Positions 1 through 64,000 of a stretch of DNA of 64,000 bases are shown here, piece by piece. Source of the DNA: Crocinitomicaceae bacterium (GTDB lineage Bacteria > Bacteroidota > Bacteroidia > Flavobacteriales_D > Crocinitomicaceae); contig JALQYQ010000016.1 of NCBI GenBank assembly GCA_023262855.1, positions 1-64,000 of the forward strand. Direction: 5' to 3'. How positions within the stretch are numbered: the first letter of the stretch is position 1; each line of letters begins with the position of its first letter. The notes beneath the pieces are model-generated. The model saw only the letters and a list, made by a program, of their open reading frames with translations. It was not told the origin of the DNA and made no database searches. The position numbers and the translations under genes are program-made.

Positions 1-390
1 AGAATTGATAATTGCCGCATCAATGTGTTTGGCCAAATAATGAGGCGCTCCAGATGCACTATGTCTCATCACCACCATATCCACTTTCATGGATAAAATA
101 TTGTTGACAGTATCAATCAGGGTTTCACCTTTCTTCACAGAACTACTAGCTGCAGAGAAATTGACAACATCTGCCGACAACCGTTTTTCAGCTAATTCAA
201 AAGACAAGCGTGTACGAGTGGAATTTTCGAAAAACAAATTAGCAATTGTAATATCGCGCAACGAAGGAACTTTCTTGATGGGGCGATTAATCACTTCTTT
301 AAAACTATCCGCAGTTTTGAATATCAATTCGATATCCTCACGCGTCAGGTCTTTTATACCTGTTAAATGTTCTACACTTAAATTATTCAT
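1..390 (-). CDS. pyrB: Aspartate carbamoyltransferase catalytic subunit, 5' part only (PyrB)
   Basis: This cytosolic enzyme joins carbamoyl phosphate and aspartate in the second committed step of pyrimidine synthesis. Only the first 130 codons lie in the window; the gene runs off the left edge. The visible protein starts MNNLSVEHLTGIKDLTREDI and carries the carbamoyl-phosphate-binding signature FFENSTRTRLSFE (about residues 54-66), followed by the SSSVKKGETLIDT loop and a MVVMRHSASGAP segment typical of the family. The ATG at 390 lies inside the end of pyrR: the ATGAATAA overlap gives 8 shared bases, so the two are translationally coupled and co-transcribed. Identification is secure; what follows downstream cannot be seen. 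Confidence 0.95.
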   Translation of the reverse strand, partial: MNNLSVEHLTGIKDLTREDIELIFKTADSFKEVINRPIKKVPSLRDITIANLFFENSTRTRLSFELAEKRLSADVVNFSAASSSVKKGETLIDTVNNILSMKVDMVVMRHSASGAPHYLAKHIDAAIINS

Positions 391-931
391 TTGTTTCCGG
401 TGTGTACAAAACGACTTTATCTTCTCCTTCTATTTCTTTCCATTCAACTGAAACACGTTCAGAATGCAGGGTATCAACAGTGCTACCAACATAATCTGCT
501 TGTATTGGTAAATCACGTTTGAATCGACGATCAACCAAGGTTAACAATTCAACCTTTTTTGGTCGACCAAATGCCAAAAGCGCATCCAATCCTGATCGAA
601 TCGTTCTTCCAGTGTATAAGACATCGTCTACAAGGACAACATTTTTACCTTCAATCACAAAATCAATATTGGTTGCACTCGGAATCAACGGTTTTTCTCT
701 TCTACGGAAGTCATCACGGTAAAACGTAATGTCCAAATTTCCACAAACAACTTCTTTCCCTAAAATTGCTTCTAATTGACTTTTTAGACGCGCAACAACA
801 TTCACGCCACGCGGCTGAAGTCCAATTAAAACAGTATTCGAGAAATCGTTATGAGATTCAATAAGTTGATAGCAAAGTCGATTAACAGTTAATTCGAAAT
901 GTCGTTTATTTAAAATGACTTGCTTTTCCAT
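383..931 (-). CDS. pyrR: Bifunctional pyr operon regulator / uracil phosphoribosyltransferase (PyrR)
   Basis: A 182-residue PRTase-fold protein of the usual PyrR length. The PRPP-binding motif VVLVDDVLYTGRTIRSGL lies near residues 98-115, preceded by the family's IGLQPRGV loop (about 36-43) and an NLDITFYRDDFRRR segment. Members convert uracil plus PRPP to UMP, and in Firmicutes they bind pyr mRNA leaders to cause attenuation. Here the gene heads a transcript into pyrB with an 8-base overlap. A perfect -7 box ends 5 nt before the ATG, so there is almost no 5' leader for a canonical PyrR RNA target. The enzymatic role is therefore the safer call; the regulatory role is uncertain. Confidence 0.93.
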   Translation of the reverse strand: MEKQVILNKRHFELTVNRLCYQLIESHNDFSNTVLIGLQPRGVNVVARLKSQLEAILGKEVVCGNLDITFYRDDFRRREKPLIPSATNIDFVIEGKNVVLVDDVLYTGRTIRSGLDALLAFGRPKKVELLTLVDRRFKRDLPIQADYVGSTVDTLHSERVSVEWKEIEGEDKVVLYTPETNE

Positions 932-936
932 CCCAA

Positions 937-944
937 CAAAGATA
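937..944 (-). promoter_or_regulatory. -7 promoter box of pyrR
   Basis: On the minus strand this reads TATCTTTG, an exact match to the Bacteroidota -7 consensus TAnnTTTG. Only 5 nt separate it from the pyrR ATG, so the transcript should start at or next to the start codon. No clear TTG is seen at -33. Confidence 0.6.
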
Positions 945-1212
945 CGTTCTTTTCAATTTAACGATTAAGTGCTGAAGATAAATTTTCGTTTTTTTTTTAA
1001 CAGGGTGTTGAAAGCGAATTTATAAATGCATTTAACACAGAAATAATTTTCATTTAATCATTTCACATTCTGATTGAAACCGATTAATCAATGAAAGAAA
1101 CAGATTAGGTTTTTCTTGAAAAAGTTGAGAAAAAGGATGCTAAATTAGAAGTGTAGTAGTAGCGGAAAAATAATTATTACAATTGTTTTCGTTTGTTTTT
1201 GGTTTAGGTTAG
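945..1212. other. AT-rich intergenic stretch, no protein gene seen
   Basis: This is the gene-free region between pyrR and the subtilisin gene (328 bases in all, together with the pyrR promoter and the terminator at 1213-1256). I see no ORF with a convincing start. A weak plus-strand promoter is possible: TTG at 1116-1118, 22 nt spacer, TAAATTAG at 1141-1148 (one mismatch to TAnnTTTG). It would drive a transcript of about 100 nt into the hairpin at 1213. Confidence 0.3.
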
Positions 1213-1256
1213 AAACGGACTTGAAAGACCCCAATCCTTTCAAGTCCGTTTTTTTT
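1213..1256 (+). terminator. Strong intrinsic terminator oriented to the plus strand
   Basis: A perfect 15-bp stem (1213-1227 pairs with 1237-1251) has a 9-nt loop and is followed by a run of T on the plus strand. The minus-strand side has no U-tract (CTAACC follows), so it does not fit the flanking minus-strand subtilisin gene. No plus-strand gene precedes it. Confidence 0.75.
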
Positions 1257-1259
1257 GTT

Positions 1260-2819
1260 TTATTTTTTGTTCAATAAGTAAATCACTGCATTTTCAGCAT
1301 TCACGAATCCACCAGAAATTGCTAATTGATTCATTTTTGCTTTCTTCTTTGTTCCAGGAATTACGACTTTCTTTTTGTACGGAGAAGTTGTTTTCATCAG
1401 TACATCACGCACTTGCTCAGCTGTCAATTCAGGGAAATACCCACGAATCATTGCCGCAACACCAGCTGTTGCTGGACAAGCCATACTTGTTCCCGAAGCA
1501 TCTTCGTATTTTCCGTTTGGTACCGTAGAATAGATATCAACACCTGGTGCGAATAAATCAACTGTTGTTGATCCATAATTTGAGAAATCTGCAATCAATT
1601 TTTTTCCTTTTGTCTCACTTGAACTTGCACCAACCTCAATCCAGTTTGAAGCGACTGAACCATCTGTCAAACGACGTGTTGGATATGAATCTTCTACATC
1701 TTTGTTTTTAGCATCATTTCCAGCTGCGTGCACGAACAAAACATCTTTGCTTTTTGCGTATAAAATTGCTGCGTCAATTGCTGATTGATTTGGCGTGTAA
1801 TATTTACCAAAAGACATATTGATTACTTTCGCTCCATTGTCAACTGCATAATAAATTGCGTTTGCAACGTCTTTGTCGCGCTCATCACCATTTGGAACAG
1901 CACGTAACACCATGATTTTTGCATTTGCGGCAATTCCTTCTACACCAATTCCATTTCCACGTTTCCCTGCAATTGTCCCAGAAACGTGCGTTCCGTGCAT
2001 TGCATCTGGACCTTCGTAACGGTTGCAACCATAATAACGGTTCGAATAATCGTTTGGATCATCGCCAACAATTGATTGACGAATTGAATCAGCGTCCATT
2101 AAATTGAATTTTATCAAGCCGCCAATTTGATCAGAACCTTCAGAAATTTGTTTTTCTAAATCATCTGCTGGATACATCATCAAAATCATTCCCATTCGTT
2201 TTTTCAACTTGATATCCATTTCATCCGTTGCAACAAATGCTTTATTCGTTTTTTTGGAAAATTCACCATTCGAAGCAGCTTTCACTTTTTGAATGTATTC
2301 ATTCAACATTTTGATACCTGCATATTGCTGCTCCAACGTTCCTTGTTCCTTTTTGAAGTCTTTTTTTACTTGAACAAAAGCTTTGTATTTAACAAGGTCA
2401 TCTCCTGTCAAAGCAGTTGTGTCTTTTCCTGCAAAATAAGTATTCCCTGCGTGATACATACGCGCAATTTCCATTGCTTCGTGATCAATATCTTCAGTCG
2501 CTCCACCTAAAAATGACCATCCATGAACGTCATCAATGTAACCATTTTTATCATCATCGATTCCGTTACCAGGAATTTCATCTTCGTTCACCCAAATAAC
2601 ATCTTTTAAATCTTCATGATCTACTTCTACTCCACTATCAATTACAGCGACAATAACTTGTTGTGGTTCTTTATCCTTCAACAATTCGTACGCATTATCA
2701 ACAGCAGTACCGAACATTTTATCTTCTTTCGGACTGTTTAAGTACCAGTTCATCGGTGCTTTTTGCGCCATTGTCATTTGTGCTGTCAAAACCAGCACCG
2801 GAATCAAAATTCTCTTCAT
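1260..2819 (-). CDS. Secreted subtilisin-like serine protease (S8 family)
   Basis: A 519-residue exported protease with a Sec signal peptide (MKRILIPVLVLTAQMTMAQ). The subtilisin triad is visible: Asp61 in AVIDSGVEV, His275 in MHGTHVSGTIAG and Ser445 in GTSMACPATAG; the oxyanion Asn368 sits in HAAGNDA. More than 200 residues separate Asp and His, far more than in classical subtilisins; this charged, Lys-rich insert occurs in Bacteroidota S8 proteins and may act as a pro- or regulatory segment. No T9SS sorting tail is visible, so the protein may remain periplasmic or membrane-associated. It is the last gene of a four-gene minus-strand run, 42 nt behind the SUI1 gene. Substrate unknown. Confidence 0.9.
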   Translation of the reverse strand: MKRILIPVLVLTAQMTMAQKAPMNWYLNSPKEDKMFGTAVDNAYELLKDKEPQQVIVAVIDSGVEVDHEDLKDVIWVNEDEIPGNGIDDDKNGYIDDVHGWSFLGGATEDIDHEAMEIARMYHAGNTYFAGKDTTALTGDDLVKYKAFVQVKKDFKKEQGTLEQQYAGIKMLNEYIQKVKAASNGEFSKKTNKAFVATDEMDIKLKKRMGMILMMYPADDLEKQISEGSDQIGGLIKFNLMDADSIRQSIVGDDPNDYSNRYYGCNRYEGPDAMHGTHVSGTIAGKRGNGIGVEGIAANAKIMVLRAVPNGDERDKDVANAIYYAVDNGAKVINMSFGKYYTPNQSAIDAAILYAKSKDVLFVHAAGNDAKNKDVEDSYPTRRLTDGSVASNWIEVGASSSETKGKKLIADFSNYGSTTVDLFAPGVDIYSTVPNGKYEDASGTSMACPATAGVAAMIRGYFPELTAEQVRDVLMKTTSPYKKKVVIPGTKKKAKMNQLAISGGFVNAENAVIYLLNKK

Positions 2820-2861
2820 ATTGTATTTTTATCTATGTTCTAACTTCTATAAACAAACGAT

Positions 2862-3206
2862 CTAATTACCGCCTTTTTTCTTCACTTGATATCCTTCTTT
2901 GATGAGCATATCAAACACTTTATCTCTGAAATTTCCTTGAATTAGGATTTCATTGTCTTTTGCTGTTCCACCGACACCACATTTACTTTTCAGCATTTTT
3001 CCAAGCTCCTTTAAATCATCATCTGATCCAACGAATCCTTCAACGAGTGTAACTTCTTTTCCTCCTCGCTGTTTTCGGTCGATAGAAACATATAATTTTT
3101 GTTGATTTTTTGGAAGTGTTTCGATGGTTTCTTCCTCTTCAAATTCATAATTAAAATTTGGATTGGTTGAATAAACCACATTCAATTTTTCCTTTTTCTT
3201 CGCCAT
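2862..3206 (-). CDS. SUI1/YciH family translation factor-like protein
   Basis: A 114-residue protein whose C-terminal half matches the SUI1/eIF1 fold: QRGGKEVTLVEGF, then SKCGVGGTAKDNEILIQGN and a DKVFDMLIKEGY tail. Bacterial members (YciH) resemble eIF1 and have been linked to start-codon fidelity, but their cellular role is not settled. The Lys-rich N-terminus and the acidic EFEEEETIE stretch are less conserved. The ATG overlaps the stop of the upstream glycerophosphodiesterase gene by one base (TAATG), a sign of translational coupling. The family call is firm; the function is not. Confidence 0.9.
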   Translation of the reverse strand: MAKKKEKLNVVYSTNPNFNYEFEEEETIETLPKNQQKLYVSIDRKQRGGKEVTLVEGFVGSDDDLKELGKMLKSKCGVGGTAKDNEILIQGNFRDKVFDMLIKEGYQVKKKGGN

Positions 3207-4003
3207 TAGTATTGTTCAATTAATGTTGCTCTCAAATCATCCGTTAACACACCTGTTGGATACTTTTTCAAAGCAGAACGAATCCCTTTGGGTGAACGGA
3301 TTTCGAAGATATAAACTTTTTTGTTATCGGCCTTAATTTCAGCAATATCTGCAGCTGAGAAATCGCCATTTTTAACGACAAACCCATCTAAAGTTGGAAA
3401 GTTTGTTTGACAATTTTCATACTCATTCATTGAATAAATTGAATACAAGACCTTGAACCCTGCATTTTCAAAATCATCGATCCAATCTGGATTTCCCAAA
3501 ATGCATGACACTTCAAAACTAGTAGGATTAACATATCCAATTGCCTGCAAATGAGCAATCATTTCAGTTTGACTCACAAATTGATCGTCACATTCATTGT
3601 AATGACGTATATCTAAAAGTAGTTTCTTTCCTTTAAAATAAGCTGTATCTAAGTCTCGTAAACGCACCAATTTTTCCTTTCCAATTGTTGTGTAATGCGT
3701 ATTCTTCAAATCGTTATAAGTCAAATTGGGAACACATCCTGAATTATTCGTTTCAAGTTCTAGATTCGTATTATGAAACAACCATAGTTCTCCATCGGAA
3801 GAAAGTTGAACATCGATTTCTATACCGTCACAACCTTCCATTGACAAAGCATATTCAACAGCCTCTTTTGTATTGTCATGATAGGGCGAATTGATATTTT
3901 CTAAACCAGTGGCAGCATGACCAAGCACTTCGATTCCTTCAAAGGATTTTGTTTTTGAACACGCCGATAGTACAACAAGAAGAAGCAAACTACTAAAACG
4001 CAT
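3206..4003 (-). CDS. Glycerophosphodiester phosphodiesterase-like lipoprotein
   Basis: A 265-residue lipoprotein: the lipobox around Cys15 (VVLSACSKT) predicts lipid anchoring. The GDPD domain follows, with His29 in VLGHAATG, Glu62/Asp64 in GIEIDVQLSSDG and His77 in LFHNTNLE. These correspond to the family's HRG, ExD and HD signatures, but the usual Arg after the first His is Ala here and the usual HD is HN. Family members hydrolyse glycerophosphodiesters released from phospholipids. The substitutions leave either altered substrate use or weak activity possible. It overlaps the upstream outer-membrane protein gene by 11 bases and the downstream SUI1 gene by 1, so it belongs to one operon. Confidence 0.82.
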   Translation of the reverse strand: MRFSSLLLLVVLSACSKTKSFEGIEVLGHAATGLENINSPYHDNTKEAVEYALSMEGCDGIEIDVQLSSDGELWLFHNTNLELETNNSGCVPNLTYNDLKNTHYTTIGKEKLVRLRDLDTAYFKGKKLLLDIRHYNECDDQFVSQTEMIAHLQAIGYVNPTSFEVSCILGNPDWIDDFENAGFKVLYSIYSMNEYENCQTNFPTLDGFVVKNGDFSAADIAEIKADNKKVYIFEIRSPKGIRSALKKYPTGVLTDDLRATLIEQY

Positions 4004-4493
4004 AATTCAATCCTAAATTCATTGTAAATCCCAGGGTATTTGCACCCGACATTTTAGTTGTAATGGTTGAATAAAAGCGTTCATTCTGCCAACCTGTTAA
4101 TAGAGCCATTTTGAATTGCAACTTTCCCCCAGCACAGAGATACAAACCACCGTATATTTCGTTGTATTGATTCATGTGCGAACTAATCTTATTCACTTTT
4201 AACATAGAATATGAATAACTCAATTGCGGACCAACTTGCAGTTTTTCACCTTTTATGAGGCAATATTCACCGCCAAAAGTAACTCTCGGAAAAATACGAT
4301 TTTGAAAGAAAGTACGGTTCAATCCTAGCTCCAAAGAAGCAAATGGTTTTAGTAAATAGTGATCATATTTGTACATCAAACCTACTTGAAAATCCATTCG
4401 ATTGATTCCAACTTGAAAGCCAAGACGGTTTACTCCCACTTGCCCACGCGAGTGAAAAGAAAATACCAATAAAACAATCAAGATTAAACGCAC
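3993..4493 (-). CDS. Predicted outer-membrane beta-barrel protein
   Basis: A 166-residue exported protein with a hydrophobic signal (MRLILIVLLVFSFHSRGQ) followed by alternating amphipathic strands such as LGFQVGINRMDFQVGLMYKY, and an LGFTMNLGLNYAF end with the terminal Phe often seen in beta-barrels. No named family is recognised. The reading frame extends 5' to a TTG at 4499, but a perfect -7 box (TATCTTTG, 4497-4504) overlaps that codon. I therefore place the start at the GTG at 4493, only 3 nt after the box. It is the first gene of the operon that includes the phosphodiesterase, the SUI1 protein and the subtilisin. Confidence 0.7.
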   Translation of the reverse strand: MRLILIVLLVFSFHSRGQVGVNRLGFQVGINRMDFQVGLMYKYDHYLLKPFASLELGLNRTFFQNRIFPRVTFGGEYCLIKGEKLQVGPQLSYSYSMLKVNKISSHMNQYNEIYGGLYLCAGGKLQFKMALLTGWQNERFYSTITTKMSGANTLGFTMNLGLNYAF

Positions 4494-4496
4494 ATT

Positions 4497-4504
4497 CAAA
4501 GATA
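4497..4504 (-). promoter_or_regulatory. -7 promoter box of the 4-gene operon
   Basis: The minus strand reads TATCTTTG, an exact TAnnTTTG match. It lies 3 nt before the GTG at 4493, predicting a leaderless or nearly leaderless mRNA, and it rules out the upstream TTG start. Confidence 0.5.
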
Positions 4505-4526
4505 AAGAAAGCAGAGAAATAGTAGA

Positions 4527-4667
4527 TTAAAGCTTTGGACACTTTTTACAGTGAACACCTTTTTTCTTGTACTTTTTACAACACTCTTTCTTTTTGCCAC
4601 AATTACAACCTTCACAAGATGAGAAGTTTTGGGGATACAATGGGCTATTTTCTGCTTGTTGCTTCAT
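4527..4667 (-). CDS. Small Cys/Lys-rich protein, 46 aa
   Basis: A 47-codon ORF on the minus strand, starting MKQQAENSPLYPQNFSSCEG and ending HCKKCPKL. It has seven cysteines (18, 21, 23, 29, 30, 40, 43) in CxxCxC, CC and CxxC arrangements, and more than ten lysines, so it looks like a small metal-binding or zinc-ribbon-like cytosolic protein; that is inference. It fills the otherwise empty gap between two genes, has an ATG start and uses codons like its neighbours. No signal peptide or transmembrane segment is present. I do not recognise a named family. Confidence 0.6.
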   Translation of the reverse strand: MKQQAENSPLYPQNFSSCEGCNCGKKKECCKKYKKKGVHCKKCPKL

Positions 4668-4853
4668 TCTTATTTAGAATAATTCCAAACAAAAGTAATA
4701 AGGAATATTTACAATTCGTAACTTTTTGAAATAAATCTACGTAATTCTACTTAACATACCCCGCTAGCTTCTATGTAGTTTTCATACGAATGGCGATTAT
4801 TCCTGTTTTATTTAAGAAAAGCCACTTTACTTTGTTCTATAAAACAAATCGCT

Positions 4854-5267
4854 ATGAAAAAATTTTACTTCTTACTATCAATTGTTTTAACAACTGTAAC
4901 TGGAACAGTTAACGCTCAGCAAAATGTTCAATCGTTTGCGCATTCGCAAGAATCAATCTTGGATAACCAAGCAGAAAAACATCCCGCAACATTAAATATG
5001 TTGATTAATGAGTTGGAAAGTACTTTTGATGTAACGATGACGTTTGAAGAAGACGGAATATTGTTGATTCTTTCAACAAATGGTTCAAATAATCCATATT
5101 CTGTGACTTTGAAAGATAATAATGGTAAATTAATTTTGGATGGTAACTTGGATCCAAATATGACGCAAAAAGTTGTTTTGAATGATTTATCTGTTGACAA
5201 TTATTTGTTGCGTGTTTCTGATATGAGAAGTTTAAAAACTACAGTTTATAAAGTGGTGACACACTAA
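4854..5267 (+). CDS. Small secreted protein with a sorting-domain-like beta fold
   Basis: A 137-residue exported protein with a clear signal peptide (MKKFYFLLSIVLTTVTGTVNAQ). After a polar linker, the last 65 residues (about 72-137) show the strand pattern YSVTLKDNNGKLIL, KVVLNDLSVDNYLLRVSD and TTVYKVV. This resembles the second half of T9SS C-terminal domains or the short secreted DUF3244-type beta sandwich, but without the YPNP start of a sorting tail. It therefore looks like a stand-alone beta-sandwich protein, perhaps periplasmic. It converges on the deacetylase-like gene with a 4-base tail-to-tail overlap. Function unknown. Confidence 0.75.
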   Translation: MKKFYFLLSIVLTTVTGTVNAQQNVQSFAHSQESILDNQAEKHPATLNMLINELESTFDVTMTFEEDGILLILSTNGSNNPYSVTLKDNNGKLILDGNLDPNMTQKVVLNDLSVDNYLLRVSDMRSLKTTVYKVVTH

Positions 5268-6166
5268 AACAAACTGTATTGAATTTCTCGGAAGGTATTT
5301 GCATGTGCTTCAATAATTGTTTTGATATCTTTCGAGTAACCACCACCCATTGTGCAGACCACTGGCACATTTAATTGGCGAACTAGGTCAAAAACTCGTT
5401 TATCGCGTTCTTTACAGCCTTGCAATGTCAATCCAAGTCGGCCCAATTTATCAGAAGCAAGCACATCTACACCACATTGGTAAAAAATAAAATCGGGTAA
5501 AAAGCGATTCATCACCTCATCGATGGATTTGGATAATTGATATAAAAAGTCTTTATCCGAAGTTGCATCTTCAAGTTCAACATCTAAATCCGATTTTTCT
5601 TTGTGCAACGGATAATTGTTTTTTCCATGCATGCTGAAGGTAAAAATGGATGAATTATCCTTCACTATTTCTGCCGTTCCATTTCCTTGGTGAACATCCA
5701 AATCAATGATTAGAATTTTTTTTGCTTTACCTTCTTGAATCAACCAATTTGCTGCAATCGCTTGGTCATTTAACAAGCAAAAACCTTCACCTCGATTCGT
5801 AAAGGCATGATGAGTTCCACCGGCGATATTCATTGCGGCACCCGAACTCAACGCTAACTCTGCACCTAAGCGCGTTCCTTCCATAATTGTTTTTTCACGC
5901 TCAATCAGTGATTGCGAATGCACAAAGCCTGTAACCCGTTCTTCTCTCGGACTCAAGTTCAATGAGCACAATTTTGCATAATAATCGGAATCATGTGTTG
6001 AAAGCACCAACTCATCAGCAATCGAAGTTGGCTCAAAAAAATGGGATGCTGTTAAAGTACCTTCATGCACTAATTGCTTTGGCAATAAATCGTATTTCTC
6101 CATTGGAAAACGATGATTTTCTGGCAAAGGATGAACGTAATTGGAATGAAAGGCAACTTTTAACAT
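5264..6166 (-). CDS. Histone deacetylase-like zinc amidohydrolase (class II HDAC / AcuC family)
   Basis: A 300-residue cytosolic enzyme with the arginase/deacetylase fold. The catalytic pair is His119-His120 in GGTHHAF. Zinc ligands are Asp155 and His159 region (IIDLDVHQGNGTAEI) and Asp239 in VDVLASDKLGRLGLT; the transition-state Tyr277 is in MGGGYSKD. Bacterial members remove acyl groups from polyamines, small metabolites or protein lysines; the substrate here cannot be read from sequence. It starts 80 nt behind the SiaB-like gene on the same strand and may be co-transcribed with it. No export signal. Confidence 0.9.
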   Translation of the reverse strand: MLKVAFHSNYVHPLPENHRFPMEKYDLLPKQLVHEGTLTASHFFEPTSIADELVLSTHDSDYYAKLCSLNLSPREERVTGFVHSQSLIEREKTIMEGTRLGAELALSSGAAMNIAGGTHHAFTNRGEGFCLLNDQAIAANWLIQEGKAKKILIIDLDVHQGNGTAEIVKDNSSIFTFSMHGKNNYPLHKEKSDLDVELEDATSDKDFLYQLSKSIDEVMNRFLPDFIFYQCGVDVLASDKLGRLGLTLQGCKERDKRVFDLVRQLNVPVVCTMGGGYSKDIKTIIEAHANTFREIQYSLF

Positions 6167-6246
6167 ACGGTTTAAACAGTCACGATCTTGAAATGTTCGT
6201 TGTAACCATGAAGGAATGATCTTTTCAAACGGCGATCTTAATTGAA

Positions 6247-6828
6247 TTATAAACGGTTTATAACAACCTCAACACTGAAGAACACTTTTTGATTAGGAAG
6301 GTCCAACAACTGGTAATCCAATTTATTTTCTGATTTAATTCGCATCGTTAAAAATCCAAGTCCTGCTCCACCTTTTTTCGAAATAGTTCCATTCGTTAAG
6401 ATCGAGGTATACAGTTCTTTCAATTGCTCAGAATTCATATTATTGATTTTGGTTAAGTACTTTTCAACCATTTCAACATCTTCATCTTGAATCATATTGC
6501 CCAATGCAATTTTATAATTCGTTGGATTTTTTACTAGAAATAAAAAAGCTTGTTGTTTTCCTTTTTCATCTCGCTCGCCATGCAAACGGATGTTTTGAAG
6601 CCCTTCTATTAAAATCGAAAACACACGTTTTACCACCTTTTTCTGATCTCCAGCATGAATCATTTGTTCCTCAACACTGCTTGCAATGCTATTGATTAAA
6701 TCTTGAGAGAACTCACCAAAGTGATTCACCATGATACTTTTCTTCTTATCCGAAGAAAACTTCTCCAACAAGTTCAAAAAATAACTTCGAACTTCAGATG
6801 AAATAGCACTATGTGTTGTATCAATCAT
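6247..6828 (-). CDS. SiaB-like protein kinase (DUF6272), HATPase fold
   Basis: A 193-residue protein resembling the SiaB family, whose Pseudomonas member phosphorylates the anti-sigma-antagonist-like SiaC in surface/biofilm signalling. It has histidine-kinase-type ATPase features: an N-box helix FSILIEGLQNIRLHG (about 70-84) and a G-box KKGGAGLGFLTMRI (about 151-164). No membrane segment or His-phosphotransfer domain is present. It sits 39 nt downstream of the giant adhesin gene on the same strand, so it may be co-expressed with a surface adhesin, consistent with a surface-behaviour role; that link is inference. No SiaC/SiaD partners are visible nearby. Confidence 0.75.
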   Translation of the reverse strand: MIDTTHSAISSEVRSYFLNLLEKFSSDKKKSIMVNHFGEFSQDLINSIASSVEEQMIHAGDQKKVVKRVFSILIEGLQNIRLHGERDEKGKQQAFLFLVKNPTNYKIALGNMIQDEDVEMVEKYLTKINNMNSEQLKELYTSILTNGTISKKGGAGLGFLTMRIKSENKLDYQLLDLPNQKVFFSVEVVINRL

Positions 6829-6867
6829 TGAATGTATTCAACGTGAAGTTAATTCAAAAAGTTTATT

Positions 6868-9800
6868 CTAACGGATTAAATGAACAAACCCATGGTATTT
6901 TTTACCGTCTGGTGTATTTACTAAGTACGTATATACTCCATCTGTCAATAATTTACCAGAACTATCTTTTCCATCCCAATCGTTTAAATAATTTTCAGAA
7001 GTAAATACAACATCACCCCATCTATTCAATAGAATTACTTGAGTATTTGGTTTTAAACCTGAAATTTCAAATTGATCATTCACCTTATCGTTATTTGCAG
7101 TCACAACATTCGGGATTCCCAATTCGTCATAGATTATTATTGTTTGAGTCGACGTTCCAATACATCCATTTGCATCTTGTTCAGTCAATGTAACAACATA
7201 CGAACCAGCAACTGTAAATACATGTGTAATATCAGTTGTAGTTAAATTTTGACCTTCAACCGTCCAAACTGTATTTGTCAAACCAACACCTGAAGATGTA
7301 TTTGTGAAAACAACCGTTTCATCAATATTTGGATCACTTGGACTCCAAGTAAAGTCAATTGAAGGTCCAGCCGGAGCCGTTAAAACAGTTGCTGTACTTG
7401 TTGATTGACATCCATTGTTATCAGTCACGGTTAACGCATAAGACCCAGAGGTTAAATTGGTGATATCTAAGGTTGTTTGATTTGTCCCTGTCCAAGCATA
7501 GGTATATGGATTTGCTCCATTTACGGTAATTCCAGTTATTGAACCATTTACTGTACACGTTGGTTGAACAATGATTGCCGTGGATAAATTGATAACTGGC
7601 CCACTTACTTCATTTATTGTAACCGATTGCGTATCGGTACAACCAGCAGCATCTGTAGCAGTTAAAATATATGTTCCACTAGCAACATTTGACAAGTTTG
7701 CTGTTAAGGTAGCTGGTGTCGTATTCCAAGAATACGTATATCCTGGCGTTCCACCATTCACCATAATTCCAGAAATCGATCCATCTGCTTGATTACAATG
7801 TTCATCTGAAACAACCATTGTTGCAACACTGATTGTTGGAGCATTCATCACAGTGATACTGACATTCAAATTATCTGTACAACCTTGATCATCGTTCACC
7901 GTTAAGGTATAAGAACCAGCTGCAAGGTTTGTTAAGTCTAAGGTCGTTGCTGAACTATTTGTCCATGAATAAGTTGGATTGACTCCACCAATAACAGTAA
8001 TTCCAGTGATTGAACCTGTATTTGCAGCACAACCAGTTGGCATTGTCATCATGTTTGATGCATCAATTGAGAGTGGAATTGGTGCTGAAATTGTATATGG
8101 GGCTGAAACAGTTGAACACCCGTTTCCGTCTGTAACCGTTAAAGTATATGTTCCAGCTGCTAAATTAGACGGATTCAAGGATGAACCTCCTCCATTCGAC
8201 CAACTGTAATTTAAGCCTGTTCCTGTTGCTGTAATCCCATTAATTGAACCCAGTGTTCCTGAACATGAAATATTTGTTGCAACTGCATTCGCCTCATTTA
8301 GAGAAGGACCTCCGGCATTCGCTACAGAGAAAGGACCTGCATTCGCAACACAACCATTTCCATCCGTAACAGTTAATGAATAAGACCCTGCAGACAAGTT
8401 CGTTAAATTCAAAGTCGTTTGAGTTGTATTCGTCCAAGCGTATGTAATGGTAGGTGTTCCCCCATTCACGAGCAATCCAGAAATAGCACCATTTGCTTGT
8501 CCACAGTTTTCAGGTGTTAAAACAACCGCTCCAGCATTCACAGTTGGCCCAGCAATCGCTGAAATCACATGTGGACCAGAAGTCGCTGTACATCCATTTG
8601 CATCTGTTACAGTTAGTGTGTATGAACCACCTGCTAAGTTTGAAGCATTCAACGAGGATCCTCCACTTGGGGCCCAAGCATAGGTTAAACTTGTTCCTGA
8701 AGCAGTAATTCCGGTAATTGAACCATTATTGTTACCGCACGTTGCATTTTGCAAAACAACTGCCGTTGCATTAATGCTAGGACCTGCCGTATATCCAACT
8801 GTATAAGGTCCTGCATTAGCAGTACAACCATTTCCATCTGTAACTGTCAACGAATAAGAACCAGCTGCTAAGTTTGTGGCATTCAATGAACTTCCACCAC
8901 CATTTGTCCAAACATAAGATAAACTTGTACCAGAAGCCGTAATTCCAGTAATTGATCCCAATGTACCGTTACACGATTGATTTTGAATAAGCACATTCGT
9001 TGTATTCATTGAAGGGCCACCAACATTAGATATTGTGTACGGTCCTGAATTCGCAGTACAACCATTTCCATCTGTCACGGTTAATGAGTAGCTACCAGCA
9101 GATAAATTACTTATTGACAAGGTAGTTTGAGATGTGTTTGTCCAAGCATAAGTTAACGTTGGAGTTCCACCATTCACAACCAATCCAGAAATTGAACCAT
9201 TACCAAGGCTACAATTTTCATTTACAACTGACACGGCTGCATTATTAATGGTTGGTCCTGCAACAGCAACAATCGAGTGAGGACCTGAAGTTGCTGTACA
9301 TCCATTTCCGTCCGTTACGGTTAATGTATAATTTCCTGCTGCTAAAGAGGATGCATTCAATGCATTTCCACCACTAGGCGACCAAGCATACGACAAACTC
9401 GTTCCTGTTGCTGTGATTCCAGAAATTGCACCGTTATTATTACCACATGTTGCATTTTGAAGAACAACTCCAGTTGCATTAATACTTGGTCCTGTCGTCA
9501 ATCCAATAACATGAGGACCAGAAGTAGCAGTACAGCCATTTCCATCAGTAACAGTTAATGTATAAGAATTAGCAGTTAGTCCCGTTGCATTTAGAGAACT
9601 TCCTCCACTATTCGACCATGAATATGTCAAACCAGTTCCTGTTGCCGTAATCCCTGTTATTGATCCAAGTGTTCCATTACAACTTTGATTCGTAATCACG
9701 ACCCCCGTAGCATTAATAATTGGACCTGAAGTTCCAACTAATGTATGCGGACCAGAAGTTGCTGTACAACCGTTTGCATCCGTAACAGTTAAGGTATAAG

Positions 9801-11901
9801 ACCCTGCAGGAATGTTTGTATAATTCATTCCTGGAGTTGTTGTTCCGTTCCAACTATACGTATAGGATGGTGTTCCTCCACTTACTGTTAAACCCGTTAT
9901 TGAACCAGCATTCGAACAAGTTGGATTTGTTAATACAGCCGTACCAGCGATGTTTGGTTTCGGATTTACCGTTACAATCACAGGAACTCTGAATGAGCCT
10001 GGGCATACCCCAACATAATAAGTTGTAGTTGTTGTAGGCGCTGGTGAAGGAGTAAATGATGTTCCTGTTCCAACAGCTGTACCGCCGAATTGTGTTGTAT
10101 ACCAAGATAATGTACCTGGTAATGTTCCAGTAGTTGATGCTGTTAAAGTCACTGGTGAACCAGAACAAATTGTTTGATTCGATGCAGTAATATTATAAGT
10201 AGTAACGATGTTTCCTGCAACCCCTGAAGCACCATTTGTAGCACCATTTGCCACAAATTCCGTCACATGGGCAGAATTTGAAGTTCCGTTGCTTCCTCCA
10301 GTAACTGTTTGAACTGGTGATCCTGAAACGAACGCAATTCCACCTCCAGCTCCACCTCCACCAGGTCCACTGGCTTCTGATGGAATAGAAGCACTGTAAA
10401 GTGATAAATTGTGATTTCCTCCAGCTCCACCATTGGCATTCATGGTAATTGTTGCAGGTAGTGGATTGCTATTTTTCACAATGATCATTCCTCCGGCTCC
10501 ACCGCCACCTGCTCCGTCGTTCCCTTTTTTGTTAGCACTTGATGGAAACAAATTGGGAAGCTGACCTGTAGGATTTGTATTTAAACCAACAGAACCATTC
10601 GATTCTAAAGTTCCAGTTCCAGTTATTGTTCCATACGCTTGAATGAACACAATTCCTCCTCCAGTGCCACCGGATCCACCTTGACCACTATCTTGATCTC
10701 CAGCGCCTCCGCCTCCACCCATGAACATGCGTGTGGCATCAAATGTCAATGGATGACCTCCAAGTCCACCGTTTTCTTTTCGGGCATCAGTCAAAGTTCC
10801 GCACCAAGCAGAATTATTCGGTCCAACTGTTAATGCATTCTGATCAGATGCCGACAATGAATATCCTCCCCTTCCACCACCGGGACTTGAAGACGTTGCA
10901 AATCCAGCTAATTCAATGTTCCAATAACCAGCTGCATAGGTAGACGAAGGCACACCTTTTCCTGTGTACGTTCCAGCAGCCCCAATGTTTGCACCACCGC
11001 CACCGCCGGCATTTTGGTAACCGCCACCGCCACCACCATTTGCTGGTGCACCAGTCGCGTAATTAGAATATTGGGCAATGTATTCTGCTTCATATCCTCC
11101 AATACCTTCACCTTTTCTACCTCCTTCATCATCAATAGCAGAACCAATTTGTGTCCCACCATTTCCTGCACCATTCGTGTGTGGAGTACAACTACCAGCT
11201 AAACCAACTTGCGTTGAAGGTGTCGAAAGACTACTAGTCGTCATTCCACCTCTAAAACCTTTTCCTGAAGCAGTAATTTTACTTGTTGCCGTCATGGTTA
11301 AAGTCCCATTTACCTCAATAGCAACAACTCCACCAGTTGTACCATTCCATGCAGTTGGAACGATTGTAGCTGCAGCATTTAATGTAAGATTATTATATCT
11401 TGGAACGCGAATAACTTGAACATGTCCTGAACTTGTATAACTATTTTGAAGTCCGCAACTTAGATTTATGGTATTTGTACCACTCACACTCAACACCTCA
11501 ACTTGCTCATATTTTCCGCAATTGTTATAGGATAAAATCTTACCCCATTCGGCCACTTTTGCATTTGATTGAGTCCATGTGTTATCCCACACATAGGCAG
11601 CAGGACGTGTAAAAGTTGTATTGGTGAGATCAATATCCATCGAAGCTCCTTGCATCTGAACAATCAGTATTAAATCTCCAGCTGCTAAATTTCCTGTAAA
11701 ATGAGCTCCTGAAAGCGTGTTGCTGGCAACAGTTATTGAAGTGGCATTTGCCGCCGCATTTGCTGTTAATGAAGTATATGTATTTACAATATCATTCGAT
11801 ATCGTGACTGTATAATTAAGATCCTTGCCGCGCTGAGCTACAGCGAAAATTGGAGAGATAGCAAGAAAACCTAGCAATAGTCGAGCTAGTTTAAAGTTCA
11901 T
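6868..11901 (-). CDS. Giant T9SS-secreted adhesin with 11 SprB-like repeats and type B (CHU_C) sorting tail
   Basis: A 1677-residue surface protein. Signal peptide: MNFKLARLLLGFLAISPIFA. An N-terminal beta-rich domain (about 25-230, with VVAIEVNGTLTM) is followed by a Gly-rich stretch (about 230-560, many GGGGG runs) and an Ig-like segment starting NQTICSGSPVTLTAS. Eleven SprB-like repeats follow (about 650-1510), each with C...GSITGI, a YAW/YSW strand and AGSYTLTVTDGNGCTA. A PKD-like domain comes next (about 1510-1585), then a gliding-motility-associated C-terminal domain (about 1590-1677: NVVTANNDKVNDQFEI, LNRWGDVVF, DGKDSSGKLLTDGVYTY), which is a T9SS type B tail. SprB of Flavobacterium is the mobile gliding adhesin; this relative is probably an attachment or motility adhesin. 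The start is the ATG at 11901. Confidence 0.92.
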   Translation of the reverse strand: MNFKLARLLLGFLAISPIFAVAQRGKDLNYTVTISNDIVNTYTSLTANAAANATSITVASNTLSGAHFTGNLAAGDLILIVQMQGASMDIDLTNTTFTRPAAYVWDNTWTQSNAKVAEWGKILSYNNCGKYEQVEVLSVSGTNTINLSCGLQNSYTSSGHVQVIRVPRYNNLTLNAAATIVPTAWNGTTGGVVAIEVNGTLTMTATSKITASGKGFRGGMTTSSLSTPSTQVGLAGSCTPHTNGAGNGGTQIGSAIDDEGGRKGEGIGGYEAEYIAQYSNYATGAPANGGGGGGYQNAGGGGGANIGAAGTYTGKGVPSSTYAAGYWNIELAGFATSSSPGGGRGGYSLSASDQNALTVGPNNSAWCGTLTDARKENGGLGGHPLTFDATRMFMGGGGGAGDQDSGQGGSGGTGGGIVFIQAYGTITGTGTLESNGSVGLNTNPTGQLPNLFPSSANKKGNDGAGGGGAGGMIIVKNSNPLPATITMNANGGAGGNHNLSLYSASIPSEASGPGGGGAGGGIAFVSGSPVQTVTGGSNGTSNSAHVTEFVANGATNGASGVAGNIVTTYNITASNQTICSGSPVTLTASTTGTLPGTLSWYTTQFGGTAVGTGTSFTPSPAPTTTTTYYVGVCPGSFRVPVIVTVNPKPNIAGTAVLTNPTCSNAGSITGLTVSGGTPSYTYSWNGTTTPGMNYTNIPAGSYTLTVTDANGCTATSGPHTLVGTSGPIINATGVVITNQSCNGTLGSITGITATGTGLTYSWSNSGGSSLNATGLTANSYTLTVTDGNGCTATSGPHVIGLTTGPSINATGVVLQNATCGNNNGAISGITATGTSLSYAWSPSGGNALNASSLAAGNYTLTVTDGNGCTATSGPHSIVAVAGPTINNAAVSVVNENCSLGNGSISGLVVNGGTPTLTYAWTNTSQTTLSISNLSAGSYSLTVTDGNGCTANSGPYTISNVGGPSMNTTNVLIQNQSCNGTLGSITGITASGTSLSYVWTNGGGSSLNATNLAAGSYSLTVTDGNGCTANAGPYTVGYTAGPSINATAVVLQNATCGNNNGSITGITASGTSLTYAWAPSGGSSLNASNLAGGSYTLTVTDANGCTATSGPHVISAIAGPTVNAGAVVLTPENCGQANGAISGLLVNGGTPTITYAWTNTTQTTLNLTNLSAGSYSLTVTDGNGCVANAGPFSVANAGGPSLNEANAVATNISCSGTLGSINGITATGTGLNYSWSNGGGSSLNPSNLAAGTYTLTVTDGNGCSTVSAPYTISAPIPLSIDASNMMTMPTGCAANTGSITGITVIGGVNPTYSWTNSSATTLDLTNLAAGSYTLTVNDDQGCTDNLNVSITVMNAPTISVATMVVSDEHCNQADGSISGIMVNGGTPGYTYSWNTTPATLTANLSNVASGTYILTATDAAGCTDTQSVTINEVSGPVINLSTAIIVQPTCTVNGSITGITVNGANPYTYAWTGTNQTTLDITNLTSGSYALTVTDNNGCQSTSTATVLTAPAGPSIDFTWSPSDPNIDETVVFTNTSSGVGLTNTVWTVEGQNLTTTDITHVFTVAGSYVVTLTEQDANGCIGTSTQTIIIYDELGIPNVVTANNDKVNDQFEISGLKPNTQVILLNRWGDVVFTSENYLNDWDGKDSSGKLLTDGVYTYLVNTPDGKKYHGFVHLIR
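7540..9903 (-). repeat. SprB-like repeat array with a 708-bp three-unit super-repeat
   Basis: Eleven homologous units lie head to tail within the adhesin gene. The codon for the Gly-Ser/Ala of each C...GS(I)xG motif falls at 9901, 9661, 9427, 9193, 8953, 8719, 8485, 8245, 8011, 7777 and 7540. Spacings cycle 240-234-234, so equivalent units recur every 708 bp (236 residues) throughout, except the last step. The motif words cycle too: SCNGTLGS, TCGNNNG, ENC. Confidence 0.9.
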
Positions 11902-11958
11902 AGTTTTATCGTTTCACAGTTCTAGTTAGAGACGAAAATAAGCATAAAAAGGTTGGGT

Positions 11959-12450
11959 TTACTTAAATTTTATTACAATTTCATCAACGATTCTTGCAAC
12001 GGCTGGACAAATTTCTGTGTTTTTTTCTGTGAGGTGTAAAATTTGAAACATATTTTTCCGATCCGTATGTGGGTATTCTCTACATGCCAAAGGACGGTAT
12101 TCATAAATATCACACTTATTATCAGCCCCTAAAAATGCGCAAGGAGATTGTTGCAACACGTAATCTCCTTCCTCATCCATTTTGAGATATTGTTGGATAA
12201 ACTGTTGCTCTTTTAACCTTAAGTACTTTGCAATTCGCTTAATATCAACATCTCTGAAAATTGGACTAGTTGTTTTACAACAATTTGCACAGGCAAGACA
12301 ATCAATTTTCTGAAAGGTTTTTGTATGACTCGCATGAAAGGAAGCGTCCAATTCTTTCGGTTTCTTTTGTTTTAGTTTTTGAAACGTCTTTTTTATCTGA
12401 TCTTTCTCAGTTAACGATTTTTCAATGGATTGTTTATATTCTGCTTTCAA
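11959..12450 (-). CDS. YkgJ family cysteine-cluster protein
   Basis: A 163-residue cytosolic protein with the Cys pattern of the YkgJ/FliB-like family: C51LACANCC58, then Cys104 (SPCAFL), Cys113 (NKCDIYEYRP), Cys123 (LACREYP) and Cys148 (EICPA). Such clusters probably bind zinc or an Fe-S cluster; no reaction is established for the family. The first 45 residues are a Lys/Glu-rich helix. It lies 57 nt upstream of the giant adhesin gene on the same strand, and it diverges from the flavoprotein gene across 67 nt that must hold promoters for both directions. Function unknown. Confidence 0.85.
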   Translation of the reverse strand: MKAEYKQSIEKSLTEKDQIKKTFQKLKQKKPKELDASFHASHTKTFQKIDCLACANCCKTTSPIFRDVDIKRIAKYLRLKEQQFIQQYLKMDEEGDYVLQQSPCAFLGADNKCDIYEYRPLACREYPHTDRKNMFQILHLTEKNTEICPAVARIVDEIVIKFK

Positions 12451-12517
12451 CTTAATGGGATTATTGCATTGCGGATTCGCTTATATTTCTAAATTTACTT
12501 GCGAATTTAATGAAAAC

Positions 12518-14008
12518 ATGGACAAATTTGACCTAATAGTAATTGGAGGTGGGCCTGCTGGATATGCAGCGGCAATGAGAGCAATCGATTTTGGGAAACG
12601 CGTTTGTTTAATCGAAAAAGATAAAGTAGGTGGAGCTGGTGTATACAATGGTGCGCTTTCATCAAAAACACTATGGGAAATTGCCAACAAGGTCTCAAGC
12701 ATTAATGATACGATTGTTTCAAACGGAAGAACTCCCTATGAAATCTCATGGAATGAGGTCAAAAAAACACTTGCCGAAGCTATTTTTGAACGCAAATTTC
12801 AGTACTCATGTCACATCAAATTACTTCAAACCGAGACGATGCAAAAATTGTTGCATTACGAACGAGGGATTGGGAGTTTGATCAACAATCATGAAGTAAA
12901 TATTCATCATGAAGGTGAAGACAAAACAATTTGGGGTGAAAACATCATTTTGGCAGCTGGAAGTCGACCTAGAAAAGTTGGAAATATACAAGTTGATGAA
13001 AAGACAATTCTAACAAGTGATGGCATTGATTCGATTGAAGATTATCCAAAAAGTTTAGTAATCGTTGGTGCGGGAGTTATTGGTTGTGAATATGCTACTA
13101 TTTTCTCAAATTTTGGAAAAACAAAGGTGTATATAATCGATCGACAAGAACGAATTTTACCCTTTGAAGATGAGGATATTTCAAAACTTGTTGCTGGTAA
13201 TTTAATCAACAAAGGAGTGGTAATTCATTCAAATGCGACGCTTGAACGCATGGAAACGATCGACGGAGAGGTTGAGTATGAGTTATCCTATCCTGATGGT
13301 AGCCGTGAAGTTATCCGTGTCGAAAAAGCACTTTTATCAATCGGTCGCGTTCCAAATATTGAAAACCTCGGACTAGAAAATGCTGGCGTACAAATGTCGG
13401 CTCGTGGTGTCCACATCGGTGATGATGATACTCGAACAAATATTCCAAACATTTATGCGGTTGGAGATGTGTCTGGGCGAATTGCCTTGGTAAATATGGG
13501 AGAAATTGAAGCGCGTCATGCTGTCGAAAAAATGTTTGGTGGAAAAACTGAACGTTTGAGTTACGATAATATTTGTACCATAATGTTCTTGCATCCAGAA
13601 GTTGCTGCTGTGGGTTTAAACGAACAACAATGTGCGGCTCAACATATCCCTGTTAAAGTTGTAAAGGTTGATTTTTCGGTGATGACTCGCGCTATTGCAA
13701 TGCGCAAAACTCAAGGATTCTTTAAAATTATTGTAACCAACGACAGTGAAATGCGCATTTTAGGGATGCGTGCGGTTGGAGAACATGCATCAACAGCCAT
13801 TCAAGCAGTTGGTTTACTGATTAAATTGAATATGCCTATTGAAGTTTTATCGGAGTTGATTCACCCGCATCCTTCCATCGTTGAAGGTATTCAGGAATGT
13901 GTTCGTATGTTATTGAATAAATCCATTTTTAAATCTTCAGTTTTCAAAGATAAATTAGCATGTTATTCACTCGTTGAGGGTGTTAAAACACCGTTGGAAC
14001 GACTCTAA
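12518..14008 (+). CDS. FAD/NAD(P)-dependent pyridine nucleotide oxidoreductase lacking the redox disulfide
   Basis: A 496-residue flavoprotein of the dihydrolipoamide dehydrogenase/SthA superfamily. FAD-binding GGGPAGYAAA (about 10-19), NAD-binding IVGAGVIGCEYA, the second FAD motif IYAVGDVSG and the dimer-domain dyad HPHPSIVEG (His451, Glu456) are all present. Where disulfide enzymes have CxxxxC before SK, this protein has GGAGVYNGALSSK (38-50), without either cysteine. It therefore cannot be a classical lipoamide or glutathione reductase; a transhydrogenase- or diaphorase-like role (compare SthA, which lacks one Cys) is inference. I start it at the ATG at 12518 because GGGPAG must lie near the N-terminus. 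A possible -33/-7 pair (TTG 12469-12471, TAAATTTA 12490-12497) precedes it. Confidence 0.85.
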   Translation: MDKFDLIVIGGGPAGYAAAMRAIDFGKRVCLIEKDKVGGAGVYNGALSSKTLWEIANKVSSINDTIVSNGRTPYEISWNEVKKTLAEAIFERKFQYSCHIKLLQTETMQKLLHYERGIGSLINNHEVNIHHEGEDKTIWGENIILAAGSRPRKVGNIQVDEKTILTSDGIDSIEDYPKSLVIVGAGVIGCEYATIFSNFGKTKVYIIDRQERILPFEDEDISKLVAGNLINKGVVIHSNATLERMETIDGEVEYELSYPDGSREVIRVEKALLSIGRVPNIENLGLENAGVQMSARGVHIGDDDTRTNIPNIYAVGDVSGRIALVNMGEIEARHAVEKMFGGKTERLSYDNICTIMFLHPEVAAVGLNEQQCAAQHIPVKVVKVDFSVMTRAIAMRKTQGFFKIIVTNDSEMRILGMRAVGEHASTAIQAVGLLIKLNMPIEVLSELIHPHPSIVEGIQECVRMLLNKSIFKSSVFKDKLACYSLVEGVKTPLERL

Positions 14009-14031
14009 TTATTTACTTTAAGCATAAAATA

Positions 14032-14063
14032 AAAAAGGGGAACTTCGTGAAGTTCCCCTTTTT
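14032..14063. terminator. Bidirectional intrinsic terminator
   Basis: A 14-bp perfect stem (14032-14045 with 14050-14063) has a 4-nt loop, with A-run and T-run flanks. It lies between two convergent genes and can stop both transcripts. Confidence 0.9.
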
Positions 14064-14085
14064 GTTTCATATGTTTTTTTTAAGT

Positions 14086-14778
14086 TTAAATGACTTCCAA
14101 TACAATTAGTAAAGCGTAAATCACTGAAACTAGTGCGCAAATCCATGCCAAACCATGTAACAACCAAAAACCTATTCCCCAACCAACTAATGCCAAAATT
14201 AAATCTATCCAAAAACGCTGAGTAGCACCTTCGTATAAATAAACAGCAAGTGGCGGAAGAATCAAAGCAAGAATTACAAGTAAAATCAGTTCAACATCAC
14301 CAGCAGGGGCTTTTTGCATTTTTTTACGCAAGTTTACTTTTTTGGAATGTTGGTTTACTTCTCTTTGTGATTCAATGTTAGATGATTGTTTAGTTTCAAC
14401 AGCTGAAATTGTTTTTGTTTTGCTATTGTTTTCTGAAGCAACACCGTCTGAAAGCACAGTCATTTCTTCATTCACATCTTCAGCTTGTACAGATTCTTCA
14501 GCAAAAATCGTTTCCAATTCGCTGGTCGTTTCTGAGGACGCAGTTGTAGAACTAACATATTTTTTAGAATTACGCTCTTCTCCTTTGAAGATATCTAATT
14601 CTTTTTCTTCATTTTTTGCAGAAGTCCCTTTCAAATTTCCATTTCCTTTGAAATAAACCCCATTTGTGTATTTTCTTTTTTGAAGAAATCCTCCTCCTGT
14701 CACTTCATTTGAACTTGCACAAGAACCTAAAATCAAGGTTGCAATGAGCGACACGCTAAGCATTAATTTAATTTTCAT
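14086..14778 (-). CDS. Lipoprotein with C-terminal Pmp3/YqaE membrane domain
   Basis: A 230-residue protein that fuses a lipoprotein signal (lipobox LGSCASS, Cys20), a low-complexity Ser/Glu/Lys-rich linker (about 25-160) and a C-terminal Pmp3/YqaE domain with two membrane helices (LILPPLAVYLYEGATQRFW, then LILALVGWGIGFWLLHGLAW; about 165-230). Pmp3/YqaE proteins are tiny stress-related membrane peptides that influence membrane potential in yeast and plants; their bacterial role is unclear. The fused lipoprotein form occurs in Bacteroidota. It lies 26 nt downstream of folD on the other side of... its own start, so it is read before nothing else: the terminator at 14032 follows it. Confidence 0.8.
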   Translation of the reverse strand: MKIKLMLSVSLIATLILGSCASSNEVTGGGFLQKRKYTNGVYFKGNGNLKGTSAKNEEKELDIFKGEERNSKKYVSSTTASSETTSELETIFAEESVQAEDVNEEMTVLSDGVASENNSKTKTISAVETKQSSNIESQREVNQHSKKVNLRKKMQKAPAGDVELILLVILALILPPLAVYLYEGATQRFWIDLILALVGWGIGFWLLHGLAWICALVSVIYALLIVLEVI

Positions 14779-14804
14779 ATCAATTATTGTTAAGTGGTTA
14801 CTTT

Positions 14805-15683
14805 TTATTTTCCTTTCAGCTCCATTGCTTTCAAGGTGTTAATCATTAAAGAGGCAATTGTCATTGGTCCAACTCCTCCTGGTACCGGTGTAATGTAAGA
14901 ACATTTTTCGGCAACTTCATCAAACTTCACATCACCTTTCAATCGCCATCCTCGGGCTCTTGTTTTATCTTCAACACGCGTTGTACCAACATCGATAATC
15001 ACAGCTCCTTCTTTTACCATTTCTGCTGTCACAAAATCTGGTTGACCAATTGCAGCAATTAATATATCTGCTGTTTGACAAATTTCTTTCAAATTTTGAG
15101 TTCGACTATGTGCAAGTGTTACCGTACAATTTCCAGGGTTTGAATTTCGGCCTAACATGATGCTCAATGGAGTGCCTACAATGTTACTACGACCAATAAT
15201 CACACATTTTTTTCCTTCGGTGTCGATGTTGTTGCGTTTCAAGAGCTCAACAATTCCCGCTGGAGTCGCTGGTAGGAACCCAGGTAAGTTCAACACCATA
15301 TTTCCCAAATTCACAGGATGGAATCCATCTACATCTTTCTTTGGGTCAATTGCTTGTGTGATTTTTAATTCATCGATATGTGCTGGTAAGGGCAACTGAA
15401 CAATAAATCCATCGATACTTTTATCTTCATTCAACGATTTTACTTTGGCCAAAAGAATTTCTTCAGGAACAGAATCATCGTAGCGAATCAAGGTACTTTC
15501 AAAACCAATTTGATCGCAGGCTTTTACTTTTGCTCCAACATATGTCAATGATCCTCCATCATTCCCTACCAAAATAGCAGCTAGATGTGGAATTTTTTTA
15601 CCCGCTTTCTTGCGCTCTTGTACCGCTTCAGCCAATTCTTTACGAATTTGCTCTGCTGTTTCTCTACCATCTAATAACTGCAT
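14805..15683 (-). CDS. folD: Bifunctional methylenetetrahydrofolate dehydrogenase / cyclohydrolase (FolD)
   Basis: A 292-residue cytosolic enzyme that interconverts 5,10-methylene-, methenyl- and 10-formyl-tetrahydrofolate, supplying one-carbon units. Family motifs are clear: the catalytic Lys region [27 protein letters not shown], the nucleotide-binding [13 protein letters not shown] and the C-terminal [15 protein letters not shown]. The open frame extends 11 codons upstream to a TTG, but a perfect -7 box (15699-15706) lies inside that extension. The ATG at 15683 ([14 protein letters not shown]) is therefore the start, about 10 nt behind the predicted transcription start. It is followed by the Pmp3-domain gene after 26 nt. 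Confidence 0.95.
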
Positions 15684-15698
15684 CCTTGATTTTTTCTG

Positions 15699-15706
15699 CA
15701 AAGATA
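15699..15706 (-). promoter_or_regulatory. -7 promoter box of folD
   Basis: The minus strand reads TATCTTTG, an exact TAnnTTTG match, 15 nt before the ATG at 15683. It decides between the ATG and an upstream TTG start. Confidence 0.6.
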
Positions 15707-15776
15707 CATTGTGCAAGATGATTTAAAAAGTAACTTTTGAAAAAATAATTAACTTTAAACCATATTAATTGACATT

Positions 15777-16403
15777 ATGAAAAAGTACTTAGTTTTCGCA
15801 CTTATAAGCTTCAATTTTTCGCTCTTTTCACAAACAAAAACAATCGAAGGTTACGAACTTGGTATTGATGGGTTCGTTTCTGCCTCCAATCAAGGAGGAG
15901 CTTTTGGTTTAGGTCCAAAATTTGGTTTTCGTTTGAATGACAATTTAATTCTAGGTCCATCTTTTCGTTGGCAGCGTACTTGGAGTAGTTATTACTCACA
16001 AACTTATCATTACTCCATTTGGGGCGGTGGAGTATTCTTACATGCACGTTATAAAAATGTTCTATTTGGCGGATTCGAAGTTGAAATGTTAAAAAGTCCT
16101 GTGAGCTATACGGTCGTTTCACCTAAAACAAATTGGATTCCAACAGTGTTCCTATGTGGAGGATTCTCGAAAGAATGGAATCACATCGTGCGTTTAAATG
16201 CTGGTTTGTATTACGATGTTGTAAACAATGCTAATAGTCCATTCAGAACGGCATATTTCATGACAGTGAAAAATCCTCAAACTGGACAAATTCAAAAGTA
16301 CATTCCATTAATTTACCGCATTTCCTTCTTTTTCCCTTTGGATAGACCTGATAAAGACAAGGGTAATCCAATCGAAGAAATTGAACCTGAAGAAGAGTAT
16401 TAA
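15777..16403 (+). CDS. Exported protein, probable outer-membrane beta-barrel
   Basis: A 208-residue protein with a signal peptide (MKKYLVFALISFNFSLFSQ). The mature part alternates aromatic and Gly-rich strands (AFGLGPKFGFRLNDNLILG, YYSQTYHYSIWGGGVFLHA, IVRLNAGLYYDVV), as in small outer-membrane beta-barrels, and ends in an acidic tail (EEIEPEEEY) that is unusual for a barrel end. No family is recognised. It is divergent from folD. The terminator for the opposite-strand FKBP operon begins right at its stop codon. Confidence 0.7.
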   Translation: MKKYLVFALISFNFSLFSQTKTIEGYELGIDGFVSASNQGGAFGLGPKFGFRLNDNLILGPSFRWQRTWSSYYSQTYHYSIWGGGVFLHARYKNVLFGGFEVEMLKSPVSYTVVSPKTNWIPTVFLCGGFSKEWNHIVRLNAGLYYDVVNNANSPFRTAYFMTVKNPQTGQIQKYIPLIYRISFFFPLDRPDKDKGNPIEEIEPEEEY

Positions 16404-16439
16404 AAAAAATCGCCATCTCGAAAATCCGAAATGGCGATT
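16402..16439 (-). terminator. Intrinsic terminator of the FKBP operon
   Basis: AATCGCCAT (16408-16416) pairs with ATGGCGATT (16431-16439), with an inner TCG/CGA pairing. On the minus strand a run of eight T follows (16402-16409). It overlaps the stop codon of the plus-strand gene. Confidence 0.8.
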
Positions 16440-16461
16440 CTGATAAATTCCTACTATTTGA

Positions 16462-17436
16462 TTAGTATCCTTGACCTTGAGGCATAGCTGCTTGTGGTTT
16501 CACAAATACACCATTTGGCGCATAATCAACTAAATCGATAATAAATACCAGTGTTTCGTATGGTTGAATATCCATGCGTTGAGTTTGAGGGTTGTACATA
16601 CCTTCTGCCCCGTAAGCAAGTTTCCAAGGAACGTATAATTTATATTTCCCTCCTTTTTTCATTTTCGGTAAGGCAAACGTCCAACCTGGAATGACACCAC
16701 CTTTTAATTGTAAAGCAACACTTTCAGTGGATCCTGTCATTTTCTTCATTTCGTATGAACTTTGCATAGTATCACCCATTGCATTCATCAAAATGTATTC
16801 AATTTTGACATCATCCGTTGAACTTGGACTACCACCTTTTCCGTCTTTAATGACTTCAATCACAATGTCATTACCAAAAACTTGTGCGCCTGGGTGTTTT
16901 TTTGCTTCTGCAATAACTTTCTCACCACTTTCCTTCGTCAAATCACCAATGAACTTTTGAACAATCTCTTGTTTTTCACGGTCAGAAATCAAGGTGTCTT
17001 TTTTCAATAAGCCATGACGGAAACCAATTACCGCCATCTTCATGTCGATGTGATCTTTTCCGTTCATTTTTACTAAATCTCGGTAAAACGTGTAGCCAGT
17101 CAAACGACCTAAGCATTCTGCACCTTCTTTCGCATAAGCCTCATTGAAATCTTGGAAATTCGGTCCGAATAATTTTTTCAACGTTACATCACATCCATCT
17201 GGATTAGATTCGCTTAGGTTTTCAGAGAAACCTTTCGCCACCAATTCCATATCAAGTCTTGCAATGTTTGGATCGGGTGTTCCAACAATTGTTTTCGCAT
17301 TCATTGCCCCTAAAACGTATGAAAGTCGATCTTTCTCTGTCTTTAATTCAACAACTTCGCCATCTTTCTTGGCAGCATCATCTCCACAGCTAACGAAAAG
17401 CAGAGGAATGAAAAATAAGAAAAGTAACTTTTTCAT
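16462..17436 (-). CDS. FKBP-type peptidyl-prolyl isomerase lipoprotein
   Basis: A 324-residue lipoprotein (lipobox PLLFVSCGDD, Cys17) with an FkpA/Mip-like N-terminal helical region (about 35-180) and a C-terminal FKBP domain (about 195-310). Within the FKBP domain, KGGVIPGWTFALPKMKKGG and KLYVPWKLAYGAEGM match the family's active-site strands. It probably assists folding of exported proteins in the periplasm. The DDVKIEYILMNAMGDTM strand lacks the usual FDSS signature, so catalytic efficiency may be reduced. The ATG overlaps the stop of the upstream FKBP gene by one base (TAATG), so the two are coupled. Confidence 0.88.
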   Translation of the reverse strand: MKKLLFLFFIPLLFVSCGDDAAKKDGEVVELKTEKDRLSYVLGAMNAKTIVGTPDPNIARLDMELVAKGFSENLSESNPDGCDVTLKKLFGPNFQDFNEAYAKEGAECLGRLTGYTFYRDLVKMNGKDHIDMKMAVIGFRHGLLKKDTLISDREKQEIVQKFIGDLTKESGEKVIAEAKKHPGAQVFGNDIVIEVIKDGKGGSPSSTDDVKIEYILMNAMGDTMQSSYEMKKMTGSTESVALQLKGGVIPGWTFALPKMKKGGKYKLYVPWKLAYGAEGMYNPQTQRMDIQPYETLVFIIDLVDYAPNGVFVKPQAAMPQGQGY

Positions 17437-18035
17437 TAAGCAATTTCTAATAATTCAACATCAAAAATCAATGCACTGTATGGTTTAATAGGTCCTCCTG
17501 GATGTGGATGTGCTCCATATGCTAATTCTTGAGGAATGTACAAACGGAATTTTGCACCAACACTCATCAATTGCAATGCTTCTGTCCAACCTGGAATCAC
17601 TTGGTGAACCCCAAATGTTGCAGGCTGACCACGCATCACTGAACTATCGAAAACAGTTCCGTCGATTAATGTTCCATGATAATGAACTGTTACAGAATCT
17701 GTCGCAGCTGGTTTGTTTCCATTTCCTTCAGTAAGAATTTCATATTGCAGACCTGTCGCTGTTGTATGAATTCCTTCTTTCGCTTTATTTTCATTCAAAA
17801 AAGCTTCACCTGCTTCTTTGTTTTGTCCAAATTTTGCTTCACCAGCAGATTGCAAATAGTTTTGAATAATTGTATTCGCCATTTCAGGAGTGTACAATGG
17901 TTCTTTTCCAGCAAATGCATCGGAAATTGCTTCCGCTAAAATTTGTGGTGAAACACCTTCTAAATCCTGTTGCATCAAACTTCCCGCAATGCTCATTCCC
18001 ACGCAGTAACTTACTGCTTTAATATCTTCTGTCAT
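17436..18035 (-). CDS. FKBP-type peptidyl-prolyl isomerase (FklB-like)
   Basis: A 199-residue protein without a signal peptide: an N-terminal dimerisation helix region (about 1-85: VSYCVGMSIAGSLMQQDLEG) followed by a complete FKBP domain (VHYHGTLIDGTVFDSS, GVHQVIPGWTEALQLMSVG, RLYIPQELAYGAHPHPGG, LIFDVELLEI). All substrate-pocket positions appear intact, so this is the more typical enzyme of the pair. It is probably cytosolic. It is the first gene of a two-gene operon, with an exact -7 box 17 nt upstream. Confidence 0.93.
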   Translation of the reverse strand: MTEDIKAVSYCVGMSIAGSLMQQDLEGVSPQILAEAISDAFAGKEPLYTPEMANTIIQNYLQSAGEAKFGQNKEAGEAFLNENKAKEGIHTTATGLQYEILTEGNGNKPAATDSVTVHYHGTLIDGTVFDSSVMRGQPATFGVHQVIPGWTEALQLMSVGAKFRLYIPQELAYGAHPHPGGPIKPYSALIFDVELLEIA

Positions 18036-18052
18036 TCTAATTTATTTTGTTG

Positions 18053-18060
18053 CAAAAGTA
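18053..18060 (-). promoter_or_regulatory. -7 promoter box of the FKBP pair
   Basis: The minus strand reads TACTTTTG, an exact TAnnTTTG match, 17 nt before the ATG at 18035. A short leader of about 10-13 nt is expected. Confidence 0.6.
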
Positions 18061-18090
18061 GTTAGAAAAGTCGAACGGATGACTTCCAAT

Positions 18091-18126
18091 AAAAGGAAAA
18101 GTCGGACCGAAAATCCGACCCGACTT
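18091..18126 (-). terminator. Probable terminator of the dab operon
   Basis: AAGTCGG (18099-18105) can pair with CCGACTT (18120-18126), and an alternative inner GTCGGA/TCCGAC stem exists. On the minus strand a T-rich but interrupted tract (TTTTCCTTTTATT) follows. It lies directly after the DUF2490 gene. Confidence 0.55.
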
Positions 18127-18147
18127 AACCATTACAAACAATCGACC

Positions 18148-18897
18148 TTATTGCTTTGTGAAATCTAAGTTGTATGTTACTCCAATTTGTAATGTGTGAT
18201 TACGTTCTGCTTTAATCCCGTCAGTTTTAACAATGTATTGATTCAGATAACCTAACTGAACATTTACATTTTTATTGAAACGCCAGCCTATTGCTCCGTA
18301 CAAACGATTTTGATCTAAAATATTTTTACCAATTCCTTTTCCAAAACCTAAAAATGGTTCATCGTAAACAGCCAAAAACAAGGTGTTATCTTTCAATTCT
18401 TTTCTTGAAAGAGGAACTGTTGCTAGAAAACGATAACGTATGCGTTGACGAAACAAAAATCCATCTTTATCAAACGTTCCATCGGTATTCTTAACCCAAT
18501 TTTCAATAAAACGTTGTTCTAAGCGATAGCGATGTTGGATATCAACACGAGCAATCTTGTTCTTCATGATGTACTGCTCCCAAATACGATGTTCATTGTT
18601 ATTATGAGCAATAGGTTGATCTCCATATTGATACGAACGAATCCATCCATAACCAAGTGTCATCTGCGTATTTTGTTTGGTATAATAATCAACACCTAAT
18701 CTCAAGAGAGATTGTTGCCAATCATTGAATCCATCTGCTCGTCGCCATTGGTATTCTGTATGAATTCCCCAGCGATCTGTTAATTTATGATTTCCCGTAT
18801 ACATTACCCAAGCATGTGTTTGAGGTGAAATAATTTTTTGGGAAAAGCCATTACCTCCAACTATGAAAATAATTGCCACTAAAACTATATTTTTCAT
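18148..18897 (-). CDS. DUF2490 outer-membrane beta-barrel protein
   Basis: A 249-residue protein with a signal peptide (MKNIVLVAIIFIVGGNGFSQ) and the DUF2490 pattern: HAWVMYTGNHKLTDRWGIHT, QWRRADGFNDWQQSLLRLG, HRYRLEQRF and VQLGYLNQY near the C-terminus. DUF2490 proteins are predicted beta-barrels of unknown function. It follows the SulP gene by 14 nt and is the last gene of the DabA-DabB-SulP operon. The position suggests either an outer-membrane pore serving the carbon uptake system or simple co-transcription; both are inference. Confidence 0.82.
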   Translation of the reverse strand: MKNIVLVAIIFIVGGNGFSQKIISPQTHAWVMYTGNHKLTDRWGIHTEYQWRRADGFNDWQQSLLRLGVDYYTKQNTQMTLGYGWIRSYQYGDQPIAHNNNEHRIWEQYIMKNKIARVDIQHRYRLEQRFIENWVKNTDGTFDKDGFLFRQRIRYRFLATVPLSRKELKDNTLFLAVYDEPFLGFGKGIGKNILDQNRLYGAIGWRFNKNVNVQLGYLNQYIVKTDGIKAERNHTLQIGVTYNLDFTKQ

Positions 18898-18911
18898 ACT
18901 TTCTTGTTTAT

Positions 18912-20588
18912 TTAACGGTTGTGATTGTAATTTCTAACAGCTGCTAAATGGTGTTTAGACTTACCCACTTTTCTGAATTCCTCAATACCCAAAATTTGTA
19001 GATTCCCTCCTTCATTTGCAAAATCATCTTTCAAATGGTGCAATGTTTCGATAACGGAATGGTCAACCAGTGCACATTTACGCACATCAAAAACAACATG
19101 ATCCGTGTACGGGAACGATAAAATTTGTTTTTTCACTTTAATGAAATTACTGAATACCGCAGCACCTTCTACAGTGATGGTGTGACCTTCTACTTTCGAT
19201 TTTGCATTGAAAAGGCTAATGAAAGAAACACCTCTCGACATGTGTAAAATCATTTTCAATAAAATTCCCGCTGCAATACCAATCAAAAGATCGGTAGCGA
19301 GTGTAAAGATAATGGTAACAATAAAAACAGCTACTTGATCCATTCCGATTTTAGCCATGTGACCAAATTCTCTTGGGTGAGTTAATTTCCAACCAACTCC
19401 AATCAACATAGCTGCCAATGCCGCTTTAGGAATCAAATTACTGAATTTAACAGCTAACAATAAGAAAACTAGAATAAACAAACCATGAAAGAAATTAGCC
19501 CAACGTGTTTTTCCGCCGTTACTAACATTGGCTGATGAACGCGCTACTTCACTAATCATTGGAAGACCACCTAATGCTCCTGCTACAACATTTCCAACTC
19601 CAACTGCAATTAAATCTTTATTTGCGTTTGATTTTCGTTTGAACGGATCCAACATATCAATCGCTTTAACTGTCAAAAGTGCTTCTAAACTTCCAACTAA
19701 AGCAAACATGATTACATATTTAATAAATGTTCCTAATTGAGAAAAACCTTCAAAACTTACGTTTACTCCGATAATGTCAATCAAACCTTTTTTAAATTCT
19801 AAAAGTGGTTTGTATCCTTTTACAGCTTTACCTGCAGCGTCAACAGTATCTGGTTCATTGACAACACCCATTGCCATAGCCATTGGAATCGAAACAAGCA
19901 AAACAATTAAAGCTGCTGGAATTTTTTTGAATGCTTTAATTGGAATCATCGGCCAACCGAAAACAATTGCTAAACTCACCAAACCAAGAATGACAACATC
20001 TTTGTGCTTGAAGAAATTTGCAAAGGTATTTTTCAATTCTAGCAGTAACTCTATTGGCTCTACCATTGGCTTTCCTTCAGGTGTTACTGGATTAAATCCT
20101 AAAAGAATGTGAATTTGTTTACTAATAATGATAATTCCAATTGCAGCTAACATACCATGAACAGCCGATAGAGGAAAGAAATCACTTAAAGAACCTAATT
20201 TAAAAAGTCCAAATATAATTTGAAGAACGCCGGCGACAACAACAGCACCTAAGGCCAATTGCCAGCCATATGTTGCAATTTGTTCTGTTGTAGATCCTTT
20301 TGGAGCGCCTAAGCCAAATTCAGCAACAGCACCAGCGACGATAACAATTAATCCAGCTGCTGGACCTTTTATTGTCAAAAGTGAACCTGCAAAGAAACTT
20401 ACGATTAATCCTCCTACCATTGCTGTGATCAATCCATAAATTGCATCAAATCCACTGGCTGTAGCAATTCCAAGACTTAACGGAAGTGCTAACAAGAATA
20501 CTAAGAAACCCGATAATGCATCGGAAGAAAAATTTTGCTTTAACCCAGCAAATCCATCTAAAGGAATATTTTTAATTTTTGATTTCAT
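18912..20588 (-). CDS. SulP family anion transporter with STAS domain (bicarbonate or sulfate)
   Basis: A 558-residue inner-membrane protein with the SulP core (about 20-430: SGFLVFLLALPLSLGIATAS, LTIKGPAAGLIVIVAGAV, and a VVAGALGGLPMISEVARSSA segment typical of the family) and a C-terminal STAS domain (about 445-540, HVVFDVRKCALVDHSVIETL). SulP members carry sulfate, bicarbonate or other anions; cyanobacterial BicA takes up bicarbonate with Na+. Its place 12 nt behind dabB, in an operon with dabA, argues for bicarbonate as substrate; that is inference. The DUF2490 gene follows after 14 nt. Confidence 0.9.
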   Translation of the reverse strand: MKSKIKNIPLDGFAGLKQNFSSDALSGFLVFLLALPLSLGIATASGFDAIYGLITAMVGGLIVSFFAGSLLTIKGPAAGLIVIVAGAVAEFGLGAPKGSTTEQIATYGWQLALGAVVVAGVLQIIFGLFKLGSLSDFFPLSAVHGMLAAIGIIIISKQIHILLGFNPVTPEGKPMVEPIELLLELKNTFANFFKHKDVVILGLVSLAIVFGWPMIPIKAFKKIPAALIVLLVSIPMAMAMGVVNEPDTVDAAGKAVKGYKPLLEFKKGLIDIIGVNVSFEGFSQLGTFIKYVIMFALVGSLEALLTVKAIDMLDPFKRKSNANKDLIAVGVGNVVAGALGGLPMISEVARSSANVSNGGKTRWANFFHGLFILVFLLLAVKFSNLIPKAALAAMLIGVGWKLTHPREFGHMAKIGMDQVAVFIVTIIFTLATDLLIGIAAGILLKMILHMSRGVSFISLFNAKSKVEGHTITVEGAAVFSNFIKVKKQILSFPYTDHVVFDVRKCALVDHSVIETLHHLKDDFANEGGNLQILGIEEFRKVGKSKHHLAAVRNYNHNR

Positions 20589-20600
20589 ACTTATAATTTT

Positions 20601-22469
20601 TTAAGAAGAGCGTTTTGCTACTTCGTGATACGTTTTAACATGTGGTCCTAAGAAAATGCGCGCATAAATGCGAATCGCTGCAAGACCATTTATTATTAAA
20701 CTCATTGATATAAAGAAGGCCAACAGAATTTGATCCTCTTTGATGTGTGAAAAGATTAAATCCTCTCCAATGAATGTTGGGGTAATTGGAAAACCAGCAA
20801 TACCCATACTCGCAAGCAAAAACAACAAGGCCATTTTCGGATGTTCATAGGCATGACCATAGAATTTATCCAAACTGATCCATTCCTTCAAATTTCTCAT
20901 TCGCTGAATCACTAAATAACCGAGTAATCCGGATAAAATAACACCGCTCAAATACCAAACATGGTGAGAAAAGGCGAAATCTTCATTGAACGAAATAGCC
21001 AATGCAATCGCAAAGTGATTGGTAATAATTAAACTCCAACTGAGTCGAACACTTGCGCGCTCTGTAAACGCTTTGATTACCAACAACAATCCAAAGAATG
21101 CAAAAATCACAGGAAGGTATTCTTTCCATCTTGGAGAAATATATTCACGATTAATTGCCAGGAACAAACCAATAGCAAAGATGGCTCCGAAGAAGATATA
21201 AATGTTCTTGAACGTTAGAAATCCCCATGTTGAACCTAGCTTTTTCAAAGGATTCCACATTCTACGGTACATCCAACTATCTAAATTCCATTCCTTCAAA
21301 CTCAAAATGTACAATGAGTACTCGAATCGTTTTGGCCAAGAATCTTCAATTGTTTTATGACGTGGAACATAATTATAGAATTGCTCGCGAATCTTGTAAC
21401 TCACAACTGAAGGAGAGACCAACAATTGATAGGTTCTTAAGAACGCATTTCCAGCCACATGAACCAATGCAACTGATTCTAATCCCAAAGCGATTTCAAT
21501 GAAAATTAATCCTATTTGAGAAATCGACGAATAGGCAATTTGACTTTTCACAGACGATTGAACACGTGCCGTAAATGTTGCGATGATACTTGTTAATAGT
21601 CCCAAAGCAATTACAAAAATTCTAAACGAAATCTGATGTTCCCAAAACGTATAGGTGCGCATTAACAAGAATGCTCCCATGTGCACAGAAAGCGAACCAT
21701 AGAAAATTGCACTTGAAGGAGTTGGACCTTCCATCGCTCTTGGTAACCAAGAAGAAAATGGCAATTGTGCTGATTTTGCTGCTGCAGAGATAAAAATCAA
21801 GAAGGCAATTGAAAAACCAATCATACTGTGCCCTGCCAAATGTTCATGAACCAAATTGTAATTGTTCAGTTTTTGAAAGGAAATGTTCTCATGCCAAAAA
21901 TGATGACTCAACCACATCGCTAAGATTAACCCAACATCACCAATGCGATAAATGGAAAATACTTTTACCGCATTTTTAACTGGTAAATAACGGTCGCGAT
22001 AGAACGCAATCAACAAGAAAGAGGATACACCGAGCACTTCCCAACCAATGAACAAGGTTTCAAGGTTTCCAGAGAAAATAACAATGTTGTACCCTAAATA
22101 AAAGAACATTATTACATTAAAAAAACGTTTGTAGCCCTCTTCTCTGTGAAGGTAATAGCGACTATAAACGGTAATAATAAACGTTAGTAATGCACCTATG
22201 ATTAAATAGGTCATTGTTACATGATCGAAATAAAAATCGATATAGAAATCGTAATTGTTTGCTTTGAAAATTGAAAACTCTTTTAAGTTCAACACTTCAT
22301 GCTGGTTGAATAACCAGTATCCAATGAATCCAAGTGCAGAGAATAATTGAGCTCCAACTGTTGTAAATGCTACCCATGATAACAGATACTCATTGCGCTT
22401 CGGAATTACAAGACTTAATACAAAGCCTAAAACAGGAAGCAGAATGAAAATATTAATAAACCATCCCAT
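20601..22469 (-). CDS. dabB: DabB-like proton-conducting membrane subunit (NuoL family)
   Basis: A 622-residue polytopic membrane protein of the NADH-quinone oxidoreductase subunit L / Mrp antiporter type, with SGNLETLFIGWEVLGVSSFLL, VKVFSIYRIGDVGLILAMW, SAQLPFSSWLPRAMEGPTPSS and VQSSVKSQIAYSSISQIGLIF in order. No other complex I gene is present. It follows the dabA gene by only 4 nt. In the characterised DAB system of chemolithoautotrophs, DabB is the cation-conducting partner that energises DabA for accumulation of inorganic carbon. The gene pair is therefore named DabA-DabB rather than a complex I fragment. Confidence 0.9.
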   Translation of the reverse strand: MGWFINIFILLPVLGFVLSLVIPKRNEYLLSWVAFTTVGAQLFSALGFIGYWLFNQHEVLNLKEFSIFKANNYDFYIDFYFDHVTMTYLIIGALLTFIITVYSRYYLHREEGYKRFFNVIMFFYLGYNIVIFSGNLETLFIGWEVLGVSSFLLIAFYRDRYLPVKNAVKVFSIYRIGDVGLILAMWLSHHFWHENISFQKLNNYNLVHEHLAGHSMIGFSIAFLIFISAAAKSAQLPFSSWLPRAMEGPTPSSAIFYGSLSVHMGAFLLMRTYTFWEHQISFRIFVIALGLLTSIIATFTARVQSSVKSQIAYSSISQIGLIFIEIALGLESVALVHVAGNAFLRTYQLLVSPSVVSYKIREQFYNYVPRHKTIEDSWPKRFEYSLYILSLKEWNLDSWMYRRMWNPLKKLGSTWGFLTFKNIYIFFGAIFAIGLFLAINREYISPRWKEYLPVIFAFFGLLLVIKAFTERASVRLSWSLIITNHFAIALAISFNEDFAFSHHVWYLSGVILSGLLGYLVIQRMRNLKEWISLDKFYGHAYEHPKMALLFLLASMGIAGFPITPTFIGEDLIFSHIKEDQILLAFFISMSLIINGLAAIRIYARIFLGPHVKTYHEVAKRSS

Positions 22470-22473
22470 CTTG

Positions 22474-24969
22474 TTAGTCTTGAATTAAATAAACTGGTAA
22501 ATTCTCATGTGTTGATTCGATTTCTGCCAATAGGTTTGAAGTCATTTTCACCTCTTTACTGACAGGATTGTATATTTCAAATTCGTCATTTGTATAAACA
22601 AAAATCTCTTTCGTTTCTGGATTAACAACCGCTAATTTCACCCATTCATTTTTGAACCATTCATAAGTTCCTGGGTTGCGCTTAATTGTATCCAAAACGA
22701 CAGCAGGAAAATGCTCAACAATGACCATCAAGCGAAGTGGATCGTGTACTTCAATCATTTGACTTGGTAAGCCTGTTCTCAAATCTCCATCAATTCCATT
22801 GGCAACACCAATTAATCCCATCACATTGTGAGGTAATTTGGTTCCAGCTCCAAGGTTTTGATTATCAACACGCGAGAAATAATATTCCAAATTGATACCT
22901 CCACAAACAGGTGCTACGGCATTCAAAATAGTCAATAAGTAATTTCCTTCTGGATCTGTTTTATAATCGTATGAATTCATAAACGAACGACGATCTAAAA
23001 ACAAATTCTTTGAAAAATCTCTACGTCCAACAACAGCCAATGTATTTGTTGCATGGTTCAATTCCGGACGTGGTTCAAATAAGGAAACCGTTCTTAACTT
23101 CACTTTTTCATGCACTTTTACACTTGATTTTTTGGTATTGATTGACATGAAACGACGCGAACGTTCTTTTGCATTTGCAGCTAAAGCACGATCAAATTTT
23201 ACTTTAATCTCGTTGTGTTTCGCAAAATTGACATCTGAAAGAACTTTCAAATCATAATACATCATTTCATCTCGTGATGTATCATGCAATGCTCCGATGA
23301 ATTGCGTTTCAGCAGGAATATGAATTCCACGCTCTGCCATAATTTTTCTAACCTCAGGATGATTTCCAATGTGAGAAATTACGCGTGCATTCACTGAACC
23401 AGGTCGTCCAGAACAAGCTCCACAATCATAACCCGCATAATGCGTATTGTTCACACTACTCGAGCCGTGACCTACAATGTAGACTAGATCAGCAAAATTG
23501 TTAAGTAAACCTGTACTTCGAAGTAAACCTTCCAAACGATTCGCCATCTCCTCAACCGTAAACCCAATTTGCAATCCATCTTCTGTCATTTCTCCATTGA
23601 CATTTTCAATTGTTAAAATTGAATGTTTGTCCATATGACTAAATGACGTAACAGAAGCTGCATTTTGTGAAGGTTTGAAAACTGTGAAGAACAAACGTAA
23701 AGCAGACCAAAATCCCAGTGTATGCGTTAACAACCATCCACCTAATAAACCATGTGTATGCTTTCCAAAATGAAAATCAGATTTCGTGCGATTCGTGTTT
23801 TCAACTTCCTTAATTAAGTACTTTGGTGTTACTGGAGCTGGACAAACTTTCGTTCTAAAATCACTGCGCTCGGGCTGAAAATAAAACTCTACGTTGAAAA
23901 ATCCAGCTGTACCAAACGTACGACAATCTTTGTCTTCTAACTCAATGTGTCGTCGTATTGAACATTCACGATCATCGATACAGAAAAACCCTTGAAACGA
24001 AGGTTTTTCTTCTGCTTCTTTTTTCAACGTGTGCTTTTGTAAACCGAGTAAAACAGTATCGTAGTATGACCATTCGTATGCTTGTTGCCAAAGACGTTTC
24101 ACTTCCGTACTTTCTTTCACAATTACATCCGAAAACAACGATTCTGGTAAGGTTTCCAACTTCAAACCAAGCGGAGACCAAATTGTTCCAAAATGTTCAT
24201 CCAATGCATCGATTTCAAGTAAGAGTTCAAAAATGATTAAATCTTCGAGGCTTACTTTTTTCTGATCGATTAAAGACGTTGGATTTTCTTCAATAACAGC
24301 GATAATACCAGACCATCCTGGATGTGCAAATTGTTGATCAAAAATGTATTGTTCGTAAAGATTTGGATCTCCAACAACAATTTTAAGCAAGCTTTCGACA
24401 GAGTATTTTCCTTCGATTAAAAACGATTTAACGCGTTCTGTTTTAAAAAAACTAACAAGACTATTGCGTTCTAATTCTTTTATGGAATCTAAAAAACCGT
24501 TCTCACTTGATGGAAAATTCCAAATGGAAATTCCTTGATCCAAATAACTTCCGATGATTCTAAATAAAATCGGATGAACTAAAGAATCTAAATCTATTTT
24601 GTAAAAAGATTTCCAATTGGATCTAAGTGAACCAATACGACCAATTGGTTGATCTGTATATTTTTTGTTGATTAAACGATCTCGCCATGTCAGACTTTCT
24701 TCTGCTGTTTTGCTAATCAAAACACGGTCTAATACAGCTTCGTTTATTTTACCTTCTTTGTACAATTGACGGTATTCATCAATTGTTAAAAACACTTTGT
24801 ATCCAAAAATTTCGTGTGCTTTATTCAAAGCATCAAAGAAAGAATCTTTCTGAAATGCATGTAAAGTATTGTGATGTACGAAATCTTTTAATGGTGCTTG
24901 CGCAGGTAAAAAATGTTTTAATTCTTCTAGGGATTCGTGTAAATTGAATCCGCTATGTGATTTTTTCAT
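22474..24969 (-). CDS. dabA: DabA-like inorganic carbon transporter subunit (DUF2309, beta-CA-like site)
   Basis: An 831-residue cytoplasmic-face protein of the DUF2309/UPF0753 family. The four predicted zinc-site residues known from Halothiobacillus DabA are present with the same spacing: Cys330 and Asp332 in GFFCIDDRECS, His501 in YIVGHGSSSVNNTHYAG and Cys516 in GYDCGACSG. DabA couples CO2 hydration to ion flow through DabB, trapping bicarbonate in the cell. It is the first gene of a four-gene operon (dabA-dabB-sulP-DUF2490, gaps of 4, 12 and 14 nt). A possible -7 box TTAGTTTG (one mismatch) and a long inverted repeat lie upstream. In a presumed heterotroph the likely use is feeding carboxylases. 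Confidence 0.92.
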   Translation of the reverse strand: MKKSHSGFNLHESLEELKHFLPAQAPLKDFVHHNTLHAFQKDSFFDALNKAHEIFGYKVFLTIDEYRQLYKEGKINEAVLDRVLISKTAEESLTWRDRLINKKYTDQPIGRIGSLRSNWKSFYKIDLDSLVHPILFRIIGSYLDQGISIWNFPSSENGFLDSIKELERNSLVSFFKTERVKSFLIEGKYSVESLLKIVVGDPNLYEQYIFDQQFAHPGWSGIIAVIEENPTSLIDQKKVSLEDLIIFELLLEIDALDEHFGTIWSPLGLKLETLPESLFSDVIVKESTEVKRLWQQAYEWSYYDTVLLGLQKHTLKKEAEEKPSFQGFFCIDDRECSIRRHIELEDKDCRTFGTAGFFNVEFYFQPERSDFRTKVCPAPVTPKYLIKEVENTNRTKSDFHFGKHTHGLLGGWLLTHTLGFWSALRLFFTVFKPSQNAASVTSFSHMDKHSILTIENVNGEMTEDGLQIGFTVEEMANRLEGLLRSTGLLNNFADLVYIVGHGSSSVNNTHYAGYDCGACSGRPGSVNARVISHIGNHPEVRKIMAERGIHIPAETQFIGALHDTSRDEMMYYDLKVLSDVNFAKHNEIKVKFDRALAANAKERSRRFMSINTKKSSVKVHEKVKLRTVSLFEPRPELNHATNTLAVVGRRDFSKNLFLDRRSFMNSYDYKTDPEGNYLLTILNAVAPVCGGINLEYYFSRVDNQNLGAGTKLPHNVMGLIGVANGIDGDLRTGLPSQMIEVHDPLRLMVIVEHFPAVVLDTIKRNPGTYEWFKNEWVKLAVVNPETKEIFVYTNDEFEIYNPVSKEVKMTSNLLAEIESTHENLPVYLIQD

Positions 24970-25028
24970 AGTGTAACGGATGAATGAAAATCAAACTAAT
25001 TCACTATAAAATCGATGTAAAATTCGAT

Positions 25029-25086
25029 TTTAACAAGTCAACATAACGTATGTGACAAACTGTTTCGAGCGAAACGACTTGTTAAA
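25029..25086. repeat. Long inverted repeat upstream of dabA
   Basis: An 11-bp arm at 25029-25039 is a perfect inverted copy of 25076-25086, 36 nt apart. Nested next to the right arm is a second palindrome, GTTTCG-AG-CGAAAC (25062-25075). No U-tract follows on either strand. It lies 60-117 nt before the dabA start and right after the stop codon of the preceding gene, so it could be an operator or a stabilising hairpin. Confidence 0.5.
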
Positions 25087-25467
25087 TCATATGATAATGT
25101 GTCTTACCAATAACCAACGGGGAACCTTTACAATTGCTACTTTGCAAGGTTTGTAGTTAAAGCGTAAAACACTGGTTTTTATTGGTGCAGAAAAAAGAAA
25201 TGAATACGATTCTGGGAAATCTGAAAGAATTTCAAAATCTTCGACATCATCGTTTTCAAATGCATCTTCTTCAATTAAGAAATCAAAATGAACATTGGAT
25301 TGATCATCTGTATGGATTTCTTTTTGTTTTTGAACTGTTGTTTTTGAAAACTTACTGTGAAAAGCAGTCTTCGAAACAGATGAAGTGGAGCCAAATGAAA
25401 AAGCAACGTTACTTGTAACGAGCAGAATCGTGATGAAACAAAATAGTTTACCGATTATGTTTTTCAT
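25087..25467 (-). CDS. Small exported protein of unknown function
   Basis: A 126-residue protein beginning MKNIIGKLFCFITILLVTSN, with a hydrophobic signal ending around SNVAFSFG. The mature part is acidic (IEEDAFENDDVEDFEI) and ends in a basic PRWLLVRHIII tail. The frame is open for 14 more codons upstream (to 25509), but MKNIIGKLF gives a proper signal peptide, so I use the ATG at 25467. Codon usage resembles that of its neighbours. No family is recognised. It lies between the met operon terminator and the dab operon. Confidence 0.55.
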   Translation of the reverse strand: MKNIIGKLFCFITILLVTSNVAFSFGSTSSVSKTAFHSKFSKTTVQKQKEIHTDDQSNVHFDFLIEEDAFENDDVEDFEILSDFPESYSFLFSAPIKTSVLRFNYKPCKVAIVKVPRWLLVRHIII

Positions 25468-25514
25468 TTTTTTCTTCAAATCAGTACAAAGTTCATCATT
25501 TTTAACCAAGCATG

Positions 25515-25552
25515 AAAAAAAAAGCTTGTTATTTTTTTGCTAAAAAACAAGC
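25515..25552 (-). terminator. Intrinsic terminator of the met operon
   Basis: On the minus strand GCTTGTT pairs with AACAAGC across a 15-nt loop (arms 25546-25552 and 25524-25530), followed by nine T (25515-25523). It lies just after metZ, on the 3' side. Confidence 0.85.
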
Positions 25553-25574
25553 CTTCTTTTCTGCTCAACCAAAA

Positions 25575-26732
25575 TTACTTGAGTGCTTTATGAATATCTT
25601 CCCAGATATCGTCAATATGTTCTAATCCAATCGATAAGCGAACTAAGCCGTCCGTTATTCCTACTTCCAAGCGCTGTTCCGATGTTAATTTCGAATGGGT
25701 TGTTGATGCTGGATGCGTTGCAATACTACGTGTATCACCCAAATTGGCAGTCAATGAAAATAGATTCAATTGATCTAAGAATTTTCTTCCAGCTTCTAAT
25801 CCACCTTTTAATTCAAAACTGACAATTCCCCCACCCTTTTTCATCTGTTTAATCACAATTTCATATTGTGGATGCGATTTCAAGAACGGATATTTCACAC
25901 ATTCGATGGCTTCATGTCCTTCTAATCGGGTGGCAATCTCTAGTGCATTTTTACAATGACGTTCCATTCTCACATCCAACGTTTCAAGCGATTTTGACAA
26001 TGTCCAAGCATTGAATGGACTTAAAGCCGGACCTGTATGACGCGCAAATGCTTTAACTTTCTCAATAATTTCAACAGATGAAAGGATTAATCCTCCCAAT
26101 GTTCTTCCTTGTCCATCGATGTATTTCGTTGCCGAATGAATCGTAACATCTGCCCCAAAATCAATTGGACGCTGCAACAAAGGCGTTGCAAAACAATTAT
26201 CAACAGCAAATAAAAGAGAATGACGTTTCGTAATCGAAGCAATTTTCTCCAAATCAATAATATCCAATCCTGGATTGCTTGGTGTTTCTAAAAACAAAAT
26301 CTTTGTTGCTGGCGTGATTGCATTTTCAAATCCTTCGTAATCGTCAAAATCAACATAGGTTGTTGTGATTCCCCATTTTGGTAAAATCTCTGTGAACAAG
26401 CGATGCGTTGATCCAAAGACCGAACGAGCAGAAACGATGTGATCACCACTTTGCAACAATGCTCCAAAGAATGTGAATACAGCTGCCATTCCAGAAGCCG
26501 TTGCCCAACCCGTTTCAGCGTTTTCCAACACCGCCATTTTATCAATCAATTCTTGCACATTCGGATTCGCATAACGGGAATAAATTTCCCCTTCTTTTTC
26601 ATCCGCGAATTGCGCACGCATGTCTTCCGCATCGTCAAATACGTAGCTGCTTGTAAGATATAATGGAACTGAATGTTCGTGATGTTTCGTTCGTTCGTTT
26701 TGAAGGCGAATGGCCAATGTTTCTTTTTCCAT
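25575..26732 (-). CDS. metZ: O-acyl-homoserine sulfhydrylase (MetZ-like PLP enzyme)
   Basis: A 385-residue PLP enzyme of the Cys/Met metabolism family. The Schiff-base Lys203 is in HSATKYIDGQGRTLGG, the PLP-ring Asp178 in VDNCFATP, and the YSRYANPN phosphate loop lies near residue 51. The GQGR sequence after the lysine is characteristic of O-succinylhomoserine sulfhydrylases (MetZ), which condense an activated homoserine with sulfide to homocysteine. MetX, encoded in the same operon, would supply the activated homoserine. Cystathionine synthase or lyase are less likely given the operon. It is the last gene, 3 nt behind the OsmC gene, and is followed by a strong terminator. Confidence 0.92.
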   Translation of the reverse strand: MEKETLAIRLQNERTKHHEHSVPLYLTSSYVFDDAEDMRAQFADEKEGEIYSRYANPNVQELIDKMAVLENAETGWATASGMAAVFTFFGALLQSGDHIVSARSVFGSTHRLFTEILPKWGITTTYVDFDDYEGFENAITPATKILFLETPSNPGLDIIDLEKIASITKRHSLLFAVDNCFATPLLQRPIDFGADVTIHSATKYIDGQGRTLGGLILSSVEIIEKVKAFARHTGPALSPFNAWTLSKSLETLDVRMERHCKNALEIATRLEGHEAIECVKYPFLKSHPQYEIVIKQMKKGGGIVSFELKGGLEAGRKFLDQLNLFSLTANLGDTRSIATHPASTTHSKLTSEQRLEVGITDGLVRLSIGLEHIDDIWEDIHKALK

Positions 26733-26735
26733 GGT

Positions 26736-27146
26736 TCAAATCTGTTCGCTTGTGAAAATGAGTTCTATTTGATTGTTTAAACTTGCTGCAACTGAGCAAT
26801 ATTTTTCAAGTGACAAGGCAATTGCTTTGTTCGCTTTAGCCAAATCAACTGCAGCGTCAAAGCGAAATGACAATTCGATTTTCTCGAACGGTGAAGGTTC
26901 TCCTTCTTTACGCACAGCATTGATTTCAACTGAATAATCAAGTAATTCAATGCGTTGTTTTTGTAAAATCAATAGTGTGTCAATCGAAGCACACGAAGCC
27001 AAGGAGCCAGCTAATAATTCCATCGGACGAAAGCCCAAGCCTTTACCACCAATCGCAGGATTTCCATCGATGATCACTTTATTATTTGCCTCATTACTCA
27101 ATTCGAGTACAAAAGGGGCTTCGATTCGTTTTAAATTTAATTTCAT
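26736..27146 (-). CDS. OsmC/Ohr family protein
   Basis: A 136-residue cytosolic protein of the OsmC fold. The two family cysteines are Cys52 (GSLASCASIDTLLIL) and Cys117 (LEKYCSVAASL), with GFRPMELLAGSLA before the first. OsmC/Ohr enzymes reduce organic hydroperoxides with thiols, while many relatives have no known substrate. Its place between the YeeE-type transporter halves and metZ suggests a job in handling reactive sulfur or a sulfur carrier; that is inference. Its start overlaps the stop of the DUF6691 gene (ATGA, 4 nt), and metZ follows after 3 nt. Confidence 0.88.
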   Translation of the reverse strand: MKLNLKRIEAPFVLELSNEANNKVIIDGNPAIGGKGLGFRPMELLAGSLASCASIDTLLILQKQRIELLDYSVEINAVRKEGEPSPFEKIELSFRFDAAVDLAKANKAIALSLEKYCSVAASLNNQIELIFTSEQI

Positions 27147-27562
27147 GCTTTCGGCAATTTACGTTCAACCAATGCGAAAAGGACAGTTCCAACAAATGCG
27201 CCTGCCAATAATATGATTCCAATTTTCCAATGCAAACCAACCAATATATAAACTGGTGCAGAACAAGCTCCTGAAATCGACCAACCTAATCCAAAGATTA
27301 ATCCGCCAAATATGTTCGCTTTCCATTCCAATTTTTTCGGCTTCACTTCGATTTCATTTCCATAAATTGATTTCTGTTTGTTGCGTTTCAGGATGTATAA
27401 AAACACTGCAGAAGTTGCAATTGCAGAAAACAATAAACCAAACATATGGAACGATTGAAAATGAAACATTTCTTGAATTCTATACCACGAAAATGCTTGT
27501 GATGCCAAGAGAATACTTCCAAAAAAGAATCCCAATGCGAGTGTTATGATAAATTTCAACAT
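27143..27562 (-). CDS. DUF6691 / YeeE-type sulfur transporter half, subunit 2
   Basis: A 139-residue membrane protein with four predicted helices. The GLIFGLGWSISGACSAP segment holds the conserved Cys of YeeE/YedE-type thiosulfate transporters. In Bacteroidota these transporters are often split into two half-size proteins, and this is the DUF6691-type half. The partner gene lies 1 nt upstream. In the TsuA transporter, paired cysteines along the pore relay thiosulfate; the same role is likely here. A 4-nt ATGA overlap leads into the OsmC gene. It probably supplies sulfur for the MetX-MetZ route. Confidence 0.87.
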   Translation of the reverse strand: MLKFIITLALGFFFGSILLASQAFSWYRIQEMFHFQSFHMFGLLFSAIATSAVFLYILKRNKQKSIYGNEIEVKPKKLEWKANIFGGLIFGLGWSISGACSAPVYILVGLHWKIGIILLAGAFVGTVLFALVERKLPKA

Positions 27563-27563
27563 C

Positions 27564-28055
27564 TTAAAAAATAAATGGATTAACGAAAAATGAACCGATT
27601 AGTCCGCCTATGAAAAACGAAACAGTTGCTAGAATGGAACTAGTTGCAAATTGAGAAACGCCCATGATACAATGTCCTGCTGTACAACCATTCGCGTAAC
27701 GCGCACCAAATCCAACTAAAATTCCTCCAACGAAAAATTGCAAACCGTTTTTCACATCGTAAATGTTCACCGCAAGTTTTTCATAGTCTCGAATTGGCTG
27801 AATAACAACGGCATCAAACGCACCAAACACTTGATAAGCGGCGAAACCGGATAAAATTAAGCCCAAAGCAAATTGAATCTGCCAGCGATCTCCATCTTTT
27901 TGGTACGAAAAATATGGAATCTTAGGTAACAATACTGCACCAATAAAGCGATAACTCGATGAAATACCGAATTGTTTTTCTCTTAAAATTAAGAGGGCAG
28001 GAACAATTAATCCAATCAGTGGTCCTGCTATGAACCAAGGTAAGGGAGCATTCAT
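27564..28055 (-). CDS. YeeE/YedE sulfur transporter half, subunit 1
   Basis: A 163-residue membrane protein with about four to five helices and the family signature ARYANGCTAGHCIMGVSQFA, whose two cysteines correspond to the substrate-relay Cys of YeeE/TsuA. It is half the length of the fused transporter and is followed after 1 nt by the DUF6691 half, so the two probably assemble into one transporter in the inner membrane. The gene begins 3 nt after the homoserine dehydrogenase stop, within the SAM-controlled met operon. This supports a role in importing thiosulfate or related sulfur compounds for methionine synthesis (inference from context). Confidence 0.88.
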   Translation of the reverse strand: MNAPLPWFIAGPLIGLIVPALLILREKQFGISSSYRFIGAVLLPKIPYFSYQKDGDRWQIQFALGLILSGFAAYQVFGAFDAVVIQPIRDYEKLAVNIYDVKNGLQFFVGGILVGFGARYANGCTAGHCIMGVSQFATSSILATVSFFIGGLIGSFFVNPFIF

Positions 28056-28058
28056 AAC

Positions 28059-29309
28059 TTATAGTTCAAATTCTGTTAAATACTGAATACGTTCTGATTT
28101 TAATTTCTCTGGTTGATTTGCTGCTACAAATGCGTCAGGAAGAACAATGAAAGACAAATCTGGCAATTGGTTTAAATCCAGTTCTTTCACGTCTTCAAAA
28201 CGTACCCAACCCGTTTGGTAATTGTACGTTTCACTTTGATACACCTCATCAACACGGTAAAAAGGAATCGTATTGATTGCTTCAATGAATTGAGACCCCA
28301 CATATGCTTTTAAGTAGAAATCATCTTGAAAATTCACATTTTCATTTCCAATTGACTTTCTGTATTCATATTGATAATCAAATTGAAGTGCCGAAATATC
28401 TGAAAGCACAGCACTTGCTGTTGGATAACTACCAGCACCTTTTCCAATGAACAATTGTTTGTCTGAGAACAAAGCCTCAACAACTACTGCATTGAATTCA
28501 TTGTCCACTTGGTAAGCGAAATGATCGCTTTTTACGAAATGCGGAGCAACGAAACCTACGATATCATTTCCAAGTTTTTCTGCACGTGAAAATAATTTAA
28601 TCCTGTATCCTTTTTCACCAGCATATTTGACATCTTGTGGTTTGATGTTACGAATTCCATAATTGAAGACGTCTTTCGGTTCAACCACCAATCCAAAGGC
28701 ATGTTTAATCAACAATACCAATTTGTATTTCGAATCGAAACCATCCACATCCAATGTTGGATCGATTTCAGCGAATCCTAATTCTTGTGCTTTCGCCAAT
28801 GCTTCTTCATACGCAACTCCATGATTCGATTGCGTTAATATGTAATTCGTTGTTCCGTTTACAATTCCTTGAACCGACGACAATGAATCGTTGTTGTAAT
28901 ACTCTTCCAAATTTCGAATGATTGGAATTGATCCGCCAACTGCTGCTTCGTACAAGAATGATACGTTATTTTCTTTTGCTGTAGCAATCAATTCTTCCAA
29001 ATGCTCAGCAATTAATTTTTTATTGGCAGAAACGACATGCTTTCCATTTTTCAATGCTTCCAAAACGATTGCATAAGCTGCTTCGCTATCATTGATTAAT
29101 TCTACAACAACATTGATTGAATCGTCTTTCAGAATTGCATCTTTATCATACAAAAATGCTTCTGCTGGTAAACCTCTTTTTTTCGTCGGATCTTTTACAA
29201 CAATTTTTGTGATGCGCGCTTCCAATAATTTACTCTTGTTTAACACTTCATACAATCCAGTTCCAACTACCCCGAAACCAAATAAACCGATATTTAATCT
29301 ACTTCTCAT
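28059..29309 (-). CDS. Homoserine dehydrogenase
   Basis: A 416-residue NAD(P)-dependent enzyme that reduces aspartate semialdehyde to homoserine, the branch point for methionine and threonine. The Rossmann motif GLFGFGVVGTGLYE (about 8-21), NKKLIAEH, GIVNGTTNYILTQS and EIDPTLDVDGFDSKYKL are typical. The C-terminal 80 residues do not show an obvious ACT domain. It is a stand-alone enzyme, not fused to aspartokinase. Its ATG overlaps the metX stop by 4 nt (ATGA), so homoserine production is tied to its own acylation under SAM-responsive control. Confidence 0.93.
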   Translation of the reverse strand: MRSRLNIGLFGFGVVGTGLYEVLNKSKLLEARITKIVVKDPTKKRGLPAEAFLYDKDAILKDDSINVVVELINDSEAAYAIVLEALKNGKHVVSANKKLIAEHLEELIATAKENNVSFLYEAAVGGSIPIIRNLEEYYNNDSLSSVQGIVNGTTNYILTQSNHGVAYEEALAKAQELGFAEIDPTLDVDGFDSKYKLVLLIKHAFGLVVEPKDVFNYGIRNIKPQDVKYAGEKGYRIKLFSRAEKLGNDIVGFVAPHFVKSDHFAYQVDNEFNAVVVEALFSDKQLFIGKGAGSYPTASAVLSDISALQFDYQYEYRKSIGNENVNFQDDFYLKAYVGSQFIEAINTIPFYRVDEVYQSETYNYQTGWVRFEDVKELDLNQLPDLSFIVLPDAFVAANQPEKLKSERIQYLTEFEL

Positions 29310-30370
29310 GCTACTACTTTTTTTGTTGTTGTTTTAAAAATTGTTGGACGATTTCCTTTAAAGTCATTGTATAGAAAGTCCGAAATAAGGCTTGTTAATT
29401 GTGTGTTTTCCACTAAGAATCCGTCATGACCGAATTCAGAATCAATTTTTCCGAAGAAAGCATTTGGAATCCATTCGCTTAAATACGCTTGTTCTGAAAT
29501 TGGGAACAATAAATCTGATTCAATTCCAATCACCAAGGTTCTCGCTTTGATTTGTTGAAGAGCAATTTCCACTGATGGACGTTTTCTTCCAACATTGTGC
29601 GCATCCATTGCTTTCGATAAAATCAAATAGGAATACGCATTGAAACGTTTTGCTAGTTTTTCTCCTTGGTAATGTTGATACGATGCTGCCAGGAAATTAT
29701 CAGTTGTGTGATTTCCTGGATTTGTTTGTGTTTTCGCATAACCATCGTAAGAGCGGTAACTTAACATTGCAATTGCACGTGCTGAAATCAATCCGTTTCT
29801 TCCTCCGTCGACGTTTCCATTTCCAAAGGTTTGATCAGCGAAAAGCGCCAAGCGTTGCGTTTCATTGAAGGCAATCCCAAAAGCAGAATGACGCGCATTT
29901 GTTGCAATCAAAATCAAGTTTTCAATTCGATTATTTTGTTCAATTGCCCATTCCAAGGCTTGTTGTCCACCAAGGGAAGCTCCAACCAATAAATTGATTT
30001 TTTCGATTCCCAAATGTTCACGCAATAAATCATGCGCTCTTGCCATATCACGCGTTGTAACAAACGGGAAATGATCCAAAACAGGTTCGTCATTTTTGAA
30101 GGTATTCAACGGACCGCTGGTACCATAATGTGAACCCAAAATATTTGCACAAACAATAAAATGTTCTGATGGATTGAATAAATCATTTTCACCAAAAACG
30201 CCATTCCACCAATCAAAAACATCGCTGTTAGCTGTTAATGCGTGTGTTACCCAAACGACATTGTTTTTTGAAGGATCAAAGGTTCCAAATGTGTGATAAG
30301 CAATTTGTAAATTTTCGATTATTTCACCGCTTTCCAATTTGAAAGCTTGGTGCGTATTATAAATATTCAT
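29306..30370 (-). CDS. metX: Homoserine O-acyltransferase (MetX)
   Basis: A 354-residue alpha/beta-hydrolase-fold enzyme. The nucleophile Ser132 is in LLVGASLGGQQALEWA, and the catalytic His in FGHDGFLVE. The entry ILGSHYGTSGP and WVTHALTANSD are family hallmarks. MetX activates homoserine with acetyl-CoA; some MetX-clade enzymes use succinyl-CoA instead, so the acyl group is left open, although the downstream MetZ type hints at succinyl. It is the first structural gene of the met operon. The ATG lies 59 nt after the hairpin of a putative attenuator and about 90 nt after the leader peptide stop. Confidence 0.94.
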   Translation of the reverse strand: MNIYNTHQAFKLESGEIIENLQIAYHTFGTFDPSKNNVVWVTHALTANSDVFDWWNGVFGENDLFNPSEHFIVCANILGSHYGTSGPLNTFKNDEPVLDHFPFVTTRDMARAHDLLREHLGIEKINLLVGASLGGQQALEWAIEQNNRIENLILIATNARHSAFGIAFNETQRLALFADQTFGNGNVDGGRNGLISARAIAMLSYRSYDGYAKTQTNPGNHTTDNFLAASYQHYQGEKLAKRFNAYSYLILSKAMDAHNVGRKRPSVEIALQQIKARTLVIGIESDLLFPISEQAYLSEWIPNAFFGKIDSEFGHDGFLVENTQLTSLISDFLYNDFKGNRPTIFKTTTKKVVA

Positions 30371-30429
30371 GTTGAATTATTGAGTGGTAAATAAAAAATT
30401 GAAAGCACTATCAGCGAGATGCGATAGTT

Positions 30430-30467
30430 AAAAAATGCTAGAATTATCTGAACTGATCAGATTAGCA
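30430..30467 (-). terminator. Putative attenuator terminator overlapping the leader peptide stop
   Basis: On the minus strand TGCTA-ATCTGA (30457-30467) pairs with TCAGAT (30446-30451) and TAGCA (30436-30440), with a 5-nt loop and a 5-nt bulge; six T follow at once (30430-30435). The 5' arm contains the last Cys codon (TGC) and the TAA stop of the leader peptide. This is the layout expected for ribosome-controlled attenuation before metX. Confidence 0.6.
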
Positions 30468-30587
30468 CATGCAGCAACAGCAGCACATACAGCACATTGA
30501 GTAGAATCCTACAACGGAAATTGATTTCACTGCTTTCAGGGTTGAAAGACTTTTTTCTTGGCTTGAAGAATGTAATTCCTTTTTCAT
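30462..30587 (-). CDS. Cys/Met-rich leader peptide, 41 aa
   Basis: A 41-codon ORF between the SAM riboswitch and metX: MKKELHSSSQEKSLSTLKAV, then KSISVVGFYS and the end MCCMCCCCCMC. The last eleven codons hold eight Cys and three Met, the two sulfur amino acids that this operon serves. Such a run is the hallmark of leader peptides that sense charged tRNA by ribosome stalling. The stop codon and last Cys codon lie inside the 5' arm of a hairpin followed by U6. The ATG at 30587 is 10 nt after the riboswitch P1 stem. The frame is open upstream through the riboswitch, but that part is not credible protein. That it is translated is inference. Confidence 0.65.
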   Translation of the reverse strand: MKKELHSSSQEKSLSTLKAVKSISVVGFYSMCCMCCCCCMC

Positions 30588-30596
30588 AATCTGTTG

Positions 30597-30718
30597 TTTA
30601 TATTCTTCCGAACATTCGGAATCAGGAATTGGCACCGGTTTTCCAACCCCGTGCGTACGGGACTTAAAGTTGGTTGCCAGAGGATCACAGAGCCTGTCTC
30701 TCACCTCTTCTTTATAAA
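30597..30718 (-). promoter_or_regulatory. SAM-I (S-box) riboswitch of the met operon
   Basis: The minus strand shows the S-box core in order: P1 arm TTTATA, AAGAAGAGGTGAGAGACAGG, TCCTCTGGCAACC, a P3 hairpin region CCCGTACGCACGGG, GGTGCCAATTCC, a P4 hairpin TTCCGAATGTTCGGAA, and the closing P1 arm TATAAA. The GGCAACC and GGTGCCAATTCC blocks are diagnostic. SAM binding should switch off expression. It ends only about 10 nt before the leader peptide ATG, so it may act on that start or on the later terminator. Confidence 0.92.
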
Positions 30719-30759
30719 TCTTAGATTCACCGTTTGTGAAAATGATGCTGCAAATGTTT

Positions 30760-30767
30760 TAAATTTG
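30760..30767 (+). promoter_or_regulatory. -7 promoter box for the gene at 30831
   Basis: TAAATTTG is an exact TAnnTTTG match on the plus strand. TTTG at 30733-30736 could be its -33 element, though the 23-nt spacer is long. The predicted 5' leader is about 60 nt. Confidence 0.45.
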
Positions 30768-30830
30768 TTTTCGTTTTACCAAACATTTTTTGATTTATTT
30801 TTTTTCACCTGTCATTTTAAGCTACAAATT

Positions 30831-31235
30831 ATGTCCAAAATCAACTTTAGTAAACTACTCATTCCTATCGCTTTAACTGCGCTAATTGGTTATTTTTCGT
30901 ACACCTATTTTTTGAAGGATATTATTTTAAATAATTCAACACAAACCATTGAATTGAAAGATTTTGGTCTTTCAAAAGCATGTAATTTGAAAAAACATGA
31001 AGGTCAATCGAGTATTTCTTCACTTGAAATTGAACTTTCTGGAACAAGTACAGACAATTTATACTTGGTTTTTGGTCCAACAAAAGATCAATTAGTGGAA
31101 CAAATTCAATTAAAAAAAGGGACGATTGACTTTCAAAAATCGACTGAATGGAAAACGGATAATTGTTATTTTTTAATCATCAATGAAAAAGGTGAAAGCG
31201 TTGATTTGAAATTGGATTATCGTTTTATTCACTGA
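30831..31235 (+). CDS. Small membrane-anchored protein of unknown function
   Basis: A 134-residue protein with one N-terminal hydrophobic segment (LLIPIALTALIGYFSYTYFL, about 9-28), after which the chain is probably periplasmic. The rest has regular beta-strand patterns (SSLEIELSGTSTDNLYLVFG, DNCYFLIINEKGESVDLKLD). I recognise no family. The frame is open 5' into the riboswitch region on the other strand, but the ATG at 30831 (MSKINFSKLL) fits the promoter and the membrane segment. It is 31 nt upstream of the AI-2E-type permease gene on the same strand. Confidence 0.7.
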   Translation: MSKINFSKLLIPIALTALIGYFSYTYFLKDIILNNSTQTIELKDFGLSKACNLKKHEGQSSISSLEIELSGTSTDNLYLVFGPTKDQLVEQIQLKKGTIDFQKSTEWKTDNCYFLIINEKGESVDLKLDYRFIH

Positions 31236-31266
31236 TTTCGAACCAGATAATTTATATCTTTAAATC

Positions 31267-32295
31267 ATGAAAATAGCAAATGTTGCCAACGCGTTAATCC
31301 TTGTTTTTGGATGTGTCATTCTCCTCATTTTTGGTAAGAGTTTGTTGTTTCCATTTCTCTTTGCCTTGTTGATTTATTTTTTAATTCGTGCCATTCGCCG
31401 TTTGATTGATCGCTTGCCCTACATTAAAAATCATATTCCATCTTGGCTTAAAAATGCGCTTGCTTCGCTTATCATTTTTGCCTTATTGGGATTCACAGGA
31501 CAAATGTTACTCATCAATAGTCGTGCGTTGATTAATTCGTTTAGCAACTACCAAGGGAACATCGATTCAATTGTCGCACAGATTAATCAACTGACAGGAA
31601 TCAATGTTAGTCAAACGATTACCGACAAATTAAGTGATGTTGAAATCGCCAAAATGGTAAATCCTATTTTGAATTCAGTTACTGGCATCATGGGCAATAT
31701 CATGATGGTCTTGTTCTATTTGATTTTCTTGTTTATTGAAGAATCGAATTTCAAAATGAAGATGCATTTGATTTTCTCAAATCCTGAAAAATACAGAGAA
31801 ATCAAAGAATTGTTGGGAAACATCGAACATTCAATTACGCATTACATTGGTTTAAAAACCTTGATAAGTTTTATTTCAGCAACGATTTGTTTCATTACTT
31901 TGTTTGCTTTCGGTGTCAATTCACCCTTGTTCTGGGCTTCGCTCATTTTTATCATGAATTTCATTCCAGTCATCGGAGCTTTGTTAGCAGTTATTCTTCC
32001 TTCTTTATTCGCGATGATTCAATTTGGAGAAATGCCGTATGCGCTGCTTATATTCTTTGTTCTTGGAACAATTCAAACGTTGATTTTAAACTTATTGGAA
32101 CCAAAATTAATGGGCGATTCATTGAATATTAGTCCGTTAGTTGCCTTGCTTTCTTTGGCTTTCTGGGGAGCAATATGGGGAATCACAGGAATGATTGTCA
32201 GTGTTCCGATTACAGTGATTATCATTATCCTTTTGGCGCATTTCGAACGAACTCGTCCAATTGCCATTTTGTTATCGCATCAAGGAAAAGTTTAA
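31267..32295 (+). CDS. AI-2E family transporter / PerM-like permease
   Basis: A 342-residue inner-membrane protein of the AI-2E transporter (UPF0118) family with about seven helices. The signatures NFIPVIGALLAVILPSLFA and LNLLEPKLMGDSLNISPLV followed by WGIWGI-like helices are near the C-terminus. The family includes putative autoinducer-2 exporters and Na+/H+ antiporters, so the substrate is open. TATCTTTA (31255-31262, one mismatch to TAnnTTTG) sits 4 nt before the ATG, suggesting a nearly leaderless transcript. Directly behind the stop lies the remnant of the DUF6929 gene end. Confidence 0.88.
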   Translation: MKIANVANALILVFGCVILLIFGKSLLFPFLFALLIYFLIRAIRRLIDRLPYIKNHIPSWLKNALASLIIFALLGFTGQMLLINSRALINSFSNYQGNIDSIVAQINQLTGINVSQTITDKLSDVEIAKMVNPILNSVTGIMGNIMMVLFYLIFLFIEESNFKMKMHLIFSNPEKYREIKELLGNIEHSITHYIGLKTLISFISATICFITLFAFGVNSPLFWASLIFIMNFIPVIGALLAVILPSLFAMIQFGEMPYALLIFFVLGTIQTLILNLLEPKLMGDSLNISPLVALLSLAFWGAIWGITGMIVSVPITVIIIILLAHFERTRPIAILLSHQGKV

Positions 32296-32296
32296 T

Positions 32297-32357
32297 TAAT
32301 TCACAATTGTCACTTCCAATAATTCAGAAGCACTGCCATCGCTGTCTGTTACTGCCA
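32297..32357 (-). pseudogene. Orphan 3' end of a DUF6929-type gene (61 bp, copy A)
   Basis: This 61-bp stretch matches 33928-33988, the 3' end of the intact DUF6929 gene, at 58 of 61 positions. Read on the minus strand it encodes AVTDSDGSASELLEVTIVN and a TAA stop, the same residues as the intact gene. All three differences fall at third codon positions. No upstream part of this gene remains: homology ends at 32357, where unrelated plus-strand T9SS sequence begins. It marks one edge of a rearranged segment. Confidence 0.85.
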
Positions 32358-32756
32358 AGAATTCTCATCACAGGATTCAAAATTCTTCTAGATATTGCTT
32401 GTTTAGATCCAATGACCAATGGTTCAGCAGTCTATCAAGCTAGAGCAATTCTTGATTGGGATGGTTTTTGTGAACAAAACGAAAATAAATCGGTACAAGT
32501 TTTAGCTAACGATTATGAAGTTAGTTTTAGTCGATCAACTATTTATCCAAATCCTTCAAATGGCTCTTTTACAATAGAATCTACAGAATTGATGAAATTA
32601 ATTATCATTTACGACTTAAAAGGTGTTAAATTAGTTGAATATACAGCTCATAACACGTTAGAAATTATTAATTCAAATTTAAAAACAGGTGTTTATTTGA
32701 TTAAGGTACATTTAGCCAATGGTGGAATTGAATCACATAAAATTAGTATTTATTAA
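32358..32756 (+). pseudogene. 3' fragment of a T9SS-secreted protein gene (type A sorting tail)
   Basis: The frame ending at 32756 encodes 132 residues that close with a complete type A T9SS C-terminal domain: STIYPNPSNGSFTIES, LIIIYDLKGVKLVEY, LKTGVYLIKVHLANG and a final HKISIY. It has no start codon, signal peptide or 5' domain; the frame enters directly from the duplicated DUF6929 end and, before that, from antisense-like sequence. It is therefore a truncated gene left by a recombination event. Codon choice is more AT-rich than in the flanking genes. The next T9SS gene begins inside or just after its stop. Confidence 0.75.
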
Positions 32757-33813
32757 ATATTTCAAAATAACGGGAATGTTTTGGGTCATTTTGATGACTC
32801 AAAACATCTCATTGTCTCAAATTAACTTAATTAAAAACCCCTCATTTGAAAACTTGAATTGTTCACCCCAAACTCATTATGATTTTCAATGTGTTGAAGA
32901 TTGGTGGAATGTAAATAACACGTCTATAGATATTTGGAATCGGTTCGCTTCAAATGGTAATAATTTATTTGAAAACCCTGATGGTCCCCAAGATACCGAA
33001 TGGGGCGATAATTATATAGGAATATTATTAACAATGAAATGGTTTTCCATGTCTCCACCTTATTATGAACCTACATTTCAGGTACCACTTGGATATGGTT
33101 ACAATAATTATCAGATTATCGAGGTAGCAGGTGGGGAATTTGAACATCCTTTAGAAAAAAGGGTATATTACTATGAGTTTTTCGTGAATGTGCCTGATTA
33201 TACGTACATTCAAGATGACCCAGATCAAAGTTATTTAATTTCCAATAGCTTAGATATGTATATTCTTAGTAATGATACGTTAAACGTTCAGATGCCATCA
33301 GAATTGAATACATTTGGTAAACAGATCATGAAGAATGAAACTATTTTTAAAGACACAATAAATTGGACTAAAATTTCAGGTTGTTTTTTAGCCAATGGTG
33401 GAGAAAAATATTTTGCAGTGGGCTCAATACGAGATACCAATCAAATTGCGACAGAACAATATATTAGTTGGGGAAATGATATTGCTGTTTTATCATATTT
33501 GTATCTGGATAATTTCAATCTTTACGAATGTGACACCTGTTGCCTCGGAGAATTTCCATACGAAGATCATGTAACTGTGTCGTCAAATCCAGGTAGCATA
33601 CAAAATCCAACCACCTTTTCAATTTTGTTAAAGCCAAACACAACTGGAACCCTAACATTGTATGATAGTGCGGGTCGTTTAGTGGCCAAAGAAGAATTTT
33701 CGCAATTGCTCACAACGTATACACTTCCTGTCCTAGCGAATGGTGTTTACCATTATGCACTAACAACCAGCAATGGAGTCAACGATGTTGGTAAGGTTCT
33801 GGTCGTAGATTAA
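32719..33813 (+). CDS. T9SS type A-sorted secreted protein, function unknown
   Basis: A 364-residue protein. The N-terminus MVELNHIKLVFIKYFKITG followed by MFWVILMTQNISLSQ gives a signal peptide; a shorter start at 32776 would lose all positive charges, so I keep the longer one, though it overlaps the upstream fragment by 38 nt. INLIKNPSFENLNCSPQ begins a galactose-binding-like or PEP-type beta domain (about 35-270) often seen in T9SS proteins. The tail (HVTVSSNPGSIQNPTTFSIL, LTLYDSAGRLVAKEEF, LANGVYHYALT) is a type A sorting domain. It sits inside the rearranged segment between the two DUF6929 gene ends and is AT-rich, which suggests acquisition by recombination. Confidence 0.75.
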   Translation: MVELNHIKLVFIKYFKITGMFWVILMTQNISLSQINLIKNPSFENLNCSPQTHYDFQCVEDWWNVNNTSIDIWNRFASNGNNLFENPDGPQDTEWGDNYIGILLTMKWFSMSPPYYEPTFQVPLGYGYNNYQIIEVAGGEFEHPLEKRVYYYEFFVNVPDYTYIQDDPDQSYLISNSLDMYILSNDTLNVQMPSELNTFGKQIMKNETIFKDTINWTKISGCFLANGGEKYFAVGSIRDTNQIATEQYISWGNDIAVLSYLYLDNFNLYECDTCCLGEFPYEDHVTVSSNPGSIQNPTTFSILLKPNTTGTLTLYDSAGRLVAKEEFSQLLTTYTLPVLANGVYHYALTTSNGVNDVGKVLVVD

Positions 33814-33866
33814 TTTAAATTCAAAAGGAGTGGCAGTTTTGTTACTCTTTTTTTCATTTCACAAAA

Positions 33867-33906
33867 AACGTCACCTGTCCCGACAGCTATCGGGAAGAGT
33901 GACGTT
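33867..33906 (-). terminator. Intrinsic terminator with REP-like palindromic core
   Basis: Outer arms AACGTCAC (33867-33874) and GTGACGTT (33899-33906) enclose a TCCCGA/TCGGGA core. On the minus strand T6 follows, so it terminates the DUF6929 gene. The core (TGTCCCGACAGCTATCGGGA) is a compact palindrome of REP type. Confidence 0.8.
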
Positions 33907-33926
33907 CAAACTGTTTCTATTTTTTT

Positions 33927-34889
33927 CTAATTCACAATCGTCACTTCCAATAATTCAGAAGCACTGCCATCGCTGTCTGTAACAGCCACGACCTTCGTTT
34001 TTTCCTTGTTTGATTCAATTACTGTCAATGATTCGACTTTAATTAACAGCGTTTTATCTTTTTCCAATAGCGTGCATTCTGGCGTGTAATGATGTTGCAA
34101 TTCATCTGGGACAATTGTTCCAATGTAACTGCCATAAACAGCACCATCGTCTACCCAATTGGATGTGTTTTCAACTGAAGCAGAGAATAGAATTCGTTTG
34201 TTTTCAGTGTCTGTTGTCGCTCCAGAAAATCCAGCCTTCACACCATTTAAACTTGGTAAATCAATTGTGTTCGCTTTTAATTTCAGTGATTCCTCTTTCC
34301 CCGACATAAAATCGATAAAGTGTTTCGTCTTCATGGAAATCAATTTGTTTTTCCCGCGATTGAACAAATACATTTTATCTTCTAAAATGGCAGCTGCTTC
34401 GATGTTAAAATCCTCTTCATCCAATTTCGCTTCTTCTTGAATCAATTCATAAAACTTAGTTAAATCAAAGGTTTCAAGCACGTCTCCTTGAAGTGAAATC
34501 AACAAGCCTTCGTTGCGTTGCGGCGATTTGGATCCAGAACCAAACAGGAAAATACATTTTTCACCTTCCCAATCAATCAAGGTCATTGCTTCGAAATCTT
34601 TCTTTTCGTCCTTGGAAATAGTAGATTCCAAATGCTCTGTTTTCAAACCGTTTGAAATCGTGTATTTACTCTGAATGTGATATTCCTTGTTCATCTGAAA
34701 AATGAAGGGAGAATTATCTCCAATTACCCATAAATATTCACCATCATTTTCAATCCCTGAAGCTGAAGGAATATCGAGAAGCGGGATTTGTTTATCAATC
34801 GTAATTGTCATTGTTGATTTTGATTTACACGCAACAGCCACTAGTAAAATAACTAGGAGCGTATAACAATAAGAGGTGCAACGTTTCAT
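33927..34889 (-). CDS. DUF6929 family lipoprotein
   Basis: A 320-residue lipoprotein starting MKRCTSYCYTLLVILLVAVA, with the lipidated Cys21 in VACKSKS. The body has beta-propeller-like strands with SGIENDGEYLWVIGDNSPFI, DFEAMTLIDWEGEKCIFLFG, FNIEAAAILEDKMYLFNRG and FSGATTDTENKRILFSAS, as in DUF6929 and phytase/SdiA-regulated-like proteins; no catalytic role is established. The frame is open 63 codons further upstream, but only the ATG at 34889 gives a lipobox. Its last 61 bp recur at 32297-32357. It diverges from the small secreted protein gene across 64 nt. A -7-like TATCTTTC (one mismatch) lies upstream. Confidence 0.78.
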   Translation of the reverse strand: MKRCTSYCYTLLVILLVAVACKSKSTMTITIDKQIPLLDIPSASGIENDGEYLWVIGDNSPFIFQMNKEYHIQSKYTISNGLKTEHLESTISKDEKKDFEAMTLIDWEGEKCIFLFGSGSKSPQRNEGLLISLQGDVLETFDLTKFYELIQEEAKLDEEDFNIEAAAILEDKMYLFNRGKNKLISMKTKHFIDFMSGKEESLKLKANTIDLPSLNGVKAGFSGATTDTENKRILFSASVENTSNWVDDGAVYGSYIGTIVPDELQHHYTPECTLLEKDKTLLIKVESLTVIESNKEKTKVVAVTDSDGSASELLEVTIVN

Positions 34890-34953
34890 ACTTTTTTCGA
34901 GTCTGAAAGATACACAAAATAAAAAAGATTGTAACTTCATAAAAAATACTGCT

Positions 34954-35412
34954 ATGAAAACCACTTTAATTATTGCATTTACACTTTTAACAAGTATCTC
35001 ATTTAGCCAATTAGTGCAGAAAGCAGAATTAGAAGCGTTCTGGAATTCAAACATTCTTCCAATGGTGAAAATTGACAAAGAGACGATTATTTCTCAAACA
35101 AATTTTCCATTAGAGGGTGCTTGGGGTTACATGGTAGATGATTTAAGTGAACCAGAATCGTGGACACAAGAAATGTATTCGAACAATTTAGAGAAAATCT
35201 ATACGAACGAAATTCGTATTGCGATGCGCAGTAAAACAATCAATGATTTGGCGCATTTCACTACTGAAGAAGGTGAAACAGCTTTGTTATTATCGATCAT
35301 GATTGAAACCTACGACAAAGAATCTGACATGACATTTGAAACTTCTTACATGTATTTCTTCAAAAAATTTGACGGCAATTGGAAACTGTTTAAGATTGAT
35401 TTAGCAGGATGA
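34954..35412 (+). CDS. Small exported protein of unknown function
   Basis: A 152-residue protein with a signal peptide (MKTTLIIAFTLLTSISFSQ). The mature part is alpha+beta with LEAFWNSNILPMVKIDKETI near the start, EGAWGYMVDDLSEPESWTQ in the middle and YMYFFKKFDGNWKLFKIDLA at the end. The last pattern is reminiscent of NTF2-like or DUF4348-type secreted proteins, but I do not assign a family. The frame is open 26 codons further 5', across the promoter of the divergent lipoprotein gene; the ATG at 34954 gives a clean signal peptide. Confidence 0.72.
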   Translation: MKTTLIIAFTLLTSISFSQLVQKAELEAFWNSNILPMVKIDKETIISQTNFPLEGAWGYMVDDLSEPESWTQEMYSNNLEKIYTNEIRIAMRSKTINDLAHFTTEEGETALLLSIMIETYDKESDMTFETSYMYFFKKFDGNWKLFKIDLAG

Positions 35413-35535
35413 TTTAGAAGTTAGATTCAGAATTTAGAAGTTAGATAATCTAAGTTATCGCATCTAAATTCTAACTTCTCACTCTAAATTCTAACCTCTA
35501 GCTCTATATTCTAACTTCTAGCTCTATATTCTAGA
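35413..35535. repeat. Low-complexity direct and inverted repeat region
   Basis: The right half consists of four degenerate 20-bp units of the type (a/c)(g/a)CTCTA(a/t)ATTCTAAC(t/c)TCT (about 35461-35533). The left half (about 35413-35451) is built from the complementary word, AGAAGTTAGA. The two halves can therefore fold on each other. It fills the gap between two convergent genes. Confidence 0.75.
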
Positions 35536-36744
35536 TTAAAATCCAAAATGCTTTTCCGCTTCATCGGCGATATATCCACCAATTGCAAGTGATGCTGTTG
35601 CTGCAGGTGAAGGTGCGTTTAAAACGTGAATAGACTTTCCGTGGTATTCGATTCTGAAATCATCACGCGTGTCACCATCTTGCGCTAATAACAATGCTCT
35701 CACTCCTGCTCTACCTGGTTTGATGTCTTCCATTGTTAATGAAGGAACCATGCGTTGCAAGGTTTTCAAGAACAAACGTTTTGAGAAGGCACGACGGTAT
35801 TCGTTGATACCAAATGACATGTTTTTGAAGAATAATTTCCACGTTCCTCCATACGTCAACGCATCCCACGTATCTCTCCAAGAGAAATCTGTTTTCCCGT
35901 ATCCTTCGCGTTTAAACGTGAATACCGCATTAGGTCCACATTCGATTTCCCCATCTGTCATGCGTGTAAAGTGTACACCCAAGAATGGAAAATCAGGATT
36001 TGGTACAGGATAAATTAAATTCTTGATTTTATGTTTTGCTCCTTCCGTTAATTCGTAATAATCACCGCGGAATCCAACTACTTTTTCTTTCAATTTAACA
36101 CCATCTTTCTTCGCCAAACGATCCGCTTGTAATCCAGCACAGAACACTAAGTATTCCGCTCTAAACTCATCCTTGTTTGTGATAATATTTGATGTTTTAT
36201 CGCCTTTTTGAATTTCAAGTACTTCTTGGCCCAAGACCAATTTACTATCTGAATTAATTGCCAAAGCTAATTCTACCATTTTTTCAGTTGCACCACGGAA
36301 ATCAATGATTCCAGTACAAGGAACCCAAATTCCACCGATTGATTCAACGAACGGTTCGTGTTCTTTCACTTCTTCTGCTGAAATCATTTTAATTCCTTCA
36401 ATTTGATTTTCTAAACCGATTTGAAAGATGCGTTCCATGTGCGGCAATTCAGAAGGATCTGTTGCAACTACCACCTTACCACAAATATCGTGTTTGATTC
36501 CGTGTTCTTTTGCGAACGCCACTAATTCGTGACGACCTTGAATACAATTGCGCGCTTTTAATGAACCTGGCTTGTAGTACAATCCTGAATGGATAACACC
36601 CGAATTATGACCCGTTTGATGATCTGCCAATAAATTCATCTTTTCAATTAGGATGATTTTCTTCGTTGGATACTTTTTTTGAAGCTTGTAAAATGTTGCT
36701 GCTCCAACAATTCCTCCACCAATTACTGCGATATCATAAGTCAT
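35536..36744 (-). CDS. lhgO: L-2-hydroxyglutarate oxidase (LhgO)
   Basis: A 402-residue FAD enzyme that oxidises L-2-hydroxyglutarate to 2-oxoglutarate and passes electrons to the quinone pool. It has the FAD motif IAVIGGGIVGAATFYKL (about 5-21), the family's HQTGHNSGVIHSGLYYKPGS (about 42-61), GIIDFRGATEKM, LGVHFTRMTDGEIECGPNA and the C-terminal LNAPSPAATASLAIGGYIA. Length and motifs match YgaF/LhgO throughout. It is a single gene with its own promoter: an exact -7 box lies 26 nt upstream of the ATG. Confidence 0.93.
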   Translation of the reverse strand: MTYDIAVIGGGIVGAATFYKLQKKYPTKKIILIEKMNLLADHQTGHNSGVIHSGLYYKPGSLKARNCIQGRHELVAFAKEHGIKHDICGKVVVATDPSELPHMERIFQIGLENQIEGIKMISAEEVKEHEPFVESIGGIWVPCTGIIDFRGATEKMVELALAINSDSKLVLGQEVLEIQKGDKTSNIITNKDEFRAEYLVFCAGLQADRLAKKDGVKLKEKVVGFRGDYYELTEGAKHKIKNLIYPVPNPDFPFLGVHFTRMTDGEIECGPNAVFTFKREGYGKTDFSWRDTWDALTYGGTWKLFFKNMSFGINEYRRAFSKRLFLKTLQRMVPSLTMEDIKPGRAGVRALLLAQDGDTRDDFRIEYHGKSIHVLNAPSPAATASLAIGGYIADEAEKHFGF

Positions 36745-36770
36745 AGATTCGTATGTTTGAATTTTGAGCT

Positions 36771-36778
36771 CAAATTTA
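36771..36778 (-). promoter_or_regulatory. -7 promoter box of lhgO
   Basis: The minus strand reads TAAATTTG, an exact TAnnTTTG match, 26 nt before the lhgO ATG. No clear TTG is found at the -33 position. Confidence 0.55.
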
Positions 36779-36878
36779 GTTAAAGTTCGTTTAACGCTGA
36801 AATTAAAACCAAAAAACTGAATCCGATATTCGTTCTTCGTTCAATAGATTTGTCTTACATTCGTCAACGTAAAATTAC

Positions 36879-38018
36879 ATGCTCCAAATGTCAAAAACAG
36901 TAACAACACCAATCGAACGCCCATTTTTCAATAATTTGAATGGTCTGAGGTTTGTTGGAGCCTTAACTGTTCTAATTTTCCATTGCTTTACGTTGCAACG
37001 AGAAATTTGGGGCGATTTTTACAACGGAACAATTTTTCACTTTGTTTTTTCAGTGGCAAGCAAAGGTCATCTTGGTGTGAATCTTTTCTTTGTTTTAAGT
37101 GGTTTTTTAATCACTTATTTGCTCTTACATGAATTTGCACGCACCGGGAAAATTAATATTCTGAACTACTTGTTGCGGCGTTTTCTGCGCATTTGGCCCT
37201 TGTATTTTTTAGTGGTTCTTTTTGGTTTTTTTCTGTTTCCAAAATTACCGTATGGCATTGTCACGATTCATGAATTTTGGCGATTCGCTTTGTTTCTTTC
37301 CAATTTCGATGAAATTATTCATGGAATAAACGATAAAATCAATTTTTTAAGTGCGACTTGGTCCGTAAGTATTGAAGAGCAATTCTATTTAGTTTGGGGA
37401 TTCTTATTGGGATTGATACCGTTTAAAAAATCATTTTCATTTCCAGTTTTTTTCGTTGTAATCATTTTAGGCTCCATTGTATTTCGTTCATTTTATTGGT
37501 TCGACAGCCGTATTATTTACTTTCACACCTTTTCAGTTATGTCGGATCTTGGAATTGGTGGATTCATTGGATTCTTAGCTTTCAAGGGGAAAATTCAATC
37601 CTCTTTTGAGCGGGTTAAAAAATGGCAATGGATCGTATTTTATGTGATCAGCACCTTACTAATTTTAGGAAGTAACTCCATTTTCGAAGGTTCTCTTATT
37701 GCGTTTGAACGCACGGTAATTGGAATCATCTTCGCTATTGTTATTTTGGAACAAGTCTATGCTAAAAACTCGTTTTATAAAATCGATAAAATCCCTTACT
37801 TCTTCTCATCAGGTGAATTGACCTATGGGTTTTATATGTTTCACTGTATACTTATTTATTATTGGAGTACTTTCTTTAAAACCCATGGTTTCACTGATCA
37901 TCTGTGGCAGTTTCTAGTGTATGTTGTTTTAGTATTCTTCAGTACGTATGTAGTTGCGTGGATCAGTTTGCATTATTTTGAACGACCGATTTTAGGGTTG
38001 AAGAAGTATTTTAGATGA
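36879..38018 (+). CDS. Acyltransferase 3 family membrane protein
   Basis: A 379-residue polytopic membrane protein with about ten helices. The acyltransferase-3 signatures are LNGLRFVGALTVLIFHCFTL (with the conserved catalytic His, about residue 36), GVNLFFVLSGFLITYLL and ATWSVSIEEQFYLVWGFLL. Family members add acyl groups (often acetyl) to surface sugars, lipids or peptidoglycan. No attached SGNH domain is present, so transfer must end directly on a membrane or periplasmic acceptor. No polysaccharide cluster surrounds it. A second in-frame ATG at 36888 is an alternative start. Confidence 0.88.
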   Translation: MLQMSKTVTTPIERPFFNNLNGLRFVGALTVLIFHCFTLQREIWGDFYNGTIFHFVFSVASKGHLGVNLFFVLSGFLITYLLLHEFARTGKINILNYLLRRFLRIWPLYFLVVLFGFFLFPKLPYGIVTIHEFWRFALFLSNFDEIIHGINDKINFLSATWSVSIEEQFYLVWGFLLGLIPFKKSFSFPVFFVVIILGSIVFRSFYWFDSRIIYFHTFSVMSDLGIGGFIGFLAFKGKIQSSFERVKKWQWIVFYVISTLLILGSNSIFEGSLIAFERTVIGIIFAIVILEQVYAKNSFYKIDKIPYFFSSGELTYGFYMFHCILIYYWSTFFKTHGFTDHLWQFLVYVVLVFFSTYVVAWISLHYFERPILGLKKYFR

Positions 38019-38202
38019 TCCGTGAACAATATAACGCAGAGATTTTGAGTCTGCGTTGCACAGAGGTCGCTGAGATAATTGGCAATTGAACGGTCTTCAA
38101 CAAAATCCATCAAAAAGAACTATTTTCCGAAGTAAACATGAATTTTTATCATCTGTGCATCTCACGGTGTGGCTAAACTTAACAAGGATGCAAATCTGAA
38201 TC

Positions 38203-38233
38203 ACAAAAAAAAGGCCGACTTGCGCCGACCTTT
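38203..38233 (-). terminator. Intrinsic terminator of the PNGase-F-related gene
   Basis: A 10-bp stem including G-T pairs (38210-38219 with 38224-38233) has a 4-nt loop and is followed on the minus strand by a T-run. It lies 18 nt after the stop codon. Confidence 0.8.
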
Positions 38234-38250
38234 CTTTCAGAAATAAGGAA

Positions 38251-41200
38251 TTAGTGTTTGATTAACTCCTTTGTATAAACTTGATCTTTGGTAATGATTT
38301 TAACGATGTAGTTTCCAGAAGGAACGTGAGAAAGATTTACTTGCGCTTCAGCAAACGTACCTGTTGCATTCATCACTTCTGAATGAACTGGTCTTCCCAT
38401 CATGTCGTAAATAATCAAATTGGCTTCGTTTCCAACATAACCGCTTACTTCAATCATGGCAATTCCATTCGTAGGATTCGGGAAGATTGCAATTTCATGT
38501 GCTAATTCTTCTTCTTTCACGCCTAATCCAAATCCAACTGAGAAATTATATCTGTGGTAATTTCCCCAATCAGACGGGAAGAATTCTATGTAACTTCCTC
38601 CTACTTTTCGTAATCGGAATGTTCCTGTTGTTTCACCTTCCACTTGACTTGAATACCAGAATCCAATTCCATCACTGTCGGTATCTTCAATGATTACGCT
38701 GTAACAACCTGGAGCTAAATCAAATGTATCCTTGTATTGCGTGTTGTTTGTTAAACCTGTGCGCTCGAACAAAATATTACCTGAAGCATCTTCCAAACGG
38801 TATTTATTTTCACTCGCTTTGTTGTTTGTAGTGCACCAAATAAAGAAAGGTCCATCAATCATTTCAGGGGCTTCAAATTTCGTGTTTAAGTGATTGTTTT
38901 GATCGTATTCATCCAAATCTGGATAACCTTCAATCGCATACAATTGCACATGAAACGTTTGCTCACCAGAATAATCTCTCCACCATGCCAAGTCAGTCAC
39001 AGGAATTTCAACCGTTTCTTTTTCTAAGAATGCTAAATTTCCTGTCCACTCATACTCTAACCAATCGCCATAAGAAATCCAACAACGAATGATACATTTT
39101 GTCAATGGTTGTTCACCTGTATTTTGAATAACAACTCTTGGATTTGAGCATGTTGGATTCCACTTGCGGTAATATTCCCAATTATTTGGATTCAAGATAT
39201 CAATCACAGCCGCATCATGTTGAAAGTTTGGAGCTGAGTATGAAATTAAATCCATTGCTACAATGTAGTTTCCACTTGCTTGACCTGGATCATTTGCTGG
39301 AACATTATTGATTACATAATCAATTTTAACTGTGTCTCCAGTTACAAATGGTGTCACTTCAAATTCATTTTCACGTACTTGATCTCCCGGACACCAACCT
39401 TCGCGTGCATACGGCCATGTTCCACCTTGTGAAATATTTGGATTATCACCACATTGTGTAGTTTGCCAAATGTTCCAGTTGAAACGAGAAACTCCATCGA
39501 TTTTAATTTGGTGATCATTTGGAACCCATTCACAACATGCGCCGTTTCCAACTTGTCCATGTCCAGATAAACGCGTTTTAATTTTGAACATTTCAGAACT
39601 GTCAGCCAATGGAATAGATACTTCTTGCAAGTCTGTATCGTTTGCCATGTTTGAGAATTGGTACGATCTGAAATCCGACCAAATCGGTTCACGCTTGTGC
39701 ACATCACGCGGCGGAATCCCTTCAATAAATGCAAATTTCAAGTCAACTAATTCTTGCGTGTTGTGCGCTGCTAAATCAACCGTATCTTTCAAATATTGTT
39801 GGTAGTCTGTTACATCATAAATCCAATAGAAACCGTTTGGACCTAAATCAAATTGAATTCCATAAGGCGTGATGTAACGCGCAATTTCAACATCATGAAT
39901 TAATTCAAATGGCGGATTGTAATGAATAATTTGTTCGTTTGTAAGAGTAGTTGCACCTGTAAAAGGCGTTTGAGAAACCACAGAACCATTCACGTCGTAT
40001 ACAATTTCATCACCTGATTCAAGAACTACTTCTGCATTTACAATTTCGAAATGATATCCTACAGTTTGCTCTTCGAAAATCACAGTTGGTTCTTTAACCA
40101 CTTTTTCTAATTCTTCTGTTGCAACTACTGCTCCAGCTACTGTTCCTTGTCCAAGAGAAATTTGAGGACGCGCTGTCGCTTGTTGAACTCCTGCGTTTGG
40201 ATAATCATCTGAAACAAACATTCCTTTTTCAGAAGGCATTAACAAATAATCGTTTTGAGATAAATCTGAAGCATATTCATGGTTATCAAAATCGTAATAC
40301 ACCAATAAATCAGCCCAGTTAGGATGTGATGCATCAGGTTTTTGATTCATGTAAGCTTGAATCGTTGCTTGAGGCAGCGCTGCATCATAAATTTGGAAAT
40401 CGTCAATGCGACCTTTCCACATATACGCTTGATTCCAATTCGAACCAAGTACCATTCTATGAATATATCCTACTGCTCTATTTTTTCCAGTACCAGAATG
40501 CCACAAAACACCATTTTTATAGATAAACATTTCGCCAGTGCTTTGTTTTTTAACAAACGCCCAGTGATTCCAGGTGTTATCCATTTCTGTTGCCGTCATC
40601 AATTTATTGATTCGATCATAGCCATTTCCTTCACCTGCATCGAAATACATTGTGTTATCGCTCCAAGGCATATGAATGTTTACGATTCGATTGTTGTTAT
40701 TATCGTATGCTTCAAGAATTGAGGTATTTGTTCCAGCAGAACCATTTCCTTTCGACCAAAAAGAAATTGTCATTTCTCCGCCCATTGTAAAATCTGACAA
40801 CTCTAACATCGTATGATTTGTACCATCAAATTCAATTGCTCCATTCAACGAATTGTAGAAAACAGCAGATTGATTTGAAATTGTTTCGCTATTGAACGCC
40901 AACGAATTCAATGCATCTTGTGTATTTTCAAAGTAGAATTCAATGATGATATTATCTGTTCCATTCCATGCAAATGGCTGATAGAACAATAAATCATTTT
41001 GTCCAACACTTAATTCTGGTTGACTTCCATTTGCCCCATGTGCAGCGTCATATACTTCTGTAAAACCTGTTTTGTGAAAGGCTGTTAAATTAGCGTCAGT
41101 CGTTGCTTTTAATGAAATTGTAGGATATTTCAATTCGCCATTTACCGTCAAGGTATTCACGTATAAACTTAACGATTGAATATCTCCAGGTGTAATTCCA

Positions 41201-41718
41201 GCTGCCGCTAATTCTGAAGCTGTAAGCAACATTTGAAAACGACCTCCATTGTTTGTTACATCGAATGGAAATGGAGTAACTGTGTTTGAAGCATTGACAT
41301 TGTGCTGTGTTAAAGATGCACCTGAACGATTGTGTTCAACGCGCACATACGAATCCGTTTGCGCATATGGCAAGGAATTGTATTGAATTGTCGCCGGTGA
41401 AGTTAAGTTCGCTGTATAACGATTTCCATTTACTTGAACTGAATCAAAAACACCTGTATGATCAAAAACACGTGTATAAGTTAAGTAATCCCACTCACCA
41501 CAATTGTATTGATCCCATGTTGTTAATGGACTACATTTCAATTTGTAATACATCAACACTTTCTCAAAGCGTTTATCATTTAACTCTTGAGGAAATGGGA
41601 AATCCGCACGACGCGTTGTGATTGAATCGAACGTAAAGGTTTGCACCCACGTTGTGTCTTGTGCAACCAAGTTTCCAAGCGGAATCAGCGCACAAACTAA
41701 CAGTAATCGTTTTAACAT
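38251..41718 (-). CDS. PNGase-F-related T9SS-secreted protein with LamG domain
   Basis: An 1155-residue secreted protein with a signal peptide (MLKRLLLVCALIPLGNLVAQ). The N-terminal region (about 20-270) begins with YYKLKCSPLTTWDQYNCGEW, typical of PNGase-F-like beta-sandwich proteins. A LamG/concanavalin-like domain follows (about 285-460: GAIEFDGTNHTMLELSDF, WNHWAFVKKQ, GRIDDFQIYDAAL). A PNGase-F-like region comes next (about 600-900: GNGACCEWVPNDHQIKIDG, WPYAREGWCPGDQV), and a type A T9SS tail (IAIFPNPTNGIAMIEVSG, PSGNYIVKIITKDQVYTKEL) ends it. PNGase F cleaves N-glycans from glycoproteins; whether the catalytic residues are kept cannot be settled by eye. An exact -7 box lies upstream. Confidence 0.85.
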   Translation of the reverse strand: MLKRLLLVCALIPLGNLVAQDTTWVQTFTFDSITTRRADFPFPQELNDKRFEKVLMYYKLKCSPLTTWDQYNCGEWDYLTYTRVFDHTGVFDSVQVNGNRYTANLTSPATIQYNSLPYAQTDSYVRVEHNRSGASLTQHNVNASNTVTPFPFDVTNNGGRFQMLLTASELAAAGITPGDIQSLSLYVNTLTVNGELKYPTISLKATTDANLTAFHKTGFTEVYDAAHGANGSQPELSVGQNDLLFYQPFAWNGTDNIIIEFYFENTQDALNSLAFNSETISNQSAVFYNSLNGAIEFDGTNHTMLELSDFTMGGEMTISFWSKGNGSAGTNTSILEAYDNNNNRIVNIHMPWSDNTMYFDAGEGNGYDRINKLMTATEMDNTWNHWAFVKKQSTGEMFIYKNGVLWHSGTGKNRAVGYIHRMVLGSNWNQAYMWKGRIDDFQIYDAALPQATIQAYMNQKPDASHPNWADLLVYYDFDNHEYASDLSQNDYLLMPSEKGMFVSDDYPNAGVQQATARPQISLGQGTVAGAVVATEELEKVVKEPTVIFEEQTVGYHFEIVNAEVVLESGDEIVYDVNGSVVSQTPFTGATTLTNEQIIHYNPPFELIHDVEIARYITPYGIQFDLGPNGFYWIYDVTDYQQYLKDTVDLAAHNTQELVDLKFAFIEGIPPRDVHKREPIWSDFRSYQFSNMANDTDLQEVSIPLADSSEMFKIKTRLSGHGQVGNGACCEWVPNDHQIKIDGVSRFNWNIWQTTQCGDNPNISQGGTWPYAREGWCPGDQVRENEFEVTPFVTGDTVKIDYVINNVPANDPGQASGNYIVAMDLISYSAPNFQHDAAVIDILNPNNWEYYRKWNPTCSNPRVVIQNTGEQPLTKCIIRCWISYGDWLEYEWTGNLAFLEKETVEIPVTDLAWWRDYSGEQTFHVQLYAIEGYPDLDEYDQNNHLNTKFEAPEMIDGPFFIWCTTNNKASENKYRLEDASGNILFERTGLTNNTQYKDTFDLAPGCYSVIIEDTDSDGIGFWYSSQVEGETTGTFRLRKVGGSYIEFFPSDWGNYHRYNFSVGFGLGVKEEELAHEIAIFPNPTNGIAMIEVSGYVGNEANLIIYDMMGRPVHSEVMNATGTFAEAQVNLSHVPSGNYIVKIITKDQVYTKELIKH

Positions 41719-41735
41719 AAGCTAATTGTTTGCAT

Positions 41736-41743
41736 CAAATATA
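41736..41743 (-). promoter_or_regulatory. -7 promoter box of the PNGase-F-related gene
   Basis: The minus strand reads TATATTTG, an exact TAnnTTTG match, 17 nt before the ATG at 41718. Confidence 0.6.
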
Positions 41744-41818
41744 CGCAAAGCATTCTTTTTTAGAAAAACGATTTAGTTACGAAAATGGAAAAGTCTTGGA
41801 AAGCTACGTTGGATTTGT

Positions 41819-41846
41819 GATTCATGATTCATGATTCATGATTCAT
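41819..41846. repeat. Tandem heptamer GATTCAT, four copies
   Basis: Four perfect head-to-tail copies of GATTCAT are followed by degenerate forms (GATTTGT, AATTTGT, GATTATC, GATTCGT) up to about 41893. It lies between the PNGase-F-related gene promoter and the stop of the TerB-like gene. Confidence 0.9.
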
Positions 41847-41891
41847 GATTTGTAATTTGTGATTATCCACTTCGGCGCTTGTGATTCGTGA

Positions 41892-42278
41892 TTAGTATGC
41901 TTTCAGGAGAAGTTCGATGCGTGAGAGCAAAACCAATTCTGCTTTGTTGAGTTGATTGAAGGCTGCGGCGGTTTTGATGCAGATAGTCACAATGAAGTTG
42001 TTCATTCCAGGTGTAAAGCGTTCTCTATTTTCATCGTAGACTTCTTTGAACAAGCGAAAAGCTTCTTCGGAGTCGACCTTTTTTTCATCGAGTACGACCA
42101 TCATTTTGTCAATAAAATCCAAGGCGCGAACTCCGAATGGATCTTCGTGATCTGCTAATATTTTCCAATTTTCATTGATGATATCGTGTACAATTTGCTT
42201 TTCTTCGGGCGACACATGTTTGTCCGCACTTGCAACGGCATATACAATAAATCCGATGGCTTTCGCTACTTGTTCCAT
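41892..42278 (-). CDS. TerB-like / DjlA N-terminal-like protein
   Basis: A 128-residue all-alpha cytosolic protein. The pattern AVASADKHVSPEEKQIVHDI (about 15-34) is the TerB signature, in which acidic residues between helices bind metal; a second acidic half follows (ALDFIDKMMVVLDEKKVDSEE). TerB-like domains occur in tellurite-resistance operons and in many proteins of unknown function. No other ter genes are nearby, so a tellurite role should not be inferred. It stands alone between two low-complexity gaps. Confidence 0.75.
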   Translation of the reverse strand: MEQVAKAIGFIVYAVASADKHVSPEEKQIVHDIINENWKILADHEDPFGVRALDFIDKMMVVLDEKKVDSEEAFRLFKEVYDENRERFTPGMNNFIVTICIKTAAAFNQLNKAELVLLSRIELLLKAY

Positions 42279-42414
42279 TTGGGCTTGTTTTAAGTAAAGA
42301 AACGAAAAAATGTCATATGATTTGAATGATGAGTGATAAACGATAAACGATGAGAGTTAAGAGATAAGTTAGGAACCTAGATCATTTGAACATTTTAACC
42401 TTTGAACCTTTTAA

Positions 42415-44151
42415 TCAATCCTTCCTCAACCCAATCGGCAACAGGTAATAACTCTCTTCAAATAAATCGCTGTTTTTGTAGATGAAATACAATTGATCCC
42501 ATTGCGATTCGCGGAAGGATTTGTCAGATGCTTTCATCAACTCCAATTGTTCTTTTATCCACGGTTTTTCCTTAAGAATTTCCACAGCCTTTTCTTCAAA
42601 AACATAGGGCGAGAAATACTCTTTTTGTTGTAAATAGCTATCGAAAAAGTTCCATCGGAAGTAACTATCCTCGGCACGTGAAATAAAAATGGAAAGCAAG
42701 AAATTACGCTGATACTGATTCGTTGGAATCAACACATCTCCTTTTTTGAAATGTTGTTCAACCAATTCCTCTTTCGATTTCACTTCATTGTGGTAAAAAT
42801 GTCCTTCGTAGGGCTTTCCATAACTTTTGAATTCCGACAAACGTTCCTGCGAAATCTGAATAATTGTATCTTTTTCAAAACGGGTGAACTGAACCTGGTT
42901 TGCGACCAAACGTTCAATTACCTCATCACACTGACTTCCAACAATAAAATACGATGGAATCACAACTGAATCTTTTGCTTGATAGGTATGGAAATAAGGA
43001 ATGTATTTTTCATACGGACGATCTTCGTGGTATTTCAAACGTGGTAAACCTGTCACTGGACTCGGTGGATTCGTAAACTCAAATCCTTTAAATAAAATCG
43101 AATCTTTCTTTTCCGTCAATTGATATCCAAATTCAAATTGCTTGTCCTTTTGCCAATAATTACGTGCTTCCGCTCGTGCAAATTCGATTTCTTTGGAATG
43201 CGTTCCCGCGTAGACAATCAAATCGAAAATGAAATCATGTGTTGCCTCTACTCGTTGAGGAAATGGTTTCAACATGTGTGTTTCGACCGTAAAACTCACC
43301 GCATCAAACAAGGAAGCATAACCCATGGCATATCGCGGTAAGTCATTAAACGCATGCATTCCTTCTTCCGGTGTTTCTTTCAGTAATTCAACATAGGGAA
43401 ATAAATCCCATTTCTTTTTCTTTAAACTTTTCGTCAACGAAGGAATCACTTTATCATAGGTCAAGGAGCATAAACTTGGTGCCAATCGTTCTTTCATCGA
43501 AGAAATGTAAGTCAAGGTATATTGATAATCGGCTCCGTTCGAAACATGTGTATCCACAAACACATCAGGATCCAATGCGTGATAAATTGTTGCAAAGGTG
43601 AAGGCATTTTTTGAATCCATTTTGATGAAATCACGGTTCAAATCCAAGTTTTGTGCATTTCCTCTAAATCCATATTCTTCAGGACCATTCTGATTCGCAC
43701 GACTATTCGAAGAACGATTCATCATTCCACCAACGTTGTATGCAGGAATAAAGGCAATCACTGGTAATCCATCCGTTTTCTTACCATTCTTAATCCAATT
43801 ATCCAACCAAATTAAACAGGCATTCACACCATCTGGTTCTCCCGCATGAATGGCATTGTTTACCAAAAGTGTTGTTGAAGTGCGCGCTTTTTGAAAGGTT
43901 TTCAAAGAATCTTGTGCGCCGTTAACAATACATACATAAATTGGAAGTCCGTAATCTGATTCTCCCATTGCATACAACTCGATTTCTTTGTGTTGCGCAT
44001 CCAATTTCTTGTAATAGGAAATTAGTTCAGGATACGTTGGAGAAGTGTTTTGGGTCCATTGCGCATTTAGAACTGGAGCATAGAACATGGAACATAGAAC
44101 ATAGACAAGTCCGTGTAGAAAAATCCGTTTTGTTGAAATTGAAAATACCAT
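42415..44151 (-). CDS. M14 family zinc carboxypeptidase-like exported protein
   Basis: A 578-residue exported enzyme. The M14 zinc site is visible: His102 and Glu105 in NNAIHAGEPDG, and His202 in DVFVDTHVSNG. The Arg/Asn substrate-binding stretch GNAQNLDLNRDFIKM lies between them. The C-terminal 250 residues extend beyond the peptidase domain without a recognised fold and without a T9SS tail. The frame begins 10 codons earlier (44181), but the ATG at 44151 gives a signal peptide (MVFSISTKRIFLHGLVYVLC, then cleavage after VLNA). The site of action is probably periplasmic. A -7-like TATTTTAG (one mismatch) precedes the ATG closely. Confidence 0.87.
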   Translation of the reverse strand: MVFSISTKRIFLHGLVYVLCSMFYAPVLNAQWTQNTSPTYPELISYYKKLDAQHKEIELYAMGESDYGLPIYVCIVNGAQDSLKTFQKARTSTTLLVNNAIHAGEPDGVNACLIWLDNWIKNGKKTDGLPVIAFIPAYNVGGMMNRSSNSRANQNGPEEYGFRGNAQNLDLNRDFIKMDSKNAFTFATIYHALDPDVFVDTHVSNGADYQYTLTYISSMKERLAPSLCSLTYDKVIPSLTKSLKKKKWDLFPYVELLKETPEEGMHAFNDLPRYAMGYASLFDAVSFTVETHMLKPFPQRVEATHDFIFDLIVYAGTHSKEIEFARAEARNYWQKDKQFEFGYQLTEKKDSILFKGFEFTNPPSPVTGLPRLKYHEDRPYEKYIPYFHTYQAKDSVVIPSYFIVGSQCDEVIERLVANQVQFTRFEKDTIIQISQERLSEFKSYGKPYEGHFYHNEVKSKEELVEQHFKKGDVLIPTNQYQRNFLLSIFISRAEDSYFRWNFFDSYLQQKEYFSPYVFEEKAVEILKEKPWIKEQLELMKASDKSFRESQWDQLYFIYKNSDLFEESYYLLPIGLRKD

Positions 44152-44251
44152 GCGACTAAAATAATGAAAAGCAAAATTCAAAAATCGAGCGCTAAGCTTT
44201 TTCTTTTTTTGCTACATCTCGAAGCGATTTATCCCAAACAACTAAAATGTT

Positions 44252-44259
44252 TACCTTTG
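44252..44259 (+). promoter_or_regulatory. -7 promoter box of trmD
   Basis: TACCTTTG is an exact TAnnTTTG match. Only 4 nt separate it from the trmD ATG at 44264, predicting a leaderless mRNA. Confidence 0.6.
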
Positions 44260-44263
44260 CGCC

Positions 44264-44941
44264 ATGCGAATTGATATCCTTACGGTTCTTCCACAATTGT
44301 TGGAAAGTCCATTTTCAGCTTCTATCATGCAACGTGCGCAAGACAAAGGCCATGTTGAAATTCACGTACACAACATTCGTGATTACTCGACCAACAAGCA
44401 CAAAAATGTGGATGATTACCAATACGGCGGCGGTGCTGGAATGGTCATGTCGATTGAACCAATTGCTGCAATCATTGAAAAATTGAAAGCTGAACGCAAT
44501 TATGATGAAATCATTTACATGACGCCAGATGGTGAATTGTTCGAACAAGGGATGTGCAATCAATTGTCGTTAAGTGAAAATATTATGATTTTGTGCGGAC
44601 ATTACAAAGGTGTCGATGAACGTGTTCGCGAACATTACATCACCAAAGAAATTTCCATTGGTTCGTATGTGCTTTCTGGCGGTGAATTAGCTGCAGCGGT
44701 TGTAGTTGATGCAGTAGTTCGTTTGATTCCTGGCGTTTTGAATGATGAAACGTCTGCTTTGACTGATAGTTTTCAAGATAATTTGCTTTCTCCCCCTGTT
44801 TATACGCGTCCACCAGAATTCAAAGGAATGAAAGTTCCAGACGTTTTGCTTTCAGGTGATTTTGCGAAAATTGAAAAATGGCGTGAAGATCAAGCCTTGA
44901 AGAGAACGCAGGAAAGACGTCCAGATCTTCTGGATTCATGA
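44264..44941 (+). CDS. trmD: tRNA (guanine-37-N1)-methyltransferase (TrmD)
   Basis: A 225-residue cytosolic SPOUT-class enzyme that methylates G37 next to the anticodon and prevents +1 frameshifting. Visible motifs include [20 protein letters not shown], the deep-knot segments [34 protein letters not shown] and [20 protein letters not shown], and the C-terminal [18 protein letters not shown]. The length is typical. It is not linked to rpsP/rimM/rplS as in Proteobacteria; here it is followed by tsaC after a 49-nt gap, giving a small tRNA-modification group with cca downstream. Confidence 0.96.
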
Positions 44942-44990
44942 TTTATTATTTATAATTCGTGATTTTTGAAGGTTGATTAAATAATGTAAA

Positions 44991-45545
44991 ATGAATTTAG
45001 AACAGACGATAGAACAACTGAAAAACGGTGGAACGATTTTGTATCCGAGTGATACGATTTGGGGATTGGGATGTGATGCTACGAACGAAGAAGCGTGTCA
45101 GAGCATTTTAGCGATTAAAAACCGTCCAGAAGAAAAAAGTTTTATCATTTTAGTGGACAGCATCGGCATGTTAGAGAAATATGTTCCTGACTTTCATCAA
45201 GTTTGTTACGATTTGATTGATTACGCTGAAAAGCCATTAACAATCATTTATCCATCTGCAAAAGGCTTGGCTCCAAGTGTTCTCGCAAAAGACGGAACGA
45301 TTGGCATCCGCATTACGAAAGATCCAACGTGTTTAAAGTTGATTCGTTCCATGCACAAACCGTTGGTGAGTACTTCTGCTAATTTATCAGGACAAGCAAA
45401 TCCTAAATCCTTCAAAGAAATTGATGAAACAATCAAATCAAGCGTTGACGCGGTGTTAGAATTGCGCTTAGACGAACAAATGACAACTCCTTCTCAAATC
45501 ATTAAGATTTCATTGGATGGTTCTGTGGTTGTTATTAGACGTTAA
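44991..45545 (+). CDS. tsaC: L-threonylcarbamoyladenylate synthase (TsaC/YrdC/Sua5 family)
   Basis: A 184-residue enzyme that makes threonylcarbamoyl-AMP from threonine, bicarbonate and ATP for t6A37 of ANN-decoding tRNAs. The YrdC fold is shown by ILYPSDTIWGLGCDATNEEA, IKNRPEEKSFIILVDS, PLTIIYPSAKGLAP, TIGIRITKDPTCLKLIR and KPLVSTSANLSGQ. The Sua5 C-terminal extension is absent. It follows trmD on the same strand; a joint transcript is possible but the gap contains a repeat-word filler. Confidence 0.94.
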   Translation: MNLEQTIEQLKNGGTILYPSDTIWGLGCDATNEEACQSILAIKNRPEEKSFIILVDSIGMLEKYVPDFHQVCYDLIDYAEKPLTIIYPSAKGLAPSVLAKDGTIGIRITKDPTCLKLIRSMHKPLVSTSANLSGQANPKSFKEIDETIKSSVDAVLELRLDEQMTTPSQIIKISLDGSVVVIRR

Positions 45546-45711
45546 GACTTTATGACGGTAGGACTTTAAGACAAAGGACTGCAAGACTTTAAGATATTAG
45601 AATAATAAATATCATTTTTTCATTGATAACGAGTCCAACAGCGCCGCGGTCTATGCTCCATTCTCCATAATCAACTCTTGCCTCTGCTCCTTAAAGTTCT
45701 AGAATCTTTAA

Positions 45712-45719
45712 TATATTTG
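45712..45719 (+). promoter_or_regulatory. -7 promoter box of cca
   Basis: TATATTTG is an exact TAnnTTTG match, 5 nt before the ATG at 45725. It overlaps the first base of an in-frame GTG at 45719, which argues for the ATG as start and for a leaderless mRNA. Confidence 0.6.
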
Positions 45720-45724
45720 TGCCA

Positions 45725-47161
45725 ATGTCAAAAAATTACGCAGCATTTCTTAAACATCCTGTTTTCAAGGTAGCATCACAAATTGTTACAGAAAACAATC
45801 TTGAAGCCTATGTAATTGGTGGATTTGTGCGCGATTTAATTCTCGAGCGTCCATCAAAAGATATTGATATTGTTGTCGTTGGTTCTGGTTTGGATTTAGC
45901 AAAATTGTGTGCTGATAAATTGCGTGTTAAAAAAGTTTCTTTCTTTCACAACTTCGGTACAGCACAGTTTAAATACAAAGATTTAGATGTTGAATTTGTT
46001 GGTGCCCGAAAAGAATCCTATCGCTCAGATTCACGCAAACCATTGGTTGAAAATGGAACATTGGCAGATGACCAAAATCGTCGCGATTTCACAATCAACG
46101 CAATGGCTTTATCGCTTCATGCTTCAAATTTTGGTGATTTAATTGACCCGTTTAATGGAATGGATGATTTGGAAAAAGGAATTATTCGAACACCTTTAGA
46201 TCCAGATACAACCTACAGTGATGATCCATTGCGTATGATGCGAGCAATTCGTTTTGCTACCCAATTGGATTTCAAAATAGAATCAAAAAGTTTACAAGCA
46301 ATTCTTGATAATTCGGAACGTTTGGACATCATTTCAGTTGAACGAACGATGGACGAATGCAACAAGATTATTCTGAGTGGCCAACCATCTCGCGGGTTCA
46401 AACTCTTGCATTCAACGAAATTATTACAACGTTTCTTCCCTGAAATGACCGATTTGTGTGGTATTGAAACCATCAATGGAAAAACGCACAAGGACAATTT
46501 CTACCATACTTTGGAAGTATTGGATAATATTTCTGAAAACACCGATAATTTATGGTTGCGTTGGGCTGCAATCCTGCATGATATTGCAAAGCCACCAACA
46601 AAACGCTTTGATCCGGAAACAGGTTGGACTTTCCACGGACATGAAGATTTGGGTGCACGCATGACACCTCGTATTTTTAAGCGTTTGAAGTTACCATTGG
46701 ATCATAAAATGAAATATGTGCAGAAATTAGTGCGTTTGCATTTACGCCCAATCGCCTTGGTAAAAGGTTCTGTTACTGATTCGGCCATCCGACGTTTATT
46801 GAATGAGGCCGGAGATGACATTGATGATTTAATGACCTTGTGTAACGCCGATATTACTTCGAAAAACGAATTCAAGGTTAAAAAATACCGTAAGAATTTC
46901 GAATTGGTAATGGAGAAACTGAAAGCTGTTGAAGAGAAAGACCGCATTCGTAATTTCCAACCACCCGTTTCAGGAGAAATGATCATGCAGACGTTCAATT
47001 TAGGACCTTGTGCAGAAATTGGAACAATCAAATCGCGCATTAAAGAAGCAATTTTAGAAGGAGAGATTCCAAACGAGCCTGAAGCAGCAATCCAACTCAT
47101 GTTGAAAATCGCAGATGAATTAGGTTTGACACTAGTGAATCAACCGAGTTTCGCGAAATAA
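45725..47161 (+). CDS. cca: tRNA nucleotidyltransferase (CCA-adding family) with HD domain
   Basis: A 478-residue cytosolic enzyme that adds or repairs the 3' CCA of tRNAs. The class II nucleotidyltransferase head has YVIGGFVRDLILERPSKDID with the metal-binding DxD (DID), then RRDFTINAMALSL and DPLRMMRAIRFATQLDF. A C-terminal HD domain follows (AILHDIAKPPT, FHGHEDLGARM), as in Bacteroidota and E. coli-like versions. The -7 box overlapping the upstream GTG supports the ATG at 45725 rather than GTG at 45719. Enzymes of this class can be CCA-, CC- or A-adding or poly(A) polymerase; with no second copy visible, CCA-adding is the default. Confidence 0.93.
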   Translation: MSKNYAAFLKHPVFKVASQIVTENNLEAYVIGGFVRDLILERPSKDIDIVVVGSGLDLAKLCADKLRVKKVSFFHNFGTAQFKYKDLDVEFVGARKESYRSDSRKPLVENGTLADDQNRRDFTINAMALSLHASNFGDLIDPFNGMDDLEKGIIRTPLDPDTTYSDDPLRMMRAIRFATQLDFKIESKSLQAILDNSERLDIISVERTMDECNKIILSGQPSRGFKLLHSTKLLQRFFPEMTDLCGIETINGKTHKDNFYHTLEVLDNISENTDNLWLRWAAILHDIAKPPTKRFDPETGWTFHGHEDLGARMTPRIFKRLKLPLDHKMKYVQKLVRLHLRPIALVKGSVTDSAIRRLLNEAGDDIDDLMTLCNADITSKNEFKVKKYRKNFELVMEKLKAVEEKDRIRNFQPPVSGEMIMQTFNLGPCAEIGTIKSRIKEAILEGEIPNEPEAAIQLMLKIADELGLTLVNQPSFAK

Positions 47162-47201
47162 TTTTAATTTTACAAAAAAGTAAAACCCAACACGTTTAAC
47201 A

Positions 47202-47753
47202 ATGGCAGGTTTAAAATTCAGAGTACTTCTTGATTCAGAAAATAGTAGTGAAATTTTCAGGGATATACTGATTAAAGACACCGATAATTTCGAGTCATTC
47301 TATAAAGCAATTGTTTCCTCTTTTCGTTTTGAAGGTGATCAAATGGCAAGTTTTTATGTTTCAAATGATAGCTGGGACAAAGGTCACGAAATCAGTTTGG
47401 AAGACTTAACGTATGGTGACGATTCTGTTGATTCACCAGCAGCCGTTATGAAAGATGCGATTATCAAAGATTTCCTTGAAGAGCCTGATCAAAAATTCAT
47501 TTTGGTATACGATTTCATGCGTATGTGGATTTTCTTGATCGAGTTAATCGGTTACGATAAAGAAGGTCCTGAAGTTCCAGAAGTATTGTTAGCCGTTGGA
47601 ATGGCGCCACCAGAAGATTCACGTGCTGGTGATAATGAAGATTTATTTGCAGGAGAAATTGGAGATGAGGAAGAAGACGAATTTGGATTTAATGAATTCG
47701 ACGACGACATGGACGAAGAGGACTTTTCAAACTTTGACGAATACAACTATTAA
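47202..47753 (+). CDS. pRiA4b ORF-3-like / TnpR-passenger-type protein
   Basis: A 183-residue acidic protein of the plasmid pRiA4b ORF-3-like family (often labelled IS1096 passenger TnpR). The family segment is FRVLLDSENSSEIFRDILI, LIKDTDNFESFYKAIVSSF, DQMASFYVSNDSWDKGHEI and ILVYDFMRMWIFLIELIGY. A low-complexity Asp/Glu tail (about 150-183) follows. Despite the name, no transposase or inverted repeats are near, and the gene is a normal chromosomal resident in Bacteroidota. The next gene's ATG follows its stop directly (0-nt gap), so the methyltransferase is translated with it. Confidence 0.82.
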   Translation: MAGLKFRVLLDSENSSEIFRDILIKDTDNFESFYKAIVSSFRFEGDQMASFYVSNDSWDKGHEISLEDLTYGDDSVDSPAAVMKDAIIKDFLEEPDQKFILVYDFMRMWIFLIELIGYDKEGPEVPEVLLAVGMAPPEDSRAGDNEDLFAGEIGDEEEDEFGFNEFDDDMDEEDFSNFDEYNY

Positions 47754-48467
47754 ATGGAAATTAAAAAAGGAGGAGATCCAGTTGGTGCTGCGATTTTAGA
47801 TTACGCATCAACAAAAAAACCGAATGATATTATTGTCGGTTCGGATATCTGTGAAGATGATATTATTCCAATTGAGGTATTGTTCCGCAAAATGGACGAA
47901 ATGCCAGAATTGGAGCAAATTGCGCTAGAAGCAGCAAAAGGAAAAATCTTAGATGTTGGTGCTGGAGCAGGTGTTCATTCACTTGAACTACAAGATCGTG
48001 GATACGAAGTGTTTCCAATTGAAGTTTCTGATGGAGCGGTTCGCTACATGAAACAAGTTGGATTAAATGCACGAAAAATCAATTTCTTCGATTTAAAAGG
48101 TGAACAATACGATACCATTTTGATGATGATGAATGGAATCGGAATTGCAGGAACTTTAGCGAATTTAGAGAACACTTTAATTCAGGCAAAGTCTTTGCTT
48201 GCTGAAGGTGGAAAAATATTGTGTGACTCATCCGATATCAAGTATTTATACGAAGATGAAGATGGCGCACTTTGGGTTGATTTGAATTCTGAGTATTACG
48301 GAAATTTCCGTTTTCAAATGAAATACAAAAAAGACAAAGGTCCTTGGTTTGATTGGTTATATGTTGATTTTGACAATTTGTTCAAAGCTGCTAAAAACGT
48401 CGGCTTGAAAGCAAAACGTTTGTACGAGAACGAAGATCATTATTTGGCGGAAATCACTTTTGACTAG
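47754..48467 (+). CDS. Class I SAM-dependent methyltransferase
   Basis: A 237-residue protein with a Rossmann-type SAM site: KILDVGAGAGVHSLELQDRG (about 64-83), then the acidic strand VFPIEVSDGAVRYM and motif DTILMMMNGIGIAG in place of the usual post-IV segment. There is no catalytic-domain signature that names the substrate. It follows the pRiA4b ORF-3-like gene without a gap, and that pairing may be functional. A 38-nt repeat-word gap separates it from the TraB/GumN gene. Confidence 0.85.
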   Translation: MEIKKGGDPVGAAILDYASTKKPNDIIVGSDICEDDIIPIEVLFRKMDEMPELEQIALEAAKGKILDVGAGAGVHSLELQDRGYEVFPIEVSDGAVRYMKQVGLNARKINFFDLKGEQYDTILMMMNGIGIAGTLANLENTLIQAKSLLAEGGKILCDSSDIKYLYEDEDGALWVDLNSEYYGNFRFQMKYKKDKGPWFDWLYVDFDNLFKAAKNVGLKAKRLYENEDHYLAEITFD

Positions 48468-48505
48468 AAGTTAGAGATAGATTTTAGAGTTAGAAGCTAG
48501 TTTAA

Positions 48506-49390
48506 ATGAAAAACACGATTCTTTTCTTATTGGTTCAGCTAACAATTTGTTGGCAATTCGTTTTTTCACAGACGACAGAATTCCCCATGAAGGAAAGTTC
48601 GTTGCTATGGAAGATTGAAGGCCCAGGTATTCCAAAAGGTTCCTATCTTTTTGGAACAATGCACATGATTGAGAAAGAATATTTCATCTTTCCAGACAAA
48701 CTTGAGAAAATCGTTAAGAAATCGGAGCAATTAGTAATGGAACTTGCGGGTTTACCAAACCAAAAAGAGGCAATGAAATATGTACTCCTGGAAGAAGGAA
48801 CTTTTTTCGATTACTTCTCGAAAGAACAAACAGATTCCATTCTTATTTGGGCAAAGAAAGAATTCAAAATGGACGAAGCTGCTTTCCGCTCTACGATGTC
48901 TAAAATGAAACCGTTTGTTGTTGTTCAAATGGCTACTCAAATCCATTTCATGGGAAAAACAGAATCCTACGAAATGACCTTAGAAGAAATTGCTAAAACA
49001 AATAAACTGAGTATCTCAGGATTAGAAACTATTGAACAACAAATGGCATTTTTCGATGATTTAACGAAGGAACAACAGGCCGAAATGGTGATGGAAGGCA
49101 TTCGCGACTCTGAGAAATCCATTGAGACGATGAAAGAAATGGAAGTGTTATATCAAGGTCAAAATGTTGATTCTTTGTATTTAATGATTCAAGATGAAGG
49201 CGGAGTTATTTCTGCTGAATCGGCTGATTTCTTGGATAATCGTAATGCTGCTTGGGTGCCACAAATCAAAGAAATGATTGCGAATAAACGATGTTTTATT
49301 GCTGTTGGAGCTGGGCATCTCGGCGGTCCAAATGGCGTAATTCGTTTGTTGGAAAAAGAAGGGTACACCCTAACACCAGTTGAACTTTAA
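48506..49390 (+). CDS. TraB/GumN family protein
   Basis: A 294-residue exported protein with a signal peptide (MKNTILFLLVQLTICWQFVF, ending FSQ). TraB/GumN hallmarks are LLWKIEGPGIPKGSYLFGTM with the first GxxH-type motif (GTMHMI), KKSEQLVMELAG, and the C-terminal RCFIAVGAGHLGGPNGVIRL (second GAGHL motif). Tiki-like metalloproteases share this fold, so a periplasmic peptidase is possible, but activity is unproven for bacterial members. It is followed after 14 nt by an FKBP lipoprotein gene. Confidence 0.88.
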   Translation: MKNTILFLLVQLTICWQFVFSQTTEFPMKESSLLWKIEGPGIPKGSYLFGTMHMIEKEYFIFPDKLEKIVKKSEQLVMELAGLPNQKEAMKYVLLEEGTFFDYFSKEQTDSILIWAKKEFKMDEAAFRSTMSKMKPFVVVQMATQIHFMGKTESYEMTLEEIAKTNKLSISGLETIEQQMAFFDDLTKEQQAEMVMEGIRDSEKSIETMKEMEVLYQGQNVDSLYLMIQDEGGVISAESADFLDNRNAAWVPQIKEMIANKRCFIAVGAGHLGGPNGVIRLLEKEGYTLTPVEL

Positions 49391-49404
49391 CAAACCGAAA
49401 ATCT

Positions 49405-49851
49405 ATGAAATATTTAAGTGTTTTCTTCATATTAACATTGATTGTTGGATGCAAAACCTACAACGAAGAAGACAAAAAGAGTTTTGACGAACAAATCAAA
49501 AGTTATTTAGCGAAGAAAAACATCAAGTGTCAAAAAACTTCGTCTGGATTATACTACAAAATCATCGAACCAGGTGAAGGCGAATTCATCAAATTTACAG
49601 ATGTTGTTTCATTCACCTACAAAGGCTATTTCATGAATGGAACCGTTTTCGATGAGCAATCTAAAAAACCAGTAGAATTTGAAGTCGGACAATTGATTGG
49701 CGCTTGGAAGGAAATTATGTTAATGTTGAAACCGGGAGGAAAAGCATTTTTGGTTGCACCACCATCATTAGGTTACGGTGACCGCGATTTGGAAGACATT
49801 CCACCCCACTCTATTCTTGTCTTTGAAATGGAAGTTGTGAGCGTGAAGTAA
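49405..49851 (+). CDS. FKBP-type peptidyl-prolyl isomerase, small lipoprotein
   Basis: A 148-residue lipoprotein (MKYLSVFFILTLIVGCKTYN; Cys16) with a single FKBP domain: SGLYYKIIEPGEGEF, VVSFTYKGYFMNGTVFDEQS, VGQLIGAWKEIMLMLKPGG, FLVAPPSLGYGDRDLEDIPP and ILVFEMEVVSV. It is probably anchored in the periplasm, where it would help folding of exported proteins. In an operon-like position behind the TraB/GumN gene (14 nt). It is the third FKBP gene in this window. Confidence 0.9.
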   Translation: MKYLSVFFILTLIVGCKTYNEEDKKSFDEQIKSYLAKKNIKCQKTSSGLYYKIIEPGEGEFIKFTDVVSFTYKGYFMNGTVFDEQSKKPVEFEVGQLIGAWKEIMLMLKPGGKAFLVAPPSLGYGDRDLEDIPPHSILVFEMEVVSVK

Positions 49852-49853
49852 AT

Positions 49854-49890
49854 TTCTCAAATAGAATTTGATGATTTGAAAATTTGAGAA
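49854..49890 (+). terminator. Hairpin after the FKBP gene, no clean U-tract
   Basis: TTCTCAAAT (49854-49862) is a perfect inverted copy of ATTTGAGAA (49882-49890). The sequence between is made of the same words (ATTTGATGATTTGAAA). No T-run follows directly, so termination is uncertain. Confidence 0.4.
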
Positions 49891-49946
49891 TTGAAATCGG
49901 CAGAGAAAAAAAATCAAAAAAAAACCAAGAATAATTGGTCGAATCG

Positions 49947-49977
49947 TTGATAAAACGGATTCAAACTTTTACTTTTG
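49947..49977 (+). promoter_or_regulatory. Promoter of sucD (-33 TTG, -7 TACTTTTG)
   Basis: TTG at 49947-49949, a 20-nt spacer and TACTTTTG at 49970-49977 match the Bacteroidota promoter consensus in both boxes and in spacing. The leader is about 33 nt. Confidence 0.7.
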
Positions 49978-50014
49978 GAATCAGTTTTATAATAGATACT
50001 AAAAACCCGCAAAA

Positions 50015-50893
50015 ATGAGCGTACTTGTAAATAAAGACTCAAAAGTGATTGTACAAGGATTCACAGGTAGTGAAGGATCCTTCCATGCATCTCAAATGAT
50101 TGAATACGGAACCAATGTTGTTGGTGGTGTAACTCCAGGAAAAGGAGGAACTTCTCACTTGGATCGTCCAGTTTTCAATACAGTTGCTGACGCAGTTACA
50201 ACAACAGGTGCCGATGTATCTATTATTTTCGTTCCACCATCCTTTGCTGCAGATGCAATTATGGAAGCTGCGAACGCTGGAATTAAAGTAATCGTTTGTA
50301 TCACTGAAGGTATTCCAGTAAACGACATGGTGAAAGCAAAAGAATACATCAAAGGTTATGATTGCCGTTTAATTGGTCCAAACTGTCCAGGTGTAATCAC
50401 TGCTGGAGAAGCGAAAGTTGGTATCATGCCAGGATTCGTTTTCAAAAAAGGAAAAATCGGTATTGTTTCTAAATCAGGAACATTAACATACGAAGCAGCT
50501 GATCAAGTTGCAAAAGCAGGATTAGGAATCACAACAGCAATCGGAATCGGTGGAGATCCAATTATTGGAACTACTACAAAAGAAGCGGTTGAATTGTTAA
50601 TGAACGATCCAGAAACAGAAGGAATCATAATGATTGGTGAAATTGGTGGAAACTTAGAAGCAATTGCTGCACGTTGGATTAAAGACAACGCTAAGAAACC
50701 AGTTGTAGGATTCATCGCTGGTGAAACTGCTCCAAAAGGAAGAACAATGGGTCACGCTGGTGCGATCGTTGGAGGTGACGAGGATACAGCTGAAGCTAAA
50801 AAACGTATCATGAGAGAATGTGGAATTCACGTAGTTGATTCTCCAGCTCACATTGGTTCGAAAATGGCTGAAGTATTAGGCGTAATGGCATAA
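50015..50893 (+). CDS. sucD: Succinate-CoA ligase, alpha subunit (SucD)
   Basis: A 292-residue TCA-cycle subunit that binds CoA and carries the phosphohistidine. [20 protein letters not shown] starts the CoA-binding Rossmann fold, [20 protein letters not shown] the central domain, and His247 in [18 protein letters not shown] is the phosphorylated residue. The length equals that of the E. coli protein within a few residues. It is not next to sucC; the beta subunit must be elsewhere. It has its own promoter and a strong terminator. Confidence 0.97.
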
Positions 50894-50913
50894 GAAATAA
50901 ACGTTAATCGTTG

Positions 50914-50945
50914 AAAAAGGTGTTAGGTTTCTAGCACCTTTTTTT
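50914..50945 (+). terminator. Intrinsic terminator of sucD
   Basis: A 13-bp stem with one G-T pair (50914-50926 with 50931-50943) has a 4-nt loop and ends in a T-run. It lies 20 nt after the stop codon. Confidence 0.9.
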
Positions 50946-51130
50946 GTTGGGTAAAATTCGTTTGATTGGTTTGATGGGCTCCTTGTGTTCGTTGTTACAA
51001 AGTTGTAATGTTGTAAATTAACAAATTTGCAAGTTAACAATCTTACTAATAACTCCCAATTTTACTGATCTGCAGATGCATTTATCAATCCAATTTCGTA
51101 CCTTTAACTAACACGAAACACCAATTAAAC

Positions 51131-51652
51131 ATGGTAAAATATTTACTTGAGGAACATTACAAGCAACATGGTTTTCCCAAGTTAGCTGCACGTTTTATTC
51201 AAGAGCCACATTTAATTCCAGAACTAGTTGAAATTGCAATAAGTGATTTAAAACATCCATTTCCAGAATGTGCTTCTTGGCTCTTAACCCACATTGTAAA
51301 AACAAATCCAGAATTACTCGAGGAATTTCAACCCCAATTTATTGATTGTTTGTTTCATAGTAAAAACCAAAGCGTTTTACGCAATCTATGTAATACCTGT
51401 TCTAATCTTCCACTAATCGATTACAAAGAATCAAAATTTCTAGATCAACTGATTGCATTCATTAAAGACGATTCGAATAAAGTGGCGCTTTTTGTATATG
51501 CAATCTATAAACTGATTCAATTCACCGAAAAGTATCCCGAAATCAAGCCGGAAATTGAAGGTATCATTGAATTGAAACAAACGGTAACCATTCAGCCAGC
51601 AGTTCGAATTGGTATCAGAAATTATTTAAAAGCAACAAAATCGATTGCATAA
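51131..51652 (+). CDS. HEAT-like helical-repeat protein, unknown function
   Basis: A 173-residue cytosolic protein, nearly all alpha-helical, with repeat-like helical pairs (LIPELVEIAISDLKHPFPEC, CASWLLTHIVKTNPELLEEF, VLRNLCNTCSNLPL, VALFVYAIYKLIQFTEKYP), as in HEAT/adaptin-type repeats. No catalytic motif and no signal peptide are present. TACCTTTA (one mismatch to TAnnTTTG) lies about 25 nt upstream. Comparable short HEAT-like proteins are common in Flavobacteriales, with no assigned role. Confidence 0.65.
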   Translation: MVKYLLEEHYKQHGFPKLAARFIQEPHLIPELVEIAISDLKHPFPECASWLLTHIVKTNPELLEEFQPQFIDCLFHSKNQSVLRNLCNTCSNLPLIDYKESKFLDQLIAFIKDDSNKVALFVYAIYKLIQFTEKYPEIKPEIEGIIELKQTVTIQPAVRIGIRNYLKATKSIA

Positions 51653-51658
51653 AAACAC

Positions 51659-51666
51659 TACTTTTG
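51659..51666 (+). promoter_or_regulatory. -7 promoter box of the patatin gene
   Basis: TACTTTTG is an exact TAnnTTTG match, 41 nt before the ATG at 51708. Confidence 0.5.
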
Positions 51667-51707
51667 TACTGTCTTAACATTGATTCAAAACCACTACACA
51701 TCTACAA

Positions 51708-52553
51708 ATGTTAAAAAAAGCACTAATCATTCAAGGAGGTGGATTCCGAACAGGGTTCAGCGCAGGTGTATTAGATGCATTCATTGAAAAAGAATACAAT
51801 CCTTTTGATATTTATGCTGGTGTTTCCGGTGGAGCAATTGCTGCTTCTTATTTTCTTCAACAGGAAAAAAAGAAGTGTCTTGAAGCCATGTTTTGTTTGA
51901 CCGATAATTCGCGTTTCATCAATTATCGAAATTTGATTCGATCAAAACCAGTAATGGATGTAGACTTTTTTCGCGAGATTGCAAGTGAATTGGTTCCTTT
52001 AGACATTACAAAGGTTCTTGAAAATAGTGCCAACAAAAAAGTTGGAATTGTAATGACTCATGCCGAGCGCGGGAATCCATGCTACCATCAACCAACGAAA
52101 GACACGTGGATAGATGCGTTAATTGCATCTAGTTCAATGCCTTTGGTAACTAAAGGTGCTCATCCAGTTGGTGATGAAAAATTCATGGATGGCGCATGGA
52201 GTGATTCACTTCCTGTGAAATGGGCAATAGAACAAGGTGCTACTGAAATTTTAATCATTCGAACAACGGCTGAAAAAGAAAAAATGCAACAATCGTGGTT
52301 AGATTATTTTGGCGAATTATACCATTGGCGTCAAAAAGATATCAAGCGCATCTTTCAAACCAACCACATTAAATTCAATCAATCCCTGGAATTTATATTA
52401 AATCCACCAGTCGGAATTACAATACAACAAATTGCTCCTGACAAAAAATTGCACGCACAACAACATTCTAATTCGTCTGAATTAATCAAGAAAGACCATG
52501 AATTTGGGTACGAAAAAGGATTGGCTTTTTTAGAAAAAATGAAAGCAGAATGA
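51708..52553 (+). CDS. Patatin-like phospholipase
   Basis: A 281-residue cytosolic or peripheral lipid hydrolase. The oxyanion loop IIQGGGFRTGFSAGVL (about 7-22), the nucleophile elbow GVSGG with Ser40, and the Asp161 of the DGAWSD motif form the Ser-Asp dyad of patatins, close to the E. coli YjjU type. It has no signal peptide or membrane segment. The substrate is likely a phospholipid or acylglycerol. It is convergent with the epimerase-like gene across a long hairpin. Confidence 0.92.
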   Translation: MLKKALIIQGGGFRTGFSAGVLDAFIEKEYNPFDIYAGVSGGAIAASYFLQQEKKKCLEAMFCLTDNSRFINYRNLIRSKPVMDVDFFREIASELVPLDITKVLENSANKKVGIVMTHAERGNPCYHQPTKDTWIDALIASSSMPLVTKGAHPVGDEKFMDGAWSDSLPVKWAIEQGATEILIIRTTAEKEKMQQSWLDYFGELYHWRQKDIKRIFQTNHIKFNQSLEFILNPPVGITIQQIAPDKKLHAQQHSNSSELIKKDHEFGYEKGLAFLEKMKAE

Positions 52554-52554
52554 C

Positions 52555-52608
52555 TGTTGCAAAATTTCATGCCTGTCGGCAGACAGGAAATATTTAAATT
52601 TTGCAACA
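52555..52608. repeat. Two-tier hairpin between convergent genes
   Basis: A 13-bp perfect outer stem (52555-52567 with 52596-52608) encloses an inner CCTGTC-GGCA-GACAGG hairpin (52572-52587). Neither strand has a U-tract. It starts at the patatin stop codon and ends 7 nt before the epimerase stop, so it may protect or end both 3' ends. Confidence 0.75.
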
Positions 52609-52614
52609 ACAAAC

Positions 52615-53472
52615 TCATAGACACAAAACAATAGAATACTTAAAATCCTGTTGTTGACCAATCTCCAACCAATGTAATCCCGCTTTTGTTTCAAAATCTC
52701 CCGTATGTTTCAACTCATCAGCCCAGCCCCACCACGGTTCAATGCAGAAAAAAGGCGCATCCTTTTTCGTCCAAAAACCTATTGCATCGAGTTGATCAAA
52801 TTGTAAACGAACTAATTCTCCACCCGTTTTATGCACCAATCCAACCGAAGTAAATGGTGGATTTTTAAATACAACAGCATCATTTTCAAAAAGTGCATTG
52901 TTTAGTTCAAGCTCCCCACTGCAATCCATAGTTGAACATTTTCCAGAATAATAAGCTCCTTCCAATTCATGTCGTTCCGAAGCAAATGGATTCGAAAAGA
53001 CCAATTTATACATGTTCAATTCATCTTTTAACTGAAATCCAGGATGTCCACCGATTGAATAGCCAAGCTTCTTTTTATCTAAATTTCGAACCATATAATG
53101 TACATCAATTCCTGCTTCAAATAAAAAATACCTTATCGTTAACTCAAATTTGAATGGATAAATGGACAACGTATCTTCACTCCAAATTAATGTTAAATCA
53201 ACTGAATCTGAAGTTTGATAGCTTATCGTAAACTGTTGGTCGCGTGCAAATCCGTGCTGTTTCATTTGATATGATTTTCCATCTAAAAAGTAGGAATCAC
53301 CTTTCAAACGTCCAACAATTGGAAACAAGTTCGGGGCCGTCCGATTCCAAATTAAGTCGTCCTTATTCCATAAAACTGAAGTGTTACCTATCCGATTTAA
53401 AGAAATAATCTCGGCTCCTTTTAACGCAATTTTGGCTTCAACCAAGTTATTCGACAATTCAATAAATTCCAT
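52615..53472 (-). CDS. Aldose 1-epimerase family protein
   Basis: A 285-residue cytosolic protein of the galactose-mutarotase fold. NTSVLWNKDDLIWNRTAPNL and FPIVGRLKGDSYFLDGKSYQ open the domain, MKQHGFARDQQF holds one conserved His, and GYSIGGHPGFQL the second. CIEPWWGWADEL carries the likely catalytic Glu. This matches the subgroup of sugar-epimerase-like proteins (YeaD/LacX-like) rather than classical GalM. It probably interconverts anomers of a sugar or sugar phosphate. No sugar operon surrounds it. Confidence 0.88.
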   Translation of the reverse strand: MEFIELSNNLVEAKIALKGAEIISLNRIGNTSVLWNKDDLIWNRTAPNLFPIVGRLKGDSYFLDGKSYQMKQHGFARDQQFTISYQTSDSVDLTLIWSEDTLSIYPFKFELTIRYFLFEAGIDVHYMVRNLDKKKLGYSIGGHPGFQLKDELNMYKLVFSNPFASERHELEGAYYSGKCSTMDCSGELELNNALFENDAVVFKNPPFTSVGLVHKTGGELVRLQFDQLDAIGFWTKKDAPFFCIEPWWGWADELKHTGDFETKAGLHWLEIGQQQDFKYSIVLCL

Positions 53473-53605
53473 TTCACATGATTTTTTACGAATCGAAGTT
53501 CTTCAAAATAATTGAATTCTCCTACAAAGCCTTGTAAATAGTGAACAAATAGAACTTTTTGCCAATTCTATAATTGTTAAAAAAATAAAATTACAGTACT
53601 ATGTA

Positions 53606-53637
53606 TTGCATAGTTCATTCTTTTACATATATCTTTG
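53606..53637 (+). promoter_or_regulatory. Promoter of padR-pspC (-33 TTG, -7 TATCTTTG)
   Basis: TTG at 53606-53608, a 21-nt spacer and an exact TATCTTTG at 53630-53637. The leader is about 12-15 nt. A PadR-type autorepressor would be expected to bind nearby; no clear operator palindrome is seen. Confidence 0.65.
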
Positions 53638-53654
53638 TATAAAAATTAACACAA

Positions 53655-54014
53655 ATGAGTTTAGAGAATACACAAGCCCAAATGCGAAAAGGAATCTTGG
53701 AATACTGTATTCTATCCATTCTCGATAAGAAAGAAGCCTATCCTTCAGAAATTTTAGAAACCTTGAAGGATGCGAAGTTAATTGTTGTTGAAGGAACACT
53801 TTACCCACTTTTAACACGATTAAAAAACATGGAACTTTTAGCTTATCGATGGGAAGAATCACAATCGGGTCCACCGCGAAAGTACTTTACCCTAACGAAA
53901 ATGGGGAAAGCCTTTTTAGAAGAATTAGACAGTACATGGGCAGAATTGAGCCAAGCTGTTAATAAAATTACCAACCTACAACCGAGTGAATCGGCTGAAA
54001 AAAGTGAATTATGA
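53655..54014 (+). CDS. PadR family transcriptional regulator
   Basis: A 119-residue winged-helix regulator. MRKGILEYCILSILDKKEAY and PSEILETLKDAKLIVVEGTL form the recognition unit, LYPLLTRLKNMELLAYRWEE the wing, and GPPRKYFTLTKMGKAFLEEL the PadR signature. It belongs to the short PadR group, which usually represses a membrane-protein partner. Its stop overlaps the start of the PspC-domain gene by 4 nt (ATGA), so the membrane protein is its likely target or effector. Confidence 0.94.
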   Translation: MSLENTQAQMRKGILEYCILSILDKKEAYPSEILETLKDAKLIVVEGTLYPLLTRLKNMELLAYRWEESQSGPPRKYFTLTKMGKAFLEELDSTWAELSQAVNKITNLQPSESAEKSEL

Positions 54015-55549
54015 AAAAGACCGTTTCAGTAAATATCAAAGGCATGAACTTCTTAATTGAAGAGGATGCGTATGAATTATTGCAAGATTACATGAACAGA
54101 TTGAGTCACGGATTGCGCAACGAAAAAGACAGTAAAGACATAATCGAAGACATCGAAATGCGCATTGCTGAATTGTGTACTTCGCGTCTCAATGATAAAA
54201 AACAAGTTATCGAAATTGAAGATATTCAGTTGATTTTAGACACATTGGGAGATCCTTCTCAATATCTAGATGATGAAGATTCAACTACGCAAGAATTCAA
54301 AGAAAGCGCCAATCAAAAGACATATCAACAAGATCGCGAGCGTCATTTATTCCGCGACTTAGAAAATGCTTCCATTGCTGGTGTATGTGCAGGAATTGCG
54401 AATTATTTCAACATTGATGTTATTATCATTCGTGCTATTTTCCTCATTATGTTCTTTTTTGGTGGATTTGGATTTCCTCTTTACATAATTCTTTGGATTG
54501 TGGTACCAAAGGCGAAATCAACGATTGAGAAGTTACGTATGCGCGGAAAACCAATTACCGTTGATTCAGTAAAAGAAGAGGTCGAAGCCGCTGCAAAACG
54601 CTTTGAAACGGAAACAAAATCATTTGCCAATCGCATACGCCGTGAAGATCATTTATCACACCGATTTAGCTCTTTTGGAAGAATTATTGGGGCAGTCGTT
54701 GGTGTATTTTTAATCATGAAAGGATTGTTCTTTCTTGTGATGTTCATGATATTCGGTGTGTTTGGCGTGCGCGTAATTCCTGTACAAAGTGATAATGGCT
54801 ATTTGTCATTACCAGAATTAGCACAAATGACCATTGAAACACAATCGGATTACAATTGGGGATATGCAGGTGCGATGATTACGGCATTTTCAATTATTTT
54901 CTTTCTATTACTCCTTGGAATAAAATTGGTTTTCAGAATTCGTAATCGCTGGTCACGTCTAAGTTTAATATCGCTTTTTGTTACAGGGTTTATTGGTTCA
55001 ATGATGGTTTTAGTGATTGGATTAAAAACGGGAAGAGAATTAACTATTCATGGTGAATTGGAACAAGAAATTGGGACTTATTACGGTGAGCAATTAACAA
55101 TTGTTCCACATCTATCATCTTACGCCAATAACAACAAGTTCAGAATCAAATCAGATGGAGATTGGGGCATGTTAGGAATAAAAGGAGATAAAATAAGTGA
55201 AGCGGGTATTCGCATTCATTACAGACTATCTTCAGATTCATTGTTTCATGTTTATCAAACAATGAGTGCACACAGTCACGCGCATAAAGCAGCTTTAACC
55301 AAAGCAAAAAACATTCATCATTCTATGTCTGTTGATAGCAATATAGTGAACTTAAATAATTATTATACTTATCCAATAACAGATAAAATGCGAATCCAAG
55401 AAGTAGAAATCTATATTGAAATCCCAACTGGTAAAACAGTAAAAATCAACAATGAAACAATTCGATTAGGAGAAAACACCTACAACGATAAAGAATTTGA
55501 AGAAAAAGGTCATCTCTATGGTGACGGTACTTATTCCCATTGGGATTAA
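54011..55549 (+). CDS. PspC domain membrane protein
   Basis: A 512-residue inner-membrane protein. An N-terminal cytosolic domain (about 1-95: VNIKGMNFLIEEDAYELLQD, EDIEMRIAELCTSRL) is followed by a PspC domain (about 112-170: NASIAGVCAGIANYFNIDVI, GFPLYIILWIVVPKAKS), further membrane helices (about 215-345) and a long C-terminal part, probably periplasmic, with VEIYIEIPTGKTVKINNETI at the end. PspC domains sense envelope stress. The padR-pspC pair with ATGA overlap is common in Bacteroidota. A strong bidirectional terminator follows. Confidence 0.92.
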   Translation: MKKTVSVNIKGMNFLIEEDAYELLQDYMNRLSHGLRNEKDSKDIIEDIEMRIAELCTSRLNDKKQVIEIEDIQLILDTLGDPSQYLDDEDSTTQEFKESANQKTYQQDRERHLFRDLENASIAGVCAGIANYFNIDVIIIRAIFLIMFFFGGFGFPLYIILWIVVPKAKSTIEKLRMRGKPITVDSVKEEVEAAAKRFETETKSFANRIRREDHLSHRFSSFGRIIGAVVGVFLIMKGLFFLVMFMIFGVFGVRVIPVQSDNGYLSLPELAQMTIETQSDYNWGYAGAMITAFSIIFFLLLLGIKLVFRIRNRWSRLSLISLFVTGFIGSMMVLVIGLKTGRELTIHGELEQEIGTYYGEQLTIVPHLSSYANNNKFRIKSDGDWGMLGIKGDKISEAGIRIHYRLSSDSLFHVYQTMSAHSHAHKAALTKAKNIHHSMSVDSNIVNLNNYYTYPITDKMRIQEVEIYIEIPTGKTVKINNETIRLGENTYNDKEFEEKGHLYGDGTYSHWD

Positions 55550-55553
55550 AACA

Positions 55554-55583
55554 AAAAAAGCGAGGTGTGAATCTCGCTTTTTT
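55554..55583. terminator. Bidirectional intrinsic terminator
   Basis: An 11-bp perfect stem (55554-55564 with 55573-55583) has an 8-nt loop, with A-run and T-run flanks. It lies between the convergent pspC and DUF4476 genes and serves both. Confidence 0.9.
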
Positions 55584-55592
55584 ATTATCTCT

Positions 55593-57146
55593 TTATTTTC
55601 GCATGTAATCTCTGAATTCCATTTTGCTCGAATCGAATGTAAACAGTGGCAACAAGGTACTTCCCTTATCTTTATCCAATAAACGATCGTACAAATATTT
55701 AGCAATTTCTAATCGGTCACTTTCAAATGTCAACGTCTCCAAGATTTTATACGCTTGACTAGCATTTAAACACTTACTTACCATATCTTTCAAAATAGTT
55801 TCTTTGCGATCATCATCAAAGGTGATTGTTTTTAAATCTGCCACATAAGCATCTGCATCGCTTAAAACTTTTGTACAAGTAATAGTTGAAGATGCAGTAT
55901 TAATTGTATTTGTATAAACTGTGTTTCCAGAGTTCATTCCTGAATTAACTTGTGTCGTTCCATTCGTTACAGCACCATTTCCATTACCATACGTTGTTGT
56001 TCCTCCAGAAGTAGTTGTCGTCGTCGTTGTTTGCGTTGTGGTAGTTGTTGACGAAGAGGATGATTGAACTCCATTAGAATTAATCGTTACATTTCCTCCA
56101 GGAGTTGTAGTTTGATTCCCGTAGGTTGTAGTAGTTGAGTTCACATTAATATTTCCTCCAGGAGTCGACGTTTGCGTGCCCATTCCTGTTCCATTCATAT
56201 TTACATTAACATTTCCACCCGGAGTAGAAGTTTGAGTTCCCATACCTGATGTTGTAGTTGAACTATTCACATTGATTGTTCCACCTTGTGCGTTCGTTTG
56301 TGTGGTTTGTGTTGATTGCGTTCCCATTCCTGTACCATTCATTCCAATATTGATACCACCTGTTCCATTATTCATTGTCGGATCTGTAACATTAATATTG
56401 ATGTTCATTCCAAAATTTCCATTTGGATTCATTGGGTCCGTTACCGTTGTTTGCGAGGTTCCTGTCGTCGTAGTTGATGAATTAACATTCACATTCCCTC
56501 CTGTTGTACCAGTTTGTTGAGTCCCTCCGTTCATTCCTGAATTGATTGTAACGTTCCCACCTGCTGTACCAGCCTGTTGAGTTCCACCGTTCATTCCTGA
56601 ATTGATTGTTACATTTCCACCTGTTGTACCAGTTTGATTCCCCCCATTAACATCAGAGTTAATCGTAACATTGCCATTAGAGTTTCCTCCTTGATTAGTA
56701 ACAACTGGATTTGTTGTAGTTGTAGTTTGTGTCACAACTTGTTGTGTTGAAGTAACTGGCGCATCACTGAACACAGCTGAATTATCAGGTCGATAAGTAA
56801 TTACACCTTGCTGTTGCAAAGTACCCGTTGATGGAACTTGACCAATCCACTGTAATTTACCTTTCCCTTTTTTGAAAATAACACGCGTTGTAATATCTGA
56901 AGGTGTATCAATGAAGAACATTTTATCAATGTCTCCCGTTTTTCCATCCGCAAAAATTAATTTCAAAGCATAAGATCCATTGCGAATTCCTGTGATATAC
57001 ACGTTCGTTTGTGGAACCGAATTCTGTTTTATTCCATTTAAAATGACATAAAACTGTTGACCGTTGTTATTGAAAACTGTTAAGTTACTTTGAGCCATTG
57101 AAATGAACCCAATGAACAAAAATAAAAGTGTAGCGATTTTTTTCAT
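55593..57146 (-). CDS. Exported DUF4476 protein with Gly/Asn/Thr-rich repeat linker
   Basis: A 517-residue exported protein: signal peptide (MKKIATLLFLFIGFISMAQ), an N-terminal beta domain (about 20-120: LTVFNNNGQQFYVILNGIKQ, RNGSYALKLIFADGKTGDID), a long Gly/Asn/Thr/Gln-rich linker (about 130-410) and a helical DUF4476 domain at the C-terminus (about 420-517: DADAYVADLKTITFDDDRKE, LETLTFESDRLEIAKYLYD). The linker contains 20-residue tandem units (GGNVTINSGMNGGTQQ type). The frame is open to 57212, but only the ATG at 57146 starts a signal peptide. It is probably a surface or periplasmic structural protein; function unknown. Confidence 0.85.
   Translation of the reverse strand: MKKIATLLFLFIGFISMAQSNLTVFNNNGQQFYVILNGIKQNSVPQTNVYITGIRNGSYALKLIFADGKTGDIDKMFFIDTPSDITTRVIFKKGKGKLQWIGQVPSTGTLQQQGVITYRPDNSAVFSDAPVTSTQQVVTQTTTTTNPVVTNQGGNSNGNVTINSDVNGGNQTGTTGGNVTINSGMNGGTQQAGTAGGNVTINSGMNGGTQQTGTTGGNVNVNSSTTTTGTSQTTVTDPMNPNGNFGMNININVTDPTMNNGTGGINIGMNGTGMGTQSTQTTQTNAQGGTINVNSSTTTSGMGTQTSTPGGNVNVNMNGTGMGTQTSTPGGNINVNSTTTTYGNQTTTPGGNVTINSNGVQSSSSSTTTTTQTTTTTTTSGGTTTYGNGNGAVTNGTTQVNSGMNSGNTVYTNTINTASSTITCTKVLSDADAYVADLKTITFDDDRKETILKDMVSKCLNASQAYKILETLTFESDRLEIAKYLYDRLLDKDKGSTLLPLFTFDSSKMEFRDYMRK
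56521..56700 (-). repeat. 60-bp tandem repeats inside the DUF4476 gene
   Basis: Copies starting at 56521 and 56581 are nearly identical and a third, diverged unit follows from 56641. Each encodes a 20-residue GGNVTINSGMNGGTQQ-type unit. Shorter GGNVNVN and GMGTQTSTPGG words continue through the linker. Confidence 0.8.
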
Positions 57147-57270
57147 ATTCGTATTTTTTGCCTGCCCTTTACTAAGACCATGCCAAGTTAAGGCAATTGT
57201 GTTAATTCTCAAAAGAATGAAGGCGGAAAGGAAAGAAAAAGACGAATTAATCGTAAATTTACCACGAAGA

Positions 57271-58641
57271 ATGAATTACGTAATTGTCGATATAGAAACA
57301 ACTGGAGGAAGCCCAAAAGCTTCCAAAATAACAGAAATTGCCATTTATAAACACGATGGCACTGGTATCATCGACGAATTTTCAACATTAGTAAACCCAG
57401 AAATGAAAATTCCTGAGTTTATTTCTCGGTTGACGGGAATTAGCGATAAAATGGTTGAAGATGCTCCCAAATTCTACGAAATCGCAAAAAAGATAATTGA
57501 ATTCACAGAAGGTTGCATTTTTGTAGCTCACAATGTTGGATTCGATTACGGCATTATTCGTCATGAATTTAAAACGTTGGGCTATGATTTCCGTCGTCCG
57601 CATCTTTGCACTGTTCGCTCTTCACGTTATGTGATTCCTGGAATGGATTCTTACAGTCTTGGGAAATTATCGCGCAGTTTAGGCATTGAAATAAAGGACC
57701 GCCATCGAGCTGGAGGCGATGCTTTGGCAACTGCACATCTTTTCACCATGTTGATTGAAAAAGATCCGGGTGGCTTACAAACATTCATTCAACAAGAAGT
57801 AAATCCTAAAATTCTTCACCCGAATTTAAATCTGGAAGTATTGGATGAAATTCCAAGTAAAACTGGAGTTTACAAATTCTACAACGAATTCAATCAGCTG
57901 ATTTATATCGGTAAAAGTAAAACGATAAAAACGCGTGTTGATCAACATTTAAGAAATTCCAAAACAAAAAAAGGAATTCAAATGATGAAGGAAATCATGC
58001 GCATTGAATATGATTTAACAGGGTCAGAATTGATTGCTTTGTTGCGTGAATCTCAATTGATCAAACAACACAAACCTGTCTACAATCACATGTTAAAGAA
58101 AAGTCGTTTTCCATATGGAATCTATGACTATTTGGATGATAATGGCTATTTGCGCTTATACGTGTCTTTAACTTCAAAAAAAGATGCGCTTCCACTCGCT
58201 AGTTTCACAACTAAGAAAGAAGCTAATTCCTATTTAGAACATATTGTTGAACAGCATGAATTGTGTCAGAAATTATGCGATTTGTATCCAACGCAATCTG
58301 CTTGCTTTCATTATTCAATCAAAAAATGTAAAGGCGCTTGCATAAAGGTTGAATCTACTGATGATTACAACAAACGAGTAGAATCGTTTATCAATGAATT
58401 ATCTTTCAATGGAGAGAGCTTTTATATCGTTGATAAAGGTCGTCACAAGAGTGAAAAGAGTTTAGTTTTAGTTGAACGCGGAGCAATTATGGGTTACGGT
58501 TACGCTCCTTATCACTTCCAAGGTCAACCGACCATTAAATGGAAACGATTTATTGAACTAACCAGTGAAGATCGAGACGCTCGTACAATTCTGAACATGC
58601 ATCTGCGCAAAAATCCACAAGTAGAAATCATTCGTTTCTAA
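57271..58641 (+). CDS. DnaQ-type 3'-5' exonuclease fused to a GIY-YIG nuclease domain
   Basis: A 456-residue protein. The N-terminal DEDDh exonuclease (about 1-170) has Asp7/Glu9 in VIVDIETTGGS, the FVAHNVGFDYGIIRHEF motif and HRAGGDAL, as in the epsilon subunit of DNA polymerase III. A GIY-YIG domain follows (about 190-275: TGVYKFYNEFNQLIYIGKSK, TRVDQHLRNSKTKKG), as in UvrC/Cho, and a C-terminal part with CxxxC-type cysteines (ACFHYSIKKCKGACIKVE). The fusion is known in Bacteroidota and mycobacteria and is thought to act in DNA repair. I start it at the ATG at 57271, because upstream codons overlap the divergent DUF4476 gene. Confidence 0.9.
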   Translation: MNYVIVDIETTGGSPKASKITEIAIYKHDGTGIIDEFSTLVNPEMKIPEFISRLTGISDKMVEDAPKFYEIAKKIIEFTEGCIFVAHNVGFDYGIIRHEFKTLGYDFRRPHLCTVRSSRYVIPGMDSYSLGKLSRSLGIEIKDRHRAGGDALATAHLFTMLIEKDPGGLQTFIQQEVNPKILHPNLNLEVLDEIPSKTGVYKFYNEFNQLIYIGKSKTIKTRVDQHLRNSKTKKGIQMMKEIMRIEYDLTGSELIALLRESQLIKQHKPVYNHMLKKSRFPYGIYDYLDDNGYLRLYVSLTSKKDALPLASFTTKKEANSYLEHIVEQHELCQKLCDLYPTQSACFHYSIKKCKGACIKVESTDDYNKRVESFINELSFNGESFYIVDKGRHKSEKSLVLVERGAIMGYGYAPYHFQGQPTIKWKRFIELTSEDRDARTILNMHLRKNPQVEIIRF

Positions 58642-58710
58642 TTACTTTAACACATCTGAAATCCAATTCAGAACAACCATTCCCAGCACAATTCCTACAA
58701 ACACAATCAT
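58642..58710 (-). CDS. Possible 22-aa membrane microprotein
   Basis: A minus-strand ORF of 22 codons (MIVFVGIVLGMVVLNWISDV, then LK), entirely hydrophobic with a charged end, as in one-helix microproteins. It fills the gap between the nuclease gene and the SecDF terminator. There is no clear promoter or ribosome site, so it could be chance. Confidence 0.25.
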   Translation of the reverse strand: MIVFVGIVLGMVVLNWISDVLK

Positions 58711-58755
58711 TCTTCAGCTTTTTATGAGGAACGTATCTACTGTCAAAATGGTTGA

Positions 58756-58792
58756 ATAAAAAAAGCCGATACAAATTAATGTACCGGCTTTT
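58756..58792 (-). terminator. Intrinsic terminator of secDF
   Basis: A 13-bp stem with one mismatch (58761-58773 with 58780-58792) has a 6-nt loop. A T-run follows on the minus strand. It lies 22 nt after the secDF stop. Confidence 0.85.
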
Positions 58793-58813
58793 ATCGTTTA
58801 TTTTCTTGAACGA

Positions 58814-61789
58814 TTAAGCTTTCAATCGTTTTGAGAAGTCAATTAAGATTGGTGTTGCAACACACAATGAAGAATATGTTCCAATGATTACACCAACTAA
58901 TAATGCGAATAAGAATCCTTTAATTGCTGCTCCACCGAAGATGAACATAATTAATACAACCACGAATAAAATCATAGATGTATTGAATGTTCTACTCAAT
59001 GTTGTATTCAATGATTTATTGATGATATCATAGTGATGATCGTCTTCTTTACTTCCTCTTAAGTTCTCACGAATACGGTCAAACACAATCACAGTATCAT
59101 TCATCGAATAACCGATAACAGTAAGAATCGCCGCAATAAACGCTTGATTCACATCCAAGCTAAATGGTAAAAAACCATGTAACAAAGAGAAAATCGAAAT
59201 TACGAAGAAGGCATCATGTGCTAATCCTACAATCGCACCAATTGAGTATTGCCAGTGTCCGAAACGTAACAAGATGTATGCAAAGATAGCAATCAACGCC
59301 AATGTAATTGAGATTGTTGATGAAGTCCACAACTCACTAGAAACAGAAGCTGAGATACTTCTTGATTCAATGACATCATAAGAACCCATTTTCTCTTTAC
59401 TAGCTTCTAAACCTTCTTTTAGTTTATCTGCTACTTTTTGAGTCGCATTGTCATCTTTTAATAAGTAGTTAGTAACGATCTCAACATTGTAATCATTTGA
59501 TTTCGTTTTCAAATCAATCGATGAAATCTCTCCATTTTCAACAAATACTTTCGACAAGTTACCACGGATGTACTCAATATCTGCTTTGTTTTCAAATTTC
59601 ACTACAAATGTACGTCCACCTGTAAACTCAACACTTTGTTTCAATCCTCTAGCGAATAAAGCTCCAACCCCTAACAAAGTAACAGAAATTGAGAAAATGT
59701 AGAAATATTTTCTTTTTCCAACCCAGTCAAAATGGAAGTTTTGGAACAATCCTTTTGAATATTTCGTGTTAACTGAAATTGATTTACCTTTTGACATCCA
59801 AGCGTGGAATACCAATTTAGAAATTATAATAGCAGAGAACATTGAAGTGAAAATACCGATAATCAATGTAGTTGCGAATGATTCAATTTCACCTGTTCCG
59901 AATACTTTCAAGATAATCGCAACCAACATATGGGTAACGTTCGCATCGATAATTGAAGGTAATGCTCGTTTGAAACCTACATCTACAGAACTTTCTAAAT
60001 CCAACCCTCTTGCTTGTTCCTCACGGATACGTTCAAAGATCAAGATATTCGCATCGACCGCAGTACCAATTGTCAAGACGATACCAGCAATACCTGCTAA
60101 AGTCAATACCGCTCCAAAAGAAGCAAGAGAACCGAAGATTAACAATACGTTCACTGCTAAGGCAATGTTTGCAGCTAAACCAGCTTTACCATAGTAGAAG
60201 TACATATAAAGCAATACTGCTAAGAATGCAAATCCAAATGAAATCAAACCTGCTTTTGAGTTTTCTTTCCCGATTGTTGGACCAACTTTCGTTTGTTCTT
60301 TAATCACACATGGTGCAGGAAGTGCTCCACCATTTAATAATCCAGCTAAATCTTTTGCTTCTTCAATGTCAAAGTTTCCAGAAATTTGAGTATTTCCACC
60401 TGTAATTGGCTCGTTTACACGTGGTGCAGAATATACAACGTCATCCATCGTAATCGCAACCATACGTCCTTTGTTATCAGCTGTCATTTCAGCCCATTTG
60501 TCCGCACCTTCCGGCGTCATCGAAACATCAACTGTAATTTTTGCAGTTCCTTCATCGAAACCTGTAGAAGCTGTTTTAACATCTTTTCCTCCAACTCGTG
60601 CCTTTCCGTTTTCAGGAATACGAATTGCATATAATGTATATGCTTTTTCTTTTGATTTTTCTGAAATTTGCTCTAATTCAGCAGACCACATGAATTTCAC
60701 ATCTTCTGGGAATAAAGCCATGATATCACCACGACTCAAAATTGCATCAACTGCCATTTTATTTTCTGAAGATACGTAACCCATTGCAAAATCACCAGCT
60801 GGTTTTACTAAGTCAGATAAACCTTTTTGAGTTCCACCAAATGTTGAAAGTGATTTCGTTTCTTTTGCTTTTTTAGCACTATCCGCTGAATCAGCAACTA
60901 ACGCCATATCGTCAACAATCACTTCTTTTTGGCGTGACATAGCTGCAGCTTGTTGCCACTGACCACCAATTTCACTTGGGAAATATGTTTCATAGAACTG
61001 TAAGTTCGCCATAGAAACCATTTTCTTAGCAACTGTTGCCTCATCTTGAACTCCTGGAAGCTCAATATACAAACGATTATTAACTTGATCTCTTTGAATG
61101 TTTGGTTGCGCAACACCGAATTGGTTGATACGTTTACTCATGATTTTCTCTACTCCGTCCATTGAAGACGCAGCGATTTTTTTCAAGAATGTTTCAACTT
61201 CATCATCTGTAGATTTGAAACCTAATCCTTCCATTTCACTTGTTTCAAACAATGAAACAACACGCGACTTATTAATCTCTTTGTTTTTAGCAACGAAAGT
61301 CGCAATGAAATCACCTCCTTTAGCATTGTACTCTTTTACAGCTGCGTCAAAAGGTTTTTTGAATCGCACATCTCTTTCGTTACGAGCGAAGCTTTTTACC
61401 AAATCAGGTGTTGAAATCTCTAAAGTTACAGACATACCTCCAACAAGGTCAAGTCCAAAAGCCAATGATCTCTTTTTTGTTTCACCAAAGGTAGAACCAA
61501 GAACTGGATATACAGAAACTTCTGCTTTGTCTTTCAAAATTTGGTTGATAAATGCAGCTTTTGCCAACTCTTCAGCTTCTGGCTGATTAAAGTTTACATA
61601 CACACCATTCGGAAGTAGCGCACTATCACCTGTTGTTGCAGCTTTTAATTTTAAGTCAGCTACTTTTTCAATTGCCTCTTTCTCTGCCTTCTTTTCAACA
61701 GAATTTGAAACAAATGTGAACGAAATTTGATAAACGCAAACTGCAGTTAACAAAATCGTTAAAAACCAAAAAAATCCTTTATTACGCAT
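58814..61789 (-). CDS. secDF: Fused protein translocase subunit SecDF
   Basis: A 991-residue inner-membrane protein combining SecD and SecF, which use the proton gradient to pull preproteins through SecYEG. The first helix (GFFWFLTILLTAVCVYQISF) and the SecD motif FGLDLVGGMSVTLEI lie near the N-terminus, the P1 domain and AGLLNGGALPAPCVIKEQTKVGPTIG in the middle. The SecD core VLTIGTAVDANILIFERIRE is followed by the SecF half with VEFTGGRTFVVKF and ILTVIGYSMNDTVIVFDRIR. The frame extends to a TTG at 61813, but I use the ATG at 61789 (MRNKGFFWFL), which follows an exact -7 box by 33 nt. The fused form is usual in Bacteroidota. Confidence 0.96.
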   Translation of the reverse strand: MRNKGFFWFLTILLTAVCVYQISFTFVSNSVEKKAEKEAIEKVADLKLKAATTGDSALLPNGVYVNFNQPEAEELAKAAFINQILKDKAEVSVYPVLGSTFGETKKRSLAFGLDLVGGMSVTLEISTPDLVKSFARNERDVRFKKPFDAAVKEYNAKGGDFIATFVAKNKEINKSRVVSLFETSEMEGLGFKSTDDEVETFLKKIAASSMDGVEKIMSKRINQFGVAQPNIQRDQVNNRLYIELPGVQDEATVAKKMVSMANLQFYETYFPSEIGGQWQQAAAMSRQKEVIVDDMALVADSADSAKKAKETKSLSTFGGTQKGLSDLVKPAGDFAMGYVSSENKMAVDAILSRGDIMALFPEDVKFMWSAELEQISEKSKEKAYTLYAIRIPENGKARVGGKDVKTASTGFDEGTAKITVDVSMTPEGADKWAEMTADNKGRMVAITMDDVVYSAPRVNEPITGGNTQISGNFDIEEAKDLAGLLNGGALPAPCVIKEQTKVGPTIGKENSKAGLISFGFAFLAVLLYMYFYYGKAGLAANIALAVNVLLIFGSLASFGAVLTLAGIAGIVLTIGTAVDANILIFERIREEQARGLDLESSVDVGFKRALPSIIDANVTHMLVAIILKVFGTGEIESFATTLIIGIFTSMFSAIIISKLVFHAWMSKGKSISVNTKYSKGLFQNFHFDWVGKRKYFYIFSISVTLLGVGALFARGLKQSVEFTGGRTFVVKFENKADIEYIRGNLSKVFVENGEISSIDLKTKSNDYNVEIVTNYLLKDDNATQKVADKLKEGLEASKEKMGSYDVIESRSISASVSSELWTSSTISITLALIAIFAYILLRFGHWQYSIGAIVGLAHDAFFVISIFSLLHGFLPFSLDVNQAFIAAILTVIGYSMNDTVIVFDRIRENLRGSKEDDHHYDIINKSLNTTLSRTFNTSMILFVVVLIMFIFGGAAIKGFLFALLVGVIIGTYSSLCVATPILIDFSKRLKA

Positions 61790-61822
61790 ATTCGTAAAAA
61801 CGTTAGTTATCAATTAAGCCCG

Positions 61823-61830
61823 CAAATATA
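61823..61830 (-). promoter_or_regulatory. -7 promoter box of secDF
   Basis: The minus strand reads TATATTTG, an exact TAnnTTTG match, 33 nt before the ATG at 61789. Confidence 0.6.
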
Positions 61831-61927
61831 GAATTTACGTTTATTAAAGTCAATAAAGTTGACTAGGTATTTCGCAAGTTTATCAACAAGTGAGAAGAAA
61901 AAGTGTGCAGAACGCTTAATTATCTGT

Positions 61928-63052
61928 CTATTTACTGAGTTCCTGAGAAAAAGAAATCAATTTTTCAGCGTATAAATCCCAGGTGTTTTTTGACTTTTCA
62001 ACATGTATTGCATGTACAAACTCTTCTTTCAAGTTCAAATCAAAGTATTTTTTTATTCCATATTGCAACAACTCAGCATTCGGTGAATCAACCACAATAC
62101 CTAAACCTGGTTCTTCAATTTGTGATTTAAATCCACCAACATTAGTTGCAACAATTGGCACATCAAAATGGAAAGAAGTTGCCGTTATTCCTGATTGAGT
62201 TGCGGTTCTATAGGGTAAAATGCATAAATCGGCTGCTGAAAAATAAAGATTCACGTCCTTATCCTTCACATATTGATTGATAAACAATAATTGGCCCTTC
62301 TTATTTGAATCGTTGATTTTCTGCTCATAATAATCAAGTTTACTGTAAACTTCACCTACAATGATTAATTGATAAGAATCATCCAGTAAATCAAATGCAT
62401 CAATCAAAATATCCAATCCTTTGTAATCGCGGATCAAACCAAAAAACAACAAGTTTTTTTTTGATTCATCTATTCCAAGTTGTTGACATGCCAACGAGCG
62501 GTCTAGCTTTTTCCCAAAGTGATCGTACCATGGATGATTCATTTGAATAAACTTCGCATTCGGATTGAACTGAATTAAATCATTTCGAACGGCATCAGAC
62601 ATCACAACAAATCCATCGTATTTCTTCAAAAAATATCTTATCAGCCATTTGTCAAAAAATCGAGGTTCATGCGGAATTAGATTATGAATTATGGCAATAC
62701 TAGTGGAGTTTTTGTTTAAGCGATTAGAAAACAACCCGAGAAAAACGCCAAAGAAGGACATCCAAAAGTTGGCAATAAAGAGATCTGGCTGACTCTTTTT
62801 AACAACTCTTGATGCTGATAAATAGGTAAATGGATTAAACGTACTAACAATTCTTTTCGCCGGAATATTATCCGAATCATCATTATCATCAACGTATTGT
62901 GTCGTTCCTGGAAATAAAAAATTGGGATATTGTTTTTTGAATGTAAAAGCTTTAACGTCATGCTCTTTCTCTAGTTCGCGAAACAAGCGTGCATTAAACT
63001 GGGCTATTCCCCCGCGAAATGGATAAAAAGCTGAAAAAATTGAAATCTTCAT
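61928..63052 (-). CDS. Glycosyltransferase family 4-like protein
   Basis: A 374-residue cytosolic GT-B glycosyltransferase. The N-terminal half starts MKISIFSAFYPFRGGIAQFN, with the Gly-rich donor loop; the C-terminal half has NLLFFGLIRDYKGLDILIDA, IIVGEVYSKLDYYEQ, VNLYFSAADLCILPYRTATQ and SGITATSFHFDVPIVATNVG, the family-4 nucleotide-sugar site. Such enzymes build surface polysaccharides or glycolipids. The frame is open 8 codons upstream to 63076, but a perfect -7 box lies between, so the ATG at 63052 is the start. It follows the lipoprotein gene by 29 nt. Confidence 0.9.
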   Translation of the reverse strand: MKISIFSAFYPFRGGIAQFNARLFRELEKEHDVKAFTFKKQYPNFLFPGTTQYVDDNDDSDNIPAKRIVSTFNPFTYLSASRVVKKSQPDLFIANFWMSFFGVFLGLFSNRLNKNSTSIAIIHNLIPHEPRFFDKWLIRYFLKKYDGFVVMSDAVRNDLIQFNPNAKFIQMNHPWYDHFGKKLDRSLACQQLGIDESKKNLLFFGLIRDYKGLDILIDAFDLLDDSYQLIIVGEVYSKLDYYEQKINDSNKKGQLLFINQYVKDKDVNLYFSAADLCILPYRTATQSGITATSFHFDVPIVATNVGGFKSQIEEPGLGIVVDSPNAELLQYGIKKYFDLNLKEEFVHAIHVEKSKNTWDLYAEKLISFSQELSK

Positions 63053-63058
63053 GTGATG

Positions 63059-63066
63059 CAAAAGTA
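63059..63066 (-). promoter_or_regulatory. -7 promoter box of the glycosyltransferase gene
   Basis: The minus strand reads TACTTTTG, an exact TAnnTTTG match, 6 nt before the ATG at 63052. It predicts a nearly leaderless mRNA and excludes the upstream in-frame ATG at 63076. Confidence 0.55.
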
Positions 63067-63081
63067 CAAATTGCAATCAGT

Positions 63082-63768
63082 TTATTGTATTCCGTATCCG
63101 ATACACGAATAAAATAACTCTTTACCTCTTTGAACATTTAGACTATCGAAGTTAGCAATCGTCAAATCTTTGTAGTATTTGCGAACCAATCCAACTCCTT
63201 TAGCATACACCTCAAATTGACGCTGGTGATCAACCAAGGAGTGAAAATCTTCTTGCTCAACAACTAATGTACTATCAAACATGAAGGAACCAATTGATTT
63301 CTCTTGATGAATGTCTTCGTAATAGTAATTTGCTTCTGGAAAACTATTATAGGCGTTTGGATTCCATTGTTTGTATAAAGTTGGTGAGAAGACCATTTTG
63401 ACAATTCGTTGATTTTCTTCCACCAACTCAGCTCGATTTCCTTCAATAATTGTTGTCCACACATCGGCAAGTACCCACGAATCTGAAATGGTATTGCGTT
63501 TGTAACGAATAAATTTACGTGCAATTCTTCCTTCATTATCAATAACTGTATTACCAATGTATGTGCGCAATTGATAAATTAACGTGTCATGCTGAATAGT
63601 CGCATCAACATCATGATTAATCTCAACTACATCATAATCAACGTAACGACCTGGCGTTAAATCAAAGTAATCATAATGAAAATTAGGTGCTTTCGTATCA
63701 TCCTTACACGATACGACCATCATTCCTAAAAGGATAATTGCTGAAAAATATATTCGATTGACTTTCAT
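63082..63768 (-). CDS. Lipoprotein of unknown function
   Basis: A 228-residue lipoprotein (MKVNRIYFSAIILLGMMVVS, Cys21 followed by KDD). The mature protein is beta-rich, with FDLTPGRYVDYDVVEINHD, IARKFIRYKRNTISDSWVLA and GVGLVRKYYKDLTIANFDS, a pattern seen in several Bacteroidota lipoproteins of lipocalin-like type. It is probably attached to the outer or inner membrane. TATATTCG (one mismatch to TAnnTTTG) lies just upstream of the ATG. It is followed by the glycosyltransferase gene. Confidence 0.75.
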   Translation of the reverse strand: MKVNRIYFSAIILLGMMVVSCKDDTKAPNFHYDYFDLTPGRYVDYDVVEINHDVDATIQHDTLIYQLRTYIGNTVIDNEGRIARKFIRYKRNTISDSWVLADVWTTIIEGNRAELVEENQRIVKMVFSPTLYKQWNPNAYNSFPEANYYYEDIHQEKSIGSFMFDSTLVVEQEDFHSLVDHQRQFEVYAKGVGLVRKYYKDLTIANFDSLNVQRGKELFYSCIGYGIQ

Positions 63769-63794
63769 ATATCTAACGAATATACAAAAAAATC

Positions 63795-64000
63795 TTATTG
63801 ATTTGGATCAATTCCTTTTTGTTTTAATTCAGCCAATTTTTTCTCCAAAGCCTTTCCCTGAAGCATTTCACCATTGTAATAATAGACTTTACCAACTTCT
63901 TTACCTGCTTCACTGTATGCATAGCAATAGCCATGCTTTACTCCATTTTTATAACGCTCTTGAATCATTTTTGCTCCATTCGCATGGTATTTTTCCCAAA
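63795..64000 (-). CDS. MORN/YwqK-like repeat protein, C-terminal part only
   Basis: The frame runs from the right window edge to a TAA at 63795-63797 and gives 68 residues. They show MORN-variant units: WEKYHANGAKMIQERYKNGV, KHGYCYAYSEAGKEVGKVYY and YNGEMLQGKALEKKLAELKQ, ending KGIDPNQ. This is the repeat style of YwqK-family proteins, often annotated as antitoxin-like, but many are plain surface-associated repeat proteins. The 5' part is outside the window, so start and length are unknown. The lipoprotein gene begins 27 nt downstream. Confidence 0.7.
   Translation of the reverse strand, partial: WEKYHANGAKMIQERYKNGVKHGYCYAYSEAGKEVGKVYYYNGEMLQGKALEKKLAELKQKGIDPNQ

Follow-up and report, generated by a model that had tools for sequence, protein, structure and literature searches.

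The 5′ leader of a methionine biosynthesis operon in a Crocinitomicaceae bacterium appears to carry two sensors in series: a SAM-I riboswitch that would gate translation of a leader peptide, followed by a Cys(/Met) leader-peptide attenuator that this translation would operate. We put the probability of this reading at roughly 0.6. The stretch of DNA analyzed, called the window throughout, is 64,000 nucleotides long, and the operon and its leader lie on the minus strand. The anatomy of the leader, its position, its recurrence in relatives and its bias toward Met and Cys codons can be read directly from the genomes. The leader peptide and its codon run are located as follows.

30587..30462, minus strand: leader peptide ORF of 41 amino acids, MKKELHSSSQEKSLSTLKAVKSISVVGFYSMCCMCCCCCMC, TAA stop
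30587-30585 and 30464-30462, minus strand: ATG and TAA of the leader, 41 codons
30465..30497, minus strand: Cys/Met codon run, codons 31-41, with a Cys tail that is recurrent in relatives

The peptide ends in M C C M C C C C C M C, that is, 8 Cys and 3 Met in 11 codons. An earlier note on this DNA had described a 41-codon ORF ending in this run, and its coordinates and counts proved correct on re-reading of the sequence. The close relative G002 shares 22 of the first 23 residues, and the window peptide had no match in Pfam or NCBIfam at E ≤ 1. An 80-amino-acid ORF with a GTG start (30704..30462) was set aside, as it overlaps the SAM-I aptamer described below. The pattern TGYx5 occurs nine times in the genome, and eight of the nine sites were translated; they comprise the window leader, six sites with no ATG ahead of the run in frame, and one C8 run in a 35-amino-acid frame on the strand opposite a glutamine-rich segment of a long ORF. 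No second poly-Cys leader was found among these eight.

Downstream of the leader lie the genes of the operon.

29309..30370, minus strand: metX, homoserine O-acetyltransferase, first operon gene (TIGR01392, E 3e-96, 322 bits, below the curated cut-off of 500)
28059..29309, minus strand: homoserine dehydrogenase (PRK06349, 343.8 bits, above cut-off; Pfam Homoserine_dh)
27564..28055, minus strand: sulphur transport protein (PF04143)
27143..27562, minus strand: sulphur transport protein (PF04143/DUF6691)
26736..27146, minus strand: OsmC-like protein
25575..26732, minus strand: O-acyl-homoserine sulfhydrylase-like Cys/Met PLP enzyme (PF01053, E 3e-135; PRK08133, 517 bits, just below the cut-off of 522)

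The gaps within metX-hom-sulphur transport-osmC-sulfhydrylase are short or absent, and the leader lies ahead of a biosynthetic operon for the same or a linked amino acid, as attenuators do. The earlier claim of a Cys/Met-codon leader peptide ahead of a Met biosynthesis operon is supported by the recurrence of the ORF and its Cys run in many relatives, detailed below.

Upstream of the leader, the window contains a riboswitch aptamer and a divergent gene.

30720..30595, minus strand: SAM-I riboswitch aptamer (RF00162; 65.1 bits against a gathering cut-off of 44.4, E 6e-15, model positions 1-108, complete)
30594-31235, plus strand: divergent gene to the right of the aptamer

The aptamer scores above the curated threshold for the sequence and structure of RF00162 and ends 7 nt before the leader ATG. 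This aptamer had been missed in the earlier note, and its position directly upstream argues against the leader acting as the sole sensor. A search of 30340-30900 at E ≤ 1 returned the SAM aptamer and one sub-threshold snoRNA match, with no T-box downstream of the aptamer. The TTTG box is an element of the Bacteroidota promoter. About 30 nt ahead of the aptamer, at 30783-30751 (minus strand), TTTG, 21 nt and AACATTTG form a near match to this promoter; the pattern TAnnTTTG was taken from the accessible portion of PMC6847099. The genome holds one further SAM-I aptamer, ahead of a homocysteine S-methyltransferase gene (PF02574, 340 bits; locus L001) that served as the metH query in our comparisons and defines the genes called metH-like here. 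The short-ORF scan found no Cys-rich short ORF at that locus.

Two hairpins lie between the end of the leader and metX.

30435..30468, minus strand: terminator-like hairpin overlapping the last Cys and stop codons, with a T run after it to 30430 (dG −10.4 kcal/mol)
30407..30428, minus strand: second hairpin, ACTATCGC...GATAGT, between the terminator and metX (sequence and predicted fold)

The first of these, GTGCTAATCTGATCAGTTCAGATAATTCTAGCAT with its T run, includes the last TGC and the TAA. It had been described as an 11-bp hairpin followed by U6; the hairpin and the T run stand, and the stem proper consists of two 6-pair blocks with a 5-nt bulge, owing to which a simple terminator scan reports no terminator in the window. 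The region spanning 30 nt upstream to 75 nt downstream of the leader stop is 2.4 SD more stable than shuffles (z −2.44). The hairpin sequence is not conserved and is already different in the 85-87% relatives. With respect to the label of translational attenuation used previously, the window has the anatomy of a transcription terminator, and the label fits better the related genus g11, where Cys codons pair before the metX start.

The dependence of the terminator on ribosome position was evaluated with a static folding model in which the ribosome covers 13 nt from the A-site and the timing of polymerase and ribosome is ignored. With the A-site at codons 32-36, the terminator stays formed (about 0.81 paired); at codon 37 it is partly formed (0.66), and from codon 38 to the stop it is broken. 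A model of exact pairs placed the hairpin at 0.97 with the ribosome at the first Cys and at 0.00 with the ribosome at the last. The proposal that a stalled ribosome covers the 5′ arm is therefore consistent with the model from codon 38 on and fails at codons 32-36, where the hairpin stays formed, so that slowing would have to occur late in the Cys run; in the window, a ribosome arrested on its first Cys codon would allow termination. In the static model without a ribosome, the terminator probability is 0.42-0.48, because the Cys run folds on itself. As the untranslated leader thus forms the terminator about half the time, the idea that the operon is off by default is weakened, and default termination of an untranslated leader would be the weakest step of our explanation.

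RF00162 matches were present in 53 of 60 genomes, the source genome counted. A wide scan of upstream regions, which ignored the riboswitch and kinship and counted any ORF up to 330 nt before the gene, found a short ORF with a Cys-dense tail (at least 4 Cys in 10 codons) in 65 of 162 metX or oahL regions of Bacteroidota, where oahL denotes the long-form sulfhydrylase (TIGR01326, 680 bits against a cut-off of 495). A further 13 of the 162 regions have 3 Cys near the stop, and three such hits (L167, L190, and L237) are probably chance matches. Tails of at least 4 Cys were absent from all 54 regions ahead of metH-like genes in the same scan, and the reverse strand of the same 162 regions gave none with at least 4 Cys and two with 3. 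Relatives had been proposed as a check on the ORF upstream of metX, and both the ORF and its Cys run recur there.

A second survey started from 162 unique aptamer cores, found by a sequence pattern of which a looser form found none in 66 of 245 loci. A tail of at least 3 Cys before the stop was present at 30 of 46 cores ahead of metX, 13 of 56 ahead of oahL, 1 of 2 ahead of hom and 1 of 4 ahead of a short-form sulfhydrylase, and at none of those ahead of metH-like genes (0/51), osmC (0/1) or no recognised gene (0/2); these counts include some weak three-Cys hits and four oahL cores that lie inside the gene. Within the window's family, a hand tally of the 43 genomes with a metX match gave 28 with the leader, 2 with a three-Cys version, 10 with none and 3 that could not be judged. 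A class-wide search for oahL matched 51 of 197 genomes; a leader with at least 3 Cys was found in 21 of the best-scoring 30 loci, and 6 of these 21 leaders end more than 200 nt upstream of the gene. In family f28, the wide scan turned up no credible leader at the oahL loci.

Carriers of the leader include Olivibacter jilunii (L121), Solitalea longa and S. agri (L124 and L125), Lewinella cohaerens (L135) and two Chitinophagaceae assemblies (L127 and L130). The leader at L118 is identical to that of G208 (L089), a genome of the window's family. At L041, a SAM aptamer and a 21-amino-acid leader ending in GCCCCC are found ahead of homoserine dehydrogenase. At L111, a sulfhydrylase gene is located between the leader and a metX that is 98% identical to that of the window; the window genome contains no match to this sulfhydrylase gene at E ≤ 1e-60, and its leader consequently now stands directly before metX.

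Codon-level comparisons were made on 18 close pairs of leaders. The Cys columns comprise 70 identical, 22 synonymous and 13 nonsynonymous codons, compared with 211, 43 and 161 in the leader bodies (Fisher p 1.6e-6), in pairs that were hand-chosen and are not independent and among which the L142 peptide as taken begins inside the aptamer. Since the ORFs were picked for Cys content, the nonsynonymous count in the Cys columns is biased low. With that bias, the synonymous conservation of the Cys run that the earlier note had suggested examining is seen in these ratios (22:13 against 43:161). In 65 SAM-linked leaders, the last 14 codons are 40% Cys and 12.4% Met, and the body is 1.1% Cys and 1.4% Met; the leaders had been selected for Cys, not for Met. 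Cys codon usage is divided between TGT and TGC (250 v 185 codons). Four operons (L084, L085, L091, and L136) keep an ORF behind the aptamer without the Cys run, and at two of them, L084 and L085, the ORF resembles the leader of L089 with the CCCC run replaced by ACR or RQ, a change that suggests decay or retuning of the sensor.

These data bear on two explanations in which the codon run would not serve as a sensor. The small protein could itself be functional, for example as a Cys-rich metal- or thiol-binding peptide co-regulated with the sulphur genes, as its eight C-terminal Cys could bind metal and the ORF is widespread upstream of met genes. This is improbable given that the sequence outside the tail is not conserved (43 synonymous to 161 nonsynonymous changes), the window peptide matches no Pfam or NCBIfam family, lengths vary from 21 to 59 amino acids among the leaders listed, and the ORF keeps its place relative to the riboswitch and the start of the operon. 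We regard as still more improbable a chance ORF or triplet-repeat expansion that is functionless in the source species: its recurrence across numerous families, its absence from the controls and the synonymous turnover in the Cys columns stand against it, and in its favor are the bulged, nonconserved hairpin of the window, a null duplex test there (z +0.40), and the relatives whose ORF at this place has no Cys run.

Around the leader stop, predicted structure exceeds that of shuffled sequence in stability, with a mean z of −1.81 over 76 loci. Among the 68 leaders whose distance was suitable, 20 carry a hairpin of dG ≤ −10 with a U-rich tail, compared with 3.3% of 816 shuffles, and 36 are without a U-tailed hairpin at dG ≤ −6. 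In 7 of 9 operons of genus g11, UGUGUUGU pairs with ACAACACA, or with a near variant of it, immediately ahead of the metX start. This pairing would mask the only in-frame metX start seen, a predicted start-masking arrangement. By eye, the g11 stem displays one-sided changes only, and between lineages the hairpins seem too different to be aligned.

Pairing of the Cys run with downstream sequence had a mean z of −0.61 over the 76 loci (body control −0.21, paired p 0.014), with the window itself at +0.40. Direct pairing of this kind was rejected as a general rule, being weak over the 76 loci, and is claimed for g11 alone. The g11 stems would suit an explanation in which the TGY run serves RNA pairing and is not maintained as codons. 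Besides the weak test over 76 leaders, this conflicts with the mixture of TGT and TGC at third bases, with the run being in frame with an ATG 5-10 nt behind the P1 helix of the aptamer in 25 of 27 measured loci, and with the enrichment of Met, which would break a TGY pattern; we therefore hold it to be quite unlikely.

The static folding model was also applied to the 20 strongest hairpins, a set that includes L237 although its leader is doubtful as a probable chance three-Cys hit. Eleven of the hairpins depend on ribosome position, seven are unaffected at every position tested, and two are slight or uninformative (L112 is nearly unaffected and L274 low throughout). Eight are occluded with the ribosome at the last Cys, namely the window, L116, L044, L130, L135, L284, L170 and L254, and three of these (L116, L044, and L284) are occluded already at the first Cys. 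The remaining three are antiterminator-like, with a hairpin probability that is lower while the ribosome sits on the first Cys and high once it reaches the stop: L111 rises from 0.00 to 0.89, L237 from 0.06 to 0.99 and L249 from 0.57 to 0.95. The L111 hairpin has a poor U tail, and its probability without a ribosome is 0.38 with exact pairs versus 0.96 in another model, which used a different U run and counted any pairing of the last bases. The antiterminator-like behavior of L111, the nearest relative of the window, is accordingly no more than suggestive.

A link between the leader and the riboswitch is suggested by the spacing. Measured from Rfam aptamer ends, the gap between aptamer and leader ATG is 5-10 nt in 25 of 27 loci and 15 and 20 nt in the others (30 loci listed, 3 of them unmeasured; L127, L130, and L170 are not in the list). 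For 39 of 42 leaders, an in-frame ATG is placed 19-47 nt past the aptamer core. In L127, L130 and L170, the leader ATG is 176-197 nt past the core and behind a U-tailed hairpin, as read by eye, so the two stages look independent there and gating would not be universal. The 3′ strand of P1 ahead of the leader ATG reads UAUAAA in most measured loci. In Flavobacterium johnsoniae, adenines at −12/−13, −6 and −3 and low structure in the start region favor initiation, according to the portion of PMC6847099 available to us; a closed P1 should therefore hinder the leader start. Of the ten leaderless genomes of the family, five (L094-L097 and L101) have the metX ATG close behind the same P1 strand, four are those mentioned above that keep an ORF there without the Cys run, and in the last (L061) neither the metX ATG nor an ORF lies close behind it.

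The principal alternative accepts the leader as a real attenuator and makes the SAM-I riboswitch independent, with its own terminator or antiterminator, the two being merely stacked. It would account for the U-tailed hairpin between aptamer and leader in L127, L130 and L170 (read by eye) and for the terminator that the window's untranslated leader forms about half the time, which would be unwanted under gating; SAM-I/T-box-Met tandems, read as stacked regulators in PMC9481103, likewise precede metX and metY. We nevertheless consider it unlikely, because the 5-10 nt from aptamer to ATG in the window and 24 others of the 27 loci leaves no room for a terminator, and because metX itself starts close behind the same strand in the five leaderless relatives.

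Eleven leaders have no SAM aptamer, as checked for each with Rfam. Their tails (up to 18 codons) contain on average 4.0 Met and 4.8 Cys, versus 1.8 Met and 5.7 Cys in leaders with an aptamer (Mann-Whitney, Met p 3.3e-5 and Cys p 0.034, with kinship ignored and start codons of very short ORFs included). This suggests that leader codons may do the sensing of Met where a SAM-sensing riboswitch is missing. Eight of the 11 were included in the terminator scan, giving four strong terminators (L268 −23.6, L251 −21.5, L285 −18.8, and L249 −18.6 kcal/mol), one weak, and three leaders without one. At L249 (713-954) and L251 (694-976, reverse strand), both of family f9, two Met/Cys leaders are arranged in series before a sulfhydrylase gene, each with its own strong terminator. 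Sub-threshold Rfam matches to His_leader on L268 and to the Bacteroides small RNA BTnc231 on L285 (2856-3005, minus strand, 33.4 bits against a cut-off of 80.4, near the Met/Cys leader) were taken as chance.

From these observations we infer the following sequence of events for the two-sensor leader. When SAM is plentiful, the P1 helix would form and sequester the UAUAAA just before the leader start, leaving the leader little translated. When SAM is low, the leader would be translated, and its Cys(/Met) run would gauge charged tRNA-Cys (and tRNA-Met). If charged tRNA suffices, the ribosome would complete the leader and depart, and the stop-codon hairpin with its U6 would terminate transcription; with charged tRNA short, the ribosome would linger on the later Cys codons, the 5′ arm would remain unpaired, and polymerase would enter metX-hom-sulphur transport-osmC-sulfhydrylase. 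The predicted states are mostly off at high SAM, low expression at low SAM with enough Cys, and on at low SAM with low Cys, such that the operon would be fully on only under a joint shortage of SAM and cysteine (sulphur amino acids). Among relatives, the output would vary, by direct occlusion, by an antiterminator-like alternative, or by a hairpin masking the metX start.

A broader generalization is that of a nested RNA gate, in which the output of the riboswitch is whether a tRNA-sensing leader is translated, with lineages trading the SAM riboswitch against Met codons and with transcriptional and translational outputs in several Bacteroidota lineages. We offer this tentatively, at a shade under even odds. 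If true, a riboswitch would control a second, translation-based sensor rather than the gene itself, a major phylum would have a naturally occurring control of sulphur amino acid synthesis with two inputs, and attenuation would work in bacteria that mostly initiate translation without Shine-Dalgarno sequences. The sister operons provide natural experiments, with the leader present or lost, the Cys run kept or lost, the aptamer present or absent, and a terminator or start masking as output.

Ribosome-mediated leader-peptide attenuators are a known class in amino acid operons such as trp, his and ilv. The window leader resembles them in its short ORF that ends in repeated codons for the amino acid under control, its downstream hairpins and its place 5′ of a biosynthetic operon, and differs in its occurrence in Bacteroidota, its Cys (and Met) codons and its position directly behind a SAM-I aptamer; an antiterminator was not seen in the window. 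Outside Proteobacteria and Actinobacteria, the portion of a 2010 survey that we consulted (PMC2965389) gives ermC and its own find in Firmicutes as the only leader peptide systems known to it. The Cys-codon leaders of Actinobacteria (PMC1262725, in part) likewise place runs of Cys codons close to the end of short ORFs that precede sulphur genes; the sections seen report no conserved terminator hairpin and name no joined riboswitch, and unlike those leaders, that of the window precedes met genes with its ATG behind an aptamer. Mycobacterial poly-Cys sORFs are termed leaderless in the title of Canestrari 2020, as cited in the accessible text of PMC13236596, and the aptamer directly upstream argues against the window leader being of that type. 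The element uORFC-8-2 of Rhodobacterales cysS (PMC8632094) combines Cys codons in a uORF with an intrinsic terminator, as the window leader would. As described in the passages available, it has two Cys codons near codons 14-15, precedes cysS in alphaproteobacteria and involves no riboswitch; the window leader, with Cys at codons 32-41 and upstream of metX, falls outside its definition.

Within the phylum, the text seen of a study of Flavobacterium psychrophilum amino acid operons (PMC9723704) states clues for leader-peptide attenuation; its attenuation section names no Cys/Met leader, and "methionine" occurs 0 times in the main text. For Bacteroides thetaiotaomicron, the part of PMC7366714 consulted comments in general terms on sORFs resembling leader peptides. 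In a literature search that covered freely available main texts, we found no SAM riboswitch joined to a Cys leader in Bacteroidota. Each component is of a known kind, and their arrangement in series was not found in the literature searched. The SAM-II riboswitch of Sinorhizobium meliloti metA (PMC9373788, in part) is like the proposed arrangement in that a SAM riboswitch acts on translation with a terminator further down the leader; it belongs to another aptamer class, has two in-frame metA starts, and in the sections seen is described with no mention of a codon run. The SAM-I/T-box tandem, as far as its published description was available to us, shares with the window leader a SAM sensor followed by an aminoacylation sensor, the same genes downstream and the same predicted logic. 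In the window, however, the second sensor would be a ribosome on Cys codons, and its start codon abuts the aptamer.
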